A DNA stretch of 44,595 nt from Microcaldota archaeon. GTDB lineage: Archaea; Micrarchaeota; Micrarchaeia; Micrarchaeales; CABMGC01. Both the position numbers and the translations under genes were made by a program. The stretch lies in NCBI GenBank assembly GCA_028867435.1, contig JAGWGI010000009.1, positions 1 to 44,595 on the forward strand. Direction: 5' to 3'. The notes beneath the pieces were generated by a model that did no database searches, was not told where the DNA came from, and was given only the letters and a program-made list of their open reading frames with translations. Of the stretch, positions 1-44,595 are shown in pieces. Position 1 is the first letter of the stretch; each line of letters opens with the position of its first letter.

Positions 1-64
1 CGCTGCCATTCTCCTCCATTACGACGTAACTTTTCCATTTTCCAAGGTCTATTGCTATGTTCAT
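1..64 (-). CDS. Possible IS110-family (DEDD) transposase N-terminus, truncated by window edge
   Basis: Reverse-strand reading from the ATG at 64-62 gives MNIAIDLGKWKSYVVMEENGS, resembling the RuvC-like N-terminus (IDL.K.xS..V) of IS110 transposases; only 21 residues visible. Confidence 0.45.
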   Translation of the reverse strand, partial: MNIAIDLGKWKSYVVMEENGS

Positions 65-139
65 TTCTTCACCAATACAACAGCGCACCGCAAACTATTG
101 ACTTATTGCGGTGCTAGGTTGCGAGGATGAGAAATCAAC

Positions 140-595
140 ATGTTATACGACCATCCAATCAGCCTTTTAAACAAGGAAAGCGTAATAGAAGTAAGGGATT
201 CTATGAGCGAAAATATCACTAAAACCGGGACCATATACGACAAGATTAATAAAATCAAGCCCTTGTTCAAGAATAATGAGATTTCCATCAGTTCAGCCAA
301 CCTGAAGCTGCATAGAGCAGAGAACCAAAGGATTGTACTATCTGCAGCAAGCAGCCTGAGCAACGAATTCACAGAAAAGGAGGTTAAAGAAGCAGTGAGT
401 AGGATCATAGACCCACAGGGGGATCTGACCCTAAATAACCTCCAACCAGGTAATTCTGTGGACCACAAGCTTCTGGAAAGGGTTACCAAACTAGAGATAT
501 TCTCTCTTAATCATGACATAAAGGAGACAGCAGAGACGGGGCAGGTGGTTAGCGAGTTCTACAACGAATTCGTAAACTCGTTTCGCTTTGGATAA
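140..595 (+). CDS. Hypothetical protein (151 aa)
   Basis: Open frame with plausible helical, charged composition; no recognised family. Confidence 0.4.
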   Translation: MLYDHPISLLNKESVIEVRDSMSENITKTGTIYDKINKIKPLFKNNEISISSANLKLHRAENQRIVLSAASSLSNEFTEKEVKEAVSRIIDPQGDLTLNNLQPGNSVDHKLLERVTKLEIFSLNHDIKETAETGQVVSEFYNEFVNSFRFG

Positions 596-617
596 AGAAT
601 CCCCCAAACCCTGATAA

Positions 618-840
618 AGGAAGTGGTGTGAAGTGCATTATATTCAAGGCGTACCTGCAGCGGAGTTCACTAAGATCCTAAAGGCATCAGATATGGTCTC
701 ACTGTAAAGTACGCATTCGACAAGGTGGTGACGAACTGCCAGTTCTCAGACCCCACTGTCCTAGTACAACTTTTCGCATACATTGTGAAGCTCAAGCAAG
801 CACTGCTCTTATCTCTGCAAGAGCAACAAGCCCGCTTAGA
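618..840 (+). pseudogene. Possible decayed coding remnant
   Basis: Coding-like fragments in two frames: ...VHYIQGVPAAEFTKILKASDMVSL* then KYAFDKVVTNCQFSDPTVLVQLFAYIVKLKQALLLSLQEQQARLD*. Confidence 0.25.
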
Positions 841-1543
841 CTAGTAGCAGAAGCAGCAGGCTGACGCCCCAACCAGCAAAAGAGCAGGCGAAATTGGAGG
901 TGAACTTGTTGCCAATCTCTTTTTCCTCAAAGTACCCAAGAATTGAATCGACCACGTTTCCCAAAAACCCCGCGCACAGCACAACAAGCAGGTAGACGGG
1001 GTAGCTGGAGTTGCCAAGGAACGCTATTGCTATGAGCAGCGACCCGAGCAGCCCGGCCCCAAAGCCGAATGCAGTTATCCCCCCAGAAGTCCCCTGCTTC
1101 ACCTTCCTGCCAGTCATCAGCATGTAAGGCCTTCCGCCAAGCACTCCAAGCTCGCTGGAGAACTTGTCAGCAGTTATGGCTGCCACACTAGCAACGTATG
1201 ACACGACGATGAAGTAGCTGGGAATTATGCCCGCCGCCAGATTGAAGTGGTAAAAAATAGCTACGAATACTGGAACAATCCCATTGGCAACAACATTGCT
1301 CCAGCTTCGCGAGCGCTGGTACACCCCTATCGCACGCTTCCTGTTCTTTCCTATCCAGGTCACTATCCCAGAAAGCAGCAGGAACCAGAGTATGACCAGC
1401 AAGAAGAAGGCTCCCATCGTCTGCCCTCCGAATACGTAAATTAGTGCCCCAAAGACAACTGCAGCTGCAATCCCTTTCCCATCAAGCGTGAAGAAACTGA
1501 CCATCCAATCATCCATTTCTATGAAATATTCCACTAATACCAA
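836..1543 (-). CDS. DUF92-family integral membrane protein
   Basis: Multi-TM protein with DUF92-like motifs: RSWSNVVANG, AAITADKFSSELGVLGG, QGTSGGITAFG, GNVVDSILGY. Confidence 0.75.
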   Translation of the reverse strand: MVLVEYFIEMDDWMVSFFTLDGKGIAAAVVFGALIYVFGGQTMGAFFLLVILWFLLLSGIVTWIGKNRKRAIGVYQRSRSWSNVVANGIVPVFVAIFYHFNLAAGIIPSYFIVVSYVASVAAITADKFSSELGVLGGRPYMLMTGRKVKQGTSGGITAFGFGAGLLGSLLIAIAFLGNSSYPVYLLVVLCAGFLGNVVDSILGYFEEKEIGNKFTSNFACSFAGWGVSLLLLLLV

Positions 1544-1591
1544 AGATTTTTAAATCTTTAATCCAAGATTATATCACGGGTTCTCTACTGT

Positions 1592-1647
1592 AGGAAGGGT
1601 TTAACTGGTCGCCTTGCCAGTGCGTGCAAACGTACTGGCCTCTTCCT
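1592..1647 (+). ncRNA. Candidate structured RNA or regulatory stem-loop
   Basis: GCCAGTGCGT-GCAA-ACGTACTGGC (1616-1639) forms a 10-bp stem (one G.U) with a GNRA tetraloop, enclosed by AGGAAG (1592-1597)/CTTCCT (1642-1647). Confidence 0.35.
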
Positions 1648-1967
1648 AAGAATTTTTCGCTCACTTGCATAAATTCTATCTATACGAATTCGATTAGAAT
1701 GATTACGCTACCTATATATTCCTTGTGCTGTTCAAGGCGCAGCAAAACGCGCATTCCTATATTGCGGCATCTGCTTATCTGATTTATAGAGCGAAGGGAA
1801 TGGCAGGCAACACGCAGCCTTCCAAAACCCTTGCAGGAAAAAGAGCAAGGAGAACAAGGACACCACCGACACCACCCAGCAGCCAAACCACAAATTTTAG
1901 TGAATTTCGGAAGGTTTAATAGCCCTATTTCCCATTATAAGTTAGAGCATATTCTAATGGGGGTTTA

Positions 1968-2918
1968 ATGGCAAAGGAGGTACGAGTAAAGGAAGTCGAG
2001 GACCTGCCTGGGATCGGGCCCACATCCGCGCAGAAACTCAGGGACGCTGGGTATGACACTCTTGACAAGGTAGCGGCAGCTCTGCCCTCGGAACTCTCTG
2101 ACGCCACAGGACTCTCAACAGAGGTTGCAAAGAAGGCAATAGAGGCGGCAAAGGCCGCAACCACTCTGGTATTTGAGACTGGCACAGAGGCATATGCCAA
2201 GCACAAGGAGCTAGGCAAGATCACCACCGGCTCAAAGGGCTTTGACGAGCTGCTCGGCGGAGGAGCCGAAGCAAAGGCGATAACCGAGGCATACGGCAGG
2301 TTCGCTGCAGGCAAGAGCCAGGTTGGGTTCCAGCTTTCTGTCAATGTCCAACTTCCGGTATCAAAAGGCGGGATGGAGGGCGGTGTGCTCTTCATAGATA
2401 CCGAAGGGACGTTCAGCCCGGACAGGATAGAGAGCATAGCAAAGGCGGCAGGCCTTGATCCAAAGGCAGTGCTAGAGAACATCTTCCTTGTGAGGGCGCT
2501 AAACACCGAACAGCAGGTCTTGGCAGTGGAAAGGGCCGACAAACTAATACGCGAGAAGAACATCAAGCTGATAGTTGTGGATTCGATAACCTCTCTTTTC
2601 AGGGCCGAGTTCCTCGGGAGGGGTACGCTAAACGAGAGGCAGCAGAAGCTCAATGCCCACATCCACAGGCTGCAGATGCTAGCCGATACGCACAGCATTG
2701 CTGTATACATAACAAATCAGGTAATGGACAACCCCGGCATACTCTTCGGCGATCCAACCACCCCGATAGGTGGGAACATACTTGCCCACGCTGCCAAGAC
2801 AAGGCTGTATATGAGAAAGGGAAAAGAGGAGAAGAGGATCGTGAGGCTCGTGGATTCGCCAAGCCAGCCAGAAGGGGAGTGCGTTATCAAGATCACAACA
2901 GAAGGAATCAAGGACTAG
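1968..2918 (+). CDS. radA: DNA repair and recombination protein RadA
   Basis: N-terminal HhH (EDLPGIGPTSAQKL), Walker A-like GRFAAGKSQ, GGVLFIDTEGTF, LIVVDSITSLFR, TNQV. Confidence 0.97.
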   Translation: MAKEVRVKEVEDLPGIGPTSAQKLRDAGYDTLDKVAAALPSELSDATGLSTEVAKKAIEAAKAATTLVFETGTEAYAKHKELGKITTGSKGFDELLGGGAEAKAITEAYGRFAAGKSQVGFQLSVNVQLPVSKGGMEGGVLFIDTEGTFSPDRIESIAKAAGLDPKAVLENIFLVRALNTEQQVLAVERADKLIREKNIKLIVVDSITSLFRAEFLGRGTLNERQQKLNAHIHRLQMLADTHSIAVYITNQVMDNPGILFGDPTTPIGGNILAHAAKTRLYMRKGKEEKRIVRLVDSPSQPEGECVIKITTEGIKD

Positions 2919-2925
2919 TGTTTTA

Positions 2926-3690
2926 ATGCTCATTCTTACAGGCACAGGAGTAAACAACAGGGACATCTCTCAATTAGCTATAGAACAAATCAAGCAGGCA
3001 GACGAGCTGCTGCTTGACCTGTACACAAATCACATCTCCAAAGAGGAGCTCTCCAACCTAAGCATGCTGTGCGCAAAAGAGCCAAAGCTGCTGAGCCGCT
3101 CTGACCTTGAGGAGAACGCAGGGCAGATAGTGGAAAGGGCAAAGAGGGCGAAGATCGCAATACTGGTTTCAGGAGACCCGCTAATAGCAACAACGCACCA
3201 CACGATACTCGACCTTGCTGCCAAGGCGCATGTAGAGTATATGGTTTGCCACTCCTCCTCAATCTTCTCTGCGGCCATCGGGGAGAGCGGGCTTGACATC
3301 TACAAGTTCGGCCCTACCACCACAATAACCTTCTGGAGCGAGAAGTACAGGCCTGTGTCGTTCATAGACGCTATAAAAAAGAACATAGACAACGCTCAGC
3401 ACACCCTTGCGCTCTTCGACTATCACTACGAGGAGCAGCGCAGGATGCGTCTTGGTGAGGCGATAGTGCTGCTTCATGCTGCAGACGAGCAAAGGGGGCA
3501 TGGGTTGATGGACAAGGAGAGAATGTTACTTGTGATGGGCGATATCGGCAAGCAAACACAGCAGATAAAGTACGTTCAGTTAGGGGCAGTGGATAAGGAA
3601 GTTTTAAAAGGGTTTGAGGGCAAGACCCTGTGCATGATAGTTCCTGGGAAGCTTAGCTTCGCCGAGGAGGATGCACTCAAGAGGTTCTGA
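2926..3690 (+). CDS. dph5: Diphthine synthase
   Basis: SAM methyltransferase with VSGDPLIATTH and HSSSIFSAAIGESGLDIYKFG motifs. Confidence 0.93.
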   Translation: MLILTGTGVNNRDISQLAIEQIKQADELLLDLYTNHISKEELSNLSMLCAKEPKLLSRSDLEENAGQIVERAKRAKIAILVSGDPLIATTHHTILDLAAKAHVEYMVCHSSSIFSAAIGESGLDIYKFGPTTTITFWSEKYRPVSFIDAIKKNIDNAQHTLALFDYHYEEQRRMRLGEAIVLLHAADEQRGHGLMDKERMLLVMGDIGKQTQQIKYVQLGAVDKEVLKGFEGKTLCMIVPGKLSFAEEDALKRF

Positions 3691-3691
3691 G

Positions 3692-4720
3692 CTACTTCTT
3701 CCAGTACCTTATCGTGTAGGCAAGTGAACCAAAGCCGAAGAGCTGGACGAACCAGACGTTTGCCACCCTTGAGAAGATCGTTATCACAGACGCCAAATCA
3801 AACCCGACGCCAAAGCTTCCGAAAGTGGCAATCAGGAAGCCGAAGAGCGCAGCGTCGGTTACCCCTAAATTCGCAGGCAATCCTGTCACCATCCCAAGCA
3901 GCGTGGACATGGTGAAGATAAAGACGATCAAGGGGAGATATGCGATGCCCACATGGACTCCGAAGGCGAGCATCACGAAGTAGAGGCTTACCGCATTTAG
4001 GGCCATGGAGGGTACTGTGTATATCATCGAGTAGACATACACCCTCTTGCTCAGCAGCCTGTTATGCCTGAAATACCTATCCCCGAAAGCGAACATCTTT
4101 CTAAAGAACCTCTTTTTTCTGAGCCTGTCACGAAATAGCGAGTAGGCGCGCCGGTTGTAGAGGAATATAAACGGTATGAGCAGGAGCACCGTCAGTATTA
4201 TTGCGACGAGCAAGTACTGCTGCACAATGAACGCCGCGATTATGGCCACAAACGCAAACCCCGCAAAATCGGTAAATATGTCTGCAACTATTGCAGGAAA
4301 GGTCCTGCTGAACCTGGTCCCCGTGATCCTATTTATTGTGTATGACACCACAGCCCTTCCCCATCTGCCAGGGGTGATGTCCATAGAGTACATTGACAGA
4401 TATATCATGAAGTTTTTGGCGCGCGCAAGCCTAACCCCAAGGCTCTTCATGTAAAGCTCCCATTTCGGGAACCTTATAACATACGCGACAAAGACCGCAA
4501 GCAGCGAAAGCGCATAGTAACCCAGGTTTATCGATTTCACTACCAAAACAAAGTTCTCAAGCCCCTCCTTGTATATCGCAAAGCCTGCAATAGCCACGAA
4601 GACCAGAAAGCTGAAGATCAGGATGCCGATAAGTATGCGCTCATAGTTCTTTATCCTGCTCCTGTACTCCGACCTCTTCTTTATGTTGCCAAGCTTCATT
4701 ACTGATCCGTTCCTAGCCAT
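3692..4720 (-). CDS. Lysylphosphatidylglycerol synthase TM-region / UPF0104 membrane protein
   Basis: Multi-TM; GYYALSLLAVFVAYVIRFPKWELYMKSLG ... TPGRWGRAVVSY ... GLPANLGVTDAAL pattern typical of the family. Confidence 0.8.
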   Translation of the reverse strand: MARNGSVMKLGNIKKRSEYRSRIKNYERILIGILIFSFLVFVAIAGFAIYKEGLENFVLVVKSINLGYYALSLLAVFVAYVIRFPKWELYMKSLGVRLARAKNFMIYLSMYSMDITPGRWGRAVVSYTINRITGTRFSRTFPAIVADIFTDFAGFAFVAIIAAFIVQQYLLVAIILTVLLLIPFIFLYNRRAYSLFRDRLRKKRFFRKMFAFGDRYFRHNRLLSKRVYVYSMIYTVPSMALNAVSLYFVMLAFGVHVGIAYLPLIVFIFTMSTLLGMVTGLPANLGVTDAALFGFLIATFGSFGVGFDLASVITIFSRVANVWFVQLFGFGSLAYTIRYWKK

Positions 4721-4724
4721 CTAA

Positions 4725-5753
4725 TCATTTTTGGAAGTCAATTATCCTGCTATTTGCGGATTGCTCGTCTGCGCAGAGCAGCACAACCTTGCTGTGCTCG
4801 TGGTAATCCGTAACCAGATAACCGCACTCTCGGGCAATTTCCTGTGCAAACGCAATCACCTCTTCCTTCTTTGGCATCTGCGTGTACGACAGATGCCTCT
4901 CCTCACCGCGCGCCCCTCCAACAAAAGAGAATCCCTTCACTTCTACGTAGTTGGGCCTTCCGCACATTATCAGCTTTGCATATCCCTTCGCATCAACCAT
5001 GTTGACTCCCTTCACTAGAGTCAGCCTGAAGACCCTGCGGGTCGGAAGCACTGAGAATACATCAAGGAACTTCTGGAAACTTTGCCATGCGCTAAGGGTC
5101 TTCGCCCTTGCGGTATCGGCGTAAATCTGCTCGTTTGGTGCCTGTATCGAGACGTAGAGCTGCGTTGGCATCACGCTTAGCTTTTGCAGCGCTCCAATCA
5201 TCGTTCCATTCGTCACAAGGAAGGTGCTTATCTTCCTGCGGTGGAATGCTTCAAGGAGCTTGCTCATCATGGGGTAGAACATCGGCTCTCCAGTCAGGCT
5301 AAGCGCCACATGTGCAGGGTCGTTTGCCTCTCTCCATCTGCGCAGGTCGGTCTTCGGATTCTCCTTGAAACCGCTCACCAGCCTTCTCTGCTCAGCTATG
5401 AGCCCGTCAACTATCGTGTCTGGGTCGTCCCAGTCCCCCATGGCGTTTAGCTCATTCCAGTTTATCCCAATCTCCTCAGGTATTATGCGCCAGCAGAAGC
5501 TGCATGAGAGGTTGCAGCCTATAGCGGGGGTGCTTTGCATGCACCTCCAGCTCTTGATCCCATAAAACCTACTCTTGTAGCACGTTGCTCCCTCAAGCCT
5601 CATGCTAGATGCCGTGTAGCTGCAGGTCTTTATTGCAGAGTGCCTGCCGACAAAGTGATATCCTTGACCAGACATGATCCCCTTGAGCTTTTCGGGCAGC
5701 CTCGAGCCCTTCTGCAGCTGCCTTGCAATCTGTACACCATCACTATCGCCCAT
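4725..5753 (-). CDS. taw1: tRNA 4-demethylwyosine synthase (radical SAM, Taw1/TYW1-like)
   Basis: CNLSCSFCWR radical SAM motif, SLTGEPMFYP, Taw1-like KGFSFVGG...R. Confidence 0.92.
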   Translation of the reverse strand: MGDSDGVQIARQLQKGSRLPEKLKGIMSGQGYHFVGRHSAIKTCSYTASSMRLEGATCYKSRFYGIKSWRCMQSTPAIGCNLSCSFCWRIIPEEIGINWNELNAMGDWDDPDTIVDGLIAEQRRLVSGFKENPKTDLRRWREANDPAHVALSLTGEPMFYPMMSKLLEAFHRRKISTFLVTNGTMIGALQKLSVMPTQLYVSIQAPNEQIYADTARAKTLSAWQSFQKFLDVFSVLPTRRVFRLTLVKGVNMVDAKGYAKLIMCGRPNYVEVKGFSFVGGARGEERHLSYTQMPKKEEVIAFAQEIARECGYLVTDYHEHSKVVLLCADEQSANSRIIDFQK

Positions 5754-5851
5754 CTGATCACAGCCAGATATACTAATCCGTAAAACATTTTAATTGTTTG
5801 TGAACTTGGCGCTCAATCTATTAATATTCTCGGGCAAATAGCTCTGATTGA

Positions 5852-7003
5852 GTGGATCTGTCATTCTCTCTTGAAAAGAATGCACCCATAGTTACTGACC
5901 AGTCAACAAAAGATCAGCTAAAGAAGGGCTTTTTCGGTTCTAGCAATGGAAGAAAGCTGGTCCTGTTCCCTGAAGAAGCGCTCTACCTAGTTGATGTCAG
6001 GAACGCGCAGTGCACGCTAAAAGGCAAGCCCCTTACCTTCAACGAACTGGCCGGAAGATTCGGCAGAGGCAAGAAGCTGATGGCCAGGTACTTTGCCTAC
6101 AAGGACTGGAGGGATCGCGGCCTAGTCGCAAAGGAGCCTAGCTGGAAGCACCCCAGACCAAACGCGACCTCGACCAAGAAATACCCCTCATCGGCAATAG
6201 TGCTGCCAAAATTCAGCGTGAATGGCATGTTCTTCCCATATGATCTGCTCAGCGTGGTGGATGACAAGGAGAAAGGAAGGAAGCTATACGAAGAGCTCTG
6301 GCTTGGGCAGTACGGAACCTACAAAGCCGCAGACCACGGGCAGCTAAACAAGCTGGATGCATACGAGACCCTTTTCCTGCTCGGCAAGCGCAAGCTTAGG
6401 CTAAAGAACGCAACCAAGAGGACGGTGGCAAGACTCGCCTGCGCAAGAAGGCCCGACTTCCTAAAGCTCTACGAAGTGTACAAGGACTGGAGAGAGCATG
6501 GCTATGTGGTGAAGACCGGATTCAAGTTCGGAACACACTTTAGGGTCTACTTCCCCGGTGCAAAGCCGGTGAAGGATGAGCACTGGGTCCACTCAAGGCA
6601 CGTGATACACGTCTTTCCAAAGGAGTCAAAGTTGCTTATATCCGAATGGGCAAGGGCGATACGCGTAGCACACTCAGTGAGAAAGACCTTCATACTAGCG
6701 ATTCCAGGAAAGGCGAGCGCAAGGAAAATGGGGATAGACTATTTGCTCTACCACCGCAAGGGCGGGGAGACCCAGACCCCTGCAAGCGCGCCGCCCAAAT
6801 ACGCCATGCTCTCGCTGAGCGAGGAGGAGTACATGGGAGGCAGCGAGCTATCTGGTGCGATAAAGGAGGCGCAGCGCATCGGGCTTGGGCTGATCCTTGC
6901 AATCTCAGATCGGGAAACCGCAGTGACATACTACAAGGTAAGGAGAATAGAGCTAAAGAAAAGCAAGCACGACTACTACGAAATAGACTGGATGCAGCCC
7001 TAA
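5852..7003 (+). CDS. endA: tRNA-intron endonuclease, probable three-unit (epsilon-type) architecture
   Basis: 383-aa protein with repeated YxVYKDWRxxGxVVK-type units (FAYKDWRDRGLVAK; YEVYKDWREHGYVVKTGFKFGTHFRVY) and a C-terminal segment HSVRKTFILAI. Confidence 0.85.
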   Translation: MDLSFSLEKNAPIVTDQSTKDQLKKGFFGSSNGRKLVLFPEEALYLVDVRNAQCTLKGKPLTFNELAGRFGRGKKLMARYFAYKDWRDRGLVAKEPSWKHPRPNATSTKKYPSSAIVLPKFSVNGMFFPYDLLSVVDDKEKGRKLYEELWLGQYGTYKAADHGQLNKLDAYETLFLLGKRKLRLKNATKRTVARLACARRPDFLKLYEVYKDWREHGYVVKTGFKFGTHFRVYFPGAKPVKDEHWVHSRHVIHVFPKESKLLISEWARAIRVAHSVRKTFILAIPGKASARKMGIDYLLYHRKGGETQTPASAPPKYAMLSLSEEEYMGGSELSGAIKEAQRIGLGLILAISDRETAVTYYKVRRIELKKSKHDYYEIDWMQP

Positions 7004-7078
7004 GTGGCAAATCCACAGCGTTCCACTAATCTGAAAAACCTTATAAATGTGTAATATGGAGTATACATCGGTGACCAA

Positions 7079-7360
7079 ATGAAGATTTCAGACATATATC
7101 ACATGGATATATACAGCGATGCTGGCCAGTATCTTGGCGACGTTCAGGACGTTATCGTCGATTTGGAAAGAGGGGAGCTTAGCAGGCTCCTTACAGTTCC
7201 TTGGAAGAACGCAAAGGGCGAGGTAAAGGTTGTTTTGAGGCAGAAGAGCATTCTCTACAAGAACGTGAAGAACGTAGGAGATGTGGTTCTGGTTTCATCA
7301 AACCCTGCGGCAAAGCCAGAGGACGTATCCAGAGAAGAAGCAAGCGACCTCTCAAGGTAA
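7079..7360 (+). CDS. PRC-barrel domain protein
   Basis: MKISDIYHMDIYSDAGQYLGDVQDVIVDLERGEL matches PRC-barrel pattern; TATA-like ccttataaatg upstream. Confidence 0.8.
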   Translation: MKISDIYHMDIYSDAGQYLGDVQDVIVDLERGELSRLLTVPWKNAKGEVKVVLRQKSILYKNVKNVGDVVLVSSNPAAKPEDVSREEASDLSR

Positions 7361-7422
7361 GCGCTTTTATTTGTTCGGGGCACAGCCCCATATGTTTAGA
7401 ATCTCGAGCGCAAGCCCTGCAA

Positions 7423-7962
7423 CTACTCCTGGACCGGCTTTGGCAGCCTAACCCCGCGCTGGGAGTTGTAGTTGCCCTGATAGGCGTTCTCCACCCTGCT
7501 TGTCGCCTTTATGAAAACAATGTGCGCAAAGCGAGTCATAGGGCGCAGCCTTATCTTGTACGGCGCATTGTTTATGACCTCAAGGGTTATCGTTCCCTTA
7601 AAACCGGCGTCGATTATGGTTGGTGGCATGGAAAGACCGTGCCTTGCCCAGGTGCTGCGCAGCTCAACAAATCCAACCACATCATCAGGCATGCCGATGA
7701 ACTCGTTGGTTGAAAGAAGCACTTGTTCCTTGCCCTTCACAACTATCTCGCCAACCTCCTTCTCTATCTGGAATGCGCTGCCTATCATATCCTTGTCAGA
7801 AGGGTCCATAACAAAATCCTCTCCCATCTGCTTGTGCCTGCCGATCTCGTCTGCTAGCCTGAAGTCAACACCGTTTTCCCTCACTATGCTCTCGGAGAAC
7901 GGGTCGATGAGCAGTCTTTTGCTAGCTATCATATTCTTCAGGTCAAAGTCGGATAGTATCAT
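7423..7962 (-). CDS. dcd: dCTP deaminase
   Basis: MILSDFDLKNMI, VDFRLADEI, STWARHGLSMPPTIIDAGFKGTITLEVIN. Confidence 0.92.
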   Translation of the reverse strand: MILSDFDLKNMIASKRLLIDPFSESIVRENGVDFRLADEIGRHKQMGEDFVMDPSDKDMIGSAFQIEKEVGEIVVKGKEQVLLSTNEFIGMPDDVVGFVELRSTWARHGLSMPPTIIDAGFKGTITLEVINNAPYKIRLRPMTRFAHIVFIKATSRVENAYQGNYNSQRGVRLPKPVQE

Positions 7963-8026
7963 TTAACCCCCAATCAGAGCAGTATAATAAATTAACGAAC
8001 AATAAAGATTAAAGCCTATCAGTTGC

Positions 8027-8101
8027 GCTCCTATCGTCTAGTCCGGTCAAGGACGCGGGGCTTTCAACCCCGCAACACGGGTTCAAATCCCGTTGGGAGC
8101 A
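8027..8101 (+). tRNA. tRNA-Glu (UUC)
   Basis: Cloverleaf: acceptor GCTCCTA/TGGGAGC, anticodon loop CTTTCAA (TTC), T arm CGGGTTCAAATCCCG; discriminator A at 8101. Confidence 0.95.
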
Positions 8102-8111
8102 TGCTGAACAA
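8098..8111. repeat. Left target-site duplication of casposon (14 bp, AGCATGCTGAACAA)
   Basis: Identical 14-mer at 16617-16630 immediately outside the opposite TIR; first 4 nt are the end of tRNA-Glu. Confidence 0.95.
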
Positions 8112-8160
8112 GGGGTTATATATAACTCGATGAAATGTCCCCCTTCTCTAACATAGTTTT
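8112..8160 (+). repeat. Casposon left terminal inverted repeat
   Basis: GGGGTTATATATAACTCGATGAAATGTCCCCCTTCTCTAACATAGTTTT; 41/49 identical to reverse complement of 16568-16616. Confidence 0.95.
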
Positions 8161-8219
8161 GGCACGTAGAGGGCTATGCTAATCCTTACTTTAGGCTCTC
8201 TTCCTTATGCCTTGCTTAG

Positions 8220-8390
8220 TTATTCTCCCCTCTCTAACTTTTCTACAGTTGCTTTTATGGTTTTATTGATAAGTTTCTCTAATGTAGCCACTTTAAGACT
8301 CACTGAATTGAAGTGATGCTTATAGTCTTCCCAGTCAGCAAACACTTCATCCAGAACCTTTTTTCTTATCTCAGGCATGGGTTTTGTCAT
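8220..8390 (-). CDS. Small protein (56 aa) coupled to polB
   Basis: MTKPMPEIRKKVLDEVFADWEDYKHHFNSVSLKVATLEKLINKTIKATVEKLERGE*; ATG overlaps the polB stop (ATGA). Below the ORF-track length cutoff. Confidence 0.65.
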   Translation of the reverse strand: MTKPMPEIRKKVLDEVFADWEDYKHHFNSVSLKVATLEKLINKTIKATVEKLERGE

Positions 8391-11038
8391 ATTATCACGT
8401 TCATTAATTTCTTCATTGTTTTCTTCTTTAACTCTATCTTCTTTTCTTCATTTATCCTTTTCTTCAGCCTAAATAAATGCCTTTTTGATAACCCGATGCG
8501 TTTAGCGTCTTTTGTTGTCATGTTCTTGATAGCATCTGTTATCTTCTGCTCTGTTTTGTTATCGTAAACAACATAATCGCTATCTGAAACACCGATAACT
8601 TCGCTTTCTTCAATGTTGTTCGACTCTTTGCCAATGTGTTCTATATCATTGATGACGATTTGTTTCCGTCTCAACTCTCCAATCGCACCATCGTATTTGT
8701 TATCATTATGATTAGCATAAGCAAATAAGAACTCTGATAGAGGTTTCCAGTAGAACTTTGTGTTATCTGTGTATTCTTTGCCTGTTTTGTAATCAATAAA
8801 TCGACTAAACGGTACAATATCCGTATTTTTGGTGTAAGCAAGTAGAGGAATTATCGGCTCTTTGGTCGATGAATCTAGTCTATACCCTATACCAACGATA
8901 ACAAAGTTGAACGGCTTTAGGCGTTTATCCCTGTTCGTGCGCCTAAAGCGTTGCATGATAAAAGGCGATGTTAAGGCGAGCTTGCCCATCACGAACATGT
9001 TTGAATATTTACTCCCGATAGCCTCTTTCGATAACGTACCATAATGATAACTCAGAACATCGTGCCAAATTTGTTTTATTTCATCTTCGCTTATGCCTAT
9101 AAGACCGCCTAGACCATGAGAAGAGTGCTTGAGAATGTCAATTTTGTTATCCACCATGCGATACAAACAGTATCTTTTGGCAGATATGCCATAAAACCAA
9201 ACATCGTGTAATGGCTTACCGCTCTCGTCGTTTTCCACCTTGAACATCTCGACAGACGTAGAGTAGGGGTTTAGAGGTTTGAAGAACGCTTGAATCTTGT
9301 CCACTAACTCTGGGTTAACAAAGAGTGCGTCGGTGTCGCAATAGGCAAAGTAGCCCTTGTTTTCCTTTACGTACGCCTCCACCATAGCAAGTATCAACCT
9401 TGATCCTGATGTTAGCATGGTCGCAAGTATAGGGTTAAACGCCCTGCCAAACTGCTCTTTCTTGCTTGCCTCACATGTAAACGGACTTATTCCGTATATT
9501 TCTGCATTTACTCTCTCGTTTTGTGTGTTTACTTCAACGAAAATGCCGTAAGATGTAGCATTTGCGATTATTTTGGCGATAAAGTCCTCTTTCTTGAGAC
9601 CTTTGTTATCCGTGTCTTGCTTCAATTTCTGTTTTACCTCAAGGCGATGCTCAATTAAATAGCGGATAAAGTCATCTTTCTCTGGCTCTATGTTCTTTCC
9701 GAATAGGTTTATTGTATTGAGGTTGCTCTGTTTTCCTTTAGGAACGAATCTGAAAGCCTTGATTATCTTTGGTGCCTTGCCAGTAAGCAGTTTTGACGCT
9801 ATGATGTCAGGATAGGTATACCAGAGTGCCTTGCCTTTTGCGTAGTTCAGCCCTATGTTGTACGCTATCTTGCCGTTGTATTTGGCTCTGAGTGGCAAGA
9901 TGTCATTATCCACGTCTACTAGAGCGATTCCATTGAGCGTTTTCCATAAATCTTTGTTTGTAAGATCGTCTAGCTGTATGTTTTCCAACAATTCAGCGAA
10001 TTTGTTATCCTCTATAACGTCTATGTTATCAGCGATAACGTAATCCCATAAACCGAGTAACACGAATTGCGATGGATACATGGATGTAAAGTCAATATAC
10101 GATACCTTTACTGGTGTTTTGCGTATATGCACCTCTGTTCTACCTCCGTAATAAGTGGTCATTATCCATCCTAGCATTTGTTTAGGGAAGGTTGGATTCA
10201 ATTCTAGGAACGGTTTTATGCCCATCTCCTTGAAGTATTCCTTACCGATAGACGCTGGCGATAGCAGTTTGTTCAACAGCGTAGGCAGTTTATACCTTGA
10301 AAACTCGCTTTTCAATGCGAGAAACAAGTCATAAGACGCAAAAACATCGTTTATGTTGTACCGTATGTATTCTGACGTTATCTTGCCATGCTCCTCAGTC
10401 TTCAGTTTCTTATGCCCAACGTTAAATAGTTCACACGCACTTTCAAGGGAATGGTTCTCATTGGTTAGAGCAAAGGATAACGTCCTGAGATCAACGAATG
10501 TGCCTCGATACCTATTAACTCTTTTATAGTTTTTGAAGTTTTTAGAGTAAGGCGTAGAGAAGTTTATCAATGAACGCTTAGAATCGATGTGTTTTATGAT
10601 GATTCTCGGCATATATACGTTATCAAACAGCTTGAAAGAGAAGGCGTTGTTATCCTTTCTGGATATACTGTAGTCTATGGCTATACGTGATATATCAAAA
10701 GGCAGGTTAAAACCGACGCAGATAGCCCTTCTTTTATAGACGTAATCGATAAACATGTCTAAAAACTGGCTTTTTGTTACCAGTTTTATGTGTTTTTTAT
10801 TGGCGTAATCTGATAACGTTTTGACGTCGCTGTTATCCAAATTGTTATCATAAAACAATCCGAACTCATCCAGTTTATCGTTTTGCCATATGCCGTAAGA
10901 ACCAAATTTTAAGTTCTGGTACTGGTCTATTGTTGTTTCTGTATCAAAAACTAACACCAGATTCTCATTATAATGGATAACCTTATCGTTCTGTGCATGT
11001 AGTTTGTTATCAATATAACATCGTAAAGCAATGTTCAT
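8387..11038 (-). CDS. polB: Family B DNA polymerase of casposon, with C-terminal HTH-like extension
   Basis: Exo motifs FDTETT, GFNLPFDIS, YNINDVFASYD; Pol motifs DFTSMYPSQF, KIIANATSYGI, YFAYCDTDALFV. Confidence 0.95.
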   Translation of the reverse strand: MNIALRCYIDNKLHAQNDKVIHYNENLVLVFDTETTIDQYQNLKFGSYGIWQNDKLDEFGLFYDNNLDNSDVKTLSDYANKKHIKLVTKSQFLDMFIDYVYKRRAICVGFNLPFDISRIAIDYSISRKDNNAFSFKLFDNVYMPRIIIKHIDSKRSLINFSTPYSKNFKNYKRVNRYRGTFVDLRTLSFALTNENHSLESACELFNVGHKKLKTEEHGKITSEYIRYNINDVFASYDLFLALKSEFSRYKLPTLLNKLLSPASIGKEYFKEMGIKPFLELNPTFPKQMLGWIMTTYYGGRTEVHIRKTPVKVSYIDFTSMYPSQFVLLGLWDYVIADNIDVIEDNKFAELLENIQLDDLTNKDLWKTLNGIALVDVDNDILPLRAKYNGKIAYNIGLNYAKGKALWYTYPDIIASKLLTGKAPKIIKAFRFVPKGKQSNLNTINLFGKNIEPEKDDFIRYLIEHRLEVKQKLKQDTDNKGLKKEDFIAKIIANATSYGIFVEVNTQNERVNAEIYGISPFTCEASKKEQFGRAFNPILATMLTSGSRLILAMVEAYVKENKGYFAYCDTDALFVNPELVDKIQAFFKPLNPYSTSVEMFKVENDESGKPLHDVWFYGISAKRYCLYRMVDNKIDILKHSSHGLGGLIGISEDEIKQIWHDVLSYHYGTLSKEAIGSKYSNMFVMGKLALTSPFIMQRFRRTNRDKRLKPFNFVIVGIGYRLDSSTKEPIIPLLAYTKNTDIVPFSRFIDYKTGKEYTDNTKFYWKPLSEFLFAYANHNDNKYDGAIGELRRKQIVINDIEHIGKESNNIEESEVIGVSDSDYVVYDNKTEQKITDAIKNMTTKDAKRIGLSKRHLFRLKKRINEEKKIELKKKTMKKLMNVII

Positions 11039-11325
11039 TTACTCACCAGTGATTTACCTATGCCATAACAGAGGGAATCAGCCAAACAGTAGTACGTGTA
11101 ATCGCTTGTTTTGACGTATTTGAGCAGAAGTAGTTCTCTGATCCCTTGCATTATGAAGCCGTTTTGCAGTGTTTCTGTGCTGTTTTGATTAGTCCAGCGT
11201 ATATCCCATGTGTTTTGGTGTTTTGTTATCTCGTTGTGGCATGGTACACACAAAGAAACAGTAATTTCCGAGTTGTTTCTGCCTGCTACATGGTGTAATT
11301 CTAGGCGTCTTCGCATACAAAACAC
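11035..11325 (-). CDS. HNH endonuclease, C-terminal part (frame-disrupted)
   Basis: RRRLELHHVAGRNNSEITVSLCVPCHNEITKHQ carries the HH...CxxCH HNH core; the upstream CxxC lies in the overlapping ORF. Confidence 0.8.
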   Translation of the reverse strand: MFCMRRRLELHHVAGRNNSEITVSLCVPCHNEITKHQNTWDIRWTNQNSTETLQNGFIMQGIRELLLLKYVKTSDYTYYCLADSLCYGIGKSLVSK

Positions 11326-11516
11326 TTGATGTCCTTCTGTTTAGGGTTTTTTTTGAAGAGATATTGAACGTATTTTACGACTTTGTTGACTTTCTTGTTA
11401 TCCAGATTGTTCCTTTCTGCCGAATCGAAGAAATAACCCAGAATCTCAGATAACAATTTCTGCTTTTTGTCATTGTTATCCGTTATCTTGTCGTTGCTGT
11501 TATCCATGATAATCAC
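11301..11516 (-). CDS. HNH endonuclease, N-terminal part (frame-disrupted)
   Basis: Ends ...QKDIKCFVCEDA*; CFVC is the expected first half of the HNH zinc site and lies directly before RRRLELHH in the -1 frame. Confidence 0.65.
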   Translation of the reverse strand: MIIMDNSNDKITDNNDKKQKLLSEILGYFFDSAERNNLDNKKVNKVVKYVQYLFKKNPKQKDIKCFVCEDA

Positions 11517-11854
11517 TGTTTTTTGCCGAGCAGTGCCAGAATGATAACAACTGCTATAGCTCCTATACCACCAATAATGGCAAGTCCATCACCATTACCA
11601 CCCCTACTCCGTTCTATCTCTCTGTGACCATGATGCTCTGGTTCTTGCTGTTCATGCTCCTCTTGTGGTGGTTCTGGTGCTTCATGCACGAACGGTTCAT
11701 GCTCCACTTCTGCTGGTTCTAGCTCTGTTTGTTGAACCTCTTCATGCGTGGCTACTGGTTGTCTATATTCCAAACCTTTATGGAATCGGTGCTTATGCAC
11801 CCTATAAGACCCTTCGCTACTAAGACTGCGCTCGCAATATGGACATTGTATCAT
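11513..11854 (-). CDS. C2H2 zinc-finger protein with Glu/Pro/His-rich linker and C-terminal TM helix
   Basis: CPYCERSLSSEGSYRVHKHRFH at N-terminus; GLAIIGGIGAIAVVIILALLGKKQ at C-terminus; 4-nt overlaps with both neighbours. Confidence 0.75.
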   Translation of the reverse strand: MIQCPYCERSLSSEGSYRVHKHRFHKGLEYRQPVATHEEVQQTELEPAEVEHEPFVHEAPEPPQEEHEQQEPEHHGHREIERSRGGNGDGLAIIGGIGAIAVVIILALLGKKQ

Positions 11855-12318
11855 ACATTCACCTGATAAATATCGTAAAACTCTGGCTCTTCTCGCCTAG
11901 CGTTGATCTCACGTATGGCTGAGGGATTTGTTTCGAGGATATGCCACTTGCCAGAGCTGTCCTTTACCCTCTTGCCCTCAAACTCGGCTAGAACATCAGT
12001 ATTGCCAGTATTGAGGTATTCCTTTACTGCACTGTGATACTTGCCTATAAGCGTCGCATAGCGAGAATCGGTTATCTCTACAACGGTTTCTTTGCCGTTC
12101 TCGTTGATTGCCATTATGCGTGAGATTTGGTCGGTTTTCTTGGGCTTCCAGCGACCATTTACCTTCTCGAAGCCCTGAGTAGCTCTAAGGACTTTTTTAA
12201 CTGATACGCCACGCTCTCTGCTGAGCTTTGATAGCGACTGCCCAGACCTTCTTGCATGACTCAGAACCTCTAAAGCTCGCTCCCTTGCCAACTGCTCTCT
12301 GGACTGAGCGCATTCCAC
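11851..12318 (-). CDS. HTH-domain protein (GTG start), probable C-terminal part of a frame-split gene
   Basis: ALEVLSHARRSGQSLSKLSRERGVSVKKVLRATQ HTH-like; followed by a conserved-looking RYATLIGKYHSAVKEYLNTGNTDVLAEFEGKRV region. Confidence 0.65.
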   Translation of the reverse strand: MECAQSREQLARERALEVLSHARRSGQSLSKLSRERGVSVKKVLRATQGFEKVNGRWKPKKTDQISRIMAINENGKETVVEITDSRYATLIGKYHSAVKEYLNTGNTDVLAEFEGKRVKDSSGKWHILETNPSAIREINARREEPEFYDIYQVNV

Positions 12319-12566
12319 GACCTAGCGGACACGGGCTTAGGCGTGCCTCTGCTGAGCCTTCTTGCCTCTGCTTTGGCATGACCTCTAAGTTGGTCTAGGC
12401 TCGCCCTGGGATAGAACGAATGAAGCCTAGCGATACGCTTGATGTAGCCAGTATGCCTATCCTGAGTGGACAGCCAGTCTCCAAAGTTTCTGTATCTTTT
12501 CGAGAACCTCATCGAACCATCGCAGTTTGCGCATAGGCGCATGTTTACCTCACTACTATCAGGCAT
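12270..12566 (-). CDS. Small Cys-containing protein, probable N-terminal part of the split HTH gene
   Basis: From internal Met: MPDSSEVNMRLCANCDGSMRFSKRYRNFGDWL...YIKRIARLHSFYPRASLDQLRGHAKAE...; overlaps the HTH ORF by 49 nt. Confidence 0.6.
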   Translation of the reverse strand: MPDSSEVNMRLCANCDGSMRFSKRYRNFGDWLSTQDRHTGYIKRIARLHSFYPRASLDQLRGHAKAEARRLSRGTPKPVSARSWNALSPESSWQGSEL

Positions 12567-12579
12567 TAGTGTATATTTA

Positions 12580-12623
12580 TATACTTTCGTAAGTATACTA
12601 TATGATAACGAGCTATCGTATAG
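12580..12623. promoter_or_regulatory. Two adjacent palindromes in divergent casposon promoter
   Basis: TATACTT-TCGT-AAGTATA (12580-12597) then CTATATGATA-ACGAGC-TATCGTATAG (12598-12623, 9/10 arm match) between divergent starts near 12566 and 12632. Confidence 0.55.
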
Positions 12624-12631
12624 TGAGCTAT

Positions 12632-13768
12632 ATGAACAATAAAGAGAAGCCATCGTGGCAGGAAGGCGTCAAAAATCGTCATAAAGAAGGAATAATTGCA
12701 TTATTACAAGAGCAACCAAACAAGGCAATGCGATTTGTAGACCTTTTAGCCAAAAAGGATAGGACAGGAATTAAATCACCTAAAGGACTTACTGAGGTAC
12801 TACAGCGACTAATAAATGAAAGACTTGTAGAAAACACGCACATAGATATTGAGATTGAAAGAGGCAAACCCAAATTAGGGATGCATGGAGAAGTTTTAGA
12901 GAGAAATCTTGTTAAAAAGAAAGTAGAAGCGTATGGACTTACTACAGAGGGTCGAAAATATCAAAGTTGGTGGTTAATCCATGAGCTTTTTGATCTGCAA
13001 GATAAGAATTCAAGTTACGTTCATAGTCTTAGCTACGGGTACGCCTCTTTTGGACTATCTGAGGATATCGTGATGGGTAGAGCTACTGAGGGTAAATTAC
13101 CTAATTTTGATATACCTGCCATCCCAGAAATAGAGGACTTTATAATGCTTGAAACTTTTAGGAAAATAAGGGAGAATAAGATAAAACCTCAACTTAGCGA
13201 TTATAAACTGCTTTTATCTTTTGAATTTGATTTTGCACAATTAACAGCTCGGGTTATAGAACTACAAGCGTTCATAGAGGACATTAATACAGGGCAGGAT
13301 GTGTTCACAGATAAACGTTTGAGATTATTGGGACATAACGATAATATATGGTTGTTCAATTTTCTTGTCAATTACTCTGTATTTTTTGGAGATGAAGCGT
13401 ACAGAAAGAATCTTACAGCTTTTCTAAAGAATCTCTCGAAAGATAAGAAATTCTATGAGCTAACGCAAGTAAACCCTGAACTATTTACAAGATTTATGGG
13501 GGGTTTCAAACAAGGTAAAGACCCGATAAATGACAAAGTACTTTTCAAGAAGCTAATAGTCCCTGTAGAAAAGGGGGTAGGGTTCTATAACCACTTTAGC
13601 AGATATATAGAAGGAGCAAGGATAATCAAATTTGGAGATGAAAAATTTAATAAAAAATTAGATGAGTTTACTAACAACTTATCAAAAAAGATAAGCCATA
13701 TGTCTATGGAATGGGCTGAGAGGGATAGAAAGGAATTTGAATCAAAACAAAAAGGTGAACAAAAATGA
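12632..13768 (+). CDS. Casposon protein with winged-helix-like N-terminus (378 aa)
   Basis: Start at internal MNNKEKPSW; HKEGIIALLQEQPNKAMRFVDLLAKK...LTEVLQRLINERLVE...YGLTTEGRKY resembles wHTH; stop overlaps cas1 start by 4 nt. Confidence 0.7.
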   Translation: MNNKEKPSWQEGVKNRHKEGIIALLQEQPNKAMRFVDLLAKKDRTGIKSPKGLTEVLQRLINERLVENTHIDIEIERGKPKLGMHGEVLERNLVKKKVEAYGLTTEGRKYQSWWLIHELFDLQDKNSSYVHSLSYGYASFGLSEDIVMGRATEGKLPNFDIPAIPEIEDFIMLETFRKIRENKIKPQLSDYKLLLSFEFDFAQLTARVIELQAFIEDINTGQDVFTDKRLRLLGHNDNIWLFNFLVNYSVFFGDEAYRKNLTAFLKNLSKDKKFYELTQVNPELFTRFMGGFKQGKDPINDKVLFKKLIVPVEKGVGFYNHFSRYIEGARIIKFGDEKFNKKLDEFTNNLSKKISHMSMEWAERDRKEFESKQKGEQK

Positions 13769-14976
13769 ATCCCTTACTAATCTCTGGATTTGGAACGAAC
13801 ATAAGCGTAGACAAGCGTAGGCTAATCATTCAGAACAAGCTAGAGAACCAGCGATACGAATACTATCCGCACCAGATAAAGCATGATTCAGTAATAGTAG
13901 ATGGGCATAGTGGTAGCATAAGCTTTGAGGCTATGAGATGGTTGGTAAAGCACAACATACCTATAGCAATGCTCAACTGGAACGGCAATCTGCTAAGCGT
14001 TACGTTGCCGAAAGAAACAGTATCAAGCAAACTAAGACTAAAACAGTATAAGATATATCAAGATGGGAAAAGAAGGTACAGTATCGCTTATCCTCTAGTC
14101 AAAGAGAAAGTCAACCAGTCGATAAATCTGCTAAATGAGCTATCGAAGTATTACAAGGAGATTGATGTTAGTACGATAAGAACTGAATCAGAAAGAGAGG
14201 GCATATTCAAGCTGAAGATTACTTACGATTACCATAACCTTATGATGTATGAGGGTAGAATCGCAGATATCTACTGGTCTCAAATTCTAAATGCGTTCAA
14301 TAACTTATGCCCAGAGTTCAAGTTCGTTAGCAGAAACAACACTCTGAACTCACATAACCGCAACGCCTCAGATGAGATAAACGCCTTGCTGAACTATGGC
14401 TATGCGGTACTGGAATCTGAGGTAAGGAAAGACCTCAATTCCATCGGTCTTGATCCCTCGATAAGCTTCTTGCATGAGCTATCGAACAGCAGAGCCTCGC
14501 TTGTGTACGACATTCAGGAGCTTTATAGGTGGCTGGTAGACCTATCGGTAATACAGCTACTAGAGGAAAAGAGGCTACAGAAGGCTGACTTTATCGTAAC
14601 AGAGAACTACAACATAAGGCTTAGAGAAACTACGGCAAAGGCATTGATAGAGAAGATAAAGCTGAACTTCAATGCCAGAGCGTTATACAACGGCAAATAC
14701 TACTGCTACCAGAATATCCTATACGAAAACGTAAGGTTGCTGGCTAACTACATAATAGGCAAGTCTGGCAAGCTCCAATTCAACATACCAGAGTTCAAGA
14801 TAAAGCGAGAGGATAACACAGGGATTCGTAATAAAGTGCTAAACCTAACACCAGAAGATCGCAAGACGTTAGGCATAAATAAGTCAACTCTGTGGTATAT
14901 GCAGAAGCACATAAAAGAAGGAAGGAAAATTAAGGTTTACGGCAAGGTTATGGGTAAATTAAATGGCGAAAACTAA
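13765..14976 (+). CDS. cas1: Cas1 family integrase (casposase) with C-terminal HTH
   Basis: Cas1 signatures: DEINALLNYGYAVLESEVRKDLNSIGLDPSISFLHELSNSRASLVYDIQELYRWLVD; C-terminal LTPEDRKTLGINKSTLWYMQKHIKEGRKIKVYGKVMGKL. Confidence 0.96.
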   Translation: MNPLLISGFGTNISVDKRRLIIQNKLENQRYEYYPHQIKHDSVIVDGHSGSISFEAMRWLVKHNIPIAMLNWNGNLLSVTLPKETVSSKLRLKQYKIYQDGKRRYSIAYPLVKEKVNQSINLLNELSKYYKEIDVSTIRTESEREGIFKLKITYDYHNLMMYEGRIADIYWSQILNAFNNLCPEFKFVSRNNTLNSHNRNASDEINALLNYGYAVLESEVRKDLNSIGLDPSISFLHELSNSRASLVYDIQELYRWLVDLSVIQLLEEKRLQKADFIVTENYNIRLRETTAKALIEKIKLNFNARALYNGKYYCYQNILYENVRLLANYIIGKSGKLQFNIPEFKIKREDNTGIRNKVLNLTPEDRKTLGINKSTLWYMQKHIKEGRKIKVYGKVMGKLNGEN

Positions 14977-16486
14977 ATCAACGCCCAAAATAGGCATAAA
15001 AACATTAGGAATTGGCGTAGTAATAGGCATTGTTGTGATAATTGGAGTTTTATTATATTTAAGCTCGCATAATTCTTTAGGAACTATAAGCAATCCATAT
15101 AATAGTTCATTTGGTTATCAAGGAGCGGGTTACTACCTTTCCCACACACATAAATTTTACGCCATAAACTTGAGCAGCTTCAATCAGAACCCTTATAGTA
15201 CAAATAGCTCTTCAGCAACACAGAACGCAACAGGGTCTATAGTTCCAACAACATCAATTTATTATACAACTATACCTTATACAACAACCATGCCACAAGT
15301 AAACTATGGATGTTCTCCATTACCGTGCAGTTCTATAAAGAATGGCAACTTTACATTCGTGTTTACGCTATTGAACGGGTCAGTAGAACAGTGGCATTTT
15401 CCAATTACTACGTACAATCATTATCTATCAACCCCAAGAATAGACCCGATTATACGCTTAAATGACACCATAACTGGTAAAACAATTTATACATGGGATT
15501 ATCGTTCTTCGATAACACCAAGTTTCTTTGCGAACATTACGCCAGAACTCACTGATGGAAAGACGGCAGGGCAGTTTGTAGCCGAAGTTCAAAATTTAAA
15601 CAGTCAGTTAGTAAACTACAGTCTTATTTTCGCAAACACCTCGGTTTATCCAGCACAATTATTAGCGCAAGGCCAAGGCGATTGTAAGGATAAAGGGGTA
15701 TTAATGGCAAGCATATTAGAAGCTGGGAATCTACAAGCCAATTACGGTATGAAAATAGAGTTTGTATATGTAGATGCTGGTAACCTAACTGCTCCACATA
15801 CTGCTGATCATTTACTGTTGGATATAACTTACGCAAATGGAACAAAAGCATTTTTAGACACAACTCATGTACTTGCAACAAGCCCTTACTTTAATGGTAC
15901 TGTAGATGGATGGTATTATAATCTAACTTGTACGATGTCTGGATGTCAGACAGTACCATTATGCACAGGTTTATACTGCGATGCAGTAGGCTATGTTTCT
16001 GGTGGCAATAGTAGCTTTAATACATGTCAATCAGGTTACATAGTCGGTAGTGATAATTTATGTCATTTTCAATCTGGTGGAGTTGATTATTACTATGCGG
16101 GTGGATATAATTATACGACATTGCCAACTACAACAATTCCTTATACAACTACTATCTACCCAAGTGGTTCGGGTTCTTGTAGCAGCTTTGAGTTAACTGA
16201 GAGTTTGCCAACCACCGAAACTACTGGCACATGTACGTGGTCTGGCGGCTATCTAACCGTATCTGACAACGAAGGTCAATTTACTTACGCTATTGCAGAT
16301 ATATACAATAGTACTTCATCGTATAATGCTTATTATCTCAATAAAACAGTATCAGACAGCCCCTCTTGCCTTACCGACACGAAATCTTACTATTTCCCAG
16401 AAGGAAGCTATACAGTCTACATAAAGACAGGTGGCTATGGTACTTCTTGTTCAAACAACTATGCGTATCTAACTTTAAGTAGTTGA
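14963..16486 (+). CDS. Membrane-anchored/secreted protein with transglutaminase-like domain and Thr-rich linkers
   Basis: N-terminal TM (IGVVIGIVVIIGVLLYL), Thr-rich TTIPYTTT linkers, and GQGDCKDKGVLMASIL...ADHLLLDI...AFLDTTH fitting a Cys-His-Asp transglutaminase-like triad. Confidence 0.75.
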   Translation: MAKTKSTPKIGIKTLGIGVVIGIVVIIGVLLYLSSHNSLGTISNPYNSSFGYQGAGYYLSHTHKFYAINLSSFNQNPYSTNSSSATQNATGSIVPTTSIYYTTIPYTTTMPQVNYGCSPLPCSSIKNGNFTFVFTLLNGSVEQWHFPITTYNHYLSTPRIDPIIRLNDTITGKTIYTWDYRSSITPSFFANITPELTDGKTAGQFVAEVQNLNSQLVNYSLIFANTSVYPAQLLAQGQGDCKDKGVLMASILEAGNLQANYGMKIEFVYVDAGNLTAPHTADHLLLDITYANGTKAFLDTTHVLATSPYFNGTVDGWYYNLTCTMSGCQTVPLCTGLYCDAVGYVSGGNSSFNTCQSGYIVGSDNLCHFQSGGVDYYYAGGYNYTTLPTTTIPYTTTIYPSGSGSCSSFELTESLPTTETTGTCTWSGGYLTVSDNEGQFTYAIADIYNSTSSYNAYYLNKTVSDSPSCLTDTKSYYFPEGSYTVYIKTGGYGTSCSNNYAYLTLSS

Positions 16487-16567
16487 CACATTCAAGGTCA
16501 AACAAACAGCATTAATACAACCCTCTATTTTCTCAGCCACGTTACTAGCCTCTGTCATCTCCACACT

Positions 16568-16616
16568 AAAACTATGTTAGAGAAGGGGGACATTTGTGGC
16601 TTCTATATATAACCCC
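16568..16616 (-). repeat. Casposon right terminal inverted repeat
   Basis: AAAACTATGTTAGAGAAGGGGGACATTTGTGGCTTCTATATATAACCCC, reverse complement of left TIR except the divergent core. Confidence 0.95.
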
Positions 16617-16630
16617 AGCATGCTGAACAA
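16617..16630. repeat. Right target-site duplication of casposon
   Basis: AGCATGCTGAACAA, identical to 8098-8111. Confidence 0.95.
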
Positions 16631-16693
16631 TGACTAAACCTTTAAGTGTGGATAATGATATAAATCCGCAAGCACACAATATTCTTGTATAAT

Positions 16694-16882
16694 ATGCCAT
16701 TGCCAAGCTGCCCGATAGTGCTTAAAGGGAAAGACGCAGAGAAATTCGACAGGTATAATTCCAGGCCCGCCACATCCTCAGAGCTCAAATATGTAAAAGA
16801 CGCCGACAAATTTTATGCCTCGCATGCATTAACGGATGACTGCCCTAGTAATCTTCGGGCATTGCCTCCAAAAAGGAAGTAA
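16694..16882 (+). CDS. Small hypothetical protein
   Basis: MPLPSCPIVLKGKDAEKFDRYNSRPATSSELKYVKDADKFYASHALTDDCPSNLRALPPKRK. Confidence 0.5.
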   Translation: MPLPSCPIVLKGKDAEKFDRYNSRPATSSELKYVKDADKFYASHALTDDCPSNLRALPPKRK

Positions 16883-16985
16883 GTGTTGGGTCCCGGATCC
16901 CTCCCTCATATCTATTATCTCCCTTTTAGTCAAGTTAATGCAGCAGGTTAAGCGCAGTATAAAACCCACATTTGGGGTAAATGGC

Positions 16986-17657
16986 ATGAAACAAAAAATA
17001 AAGCTCCTCGCAACCGATTTCGACGGTACGCTTGCGATTTATGATTCCTATCGGCAGTCCGCCTGGAATGCCATAGCCGAAGCTCTAGGTATGCGCGAAG
17101 AGGACGAGAAGCTGCACGATGCGTATCACAAGGGAGAGTTCGACATAGTAAAATGGGGGGAGCTGACAATAGAGCTTTACAGGCAGCGCGGCCTCACAAA
17201 AGACAAGATGGCTCAGATCCTCTCAGAGAGGATGCATCCATCCCCAGGCGCGCAAATGCTGTTCAAGAACGCAAAGGATCTGGGGCTGCACACCGCCATA
17301 ATCTCCGGCGGGCTGCAGAACGTCTATGAACTATTCACAAAGAAACTAGAAATAACCCCAGACTACTCTTTCTTCGCCCACAAATTCCTTTTCGATACAA
17401 ATGGCCTAGTGACAAAAAGCTCTCTAACTAACAACGACTACCATGGAAAGGTAAAGGTTCTGGAAGGACTGTGCGACAAACTCGGGGTAGGCTATGAAGA
17501 GTGTGCTTTTGTGGGCGATGCCATAAACGACATCCCACTCTTCAAGGTCGTGGGATTGCCGATTGCAATCAATGCAGTAAACGACGATGTAAAAAGCGCA
17601 GCTAAAATAGTCCTTAAAACCCCAGACCTCGGCAAAGTGCTCGAATTACTGCGATAA
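16986..17657 (+). CDS. HAD-superfamily phosphatase (phosphoserine phosphatase-like)
   Basis: LLATDFDGTLAIYD, IISGG, CAFVGDAINDIPLFK. Confidence 0.85.
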   Translation: MKQKIKLLATDFDGTLAIYDSYRQSAWNAIAEALGMREEDEKLHDAYHKGEFDIVKWGELTIELYRQRGLTKDKMAQILSERMHPSPGAQMLFKNAKDLGLHTAIISGGLQNVYELFTKKLEITPDYSFFAHKFLFDTNGLVTKSSLTNNDYHGKVKVLEGLCDKLGVGYEECAFVGDAINDIPLFKVVGLPIAINAVNDDVKSAAKIVLKTPDLGKVLELLR

Positions 17658-17752
17658 ATCGAGAAGGAAAAAGAAACAATCGATGAGCAAAGGCATTTAA
17701 AGATGCCAGTTGTAGTAAGCTCATAAATATTTTTTAAGAATAAGGCGACAAA

Positions 17753-18391
17753 ATGAATCTTTTTCATCGACCCAGTCCCGAGAAGAACAAGAATACCGCC
17801 GCAACCGTCCATGAACCGCCAGAAATAAAACTGCGCCCTACGCCGCAAGGGCTGGCGCAAATAAGGGAGCGAAGAGATAATGAATCCTTAATGAAATTCA
17901 TCGCCACCCAGAACCATGTAGACGATTATAGGGAACTAGCAGTCCAGTACATCCATGACCAAGAGGCACTCGTCAGAATCTTCAAGAACGACCCGCATCC
18001 AATAGTCCAGGAAAACGTGATATACAATATAAATCAAATTGACCTCCTGAAGGATTTGAAGCAATTTTCAAAGAGCCCCAGAGTCACCACAAGGATTAAC
18101 GAAAAAATCCAGAAGCTGCAAAACGAAGCGGATCAGAAGATTTCGGAGGCGCTGAATGCTTTCAAGGAAGAGGCCACCAAGGATACGCCGCGATGGCATG
18201 TGCAGCAGGAAATGATAGGGGTAGTGATGAGCGCTGCAACCAGCTCAGACCAAAAATTCAAGATACTGCACGAACTTACTGACATAACAAGGCGGATGAA
18301 CGACCCGCACAAAAACCTTCTGCTGCTTGAGATAGAGAGAAGGCTTGAGATGTCACCTGAAGTACAGACTTTCAAAAGCCTGGAAAAATGA
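17753..18391 (+). CDS. Hypothetical protein, possible HEAT-like helical repeats
   Basis: 212-aa charged helical frame with DQEALVRIFKNDPHPIVQENVIYNINQIDLL. Confidence 0.6.
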   Translation: MNLFHRPSPEKNKNTAATVHEPPEIKLRPTPQGLAQIRERRDNESLMKFIATQNHVDDYRELAVQYIHDQEALVRIFKNDPHPIVQENVIYNINQIDLLKDLKQFSKSPRVTTRINEKIQKLQNEADQKISEALNAFKEEATKDTPRWHVQQEMIGVVMSAATSSDQKFKILHELTDITRRMNDPHKNLLLLEIERRLEMSPEVQTFKSLEK

Positions 18392-19099
18392 CTACTTTAT
18401 CCTGTAGGCCTTCCTGAACTCAGGGAGGAACTCCCCAGACGCCCTGTAGAGTATCAAAACACCAGTCATGGCAAACACGATGACTATCGCAGTAGTGGAT
18501 ACTATCAGCGATAGCGCGTTGAATAGCGGAGGATTCGAATAGCTCATCTGCCCAATAGTGAAAACCCCAATTATAAAGACCGCCCACAAGAAGAATGCAG
18601 CAGCACCCACCTCAACATACCCATGCCCGAAAACCAGCGCAAGCGCAAGGTAAACAAGCAGCATTATGCCCCCGAGACTGAAAAGTATTATGAGCGTGGC
18701 TTGCTGCGGGAAGAGGGTAGCAGGCAAAGAAAAAAGCACCGCCCCTGCCACTATGGCAATCAGAAATATTCCGATGTTTTTCGAATGCCTTGAATGCTCA
18801 AGCTTATTCATAAGCAGCGTGGTCTGCCTGTGCTTTATCACAATGCTTCCGATTATCATGGCTGCAAGCAGCGCAAATATGATCCCCCACATTATCAGCA
18901 CGTTGTCAAGCGCCCCGACAAACCCCCTGTCCAGCAAAGTTGTGAAAATGAATCCTATGCTGTAGAGCACGCTGAACATCACCATGAGCATCCCAAGGGT
19001 ACGCATGTTCTGTACCATCCAGAACTTTCTTACGTGCTCCCGCGCATACTTCAAATAAACACCAAACATATTCCGAATATGCCTTATAAAAACCTTCAT
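18392..19099 (-). CDS. Multi-TM membrane protein
   Basis: 235 aa with repeated hydrophobic segments; overlaps the upstream peptidase gene. Confidence 0.65.
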   Translation of the reverse strand: MKVFIRHIRNMFGVYLKYAREHVRKFWMVQNMRTLGMLMVMFSVLYSIGFIFTTLLDRGFVGALDNVLIMWGIIFALLAAMIIGSIVIKHRQTTLLMNKLEHSRHSKNIGIFLIAIVAGAVLFSLPATLFPQQATLIILFSLGGIMLLVYLALALVFGHGYVEVGAAAFFLWAVFIIGVFTIGQMSYSNPPLFNALSLIVSTTAIVIVFAMTGVLILYRASGEFLPEFRKAYRIK

Positions 19100-19980
19100 A
19101 TGACGTAAAGAAGCAGGTTTCCGAAAAGCAGGGCCGCAACGACTCCTATCAGCGTCGGGAATGCGAGCGGCACCGCATTCTTGTATACCGGGATTCTCCT
19201 CTTTATTCTAGACAGTTTCCCTATCAGCTTCTCGGTAGCCAGCTTCCCAAAGTCTTTGCTCTTTCCCCTAAAGAACTCCAAGTCAGCCTTGCTCATCATC
19301 TCTATAGCAATTATGTCACCGTCATCAAGCTGTTTTGGGTATACTCTCTCGACCATCATGCGCATTATGCTGTCCTCGTATATTACCATTGCCGCCGATG
19401 CAGCGGCAATCACGCTAAGCATGCCCAGCACCACCGGTCTGAATCCAAAGGCCAGTGTAACGAAGAGAAAGAGCACAGCATAAGCCACAACAAGCGTGGC
19501 AGCCTTGACTATCTGGTTCACACCCACCTTCTTGGGCAGCTTTTCCTTCATCCTGAAAATATAATAGAGAGGCACCAGCACTATGGTGGTTATCCCTGTA
19601 GAGACGAATACCGAGAGCATGAACGGCAGGGAGAACTGGGTAGTCTGCAAAAGAAGCGGGACCCCCTGGATCGGCATCATCAGCGATATCGCCACAAACT
19701 CGAATCCGTCGCCAAGCCCAAGCTGTCCACCTTTGTAGAGCAGGTATGATGCAGCGCCTATCACAATTGCAATAAGTGCACTGTAGATTATCGTAGGAAA
19801 TCCCAGCGTAAGCGTGAACACAACCCCGATGCCAACGCTCAGGTATGCGAGTACATCGGGTATGTCCCGTTTGTTGAATACATCGTAGAGGGCATACACC
19901 AGCGCCATTATCACCAGAATAGCTACCCTCAGGATCTCTATCCATTCTGACGACGTAGTTGCGACGATATCAAAGGCCAC
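19096..19980 (-). CDS. Prepilin/preflagellin peptidase (A24 family)
   Basis: YDVFNKRDIPDVLAY first Asp and GGQLGLGDGFEF GxGD motif within TM segments. Confidence 0.8.
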   Translation of the reverse strand: MAFDIVATTSSEWIEILRVAILVIMALVYALYDVFNKRDIPDVLAYLSVGIGVVFTLTLGFPTIIYSALIAIVIGAASYLLYKGGQLGLGDGFEFVAISLMMPIQGVPLLLQTTQFSLPFMLSVFVSTGITTIVLVPLYYIFRMKEKLPKKVGVNQIVKAATLVVAYAVLFLFVTLAFGFRPVVLGMLSVIAAASAAMVIYEDSIMRMMVERVYPKQLDDGDIIAIEMMSKADLEFFRGKSKDFGKLATEKLIGKLSRIKRRIPVYKNAVPLAFPTLIGVVAALLFGNLLLYVI

Positions 19981-20198
19981 GGGTTCACGCGTTAAGGAAT
20001 TTGGAGAAAAGATTTAAATACCATGAAGTGTACAATAGCTTTTAGTGTGACCATGCAGCAAAGAATCTGGCAGCTTGTTAGCCTGTGCAGGACCTTTGTT
20101 AGCATCGCCCACTCAGACATCTACTTTATCGTAGGCAATATGAAGTTATTGCCTGCTTCTGCGTAATAGGGTTCGGAACTTCAACTTGGTGGTGCCCT

Positions 20199-20558
20199 AT
20201 GCGTGGAATATATAGAGAGTATATCAAAAATTCAATCAAACCCATAGTCAAAACCAGAAAGGAACAGATAATAATTGCCGAGATCGGGTTCGACGAGATA
20301 TCCACAGCTACAAGTTTCGTCGAGTATGTGTACGATAAGTACGGCTTCTCGCGAAGCTGCATCTGGTATAACCTAAAGAAGCTTAAGAAGAGAGGAGTGG
20401 TGGATTTTGCAGAGAAATGCGAGTCGGAGGCAAACAAGCCTCTGTATCTGACCAAGGAAGGGGTGGGTACTCTGAGGAGCGTTCTGGTACAGAACGCAGC
20501 TTCGGTGCGAGTAGCGCCGAAGCCCACCTCAGGGTTTGGCGCCATCAGCCCGTACTAG
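20199..20558 (+). CDS. Winged-helix DNA-binding protein
   Basis: ATSFVEYVYDKYGFSRSCIWYNLKKLKKRGVVDFAE ... LYLTKEGVGTL. Confidence 0.65.
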   Translation: MRGIYREYIKNSIKPIVKTRKEQIIIAEIGFDEISTATSFVEYVYDKYGFSRSCIWYNLKKLKKRGVVDFAEKCESEANKPLYLTKEGVGTLRSVLVQNAASVRVAPKPTSGFGAISPY

Positions 20559-20607
20559 CACGCCAGCCACGGATAGATTTTTAAGCGCAAGCATCGTAGT
20601 AAATTAG

Positions 20608-20862
20608 ATGACTATGGCAAAGAAAAATAGCAAAAGCATTTCACAGGACATAGAAGATGACGCTCAAAGCATCAAGGCTCAGGCGAAGAAGGCAGTGAGT
20701 GACAAAGCCTCAAGGAACATAGTCGCAGCGCTTGCCGTACTGATAGGTATACTGCTTATCCTCTTCAACCTCCCTGGCATAGTGATGGCCCTGGCTGGAC
20801 TGGTACTTATATATCTGGGGATGAAGCTCTTCGGATACAGCATACCGATGCCAAAGGTGTAA
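20608..20862 (+). CDS. Small membrane protein (84 aa)
   Basis: Charged N-terminus and two hydrophobic segments (IVAALAVLIGILLILF, IVMALAGLVLIYLG). Confidence 0.55.
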   Translation: MTMAKKNSKSISQDIEDDAQSIKAQAKKAVSDKASRNIVAALAVLIGILLILFNLPGIVMALAGLVLIYLGMKLFGYSIPMPKV

Positions 20863-21168
20863 TCAGAGCTTTGTGCCTTCTGCGGCGAGCAGAAGCCTCT
20901 TTGCCCAGGTCCCATAAGCGTAGCCTCCCAACTTGCAATTCGATGCCACAACCCTATGGCACGGAATCAGCAGTGGAAGCGGGTTCTTGTTCATGATGTT
21001 GCCAACAGCCCTAAAGGCGCGTGGCCTGCCGCTTTTTGAGGCAAGCTCCTTGTAGGAAACAGTGGTGCCTCTCTTGATATCAAAAGTGTTCAGCAGCACC
21101 AGCCTTTCGAATTCGGTAAAGCCGTAAAACCAGAGTGCCAGTTCCACCATCCTTCGCAAGAGTCCCAT
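20863..21168 (-). CDS. ogt: Methylated-DNA-[protein]-cysteine S-methyltransferase
   Basis: GTTVSYKELA, PRAFRAVGNIMNKNPLPLLIPCHRVVAS. Confidence 0.9.
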   Translation of the reverse strand: MGLLRRMVELALWFYGFTEFERLVLLNTFDIKRGTTVSYKELASKSGRPRAFRAVGNIMNKNPLPLLIPCHRVVASNCKLGGYAYGTWAKRLLLAAEGTKL

Positions 21169-21217
21169 AATCCTATTTTAACGCAAGGGTTTTAATTCTC
21201 AGGTGCTCAGTTCTAGC

Positions 21218-22132
21218 ATGCCAAGGCAGCAGTACATCTGGTATAACGGGAAGTTCAGGAAATTCGATGATGTGAAGGTGCACATATTCACCAACACCAT
21301 ACAGTACGGCACTGGTATCTTCGAGGGCCTGAGGAGCTACCCTACAACCGACAATAACATTGCGATATTCAGGCTGCACGACCACGTCGAGAGGTTTTTC
21401 AGGAGCGCCCAGATCTACATGTTCCAAATACCATTCACAAGTCAGCAGGTCGAGAATGCAATCATCGAGACTGTCAAGAAGAACAAACTGGAGCACGCAT
21501 ACATCAGGCCATTCGCATTCTTTGAGCATAAGGGAATCAGCCTCAACCTTCTCGGCAAGCAGATGAGCGTATCGATAACTACGGTGCCTTTTGGCAATTA
21601 TTTTGCAAACAAGGAGAAAGGGATACGTTGCAAGATATCATCCTGGCAGAGGATTAACTCTGCGATACTTCCGCCGCAGGCAAAGGCGTCCGGCAACTAT
21701 CTGGGATCAGTCCTATCGGTGGCAGACGCCAAGCTCTCCGGTTATGACGAAGCGATCTTAGTTTCCGATGACGGCTATGTCGCAGAGGGAACGGGGGAGA
21801 ACATCTTCCTGGTCAGCTCCAACAGGTTGATTACGCCCTCACCAGAGGCGGACATACTTCTTGGTATAACCAGGGATTCCCTGATAAAGATTGCTACGAG
21901 CATGGGCTTTGTAGTCGAGCAGAGGAACGTGCATAGAGAGGAGCTCTACACAGCTGATGAGGTCTTCTTCACAGGAACGGCAGCAGAGATAACCCCGATA
22001 ATCTCAATCGATTCCAGGCCCGTAGGCAAGGGCAAGCCAGGTCCTATAACAAAACTTCTCGCAGAAAGGCTCTCCCATATCGCCTCAGGAGCAGATAGTA
22101 AGTACGCTCAGTGGCTTACAAGGATATATTAG
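21218..22132 (+). CDS. ilvE: Branched-chain amino acid aminotransferase
   Basis: YIWYNGKFRKFDDVKVHIFTNTIQYGTGIFEGLRSY, ASGNYLGSVLSVADAKLSGYDEAILVSDDGYVAEGTGENIFLV. Confidence 0.95.
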   Translation: MPRQQYIWYNGKFRKFDDVKVHIFTNTIQYGTGIFEGLRSYPTTDNNIAIFRLHDHVERFFRSAQIYMFQIPFTSQQVENAIIETVKKNKLEHAYIRPFAFFEHKGISLNLLGKQMSVSITTVPFGNYFANKEKGIRCKISSWQRINSAILPPQAKASGNYLGSVLSVADAKLSGYDEAILVSDDGYVAEGTGENIFLVSSNRLITPSPEADILLGITRDSLIKIATSMGFVVEQRNVHREELYTADEVFFTGTAAEITPIISIDSRPVGKGKPGPITKLLAERLSHIASGADSKYAQWLTRIY

Positions 22133-22139
22133 TGATGAG

Positions 22140-22361
22140 ATGGATGCACAAACAAGAGAGTGGGTAGAAATAATTGTGTGGCTTCTATTCCCCGTAGTGT
22201 TCTTTTTGGCACTTGCACTGACAGAATATGTGCAGTTAAGGTATCTCGCAGCAGCAATATTCGTGCTTCTTGCGCTGTTTTTTGTCGTCAGGCGTGCAAT
22301 AATCACAGCTCAGGAGATGAAGCCCATAGTAGAGGCGGGCAAGAGGCTGCACAATGGCTAG
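22140..22361 (+). CDS. Small membrane protein (73 aa)
   Basis: Two TM segments (IVWLLFPVVFFLALAL; LAAAIFVLLALFFVV). Confidence 0.5.
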   Translation: MDAQTREWVEIIVWLLFPVVFFLALALTEYVQLRYLAAAIFVLLALFFVVRRAIITAQEMKPIVEAGKRLHNG

Positions 22362-22738
22362 AGCAGCTTGAGTGCAGCAGTGAATTTGTCTATCTCCTCG
22401 CTCTTCCATGGCCCTATCCCTAAGGCCGTCTTGGTTCCCGAGGGCAGCTGCGTGAGTCCGGCATCCGATATGAGCGCCGATGGGATTCCCTTGTACTTGA
22501 AAGCAGCAAGAAGCTTTTCTAAGATTTCAACATTGTCCGTCTTCAGCACAATCTTCTTCTGTCCAGAATCCAGCCAGTTGTCAACAATCTTTTTGTTTAT
22601 GCCAACTGCTTCCATGTAGCTGGAAAGGGAAGCATGCGCCACCTGTGCGGCAAGTTTCCCCTTCCCCATCTCTATGTCGGTGCGCACAACTATGACCTGC
22701 TTTATCTCGTCGTTTTTGAACGCGGCCATAAAGCTCAT
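22358..22738 (-). CDS. pth2: Peptidyl-tRNA hydrolase (Pth2)
   Basis: QVIVVRTDIEMGKGKLAAQVAHASL ... IPSALISDAGLTQLPSGTKTALGIGP. Confidence 0.95.
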   Translation of the reverse strand: MSFMAAFKNDEIKQVIVVRTDIEMGKGKLAAQVAHASLSSYMEAVGINKKIVDNWLDSGQKKIVLKTDNVEILEKLLAAFKYKGIPSALISDAGLTQLPSGTKTALGIGPWKSEEIDKFTAALKLL

Positions 22739-22829
22739 TCGAAACCAATCCTTTTAATCCCTGCCTTTCGGGATTAAACGAAATGTCAACAAGGCTTATA
22801 ATCTACAGAGGAATTTACTTTCCGATTAT

Positions 22830-22958
22830 ATGGAGGCACACAAATACAACCACGAGCTTCTGGAGCTGTTCAGAGACGACTCTTTGGAGATAAAGCGCGC
22901 AGCCCAGCAGCCAAAGATCATGCCTTCGTCCCTCAAGCCTAGGAAATCGGCCCGCTGA
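22830..22958 (+). CDS. Small ORF (42 aa)
   Basis: MEAHKYNHELLELFRDDSLEIKRAAQQPKIMPSSLKPRKSAR*; TATA-like gcttataatc about 30 nt upstream. Confidence 0.4.
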   Translation: MEAHKYNHELLELFRDDSLEIKRAAQQPKIMPSSLKPRKSAR

Positions 22959-23003
22959 CACTCAGCATTTTATATCTAGGAACCGTATTCCTATTGTGGT
23001 GGA

Positions 23004-24182
23004 TTGTTCGACCCAAGGCAGCTAATCTCAAGACTGATTAGCGACTACTACGAGCATGCCCAGGAGATAGTGCCAAGCAGAGTCGAGCAGCGCGAGTTCG
23101 GCTTCGGCACTTTCGACGCGAAGGTTGCAGTGAGGCACATTGCATTCAATAGTGGTAAGGCGCTCAAGGAGTATCTTGCCAGCAACGCCCCAGCTTACGC
23201 GTCGTGCTCACAGGCGTTCTATAAGTATCCGGGCGCAAGGCCAATGGAGAAGAAGGAGCATCTCGGTGCCGAGATTGTATTCGACATCGATGCCACAGAT
23301 ATGAACCTTCCCTGTCAGAGGATGCACGGCAAGAAATGGGTTTGCGAAGAATGCCTAAAGCAGGTAAAAGCAGAAACAATCAAGCTGGTGGAAGAGTTTC
23401 TGGTCCCGGACTTCGGGTTTGCAGAGAAGGAGATAGAAATCAACTTCAGCGGCAACAGGGGCTACCACCTTCACATAGGCGTCGATAGGGTGCTTCAGCT
23501 CGATGGGTTCGCAAGAAGGGAACTAAGCGAGTATATCGCAGGCAGCGGTATAGACTTCGAGGATTTTTTTCCAACAGTGGCGATCAAGGGCACGCGACTG
23601 AGGAAATTGATGGGGCCAAAACCCACTGATGGAGGATGGAAGGGCAAAATAGCAAACAACTTCCTAAGGAGCCTAAACACCGGCGTAGGGGCGCTAATGG
23701 AATTGGGCATGGCCAAAGCCCAGGCGGCGCAGCTCTTCCAGAAGAGGGCTCTAGTTGAGATGGGCATAAGGGGCGGCAACTGGGACATGGTATACATCAA
23801 GAACAAGGACGAGTTCTGGAGGGGGGTGATAAGCAAGCAGGCCATAATCCAGAGCGACAAGATAGACAAGAACGTGACCAGCGACCCGACTCATCTGCTC
23901 AGGATGCCAAATACAATACACGGTGATACTGGCCTGATTGCAAAGAAGGTCGGCACAAAGTCAAGCCTCGCAAATTTCGACCCGATGATAGATGCCATAG
24001 CTTTCACGAAAGGGGAATCAAAGATCTACGTCTCCAGCTCTCCGGAGCTCAAGATTAATGATAAAACATACGGTCCTTACTCCAACCAAGAAGTGATTGT
24101 ACCAATCTACGTTGCAGCATATCTACACCTTAAGGGAGTCGGAGTGATAAAAGGCTACAGGCAACTAGCGCAGAGCAAATAA
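23004..24182 (+). CDS. priS: DNA primase small subunit
   Basis: LGAEIVFDIDATDMNLPC, CEECLKQVK, FSGNRGYHLHI, THLLRMPNTIHGDTG. Confidence 0.95.
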   Translation: MFDPRQLISRLISDYYEHAQEIVPSRVEQREFGFGTFDAKVAVRHIAFNSGKALKEYLASNAPAYASCSQAFYKYPGARPMEKKEHLGAEIVFDIDATDMNLPCQRMHGKKWVCEECLKQVKAETIKLVEEFLVPDFGFAEKEIEINFSGNRGYHLHIGVDRVLQLDGFARRELSEYIAGSGIDFEDFFPTVAIKGTRLRKLMGPKPTDGGWKGKIANNFLRSLNTGVGALMELGMAKAQAAQLFQKRALVEMGIRGGNWDMVYIKNKDEFWRGVISKQAIIQSDKIDKNVTSDPTHLLRMPNTIHGDTGLIAKKVGTKSSLANFDPMIDAIAFTKGESKIYVSSSPELKINDKTYGPYSNQEVIVPIYVAAYLHLKGVGVIKGYRQLAQSK

Positions 24183-24228
24183 CAAAACCACGGCTAAAGT
24201 ATTTATAAGGTCCAAACTAAGTGCCTCT

Positions 24229-24795
24229 ATGGATATGCTAAGCCTCTCGAAACTTCAAGGCCCCAATCCCAAAAATGTCAGGAGGCACGCATCTGAGATC
24301 TTCAAGATAAATAATATTGTGATTGATGTTGATAAATTCAAAAGCTGGCAAAGATCAGACGAGCTAAAACAAATAGTCATCAAGACCGAGCAGGGATTTC
24401 TGCTAAACAAGATAAATGTTGAAAAGGATGGAGTAAGGATAAGCAGAGTTCACGAGGACCCAGACAAAGACAAGGTCCTGGGGGCATATATTCTTCATTG
24501 GGAAGAACTGTTCTCTCTTGCCAACAATCACATCAAATGTGTGGGCCCTTCAGACGCCTCACTTCATCATGAGAAGACAGAGGAGCCGGTCCCATCCATA
24601 TACATCTCAGTAAAAAATCTAATCAAGCTCATGCGTTTGAAAGACGGATGCACCGTCAAAGAAAATAATAGCCAAATCGGCCCAACAGATCATTCCTGCC
24701 CTAAATGCGAGAACACACTCGTCAGGGCAGAAGGCCGTGACATATGTATTGAGTGTGGATATACCTCGGAAGGCGCGCGTCAGGACAAAGATTAG
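24229..24795 (+). CDS. Hypothetical protein with C-terminal zinc ribbon
   Basis: SCPKCENTLVRAEGRDICIECGYTSEG. Confidence 0.6.
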   Translation: MDMLSLSKLQGPNPKNVRRHASEIFKINNIVIDVDKFKSWQRSDELKQIVIKTEQGFLLNKINVEKDGVRISRVHEDPDKDKVLGAYILHWEELFSLANNHIKCVGPSDASLHHEKTEEPVPSIYISVKNLIKLMRLKDGCTVKENNSQIGPTDHSCPKCENTLVRAEGRDICIECGYTSEGARQDKD

Positions 24796-24898
24796 ATCTG
24801 AACAGCCACGGGATAATCCTCCCACATACTCAAGCCGTATTATACAAACATGGACTATTGTTTATTAACCCTCAAACCAATCAATAAACAGTGAATAC

Positions 24899-25762
24899 AT
24901 GCACCCCAAGACTGCCGAGCGCTTAGTAAAGGAAGCACTTACCGTAGGTTACCGTGCGCTCAAGGAGAGAAGGGACGCAAAGCAATCCGCCAAGGCCCAC
25001 GCCGACGTCTCCACAAAGGGTGACAAGATAGTAGGCGCAGCGATAATCAATTATCTGAGAAAGGAAGCCCCAACAGGAGTGATATACACAGAAGAGAGAG
25101 GTCAGGTCACAACCAATAACAGTGCTGAGTATTCAGCTATACTCGACGACATAGATGGGACCCTCAACTTCAAGGAGGGAAACGGGATGATGCCACACGG
25201 TTCAATACTCGGAATTTTCAACGGTGCCAATCCAAGATTCAAGGACTGCATAGCAGCGGGTTTTCTGGAATTCAACAGCGGCAACCTGTATTACGCGGTT
25301 AAAGGGGTAGGTGCATTCCTTGTTGAGGATTTTGTGGGAAATGGGAAGAGACACGATAGCATCCGCACATCAGGGAGGGAGAAAATGAAGGATACCACTC
25401 CGCTTAAGATCGGAGTTGACCTGTATTCGTTCGGAGATACCGTCTCGCGTATCATGCCATTTCCTATCAAGGAATACTGGCCTGTGGATGTAAGGTGCAG
25501 GGCTGCTCACATGGCAATGGTATCTTATGGCGGCCTTGATGCATTCATAGGCTCAAACAACTTTGCAAATCCTCTAAAGCGCTCCACTGCCGAGGACCTG
25601 GCTCCAGGCTACCTTATAGTTTCGGAAGCTGGGGGTGTAATGGTGGACTGGGAAGGCAACGACTTGGGCCCACAGAAGGTAGGCATGGCAGAGGGCAAGG
25701 AATACCAGGTGGTGATTGCGTCTACAAAAAAGCTCGCATCTGCCCTCCTAAAGCGCATATAA
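24899..25762 (+). CDS. Inositol monophosphatase / fructose-1,6-bisphosphatase family protein
   Basis: YTEERG, ILDDIDGTLNFKEGNGMMPHGSILG, DLAPGYLIVSEAGGVMVDWEG. Confidence 0.85.
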   Translation: MHPKTAERLVKEALTVGYRALKERRDAKQSAKAHADVSTKGDKIVGAAIINYLRKEAPTGVIYTEERGQVTTNNSAEYSAILDDIDGTLNFKEGNGMMPHGSILGIFNGANPRFKDCIAAGFLEFNSGNLYYAVKGVGAFLVEDFVGNGKRHDSIRTSGREKMKDTTPLKIGVDLYSFGDTVSRIMPFPIKEYWPVDVRCRAAHMAMVSYGGLDAFIGSNNFANPLKRSTAEDLAPGYLIVSEAGGVMVDWEGNDLGPQKVGMAEGKEYQVVIASTKKLASALLKRI

Positions 25763-25846
25763 AAAGTCTTTTATAATCTTTGACTCAAATAATTATGATT
25801 CCTTAGGCATTAAAGCAATCACTAAAGTATTTCATCGGTGCTGGCA

Positions 25847-26425
25847 ATGGGTGCATACAAATACATAAAGCAGAACTTTGAGGCTAGCTACAAGCAAAGG
25901 GGAGAGGAGCTCAAGCGAAGGATCTCGCAATGGAGGACTCAGGGCACGGTGACAAAGATATCGCAGCCGACAAATATGGCAAGGGCAAGGGAGCTGGGAT
26001 ACAAGGCAAAGCAGGGGATCATAGTTGCGCGGGTGAAGGTCCTAAAAGGTCTCAGCAAGAGGCAAAAGCCAGTAAGGGGTCGCAAGCCCTCAAAGTACGG
26101 TGCCTACTATGCATTCGTAAAGTCGCTTCAGTCAAGGGCTGAGGAGAAGGCTGCAAGGAAGTTCACTAACTGCGAACTGCTAAATTCATACTACGTAGGG
26201 GAAGACGGGGAATACAAATTCTACGAGACGATTTTCGTCGACAGGAATGCACCTACGGTTCTAAACAATCCGCAATACACCCAGCTGATAGCAAACAGGA
26301 AAAGGGTCTATAGGGGGCTTTCCTCATCCGGCAGGAAGCACCGCGGAATAATCAGGAAGGGGTTTGGGACCAACCTGAACAGGCCTAGCGTAAGGGCCGC
26401 AAGAAGGAATATCTTCAGGCAGTGA
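25847..26425 (+). CDS. rpl15e: Ribosomal protein L15e
   Basis: MGAYKYI...RRISQWRTQGTVTKISQPTNMARARELGYKAKQGIIVARVKV; RPSVRAARRN. Confidence 0.95.
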   Translation: MGAYKYIKQNFEASYKQRGEELKRRISQWRTQGTVTKISQPTNMARARELGYKAKQGIIVARVKVLKGLSKRQKPVRGRKPSKYGAYYAFVKSLQSRAEEKAARKFTNCELLNSYYVGEDGEYKFYETIFVDRNAPTVLNNPQYTQLIANRKRVYRGLSSSGRKHRGIIRKGFGTNLNRPSVRAARRNIFRQ

Positions 26426-26426
26426 G

Positions 26427-26657
26427 ATGTACAGTGCTTCAATCAGGCTAAGTCTTGGGGAAAAGTCATCAGACTACATGAGCCTGCTTGACAAACTCGC
26501 AAAGCATAAGCGCAGCTCGGTCCTGATAAAGAAGTCAAAGGACGCAATCCTAATAGATGTCAAGGCGGATGACCCGATAGCGCTTATAGCTTCGATAAAC
26601 GGAGTTCTAAAGCAGATAAGAATAATAGGCAACGCAGACAAGCTCTTTGAATACTAG
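26427..26657 (+). CDS. KEOPS subunit Pcc1-like
   Basis: 76 aa; VLIKKSKDAILIDVKADDPIALIASINGVLKQIRI fits Pcc1; neighbour of L15e. Confidence 0.65.
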   Translation: MYSASIRLSLGEKSSDYMSLLDKLAKHKRSSVLIKKSKDAILIDVKADDPIALIASINGVLKQIRIIGNADKLFEY

Positions 26658-27033
26658 CTTCTTAAACTTTCCCGACAAATGTTACTTAGATGGCATGCCG
26701 ATTAGGAAAGCAAATGATAAATTGGTCAAGGTTCATCTTATACTAAGGCCTTCGGATCCAAGGAACATTAATGCTGCAAGGCAGCTTAGCCTGCGCATCT
26801 TTGAAAAGTTCAATGAGATCAAACAGACTATGGTGGCAGAGCGCCTTGTGCCTAGCAGGAATTTTGACGCTGCAAACTCAATCAGAGGTCTAGTAAATAC
26901 TGGCTACCACATCCATGCGGAGGCCACCATATCCAAAGAAAAAGTTATGCTCTTCAAAAACGCATTAAGAAGAGTCAAGACCCCAGACGGCAAGTATCAC
27001 CTCTCAGGAGTGTCAGTTGAGATTGTCAAATAG
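26647..27033 (+). CDS. Hypothetical protein
   Basis: Open frame with coding-like composition; likely start at MPIRKANDKL. Confidence 0.55.
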   Translation: MNTSFLNFPDKCYLDGMPIRKANDKLVKVHLILRPSDPRNINAARQLSLRIFEKFNEIKQTMVAERLVPSRNFDAANSIRGLVNTGYHIHAEATISKEKVMLFKNALRRVKTPDGKYHLSGVSVEIVK

Positions 27034-27202
27034 AAGGCGCACAGCCGGATAGCGTTTACCGAACGGGCAGGTGCGTAGGGTCACGTACTGACCCAAATCT
27101 TGCTCTTCCGCTATTAACGATACGCTTATAAATATAAGTCGGCTAATAGTTTCGTTTACTCTCAGATTTTATCATCACTTTTCTTTTCAGAAAGTGCTTA
27201 AC

Positions 27203-28174
27203 ATGAGAAGAGGCTCTATGGAATTTTGGCCCCACAGGAGGGCCAAAAAGATAATGCCCAGGGTCAGGAACTGGCCCAACGTAGCAGAGCCGTCATTTCT
27301 CGGTCTTGTGGCATTCAAGGCAGGCATGACCCACGTCGGATTAATTGATGACAGCGAGGCAGCCTCAAAAGGCAGCGAGGTCATAAAGCCAGTGACTGTG
27401 CTCGAATTCCCCAGAGTCTACATCTACGGCATAAGATTCTATTCAAGAAAGGACCTCTACCAGCAGCCAACCACGGATCTGTACGTCAAGGAGCTAGCCA
27501 CCAAACTAGGCATGAAAAAAAGCGATAACTACACCGAAAAACTCGCAGATGTCAAGAAGGACATAGGCAAGATAACCGAAGTCTGCGCTCTGGCATTTCT
27601 GGATCCGTCGAATCTTGGCTTTGGAAACAAGAAAATAATGCGATTTGAGCTCCAAGTCGGGGGCAAGAATCTTGAGGAGAAGATCGGGTTCGTAGAACAG
27701 TGGCTGGGAAAGGAGGTTAAGGTCAAGGACATGATAAATGAAGGAGACTATCTGGACGTGAAGAGCATCTCGAAAGGAAAGGGGTGGGCAGGAGTCATAA
27801 AAAGATATGGAGTTGCAAGACTCATGAGAAAAGCGACCCAGAAGATCAGGCACACCGGAACCATGGGTGCATGGCATCCGCCGAAGGTTCTCTACACAAT
27901 CCCCCAAGCAGGTCACATGGGATACAACTACAGGACAGATTTCAACAAGCGCGTGCTCAAGGTGGGCAGCTCAAACGACGCAAATACGATCAACGTAAAA
28001 GGCGGCTACCTCAGATACGGAAATGTCTCAAATGATTATCTTCTCCTTCAAGGATCCATACCCGGCGTCGCAAAAAGGCTAGTTAGGGTTCAAAAAGCGA
28101 TAAGAAACAAAAGCGCAGTGAAGAAACCGCAGCTCACTTATATTTCAACACAGTCCAAGCAGGGTGCATCATAA
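27203..28174 (+). CDS. rpl3: Ribosomal protein L3
   Basis: SFLGLVAFKAGMTHV, GKGWAGVIKRYGVARLMRKATQKIRHTGTMGAWHPPKVLYTIPQAGHMGYNYRTDFNKRV. Confidence 0.97.
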   Translation: MRRGSMEFWPHRRAKKIMPRVRNWPNVAEPSFLGLVAFKAGMTHVGLIDDSEAASKGSEVIKPVTVLEFPRVYIYGIRFYSRKDLYQQPTTDLYVKELATKLGMKKSDNYTEKLADVKKDIGKITEVCALAFLDPSNLGFGNKKIMRFELQVGGKNLEEKIGFVEQWLGKEVKVKDMINEGDYLDVKSISKGKGWAGVIKRYGVARLMRKATQKIRHTGTMGAWHPPKVLYTIPQAGHMGYNYRTDFNKRVLKVGSSNDANTINVKGGYLRYGNVSNDYLLLQGSIPGVAKRLVRVQKAIRNKSAVKKPQLTYISTQSKQGAS

Positions 28175-28971
28175 TGAACACAAATCTTTACCATATCGAC
28201 GGCAAGATAGCAAAGCAGATAGTCTTGCCAGAGATATTCCAAAAGTCATTTAGGGTAGATTTGGTAAGAAGGGCGATTCTTGCAGAGCAGAGCCTTAGGT
28301 ATCAGCCCCAGGCGCACTACATCAGCGCAGGAATGCAGACCAGCGCAATGTACATCGGAGAATATTCAACTTGGAGAACTGGCAGGCACATGGGTACTGC
28401 AATAAGGCCAAGGCAGAAGCTCGCAGGCGGCGCGCAGGGAGAGGTAAGAAAGATACCATCTGCCAAGAAGGGAAGAAGGGCGCATCCGCACGTGGTCGAA
28501 AAGATAATCGCAGAGAGGATAAACGCCCAGGAATACAGAAGGGCGCTGGAATCTGCAATTGCAGGCACATCAAATCAGGAGCTAATGGCCCAAAGGCACG
28601 CTGCAAGGCTGCAGTCGGCACCGATAGTCATGGAAGACAAAATAGAAGGTGTTTCAAAATCAAAGGAGCTAATCAAGATACTTGGAGTTCTTGGCCTAAA
28701 GGAGGATCTGGAAAAGTCCCACGATCCAAGGCTCAGAAAAGGCCTTAGGAGGTCCTCTAGGATCCGCTCGTTTAGAAAGACTGTTCTGATAATAGCAAAG
28801 GACACAAGCAAGGTTGAGAAGGCAGGGAGAAACATCCCCGGAGTCGACGTAAGAGGTGTAGAGTCGCTTAGCGTCGAGTCCCTTGCACCAGGGGCAATCC
28901 CAAGGATAACCATATGGAGCGAGGCAGCACTTTCAACTGTGCAGGAAGCGGTCAAGAAGGCAAAATTGTGA
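28174..28971 (+). CDS. rpl4: Ribosomal protein L4
   Basis: RRAHPHVVEKIIAERIN, L4-type IPGVDVRGVESLSVESLAPGAIPRITIWSEAAL. Confidence 0.93.
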   Translation: MNTNLYHIDGKIAKQIVLPEIFQKSFRVDLVRRAILAEQSLRYQPQAHYISAGMQTSAMYIGEYSTWRTGRHMGTAIRPRQKLAGGAQGEVRKIPSAKKGRRAHPHVVEKIIAERINAQEYRRALESAIAGTSNQELMAQRHAARLQSAPIVMEDKIEGVSKSKELIKILGVLGLKEDLEKSHDPRLRKGLRRSSRIRSFRKTVLIIAKDTSKVEKAGRNIPGVDVRGVESLSVESLAPGAIPRITIWSEAALSTVQEAVKKAKL

Positions 28972-28976
28972 TATTT

Positions 28977-29228
28977 ATGCAGGCATTACTATACCCCATC
29001 TCCACAGAAAAAGCGATTAACATGATCGAAAAGAATAACATAATAGGCTACATAGTAGATATGAGGTCGACCAAGTCTGACATAAAGAAGGAGTTTGAGG
29101 GGATCTTCAAGGTGAAGGTAGCAAAGGTCGCAACAGCAAGGTCTATGCGCAACACCAAGAAGGCTTTCATAACCCTCGCCTCTGGATACAAGGCGAGCGA
29201 TATAGCCCTCAAGCTAAAGCTCGTATGA
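28977..29228 (+). CDS. rpl23: Ribosomal protein L23
   Basis: YPISTEKAINMIEKNNIIGYIVDMRSTKSDIKKEFEGIFKVKVAKVAT. Confidence 0.93.
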   Translation: MQALLYPISTEKAINMIEKNNIIGYIVDMRSTKSDIKKEFEGIFKVKVAKVATARSMRNTKKAFITLASGYKASDIALKLKLV

Positions 29229-29251
29229 TTGATGATTATCAGGTAAGTTAG

Positions 29252-29968
29252 ATGGGAAAGAAACTCAAAATGCAACGGCGCGGAAAGGGAAGCAACGTCT
29301 TCAGAAAGCCTCCAAACCGCTACAAGGCAGACGTTGAATTCGGCATGCCTGTTCTTTCTGGAAAGCTTTACGCCGAAGTGATAGAGTTCATAGACGATCC
29401 TGGACACAGTTCACCTCTGATGCTCGTCAAGTATGATGACATGAAGGAGGAGATATTCATAGCCCCCGAAGGAATAAAGGTGGGCGACAGGATACAGATA
29501 GGCCCCGAGGCTGCAATAGGGATAGGGAACGTGATGCCAGTTAGCAGGATCCCTGAGGGTCTTCCAGTCTACAACATAGAGCGAACTCCTGGAGACGGCG
29601 GCAAGCTGGTACGGAGCGCAGGAAGTTTCGGAACAATAATTTCTCATACCGAAAAGATAACAAGCGTGATGCTTCCATCAAAGAAATCAGTGGAGCTGAG
29701 CAACAACTGCAGGGCCGAGATCGGGATAGCGGCAGGTGGCGGGATGGAGATGCAGCCGATAATGAAGGCCGGAAAGAACCATTACATAAAGCACGCTACA
29801 AACGCCAAGTGGCCTGTAAACAGGGGAGTCAAGTCCAACCCTGTAGACCACCCATTCGGAGGCAAGCAGCACCACAAGGGAGCAAGTTCGATGACATCGA
29901 GGAACGCACCTCCCGGAGCAAAGGTTGGGCACATTGCGGCCAGCAGGGTGGGAAGAAGGAAGAGATGA
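29252..29968 (+). CDS. rpl2: Ribosomal protein L2
   Basis: RRGKGSNVFR, RSAGSFGTIISH, RGVKSNPVDHPFGGKQHHKGASSMTSRNAPPGAKVGHIAASRVGRRKR. Confidence 0.97.
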   Translation: MGKKLKMQRRGKGSNVFRKPPNRYKADVEFGMPVLSGKLYAEVIEFIDDPGHSSPLMLVKYDDMKEEIFIAPEGIKVGDRIQIGPEAAIGIGNVMPVSRIPEGLPVYNIERTPGDGGKLVRSAGSFGTIISHTEKITSVMLPSKKSVELSNNCRAEIGIAAGGGMEMQPIMKAGKNHYIKHATNAKWPVNRGVKSNPVDHPFGGKQHHKGASSMTSRNAPPGAKVGHIAASRVGRRKR

Positions 29969-29972
29969 TATT

Positions 29973-30359
29973 ATGGCACGAGTTTACACCTTTAGGGGCA
30001 TGACAATCGAGGAGCTGCAGAAGCTGAGCGTAGAAGATTTCACAAAGATCCTAACCTCAAGGCAGAGAAGGGCGATAGTTCGGCTTGGTATCTCATACAA
30101 GTCCCTTCTCTCGAAGGTAGCCATGGCAAAGAAGACAAACAAGCTTGTCAAGACCCAGGTGCGCGAGGCAGTCATCTTGCCTTCGTGGGTGGGCATGAAT
30201 TTTGCAATACACAACGGCAAGGAGTACAAGCAGTTTGAGATAAGGCCAGAGATGCTCGGACACAGGCTCGGCGAGTTCGCATTCTCGACAAAGAGGGTGC
30301 AGCACAGCGCTCCTGGAATTAGGGCAACAAGGGGCAGCAAGTTCCTAGCGGTGAAGTAA
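29973..30359 (+). CDS. rps19: Ribosomal protein S19
   Basis: MARVYTFRGMTIEELQKLS; LPSWVGMNFAIHNGKEYKQFEIRPEMLGHRLGEFAFSTKRVQHSAPGIRATRGSKF. Confidence 0.96.
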   Translation: MARVYTFRGMTIEELQKLSVEDFTKILTSRQRRAIVRLGISYKSLLSKVAMAKKTNKLVKTQVREAVILPSWVGMNFAIHNGKEYKQFEIRPEMLGHRLGEFAFSTKRVQHSAPGIRATRGSKFLAVK

Positions 30360-31195
30360 TGACAGGATACGCATTCAATCTACCTGGCGATTTCCCAAAG
30401 GCCCAGAGGAACGGGATCAACGCCAGCTACAAGGATCTTTCGATAGTGTGCAATGCGATAAGGTACAAGAGGGTCTCAAAGGCCCTGAGCACTATTGAGA
30501 GGCTAATGGCAATGGAGCAGCCGATTCTCTTCTCAAAGTACAACAAGCGCATGGGCGCAAGGCATGAGCTCCACGGAAGAAAAGGCGCATACCCGATAAA
30601 GGCTGCAAAGGAGGTAAAGGCTGCGATAACCAACGCGATAGCAAACGCGCAGAACAAGGGCAATCTCGACCCTGAGGAGATGTTTATCATCCATGCATCA
30701 GCAAACAAGACGATGACGATCAGCAGGCAGCCAAGCAAGGGCTCGCTTGCATGGGGCAGGGGCATGTACGGAAGGAGCGCGATGATGCACAGCAACATAG
30801 AGCTATCAAAAGTGGAAATCGCGCTTGCAAACGGAACCGAGTCAACGCTATCGGAGAACATGAAATACTTCATAAAAAAGCTAAACCCTCCAAGCTCAAA
30901 GATCTCGACAAAGGCAAAGCCCGGCTCAAAGGCTGCGGCAAAGGACAAGAAGCTTCCAAAGACCGTGGATGCGTCGGATCCAGAGCAGATGAAGAATCTG
31001 GCAAATCAGATAAAAAAGAACCTGCCTGCCAAGGGGCCAAACGCAACTGCGCCAAAGGCTGAAGGTGCAGAGAAGAAGGAGCACACCCACGAATATCACG
31101 AGAAGGACACGCACGATACTCACGACCATGCGCACGAACACCAGCATTCGCACGAGGGCCATGAACACCAGCACGAGGGGAAGGAATCAAAGTGA
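30359..31195 (+). CDS. rpl22: Ribosomal protein L22 with long C-terminal extension ending in a His-rich tail
   Basis: L22 core (RYKRVSKALSTIERLM...AYPIKAAKEVKAAITNAIANAQNKG) followed by ...KKEHTHEYHEKDTHDTHDHAHEHQHSHEGHEHQHEGKESK. Confidence 0.92.
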   Translation: MTGYAFNLPGDFPKAQRNGINASYKDLSIVCNAIRYKRVSKALSTIERLMAMEQPILFSKYNKRMGARHELHGRKGAYPIKAAKEVKAAITNAIANAQNKGNLDPEEMFIIHASANKTMTISRQPSKGSLAWGRGMYGRSAMMHSNIELSKVEIALANGTESTLSENMKYFIKKLNPPSSKISTKAKPGSKAAAKDKKLPKTVDASDPEQMKNLANQIKKNLPAKGPNATAPKAEGAEKKEHTHEYHEKDTHDTHDHAHEHQHSHEGHEHQHEGKESK

Positions 31196-31199
31196 TAGT

Positions 31200-31826
31200 A
31201 TGGTAATAGAGAGAAAATTCATGGAAGACGCGATAATCAAGGACAGGGTATCAAAGTATTTGGAGAAGGTGCTCACAAGGGCAGGATTCTCAAGAGTCGA
31301 GATCCAAAAGACCCCGCTGCTTACAAGAATCACAGTTTACGTCACCACCCCTGGCAAGGTGATCGGAAGGGGAGGGGAGACGATAAACAACCTAACAGAG
31401 ACGCTCAAGACAAAGTTTCGTGTCGAAAACCCGCAGATAAGCGTGGCTGAGGTCACAAATCCGAGGCTTGAGCCAAGGCTTGTGGCAAGATACGTAGCAA
31501 ACTCCCTGGAAAGGGGCGCAAACGCAAGATCCCTGCTACACTCTGTGGTAAGGGACATCATGATGAACGGCGCGCTTGGGGCCGAAGTCATCGCCTCTGG
31601 AAAACTTGCCGCAAAAGGTGCAAAGAAAAGGAGGATAAAGGTAAGGCTAGGTTACATGCCAATGGCAGGGGATACAGTAAAGCTGGTGGATGCCGCAGCG
31701 CTAGCCGCATACCCAAAATACGGGGCGATCGGCATAAAGGTCAGGATTGTGCAGCCAGGAACAGTCTTCCCTGACAGGCAGGTAAAGCCCGTGGATCTGC
31801 CAAAGAAGATTGCAGCAGCCCAATAG
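31200..31826 (+). CDS. rps3: Ribosomal protein S3
   Basis: KH-domain VYVTTPGKVIGRGGETINNLTETLK; IASGKLAAKGAKKRRIKVRLGYMPMAGDT. Confidence 0.96.
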   Translation: MVIERKFMEDAIIKDRVSKYLEKVLTRAGFSRVEIQKTPLLTRITVYVTTPGKVIGRGGETINNLTETLKTKFRVENPQISVAEVTNPRLEPRLVARYVANSLERGANARSLLHSVVRDIMMNGALGAEVIASGKLAAKGAKKRRIKVRLGYMPMAGDTVKLVDAAALAAYPKYGAIGIKVRIVQPGTVFPDRQVKPVDLPKKIAAAQ

Positions 31827-31837
31827 ATTCCTAAGGT

Positions 31838-32416
31838 ATGGTAATGGTTAACAGACTAATTTTAGCTAGTATTGTAGGAGTAGTGACTACAGCCGTATTA
31901 ATCTTTTTCCTTACTTTCATCACTCCCCCTCCACCATATTCTGGCTCGAGTACCTACACTCTATTTAATTTTATCTTTACTGTTTCCAAAGGCGTTATTC
32001 CCGCATTAATACTTATTTGTATTTTTACTGGTTTTACTTCTGGAATTATCGTAAAAAGTTCATTGCAAGGTTTTGTTGCAGGTTTTGTTGGGGTGTTTTT
32101 AGGTGCTGCTCCTCTAATTAATCATTTCGCCACCACTTGTTCATTTGGTGATTTTTCAACTATAGTTTTTCCTCTTCCTACAGGGTGTATCTATCTTGGT
32201 GTAATCTACTCTATACGGGGCATATACACCCTCAGTAGTTCTACAAATGGTGCATTGCTATTAAGTGCGCTATTGGCATTGCTGGGTTTATTTTCTGGTC
32301 TGGTTGGTGGCCTAATAAAAGTAGCCTGGGACAAAAATATCCGCAGCAAAGAGGTAAAGTTTGATAAAGAAGCCGATAAGAACCACAAATCCCCAAAAGA
32401 CAGAGCTACACAATAG
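31838..32416 (+). CDS. AT-rich membrane protein inside ribosomal operon
   Basis: 192-aa protein with several TM segments, flanked by rps3 and rpl29; AT-richer codon usage than neighbours. Confidence 0.7.
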   Translation: MVMVNRLILASIVGVVTTAVLIFFLTFITPPPPYSGSSTYTLFNFIFTVSKGVIPALILICIFTGFTSGIIVKSSLQGFVAGFVGVFLGAAPLINHFATTCSFGDFSTIVFPLPTGCIYLGVIYSIRGIYTLSSSTNGALLLSALLALLGLFSGLVGGLIKVAWDKNIRSKEVKFDKEADKNHKSPKDRATQ

Positions 32417-32447
32417 ATATTTATATCACAAAATGCAAAATGATATT

Positions 32448-32648
32448 ATGAGCAAGATAAACGATTTGAGGTCACTATCTCCAGAGGCCCTTAAGGCAAA
32501 GCTTGCAGAGGTGGGCTTTGAGCTTAGCATAGAGAAGAGGAAGATAGCCTCCACAGGGGTAGCAAGCAAGAAGACCAAGACAAGGGAGATGAAGAGGACA
32601 AAGGCCCAGATCCTAACCCTTCTAAAAGAAAAAGGTGTCAAGCAGTAA
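32448..32648 (+). CDS. rpl29: Ribosomal protein L29
   Basis: MSKINDLRSLSPEALKAKLAEVGFELSIEKRKIAS...RTKAQILTLLKEKG; position after S3 and before aIF1. Confidence 0.85.
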   Translation: MSKINDLRSLSPEALKAKLAEVGFELSIEKRKIASTGVASKKTKTREMKRTKAQILTLLKEKGVKQ

Positions 32649-32950
32649 TGGCTGAAATATGTCCTAAATGCGGGTTGCCCAAGGAGCTTTGCGTATGCGA
32701 GGTCCTTGACAGGGAAACAACAAAGAAGATCAAAGTCTACAAGGAGCGCAAGAAGTTCCAGAAATATGCGACCATAGTGGAGGGGCTGACAGGCGACGAG
32801 CTCGAAAAGACAGCAAAGGCTCTAAAGCAGATGCTCGCATGCGGCGGAACCCACAAGAACGGTGTAATAGAGCTGCAGGGCGATCACAAGGACGGTGTAA
32901 AGAAGGCGCTGCTATCTCTGGGATATCCGGAGAGCAGCATTGATGCCTAA
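32648..32950 (+). CDS. Translation initiation factor aIF1 (SUI1)
   Basis: CPKCGLPKELCVCE, KKFQKYATIVEGL, LKQMLACGGTHKNGVIELQGDHKDGVKKALLSLGYPESSI. Confidence 0.95.
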   Translation: MAEICPKCGLPKELCVCEVLDRETTKKIKVYKERKKFQKYATIVEGLTGDELEKTAKALKQMLACGGTHKNGVIELQGDHKDGVKKALLSLGYPESSIDA

Positions 32951-33045
32951 CCCCAATAACTACCTTCCGTAAGACAAACAGCCGCAATTTTTTTTCAAAA
33001 CGTTTAGTAGAGAACAAATAAATATAGCGGCGCAGGTAAATACTT

Positions 33046-33405
33046 ATGAAAGATGGAAGATTCAAAGGTCTTGTTGAGCCGATACCGCGCTCAGTCCTGC
33101 TGATGCCTTTTTATGAGAAGAAGGCTAGGGATACCTTCAAGGAGCTCCAGCATCCAAGCAATGCCACAAAGAAAGCTATAATGCTAGAGACATGGCATGC
33201 TGGAGGCAGAATCTACTACACCTCACTAGAAGAGATCCTAAAGCAGAAAGATCCAACTCTTACAAGCGAAGCAATCAAGGAGCAGGTCAAGGAACTTGTA
33301 AGGGACAGGCTACTTTGGGGCGCGATAGGGAAGGGGGGTATGGTCTTCCTCACCGACGGCCCTGGAAAAGAAGTGATGATCTTCTTCGATGAGAAGAGAG
33401 AATAG
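33046..33405 (+). CDS. Hypothetical protein
   Basis: 119-aa frame with coding-like composition, no recognised family. Confidence 0.55.
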   Translation: MKDGRFKGLVEPIPRSVLLMPFYEKKARDTFKELQHPSNATKKAIMLETWHAGGRIYYTSLEEILKQKDPTLTSEAIKEQVKELVRDRLLWGAIGKGGMVFLTDGPGKEVMIFFDEKRE

Positions 33406-33406
33406 A

Positions 33407-33913
33407 CTATCTCTTGATTGTCAGCTCCTGTCTTGGTTGCTCTGGGAAGTTTATTTCATCAAATAGCACATACCTCTCAGGCAGAATCCTGAAAATCCTG
33501 CCATGTGACTCGCCGCTGACCAGTTCTTTAATCCTGTAGTGATCTTTAGCCTTCAGCCATCTCTTCGAATAGACTCCAAAGGCCGCACTGATTTCCTTCT
33601 CTCCACAGAGCTCCTCGGCCCAGCCCTCAAAGCTCAGCCCCCGCACCTTTTGTCCAAACCCCTTAAGAGGATGATTCACCATCCCACCTGCGACACGTGA
33701 CTGGGCAAGTATCTCCTTGCTGTGCCTTCGCGAGTCCCTTGAAATAAAGTAAAGGCTCAGATCCTTATCGTATGCGAACCAGACGTGGCACAGCCACGGC
33801 CTATCGTTCACAGATGTGGCAAGGTGCATCAGCTTTGAATCCCGCAGGTACTCTCTTACAAACTCCCTAATTTCCATGAAAATCGCAAGCTGCATCTGGC
33901 CCAGCAGGTTCAA
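33407..33913 (-). CDS. Pyridoxamine 5'-phosphate oxidase-like FMN-binding protein
   Basis: LMHLATSVNDRPWLCHVWFAYDKDLSLYFISRDSRRHSKEI. Confidence 0.8.
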   Translation of the reverse strand: MNLLGQMQLAIFMEIREFVREYLRDSKLMHLATSVNDRPWLCHVWFAYDKDLSLYFISRDSRRHSKEILAQSRVAGGMVNHPLKGFGQKVRGLSFEGWAEELCGEKEISAAFGVYSKRWLKAKDHYRIKELVSGESHGRIFRILPERYVLFDEINFPEQPRQELTIKR

Positions 33914-34178
33914 GTCTTTTCATTACCTTCACAATTTCCTTCACCCCATCTATGCGTTTGACAACCGAAAGCAACTCATTAAGATGCCCTTCCGACTTGG
34001 CGTCTAGGACAATGGCAACATCCCTGTATTGCCCATTCCCAAATATGCTGCGCACTCTAGAAGCACTCATGCACTCTTTGATATTCTTTGCATCGCTCAC
34101 TACGCTATCCTTCTTCATCCACCCTGCGCGCACAAAGACAAGGCTCCTATATTCTGATCCTAAGCTTTTAGCTTCCAT
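33867..34178 (-). CDS. Hypothetical protein, possible AsnC-type ligand-binding (RAM-like) domain
   Basis: YRSLVFVRAGWMKK...GNGQYRDVAIVLDAKSEGHLNELLSVVKRIDGVKEIV. Confidence 0.5.
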   Translation of the reverse strand: MEAKSLGSEYRSLVFVRAGWMKKDSVVSDAKNIKECMSASRVRSIFGNGQYRDVAIVLDAKSEGHLNELLSVVKRIDGVKEIVKVMKRLEPAGPDAACDFHGN

Positions 34179-34185
34179 GCCCCCA

Positions 34186-34680
34186 CTACATCTTGATGCC
34201 GATTTCCCCGGCCTCTTTGACGTAGCCGGTGTCTATGATCTCGTTGAGCACCCCTATCAGCTCGCTTGAGTGCCTCATTATATCGTTGTCCGTTATGATC
34301 CCAATAAGCTTCTTCTCCTCACTCACTACACACAGCCTCTTGACTTTGCTCTCCATCATGAAGCGTGCAGCGTCTTCAAGTCGCCTCTTCCTGTCTATGG
34401 TAAGTATCGGGCTTGTCATCGCGTTCTTCGCCTTTGTCACCAGCATCATCCTGAGCATCAGCCTCTTCTTTGTGACCAGCCTCCTTACTATGTCCCCCTT
34501 GGTTATGATCCCAAGAGGTTGCTCTGAGGCGTTCACAACAACTACTGAGCCAACCCCGTGCTTTTGCATCTTCACAGCTATGCTCTTTATGCTTTCATCT
34601 GGCTGTGCTGTGACGACCGGGTGGCTCATGATGTCATGAACAAGTATCGATCTGGTGTTCGAATACATACCCACTCCCAA
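34186..34680 (-). CDS. CBS-domain protein
   Basis: Two CBS units: VHDIMSHPVVTAQPDESIKSIAVKMQKHGVGSVVVVN...GIITKGDIVRRLV; AKNAMTSPILTID...IGIITDNDIMRHS. Confidence 0.9.
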   Translation of the reverse strand: MGVGMYSNTRSILVHDIMSHPVVTAQPDESIKSIAVKMQKHGVGSVVVVNASEQPLGIITKGDIVRRLVTKKRLMLRMMLVTKAKNAMTSPILTIDRKRRLEDAARFMMESKVKRLCVVSEEKKLIGIITDNDIMRHSSELIGVLNEIIDTGYVKEAGEIGIKM

Positions 34681-34815
34681 AAGGACTCGGAATCATAGCT
34701 CTTTAAAGGTTTTCTGCAACTTCGTCACTCTTTATAAAGAAAATATACGCCATTACCAAAATGCAGAGGAAAGAAGGCTTTTAGGATTTGCCCAAAAACT
34801 ATCTAGAGTGAATCC

Positions 34816-35196
34816 ATGCCCAAGAAAAAGGAGCACCACGCTCTAGACACACTTGCTGCCCTAGTGATAGTAGTGCTCATCGCAGTTCTTGTATACGTGG
34901 CCTATCAAGCTCTATTCAGCCACCCTACACAAGAGCAAATAATAATCGTGGCAGGGGCTGTAAATACGATCGGGCTTGGCACAACACCTACGACGATAAG
35001 CTTCACCTCGGATACTGGGGCATATTACTCTACTGTTGCATACGGTAAATATGCAATCTCACTTCCAGGACATAAGGTCTACAACGTGACGATTTCCTGG
35101 AAATCAATTGCAGGCCTCACAACAGGAACATGCCATGCAGGCAATTTCAGCCCGCCTGCCAACTCTACGCTACTGCCATACAACGCAACCTGCTAA
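34816..35196 (+). CDS. Hypothetical protein with N-terminal TM
   Basis: LDTLAALVIVVLIAVLVYVAYQALF followed by an extracellular-type sequence. Confidence 0.55.
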   Translation: MPKKKEHHALDTLAALVIVVLIAVLVYVAYQALFSHPTQEQIIIVAGAVNTIGLGTTPTTISFTSDTGAYYSTVAYGKYAISLPGHKVYNVTISWKSIAGLTTGTCHAGNFSPPANSTLLPYNATC

Positions 35197-35852
35197 TGTA
35201 TCGCCTCCTTCCCTGAAATAGTCCCAAGCGCCATGTAATAAATCGGCATTATGATGTACAGGCCAAGACTTATCTCGGGATTTACGAATGAAAATATAAT
35301 CCCTATTAGATAAACTAGGATCCCTACAGATGAGCGCTTGAGCGCAGTCTTGAAGAATTTGACCTGCACCTCCCTGTGTAGCAATTTCTCCATAAGCGCG
35401 TATCCAAAGAAGAAATTATACACTATGGCCACCCCCAGAAGGTTAATCCCGTAAATCAGCGAGGCAATGTGGTCAAATGGATACCTTCCAAGCAAGGCGG
35501 TAGTGAATGGTATGAACCCCACCCCAAGCAAAAAGGCCATATTTATCCACTGAACCTTGCTCTCTGCCCTCTCAAGGTACCTGAAGATGTTGTTATGCCC
35601 TATCCAGATAGTTCCAAGCACAAGGAAACTCATCACGTAGGTTACCACGTTCGGCACAAGGCTGATTAGATCAGCGGAGAGCATCTGATCTACGTTACCA
35701 GAAGTAATGACCGGCACCACAAGGCTCAGTATCAGAATTGTCATCACTGTTGCGAAAATCCCGTCAGTTAGCGCCTCGGCGCGATCCTTGGTAAATCCGC
35801 GGATGGTGTGGACGTCCTCTTCTGCCATACTTCCTTTTGAGAGCGATACCAT
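35193..35852 (-). CDS. TMEM175/DUF1211-family membrane protein
   Basis: TKDRAEALTDGIFATVMTILILSLVVP; LGTIWIGHNNIFRYLERAE. Confidence 0.85.
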   Translation of the reverse strand: MVSLSKGSMAEEDVHTIRGFTKDRAEALTDGIFATVMTILILSLVVPVITSGNVDQMLSADLISLVPNVVTYVMSFLVLGTIWIGHNNIFRYLERAESKVQWINMAFLLGVGFIPFTTALLGRYPFDHIASLIYGINLLGVAIVYNFFFGYALMEKLLHREVQVKFFKTALKRSSVGILVYLIGIIFSFVNPEISLGLYIIMPIYYMALGTISGKEAIH

Positions 35853-35885
35853 TAAAATAGTTTAATCCCCCTTTATAGCGTTTTA

Positions 35886-37301
35886 ATGCTGTCGATCCTC
35901 CCGCTGATAGTGCTATTGCCTTTTCTGGCAGTTATACCCATTGTAATCGCAGGCGAGAGACACTCACATTCAATAGCCCTTGGGGTATCTGCGATAGCCT
36001 TCATACTGACAATCCTTGCACTCTACCTTTCATCTGCAGACGGAATGTCGTCTCTCTCATTCTCTCAGAACTACCTCACAGGACTTGGCATAAACTTCAG
36101 CCTGCAGCTAAGCAGCCTGAGCCTGATACTCACGCTTATGACTGCCATAGTCTTCCTTGCCGCGGCAATCGTGGGCAAGTACTTTGTCTCAAAGGACAAG
36201 AAGCTCTACTCTACAATCTTCCTGCTGACACTGGGGGGGGCGATGGGGGTGTTTCTGAGCGGAAACCTCTTCCTATTCTATGTCTTTTGGGAAATAGCGG
36301 AGTTTGCAATGTTCTTCATAATCTTCGTGTTCGGAGGGTATGATAGGAGATACGCAGCAATAAAGTTCATAATCTACTCAATCATAGCATCCCTCCTGCT
36401 GCTAATCGCAATAATGATGCTCTACTTTTACACAACGCCACACACATTTGGCATCTATCAGCTTGAGCAGCAGGCGCACACCATACCTATGGCGGTCCAA
36501 CCAATAATTCTGGTACTACTCCTTGCTGCGTTCATGATAAAGGCGCCGATCTTCCCATTCCACAGCTGGCTACCAGACGCACATACCGAGGCGCCGACAA
36601 CCGGGAGCATGGTACTTGCAGGGGTGCTGCTCAAGTTCGCAGGGTATGGACTGTTGCTGATGTTCCTTATACTTCCAATAGCCGCGCACTATGCGCCCTA
36701 CATTGCAGCAATCTTTGGTTTCTCGGCAATCTACGGGGCCATGGTGGCCCTTAGGCAAACGCATCTCAAGAGGATGATAGCCTACACCAGCATAGTTGAC
36801 ATGGGCATAATAGCAATAGGAATAGCAGCGACGAGCGTACTGGGAACAGCAGGGGCGATATACGGGATGCTCGCACACGGACTTGCGATATCTTTGCTCT
36901 TTTTGCTGGCAGGAACAATAGACAAGGTGTACGGCACTCTCCTAATCGAGAAGCTAAGGGGGATAGCAGAGTCACAGCCAACTATAGCATACCTGTTCAT
37001 CTTTGGGATTCTGGCTACTATAGGGCTGCCACTCACTGCGGGATTTATAGGAGACTTGCTAATTTTCATAGGAGCGTATGGTACATTTGGGGCGGTGGGA
37101 CTGGTCCCGATTGCAGCGATAGTGGTGGTGGGTGGATATCTCTTCTGGGTAACTGAGAAGTCCTTCTTTAACATAAAGAACAAGAGTGAGACCTACGCGC
37201 TGCTGGGGAAGTCGATTTTTGTTTCTGCAGGGTTTTTGGCAGTTGCAACTATAATATTAGGAATTTTGCCGAGCATTATGCTTGCAATCTCAAATCTCTG
37301 A
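35886..37301 (+). CDS. Proton-conducting transporter (NuoM/NuoN/MrpD-like)
   Basis: FPFHSWLPDAHTEAPTTGSMVLAGVLLKFAGYGLL; RQTHLKRMIAYTSIVDMG. Confidence 0.85.
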   Translation: MLSILPLIVLLPFLAVIPIVIAGERHSHSIALGVSAIAFILTILALYLSSADGMSSLSFSQNYLTGLGINFSLQLSSLSLILTLMTAIVFLAAAIVGKYFVSKDKKLYSTIFLLTLGGAMGVFLSGNLFLFYVFWEIAEFAMFFIIFVFGGYDRRYAAIKFIIYSIIASLLLLIAIMMLYFYTTPHTFGIYQLEQQAHTIPMAVQPIILVLLLAAFMIKAPIFPFHSWLPDAHTEAPTTGSMVLAGVLLKFAGYGLLLMFLILPIAAHYAPYIAAIFGFSAIYGAMVALRQTHLKRMIAYTSIVDMGIIAIGIAATSVLGTAGAIYGMLAHGLAISLLFLLAGTIDKVYGTLLIEKLRGIAESQPTIAYLFIFGILATIGLPLTAGFIGDLLIFIGAYGTFGAVGLVPIAAIVVVGGYLFWVTEKSFFNIKNKSETYALLGKSIFVSAGFLAVATIILGILPSIMLAISNL

Positions 37302-37375
37302 ATATATACCTATCTAATTATTTCTAAATAAAAGAAAAGGATATAAGTCTTCGATTATCTATATGTTACGAGTAA

Positions 37376-38170
37376 ATGTCAGGAGGCATATTTCTTAAAA
37401 CTGATACATTAGAGATACTCAATACCGATGTCCTAACCACTACTGAAATTAAGAACAAGAGTGTAGATCTAATTGTAACCTCACCACCATATAATCTAGA
37501 CATAAAGTACAATTCTAATAGCGACAAACTTACCTACGAGGAATACTTGGAATTCAGTAAGAAATGGTTAGGTAATTGTTTCGAATGGCTTAAGGATGAC
37601 GGTAGACTATGCTTAAACGTGCCTTTAGACAAGAATAAGGACGGTCAGCAGAGTGTTGGTGCTGACATAACAACAATAGCTAAGCATGTAGGTTTCAAAT
37701 ATCACTCAACTATAATCTGGAACGAGGGAAACATCTCCCGAAGAACCGCTTGGGGTTCTTTCGCAAGCGCCTCCGCACCTTACGTTATAGCTCCAGTCGA
37801 GCTTATCCTCATTTTATATAAAAATGAATGGAAAAAGACGAGTGGAAGCAAAAAGAACGATATAACTCCAGAGGAATTTATGGAGTGGACTAGTGGTATG
37901 TGGAAATTTCAGGGTGAAAGTAAGAAAAAGATAGGGCATCCAGCACCATTTCCTTTAGAACTTCCAAGACGGTGCATAAAACTTTTCAGTTTTGTTGGGG
38001 ACGTTATCCTCGACCCATTTATGGGAAGCGGTTCTACACTCATAGCTGCCTATAAAAATAATAGGCACGCCATAGGCATCGACATAGACACAGAGTATTG
38101 TAAATTAGCCAAAAAAAGATTAGCTGAAGAAGCACACATCTTTGAAAAAGAATTAGTTACTAATATCTAG
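37376..38170 (+). CDS. DNA methyltransferase of type II R-M system (beta class, probably N4-cytosine)
   Basis: [12 protein letters not shown] near N-terminus and [26 protein letters not shown] near C-terminus. Confidence 0.88.
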
Positions 38171-38769
38171 TGATACTAATGGTAAATGAAGACTATGCAA
38201 ACCAAGCAGAATTAATCATGGAGTATTTCAAAAAGCACCCAAGAAGAAATATAAAGCATCCAGAGGTTGTAGACTGGGCTGTTAATACTTACAAAAAGAG
38301 GACTAAAAAAGTATTTAGAGATCCGGATAGAGCCATAAGGAAATTGGCGCAAGAAGGTTACCTGATAAAAATAAGTAAAGGCGTCTATAAGTACGAACCA
38401 GGATTTATCGTTAGGAGAGAACTTAATGATTTTACTCAAGCACAAAAGGAAGCCATAATAGAGCGAGACGATTATCGTTGTGTTATATGCGGTCGTGGCG
38501 TAAAGGACGGTATTGAACTGCAAGTCGATCATATAAAACCTAAAGATTTAGGCGGCACAAACTCTATAGAAAACGGGCAAACTCTCTGCGCTCAACATAA
38601 TTTTCAGAAGAAAAATTATAAGCAGACAGAGTCCGGCAAAAGATATTTTATCCGACTCTACGAAGCAGCTAAAAAGAATAACCATAAGCAATTACAAGCT
38701 TTCTGCGCTGAGATACTTGAAGTATATGAAAAGAGGGGCATTAACGGTCATATCATCTGGAAGAGATAA
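38170..38769 (+). CDS. HNH restriction endonuclease with N-terminal winged-helix-like domain
   Basis: RDDYRCVICGRGVKDGIELQVDHIKPKDLGGTNSIENGQTLCAQHN; directly downstream of the methyltransferase. Confidence 0.85.
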   Translation: MILMVNEDYANQAELIMEYFKKHPRRNIKHPEVVDWAVNTYKKRTKKVFRDPDRAIRKLAQEGYLIKISKGVYKYEPGFIVRRELNDFTQAQKEAIIERDDYRCVICGRGVKDGIELQVDHIKPKDLGGTNSIENGQTLCAQHNFQKKNYKQTESGKRYFIRLYEAAKKNNHKQLQAFCAEILEVYEKRGINGHIIWKR

Positions 38770-38779
38770 AAACCAGATT

Positions 38780-38797
38780 TAGAGCGTCTACGCTCTA
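38780..38797. terminator. Hairpin downstream of R-M operon
   Basis: TAGAGCG-TCTA-CGCTCTA perfect inverted repeat just after the endonuclease stop. Confidence 0.4.
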
Positions 38798-38851
38798 TAC
38801 TATCTATCTTCTGAAGAGGTGTGTTTCTGCTAGATATTCTTGAACGCTGAC

Positions 38852-39469
38852 TCAGCCCGTCTTTATGCTCAATATCTTGATTGCAAAGACTAAAGTCTTG
38901 CCCGCCAGCGGCGGGTTGAAGTCTATGGTGATATTGGTCTTGTTGACCCTTGTTATGATTCCATGCTGCCCGTTCTGCGGGTTGCTAACCTGCATCCCTT
39001 TCTCAACAGTCCTGTTTCCGAAGACGTTTGCCGGAACGCTGATCATCAGAGCCGCGTTCACCTCCCCGTAAGCTTGAGCGGGCTGGAGCGTTATCGTCTT
39101 GTTATCACCCACCTTCATTCCTACGACCGCACTGTCAAATCCTGCAATGACCTGTCCAGAGCCTACTGTGAACTGCAGCGGCTGCCCTCCTACGTTGGAA
39201 TCAAATACCGTGCCATTAGTGAAGGTGCCAGTGTAGCTAACGTTTACCGTGTCTCCGGTTGCCACAACCTGATTTGTGTTCGTTGCCAAGTAAATCCCTG
39301 CTATTATTACAATTATCGCCAAAACCACAACTGCAGCATAAAGCGGCTTGATCTTAAGACTTGATGATTTCTTCTCATGCTCGTGCTTTGCCGCTCCTTT
39401 CCCTGCCCCCTCATGTACATGCGCGGCTTCATGGAGATGCACACTATGCTTGGTTGATTCTTCTGCCAT
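38852..39469 (-). CDS. FKBP-type peptidyl-prolyl isomerase, membrane anchored, His-rich N-terminus
   Basis: DTVNVSYTGTFTNGTVFDSNVGGQPLQFTVGSGQVIAGFDSAVVGMKVGD; N-terminal HSVHLHEAAHVHEG...HEHEKK plus TM. Confidence 0.88.
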   Translation of the reverse strand: MAEESTKHSVHLHEAAHVHEGAGKGAAKHEHEKKSSSLKIKPLYAAVVVLAIIVIIAGIYLATNTNQVVATGDTVNVSYTGTFTNGTVFDSNVGGQPLQFTVGSGQVIAGFDSAVVGMKVGDNKTITLQPAQAYGEVNAALMISVPANVFGNRTVEKGMQVSNPQNGQHGIITRVNKTNITIDFNPPLAGKTLVFAIKILSIKTG

Positions 39470-39547
39470 TCTATCACATCAGACATTAAGATACTACTTA
39501 TCCATTATTTGAAGCTTTCCTGTGTCACTTCTTGCTTACGAGCTGAC

Positions 39548-40369
39548 CTATTTCAGCAGATTCTCATCAACGTATTTTAATGCATTCCTTGGGATCTGCA
39601 TGCCAATTCCCTCATCTGGTAAAACCCCCTCCCTTTTGAGCCTTGTCCAAACCGGGTTGTTATATGGCGAGAGGTTTGCTTCATAGTGCGGCATGATGCC
39701 AAACACCCTCCCACTAGGGTCGCAGATCGCTGCGATTGCCTTTATCGAGCCGTTGGGATTGTCAGGGTATTCCATTGTGGGCTTCCCAGTCCTTGGATTT
39801 ATGTAATACAACACTACCTGGTTGTTTGACTCAAGCTCCTCTAGGAGCCCGTTCTGGGCCACAAACTTTCCCTCCCCGTGCCTTATCGGGAGATACAGGC
39901 TCTTGATATCCCTGGTCCAAACGCAGCTTGAGTTTTGATTCACCCCAAGATGCACCCAGTCGTCCCTGAACTTACCTGAATCGTTGTAAGTGAGAGTCAC
40001 GCTCTGTACCTGTTCTACGTGCTCTGTGGGATTTGAACCTGGCAAAACCCCCGCCTTGACCAGCGCCTGGAAACCATTGCATACCCCTATTGCAAGCTTT
40101 CCATTCCTGACAAACTCCTTTAGCTCTTCTCCAAGCCCGAATCTTATCCGATTTGCCTGTATCTTTCCTGCAGCCACATGATCCCCGTCGGAGAATCCCC
40201 CGACGAATGCGATTATATGATACTCGTTTATGGTTTTTGGGGATGCAAGAAGGTCGTTTATGTGGATGCGCCTGACCTCTGCCCCAAGCCTGCCAAAGGA
40301 GTATGACATCTCCCTCTCGCAGTTAAGTCCGTAGCCTGTCGGAATTAATACCTTTGTCTTTCTCATCAC
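39548..40369 (-). CDS. purQ: Phosphoribosylformylglycinamidine synthase, glutaminase subunit
   Basis: AFVGGFSDGDH, AIGVCNGFQALVKAGVLPG, GIMPHYEANLSPYNN. Confidence 0.93.
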   Translation of the reverse strand: MMRKTKVLIPTGYGLNCEREMSYSFGRLGAEVRRIHINDLLASPKTINEYHIIAFVGGFSDGDHVAAGKIQANRIRFGLGEELKEFVRNGKLAIGVCNGFQALVKAGVLPGSNPTEHVEQVQSVTLTYNDSGKFRDDWVHLGVNQNSSCVWTRDIKSLYLPIRHGEGKFVAQNGLLEELESNNQVVLYYINPRTGKPTMEYPDNPNGSIKAIAAICDPSGRVFGIMPHYEANLSPYNNPVWTRLKREGVLPDEGIGMQIPRNALKYVDENLLK

Positions 40370-43368
40370 AACTCACCTAGGGTGCTCTTCCACACCCTCT
40401 TTAGCCAGCTTACATCTAGCCCAACTATCTCTTCTCCATCAAGGCCCTTTATGCGCATTGCGCTGTCTTCTGTTACCACTCCAATCTGCGCGCAAGAGTT
40501 CCTCTCCATTATCTTTTCGAACTCCTCTTTTTTCTCAGGCGGTATGGTGACAACGAATCTGCTGTTTGACTGGGAGAACAAAATAAAGTCCTCCCTTGGC
40601 TCCCCGCTGTATGGAACCCTCCTTAGATCCACGCTCATCCCATAGCCTCCCGCGAATGCGCACTGCGCAAGCGCCACTCCGATTCCGCCGATCGTGGGGG
40701 TGTGTATGGATGCTGCAAGTTCCTTCTCTGTAGCCTCGCTCATCGCATTGTATATTTGCTTTGCGCTGTGCGCGTCAACCTCTGGTGCCATGTTGCCGAT
40801 ATAGCCGCTGCCCTCAAGCTTCTCCCCCATGTAGGCAAAGTACTCCGAACCTCCAAGCTCCTGCTTTGTCTGTCCGACCATATACACAAGATCTCCAGGC
40901 CTCTTAACGTCCATTGTCACAGCCTTGCTAACATCATCCATCTTTGCCCTGGTGGAAAAGAGCAAAGTGGGCGGGATGGAGATAATCTCCCCGCTATCGC
41001 TCTTCCAGACATTCTTCATACTATCCTTTCCAGACACGCACGGTATCCCGAACTCGCTGCAGTACTCGCCAAGAGCCCGATTCGCCCTCACAAGCTGCGC
41101 CATCTTATACTCGCCATCAGCAGAGTCAAGGATTGAGAAGTTCCAGCAGAAGTTGTCTAGCGCATAAAACACCGAGTTTTTGCCAGGCAGCTTCCCTCCG
41201 ACCGCAATGATCCTCCTCACCGCCTCGTCTATCACAGAGGCTACCATGTCATAGGTGTCTATGTCCGAGTAGTACGGATTCACCCCATGGGCTACTATTA
41301 TCCCCTCCTTGCTGCCGTACTCAAGAAACGAGATAGTCGCATCGCTTGGTACATCCAAGTGCCTGCCAACAAGAGGCTTGACTACACTCAAGCCCTTGAC
41401 CTCATGATCGTACTGGCGCAGCTTGTCCTCCTTTGAGCACACATTGAGCCTTGAAAGCATGTCATCTAAGATCTCATCCATCCTCTCCGGTTTCTTGAAT
41501 GTCGGCTCCTCGTTTATCTTCCTCTGCCAGCTAGCCCTGAGCTCAAGTTTTGGCAGCCCGTCGTGCATGAACCCCATGTCAAGATAAGCAACAATTCTAT
41601 CCCCATATGTGGCGTGGAATTTTCCCGTACTCTCAAATGTTCCAAGGTCCGTAGCCCAAACCCCCCTTCTTTGCGCAAGCTCCCAAAGCTCTCCTGCCTT
41701 CCCTGGCTCAACCGCAATCGTCATTCTCTCCTGAGACTCGGAAACCTGTATCTCCCATGGCGCAAGTCCTCGGTACTTGAGCGGCGCCTTTTTCAGATCA
41801 ATCCTGCAGCCATTTGAATCCTTTGCCATCTCCCCGACCGATGAGGAGAGCCCACCTGCTCCATTGTCTGTTATGCACTTGTAGAGTCCCCTGTCACGCG
41901 CCTCAAGCAAGAAGTCAAACATCTTCTTTTGGGTTATCGAATCCCCAATCTGCACAGCCTGAGCAGGCGAGTTCTTGTCCAACTCCGCAGACGAGAATGT
42001 AGCGCCGTGTATCCCATCCTTACCTACTGCGCCTCCGACCATAAAGATGCGATCATTGTCCTGTGCCATCTTGAACTCCGAGGGCTTGCCGTTTATCATC
42101 GGCGGAATAATCCCTATCGTCCCGCAGTAAACCAGCGGCCTAAAGGCGTATCTACTATCAAAGATCTCCCAGCCTTCCATCAGTGGTATCCCGCTCTGGT
42201 TGCCTCCTGAACTCACCCCTTCGTGCACCCCATCCCTTGTCCTTCTTGGGTGCAGCACGCCGCTTTGCAGTTCTTTGTCGTAAAACGGGCTGCCAAGGCA
42301 GTACCCAAAAACGTTGAACATCGGCTCTGCCCCGATCCCGGCACCCATCACATCCCTGTTCACTCCAAGGATTCCGGTTATCGCCCCGCCAAACGGGTCT
42401 AGGGCAGATGGCGAGTTGTGGGTCTCTATCTTGTCTGCAACATTGATCCTTTCGTTGAATTTGATGATCGCCGCGTTGTCGCGGAATGAGGAGACCACCC
42501 AGTCGTATTTCTCGCTGATTTTCTCGCTTGGGCCCTTTATGAATGTCTTGAATAGGCTCTCAATTTCCTCAACTCTGCCCGTCTCATTTACATAACTGAT
42601 TTGCGCGTTGAAGATCTTGTGCTTGCAATGCTCAGACCACGTCTGCGCAAGAGTCTCAAGTTCAACATCAGTGGGCTTGTCCCAGAACTGCTCCTCCATC
42701 CCGACAGTCTTCCTCTCCGCCATGACCTCTGGTTTGTGGAAATGCTCCCTGATTGTCTTCATCTCATCTAGGCTAAGTGCCAGCACCCCATTCTTGCTTA
42801 TCTCCACAAGTTCCCTATCGCTAACGTTCAGATCGTATGCCCTAACTGTGTCATTCTCACCTCCCCTGATTACAGGAACTACAAACTCGATCCTGCCTGA
42901 TTTCACCTCATCGCGGCTTGCTATCATTATGCTCTCTATCCTCTCGTTCGCAAGAAGCTCGTTTGCGACCTTTCCGGCTTCCTCTTTGCTAATCCCGCTT
43001 ATCAGGTACTGCGTGGAAGTGTATACCCTCTCCTCCTGCCTTAGCGGCTTTTTGAGTATTTCCCTCACCGCGATGGTCGCATCCGTGCCTGCAGGATCGG
43101 TGACCCCCGGTTTGTAGCCCACCTCAATTAGATAGTCGAATTTCCCCTCTTCGCCGCTTAGGATCCTTTCACTTACCCGGTCAACAAATAGATCATTTTT
43201 GAGCCTTTCCGACTCTCTTTCATCCAGATTCATGTCCAGAGTATAGACCTTTCTTGTTTTCACGGTGACCTTATCGCTGCCAAGAAATTTTCTTAATTTT
43301 GCCTCCAGGGTCTTCCCTACCGGATCTGATTCCGAATTTTTTAGCCCAACTACGACCCGCTCCGGCAA
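40366..43368 (-). CDS. purL: Phosphoribosylformylglycinamidine synthase, PurS-PurS-PurL fusion
   Basis: N-terminal two PurS-like units; PurL motifs TWSEHCKHKIFNAQI, ETHNSPSALDPFGGAITGILGVNRD, VSGKDSMKN. Confidence 0.93.
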   Translation of the reverse strand: MPERVVVGLKNSESDPVGKTLEAKLRKFLGSDKVTVKTRKVYTLDMNLDERESERLKNDLFVDRVSERILSGEEGKFDYLIEVGYKPGVTDPAGTDATIAVREILKKPLRQEERVYTSTQYLISGISKEEAGKVANELLANERIESIMIASRDEVKSGRIEFVVPVIRGGENDTVRAYDLNVSDRELVEISKNGVLALSLDEMKTIREHFHKPEVMAERKTVGMEEQFWDKPTDVELETLAQTWSEHCKHKIFNAQISYVNETGRVEEIESLFKTFIKGPSEKISEKYDWVVSSFRDNAAIIKFNERINVADKIETHNSPSALDPFGGAITGILGVNRDVMGAGIGAEPMFNVFGYCLGSPFYDKELQSGVLHPRRTRDGVHEGVSSGGNQSGIPLMEGWEIFDSRYAFRPLVYCGTIGIIPPMINGKPSEFKMAQDNDRIFMVGGAVGKDGIHGATFSSAELDKNSPAQAVQIGDSITQKKMFDFLLEARDRGLYKCITDNGAGGLSSSVGEMAKDSNGCRIDLKKAPLKYRGLAPWEIQVSESQERMTIAVEPGKAGELWELAQRRGVWATDLGTFESTGKFHATYGDRIVAYLDMGFMHDGLPKLELRASWQRKINEEPTFKKPERMDEILDDMLSRLNVCSKEDKLRQYDHEVKGLSVVKPLVGRHLDVPSDATISFLEYGSKEGIIVAHGVNPYYSDIDTYDMVASVIDEAVRRIIAVGGKLPGKNSVFYALDNFCWNFSILDSADGEYKMAQLVRANRALGEYCSEFGIPCVSGKDSMKNVWKSDSGEIISIPPTLLFSTRAKMDDVSKAVTMDVKRPGDLVYMVGQTKQELGGSEYFAYMGEKLEGSGYIGNMAPEVDAHSAKQIYNAMSEATEKELAASIHTPTIGGIGVALAQCAFAGGYGMSVDLRRVPYSGEPREDFILFSQSNSRFVVTIPPEKKEEFEKIMERNSCAQIGVVTEDSAMRIKGLDGEEIVGLDVSWLKRVWKSTLGEL

Positions 43369-43412
43369 ATTACCCCCTCATCACCCAAAGATTTATCCTA
43401 TTTAGTTTTCGG

Positions 43413-43510
43413 AATTATTTATACCTTTGCTAAGCTGGAGCTTTGCACATTTAACCTCGCCTGCACATTTAATTGGGAAGCTGCACAAAAAAGGTTTTGA
43501 CTGCACAAAA
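43413..43510 (-). promoter_or_regulatory. purL promoter with upstream TGCACA repeat array
   Basis: Minus-strand AAAGGTATAAATAA TATA-like box near 43413-43427; TGCACA at 43444, 43462, 43482, 43502. Confidence 0.5.
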
Positions 43511-43567
43511 TAGAGGTGAATTAGTATGATTTAAATGCAAAGCCCTAAGCTGGAGTTTTGTAAATGG

Positions 43568-43639
43568 CGCCTCGGCCGGGATTCGAACCCGGGTTACCAG
43601 CGTGACAGGCTAGTGTGCTAACCACTACACTACCGAGAC
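43568..43639 (-). tRNA. tRNA-Asp (GUC)
   Basis: Reverse strand: acceptor GTCTCGG/CCGAGGC, anticodon stem CTAGC/GCTGG with loop CTGTCAC, T arm CCGGGTTCGAATCCCGG, discriminator G. Confidence 0.95.
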
Positions 43640-43913
43640 CCACTTATCCATTTGCAGATAAACGGTTAAAATGGTTTGTTTTACGGTTACAGCATATTTT
43701 ATCAGAGCCTTTATGTGCCTCCTTGAACTATCCGATCTTTTGTAGAAAATCTTCCTTGGTCGTTCCTGCCTGAGCTATTATAAAAAGTAGAGTACCAGGA
43801 TCAATCTTAGATGGCTGCCTCGTTGTCTGGAAATGTTGAATCCTAATTTAAAATCAGGGAACAATCCGTTAGCTTACGAACGGCAGGTGGCATTTAAATC
43901 CAAAACGGCAACT

Positions 43914-44366
43914 TCACTCCTGCAATATCTGCTTCTGGACTGCCTTCAATTCCTCATCGCTAGCCTTCGGTCCCATCAGTGTGGTGACATAGCCTGGGTA
44001 CGCATCAAACCTTTTTCTCTCCCCAGCCTCGACTGCGCTGAAATCCTTTTGCTCAAGCCCTATCGCGGGGTAGAGTTTTGCGTGCAGATGGTTTACTCCC
44101 ATCCCCTCAAGCACAAGATGCACCCTGCCTACCTTGAGCTGCTTTTCAAGAAGTCTTGCAACCTTCCTTATTGCCGCCATAAGTTCATCAAATACCTTCT
44201 CGTCAACCTTGAACGCGTCGCTCTGGTGGTGCTCCTTTGGTATCACAAGTGTCTGTCCCTTTATGTTAGGGAAGATATCAAGGAAGGCAACGAACTTGTC
44301 GTCTTCCCAAATTTTGTATGATGGCACCTTACCATTTACTATCTTGCAAAAGATGCAGTTTTCCAT
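43914..44366 (-). CDS. HIT-family hydrolase
   Basis: CIFCKIVNGKVPSYKIWEDDKFVAFLDIFPNIKGQTLVIPKEHH; HLVLEGMGVNHLHAKLYP. Confidence 0.92.
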   Translation of the reverse strand: MENCIFCKIVNGKVPSYKIWEDDKFVAFLDIFPNIKGQTLVIPKEHHQSDAFKVDEKVFDELMAAIRKVARLLEKQLKVGRVHLVLEGMGVNHLHAKLYPAIGLEQKDFSAVEAGERKRFDAYPGYVTTLMGPKASDEELKAVQKQILQE

Positions 44367-44377
44367 AATCACACCGT

Positions 44378-44590
44378 TCAATTGCTGTTTCCTAACCTTC
44401 TAATACAGTGTTCACAACTGTATTTGTATCGGTCAGATCCTTTAATGGCACTGTACCACAATACGAATGATACTAACGTCAAACAGAAATTGATGTGTTC
44501 CGTTGCTTGTTTTATCAGGAATTTCCATCTGTCGGTTTCATATTTTTCACCGTTATACTCGATAAGTCCTGCCTTCTCTGCAGGAGTCAT
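44378..44590 (-). CDS. Hypothetical protein near window edge
   Basis: 70-aa frame with one hydrophobic segment; weak support. Confidence 0.3.
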   Translation of the reverse strand: MTPAEKAGLIEYNGEKYETDRWKFLIKQATEHINFCLTLVSFVLWYSAIKGSDRYKYSCEHCIRRLGNSN

Positions 44591-44595
44591 GCCCA

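Follow-up and report, generated by a model that had tools for sequence, protein, structure and literature searches.

A casposon at the 3' end of a tRNA-Glu gene in Micrarchaeota, and related elements across its order

Introduction

CRISPR adaptation is proposed to derive from casposons. To our knowledge, only a small number have been described, and M. mazei is the sole case with demonstrated movement in vivo. A first-pass annotation of the DNA analysed here, a stretch of 44,595 nucleotides (the window), called a complete casposon in what it inferred to be an ARMAN-like, DPANN host, and the locus raises two questions: whether the element is a genuine casposon, and how it would spread between the cells of an ultrasmall, host-dependent archaeon. 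The locus as a whole is best explained, and we hold this with high confidence, by an autonomous family 2 casposon that was inserted at the 3' end of a tRNA gene by its casposase. Casposons as a class are known, and what this locus and its relatives add is a new host phylum, non-autonomous derivatives and scars. A search of a set of open-access papers (subscription papers were outside the search) yielded no casposon from Micrarchaeota or any other DPANN lineage and no paper that joins casposons with miniature inverted-repeat elements; non-autonomous copies and scars were not found in the casposon papers among them.

The element, its target site and its host

The casposon spans positions 8112-16616 of the window (8,505 bp) and is bracketed by two exactly matching copies of the 14-bp target site duplication (TSD) AGCATGCTGAACAA, at 8098-8111 and 16617-16630 on the forward strand. 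Its 49-bp terminal inverted repeats (TIRs), at 8112-8160 on the forward and 16568-16616 on the reverse strand, are identical at 41 of 49 positions: 13 outer identical bases are followed by eight consecutive mismatches in one block and then by 28 inner bases that are 100% complementary. The TIRs of relatives repeat this pattern of a fixed end, a variable 8-nt block and a fixed inner block. The boundaries proposed by the first-pass annotation, including the identical sequence around the repeats, were confirmed to the base, whereas its description of the TIRs as near-perfect is somewhat generous, because 8 of 49 positions differ. The target gene, an intact tRNA-Glu(TTC) predicted by ARAGORN at 8027-8101 on the forward strand, ends at 8101, and the duplication therefore consists of the last 4 nt of the tRNA and the following 10 nt. 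The same composition is found in M. mazei, where the 14-bp TSD is overlapped by 4 bp of tRNA-Leu (PMC6977970). The GC content is 39.5% within the casposon versus 48.1% outside, and the host genome contains one casposon copy and one Cas1 gene. This arrangement is not due to chance, since the same layout of tRNA end and TIR recurs at 99 sites and is absent from the controls described below; the chromosomal element is a whole, intact-looking casposon positioned precisely where a tRNA gene ends.

The host belongs to the Micrarchaeota, as had been suspected, and so do the hosts of all close relatives except for one 4.9-kb contig (L008) labelled Nanoarchaeota. That contig carries a casposon remnant with a TIR and a tRNA-Glu-like end, and whether it reflects a true host or misbinning is not settled. 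The DCD-tRNA-Glu is present in three genomes of the same genus with 77-80% DNA identity, where homology stops at the tRNA end, or within 2 nt of it, and no TIR follows. A search for an empty tRNA-Glu site, as the annotation had suggested, is thereby only partly fulfilled: these sites confirm the left boundary alone because the right flank is not conserved there, and no right-flank orthologue that would give an exact empty site was found in the genus. For the casposon of a relative, G189, both flanks can be aligned with the same site in G191, whose right flank is identical to that of G189 over the 126 bases available, which supports the two boundaries there.

The casposase

The 403-aa Cas1 is encoded at 13765-14976 on the forward strand (Pfam Cas_Cas1, E 4.8e-59), and its open reading frame, like that of the 883-aa polymerase, is uninterrupted, as had been noted previously. 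The catalytic residues E163, H237 and E252 are invariant. Among PDB entries, the closest solved structure is 6OPM, the casposase of M. mazei, which aligns over the full length (E 1.8e-78) and covers a C-terminal extension at residues 330-400; the best CRISPR Cas1 in the same search reaches E 1e-26. The helix-turn-helix (HTH) nature of this C-terminal domain is taken from the literature and not from the alignment. In a tree that included 21 other micrarchaeal Cas1 proteins, the window Cas1, five micrarchaeal relatives and 6OPM, the only non-micrarchaeal casposase sampled, form one clade with support of 100/100, and micrarchaeal CRISPR Cas1 proteins fall away from it. Clustering within a CRISPR-associated clade, which the annotation had named as a refutation, did not occur. 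A role as a CRISPR adaptation Cas1 is rejected by this tree, and among the eight listed ORFs of the element Pfam detected no Cas2, serine or tyrosine recombinase or DDE transposase. No close relatives of the casposon were found in viral contigs, and phage and plasmid records gave only distant matches, mostly to CRISPR-type Cas1. The casposon shares with the Cas1-Cas2 adaptation module the integrase fold, integration beside a guide sequence and duplication of the target; it differs in the lack of Cas2 and of an array, in the insertion of whole elements and in its separate Cas1 clade.

The polymerase and the other genes

The genes are arranged in two blocks that diverge from about 12.3-12.6 kb, with the polymerase, an HNH-like protein, a 71-aa ORF, a zinc-finger protein and a 155-aa protein pointing leftward, and a 388-aa protein, Cas1 and a 507-aa cargo protein pointing rightward. 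The polymerase, at 8387-11038 on the reverse strand, is assigned to family B (PolB) by its motifs and a fold match. It contains Exo I (DTET), Exo II (FNLPFD) and Exo III (Y-x3-D) as well as motif A (DFTSMYP), motif B (K-x2-AN-x3-YG) and motif C (YCDTD), and the exonuclease and polymerase motifs are kept in five aligned homologues. A motif C of the YCDTD type has been described in the casposon polymerase of A. boonei (PMC7544198). Sequence searches of Pfam, PHROG and PDB, including a PDB search with a PolB profile, gave no match, and the AlphaFold model is of low confidence (pLDDT 54), yet it matches the fold of archaeal B-family polymerases with a match probability of 1.00. The fold matches listed for this low-confidence model are archaeal and eukaryotic B-family polymerases primed by RNA or DNA. 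A protein-primed polymerase of the family 1 type was also considered and is not supported, as the matches are RNA/DNA-primed enzymes and no protein-primed PolB profile matched. The C-terminal segment of PolB is similar to that of Cas1, residues 355-399 of Cas1 matching the PolB C-terminus in G037 and G041. At two other loci (L010 9881-10207 and L053 9163-9740), C-terminal pieces of PolB and Cas1 are fused in one orientation, perhaps through recombination between these similar segments.

The remaining genes of the leftward block lie on the reverse strand. A small HNH-like nuclease of 96 aa (11035-11325) rests on a weak PHROG match (HNH, E 0.003) without a Pfam HNH match, and is 48-90% identical in five other elements. 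It is followed by a conserved 71-aa ORF (11301-11516) found in the other complete elements, a 113-aa protein with a C2H2 zinc finger and a hydrophobic C-terminus (11513-11854; Pfam zf-C2H2, E 0.02, below the cut-off) that is kept in most other elements, and a 155-aa protein (11851-12318) that is HTH-like by inspection and 55-89% identical in all other complete elements. On the forward strand, the 388-aa protein (12602-13768) lies upstream of cas1 and overlaps it; a winged HTH is inferred via its homologue in L003 (HTH_5/MarR, E 0.002-0.003, below the cut-off). Its AlphaFold model was of poor confidence, and the fold match obtained with it is meaningless. The 155-aa and 388-aa proteins are two candidates for the pair of HTH proteins expected in family 2, one of them with HEAT repeats; HTH scores in the homologue are weak, and no HEAT repeats were detected by Pfam among the element ORFs.

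The 507-aa cargo protein (14963-16486, forward strand) has no Pfam or PDB match. It has an N-terminal hydrophobic segment and is probably secreted, and its Cys/His/Asp pattern is reminiscent of a transglutaminase-like domain, which remains an inference. The C-terminal part of this surface-type protein is 75% identical over 77 aa to L196 15883-16650, which lies in a non-autonomous casposon from a different genus; L202 15572-16921 shares its middle part. Outside the casposon, at 37376-38769, an N6/N4 DNA methylase gene is followed by one for an HNH protein, likely a restriction-modification pair.

The gene content fits casposon family 2, represented by AciBoo-C1 of Aciduliprofundum boonei (PMC4046053, PMC9939771). 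Cas1 and PolB resemble each other in their C-terminal segments, which are HTH domains in family 2; TIRs and a 14-bp TSD at tRNA 3' ends are present, as are candidates, weakly supported by profile scores, for the small HNH and HTH-type proteins, and the polymerase resembles RNA-primed archaeal PolB and not protein-primed enzymes. The window element differs in its micrarchaeal host, its 49-bp TIR with a variable 8-nt block and its other cargo.

Related elements in the order

A search for a tRNA 3' end followed by 10 nt and GGGGTTATATA (pattern: T-loop, 23 nt, GGGGTTATATA) returned 99 sites in 71 of 301 Micrarchaeota genomes, and all 71 belong to the order of the window (164 genomes). The reversed pattern and the 137 other Micrarchaeota genomes gave no site. 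When gaps of 10-38 were allowed, all matches fell at 22-24 (99 at 23 and nine at 22 or 24). The target tRNAs are mostly Glu and Pro, with Ile, Arg, Gln, Ser, Lys and Gly also represented, in contrast to M. mazei, in which mainly tRNA-Leu is targeted.

Complete autonomous elements with exact TSDs and a common core gene set are observed in the window and at five loci in relatives: L003 2395-12702 (tRNA-Glu), where a second casposon end is stacked behind the TSD, L048 5364-15141 (tRNA-Glu), L049 2339-15423 (an intron-containing tRNA), L050 8684-19436 (tRNA-Pro) and L190 (10,738 bp, tRNA-Glu). Tandem insertion at one target is also known from M. mazei. Many of the tRNA-adjacent sites carry partial elements, and several derivatives have lost the Cas1-PolB core and kept cargo ORFs. 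Non-autonomous copies with TSDs, some of them perfect, include L005 (7,348 bp) and L006 (5,304 bp), both with the core deleted between PolB and Cas1, L196 (4,151 bp), in which the 60 bp compared at each end are identical, L209 (2,848 bp, TSD 13/14) and the smallest, L172, an 899-bp element with one DUF5680 gene.

Among the core-deleted casposons, L005 encodes a DndB-like protein at 11150-13453 (PF14072, E 2.5e-12) and L052 a DUF5655 protein at 2359-3276 with a weak NucS-like match, both possibly defence-related. In L052 an inverted, not direct, target copy lies between two casposon ends (3345-3380). Casposon ends are also found beside incomplete 3' tRNA copies with the same trailer (L012 3782-3850 and 11870-11967, L057 1978-2046, and L204); in L012 and L057 the tRNA fragment is preceded by shared sequence, as if the attachment site of another element had been the target.

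At some sites beside tRNAs (G183, G191, G180/G187), the tips of both TIRs are joined directly to each other (GGGGTTATATATAACCCC or near) with a target copy on either side, and such a fused-tip scar also lies beyond the intact element in G189. The loci are L184:182-213, L192:175-220, L181:168-210 and, on the reverse strand, about 10910-10960 of L190. At a few of these sites the scar measures 18 bp and is flanked by two target copies. Where both target copies can be recognised, they match at 12-13 of 14 positions; in G191 the left one has diverged. These scars are apparently the remains of lost elements and could have arisen by excision or by deletion between the TATATATA tracts of the two tips, which the data do not separate. 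The casposon model of 2014 predicted an excision footprint, but in vivo excision in M. mazei yields a clean single target without one (PMC10359463), and the micrarchaeal sites with fused ends between two target copies differ from M. mazei in this respect.

Spread and activity

The synonymous divergence (dS, estimated by NG86) of the window Cas1 is 0.66 relative to G041, of another family, and 0.57 relative to G189, of another genus, versus 1.8-3.3 for the housekeeping genes RadA and L3 within the genus. Only the ordering of these values is used, because NG86 estimates above about 1 are rough. Since the Cas1 value lies below the housekeeping values within the genus, the element moves horizontally among Micrarchaeota, and dN/dS of 0.08-0.11 in Cas1 and PolB shows that selection acts on the protein function of the transferred elements. 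The question of how such an element spreads between cells is thereby partly answered, by transfer between micrarchaeal families, whereas the route between cells remains inferred; a scan of species representatives, not a sensitive method, revealed no casposon match in Thermoplasmatota, the likely hosts. Recent insertion and possible activity, suggested in the first-pass annotation, are plausible in view of the exact TSD, the intact ORFs and dN/dS of about 0.1, but activity is inferred from these features and has not been shown.

Alternative explanations

That a CRISPR Cas1 was captured by an unrelated integrated virus or plasmid can hardly be entertained: Cas1 belongs to a family shared with CRISPR, and CRISPR-type Cas1 is present in some other Micrarchaeota, but the grouping with casposases in the tree, as far as casposases are sampled there, refutes a capture, and the full-length match to 6OPM including the C-terminal domain, the TIRs and 14-bp TSD, and element ORFs without an integrase or Cas2 speak against it as well. 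Alternatively, the tRNA-adjacent GGGGTTATATA might be a feature that accompanies tRNA genes in this order, such as a terminator or processing signal, and not a casposon end. Indeed, only the proximal end is seen for most of the 99 sites, with a distal partner and TSD for 11 elements, and the comparison genomes include many drafts whose contigs frequently end inside casposons. However, those eleven complete elements carry 14-bp duplications, many sites extend into the 28-bp TIR block or have Cas1 or PolB fragments downstream, and the sequence occurs at few tRNA genes per genome and is missing at orthologous tRNAs of relatives, which makes a tRNA signal very improbable.

More weight, although we still consider it unlikely, is retained by the view that the casposon is genuine but already immobile, a fossil before decay that is kept for its cargo gene. 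Its TIRs are non-identical, most sites in the order hold only remnants or non-autonomous copies, and several derivatives without the Cas1-PolB core retain cargo such as DndB-like or NUDIX genes. Yet the core ORFs are all open with intact catalytic residues, dN/dS is about 0.1 and the TSD is exact, and close relatives occupy different tRNA genes and occur in different families.

Mechanism and implications

For the preferred reading, an autonomous family 2 casposon, the following steps are envisaged. The Cas1-type casposase would join the termini of the element (...AACCCC-3') to a staggered cut made at the tRNA gene's 3' end, which duplicates the final 4 nt of the tRNA together with the 10 nt beyond and leaves the tRNA intact; this biochemical activity is inferred. 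The T-arm/acceptor region of the tRNA would serve as the guide sequence, as it is read by the A. boonei casposase (PMC9939771). The element is probably copied by its own B-family polymerase with host priming, a replication mode that is likewise an inference and has been proposed for family 2 (PMC4046053). Members spread horizontally between Micrarchaeota and reuse the same tRNA ends, sometimes in tandem. Movement in vivo has been documented in M. mazei (PMC10359463). The elements also give rise to small scars and to non-autonomous copies with internal deletions, which are presumed to be moved in trans.

Extending this, we tentatively hypothesize, as a possibility that may well not hold, that the Micrarchaeales harbour circulating active casposons, that autonomous ones move cargo-only elements in trans, that reuse of tRNA ends builds TSD-separated stacks resembling a primitive CRISPR array, and that loss leaves the fused-ends scar. 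If so, this scar would be the footprint of the original casposon model that was not seen in M. mazei. Casposon ends occur in about 45% of the sampled genomes of one archaeal order, as full, stripped-down, tandem and scarred copies, and such a population would allow comparative tests of how targets are chosen, whether elements are mobilised in trans, what footprints excision leaves and how array-like stacks form. Judged from the divergence data, archaea that are ultrasmall and probably depend on hosts exchange mobile DNA across family boundaries.
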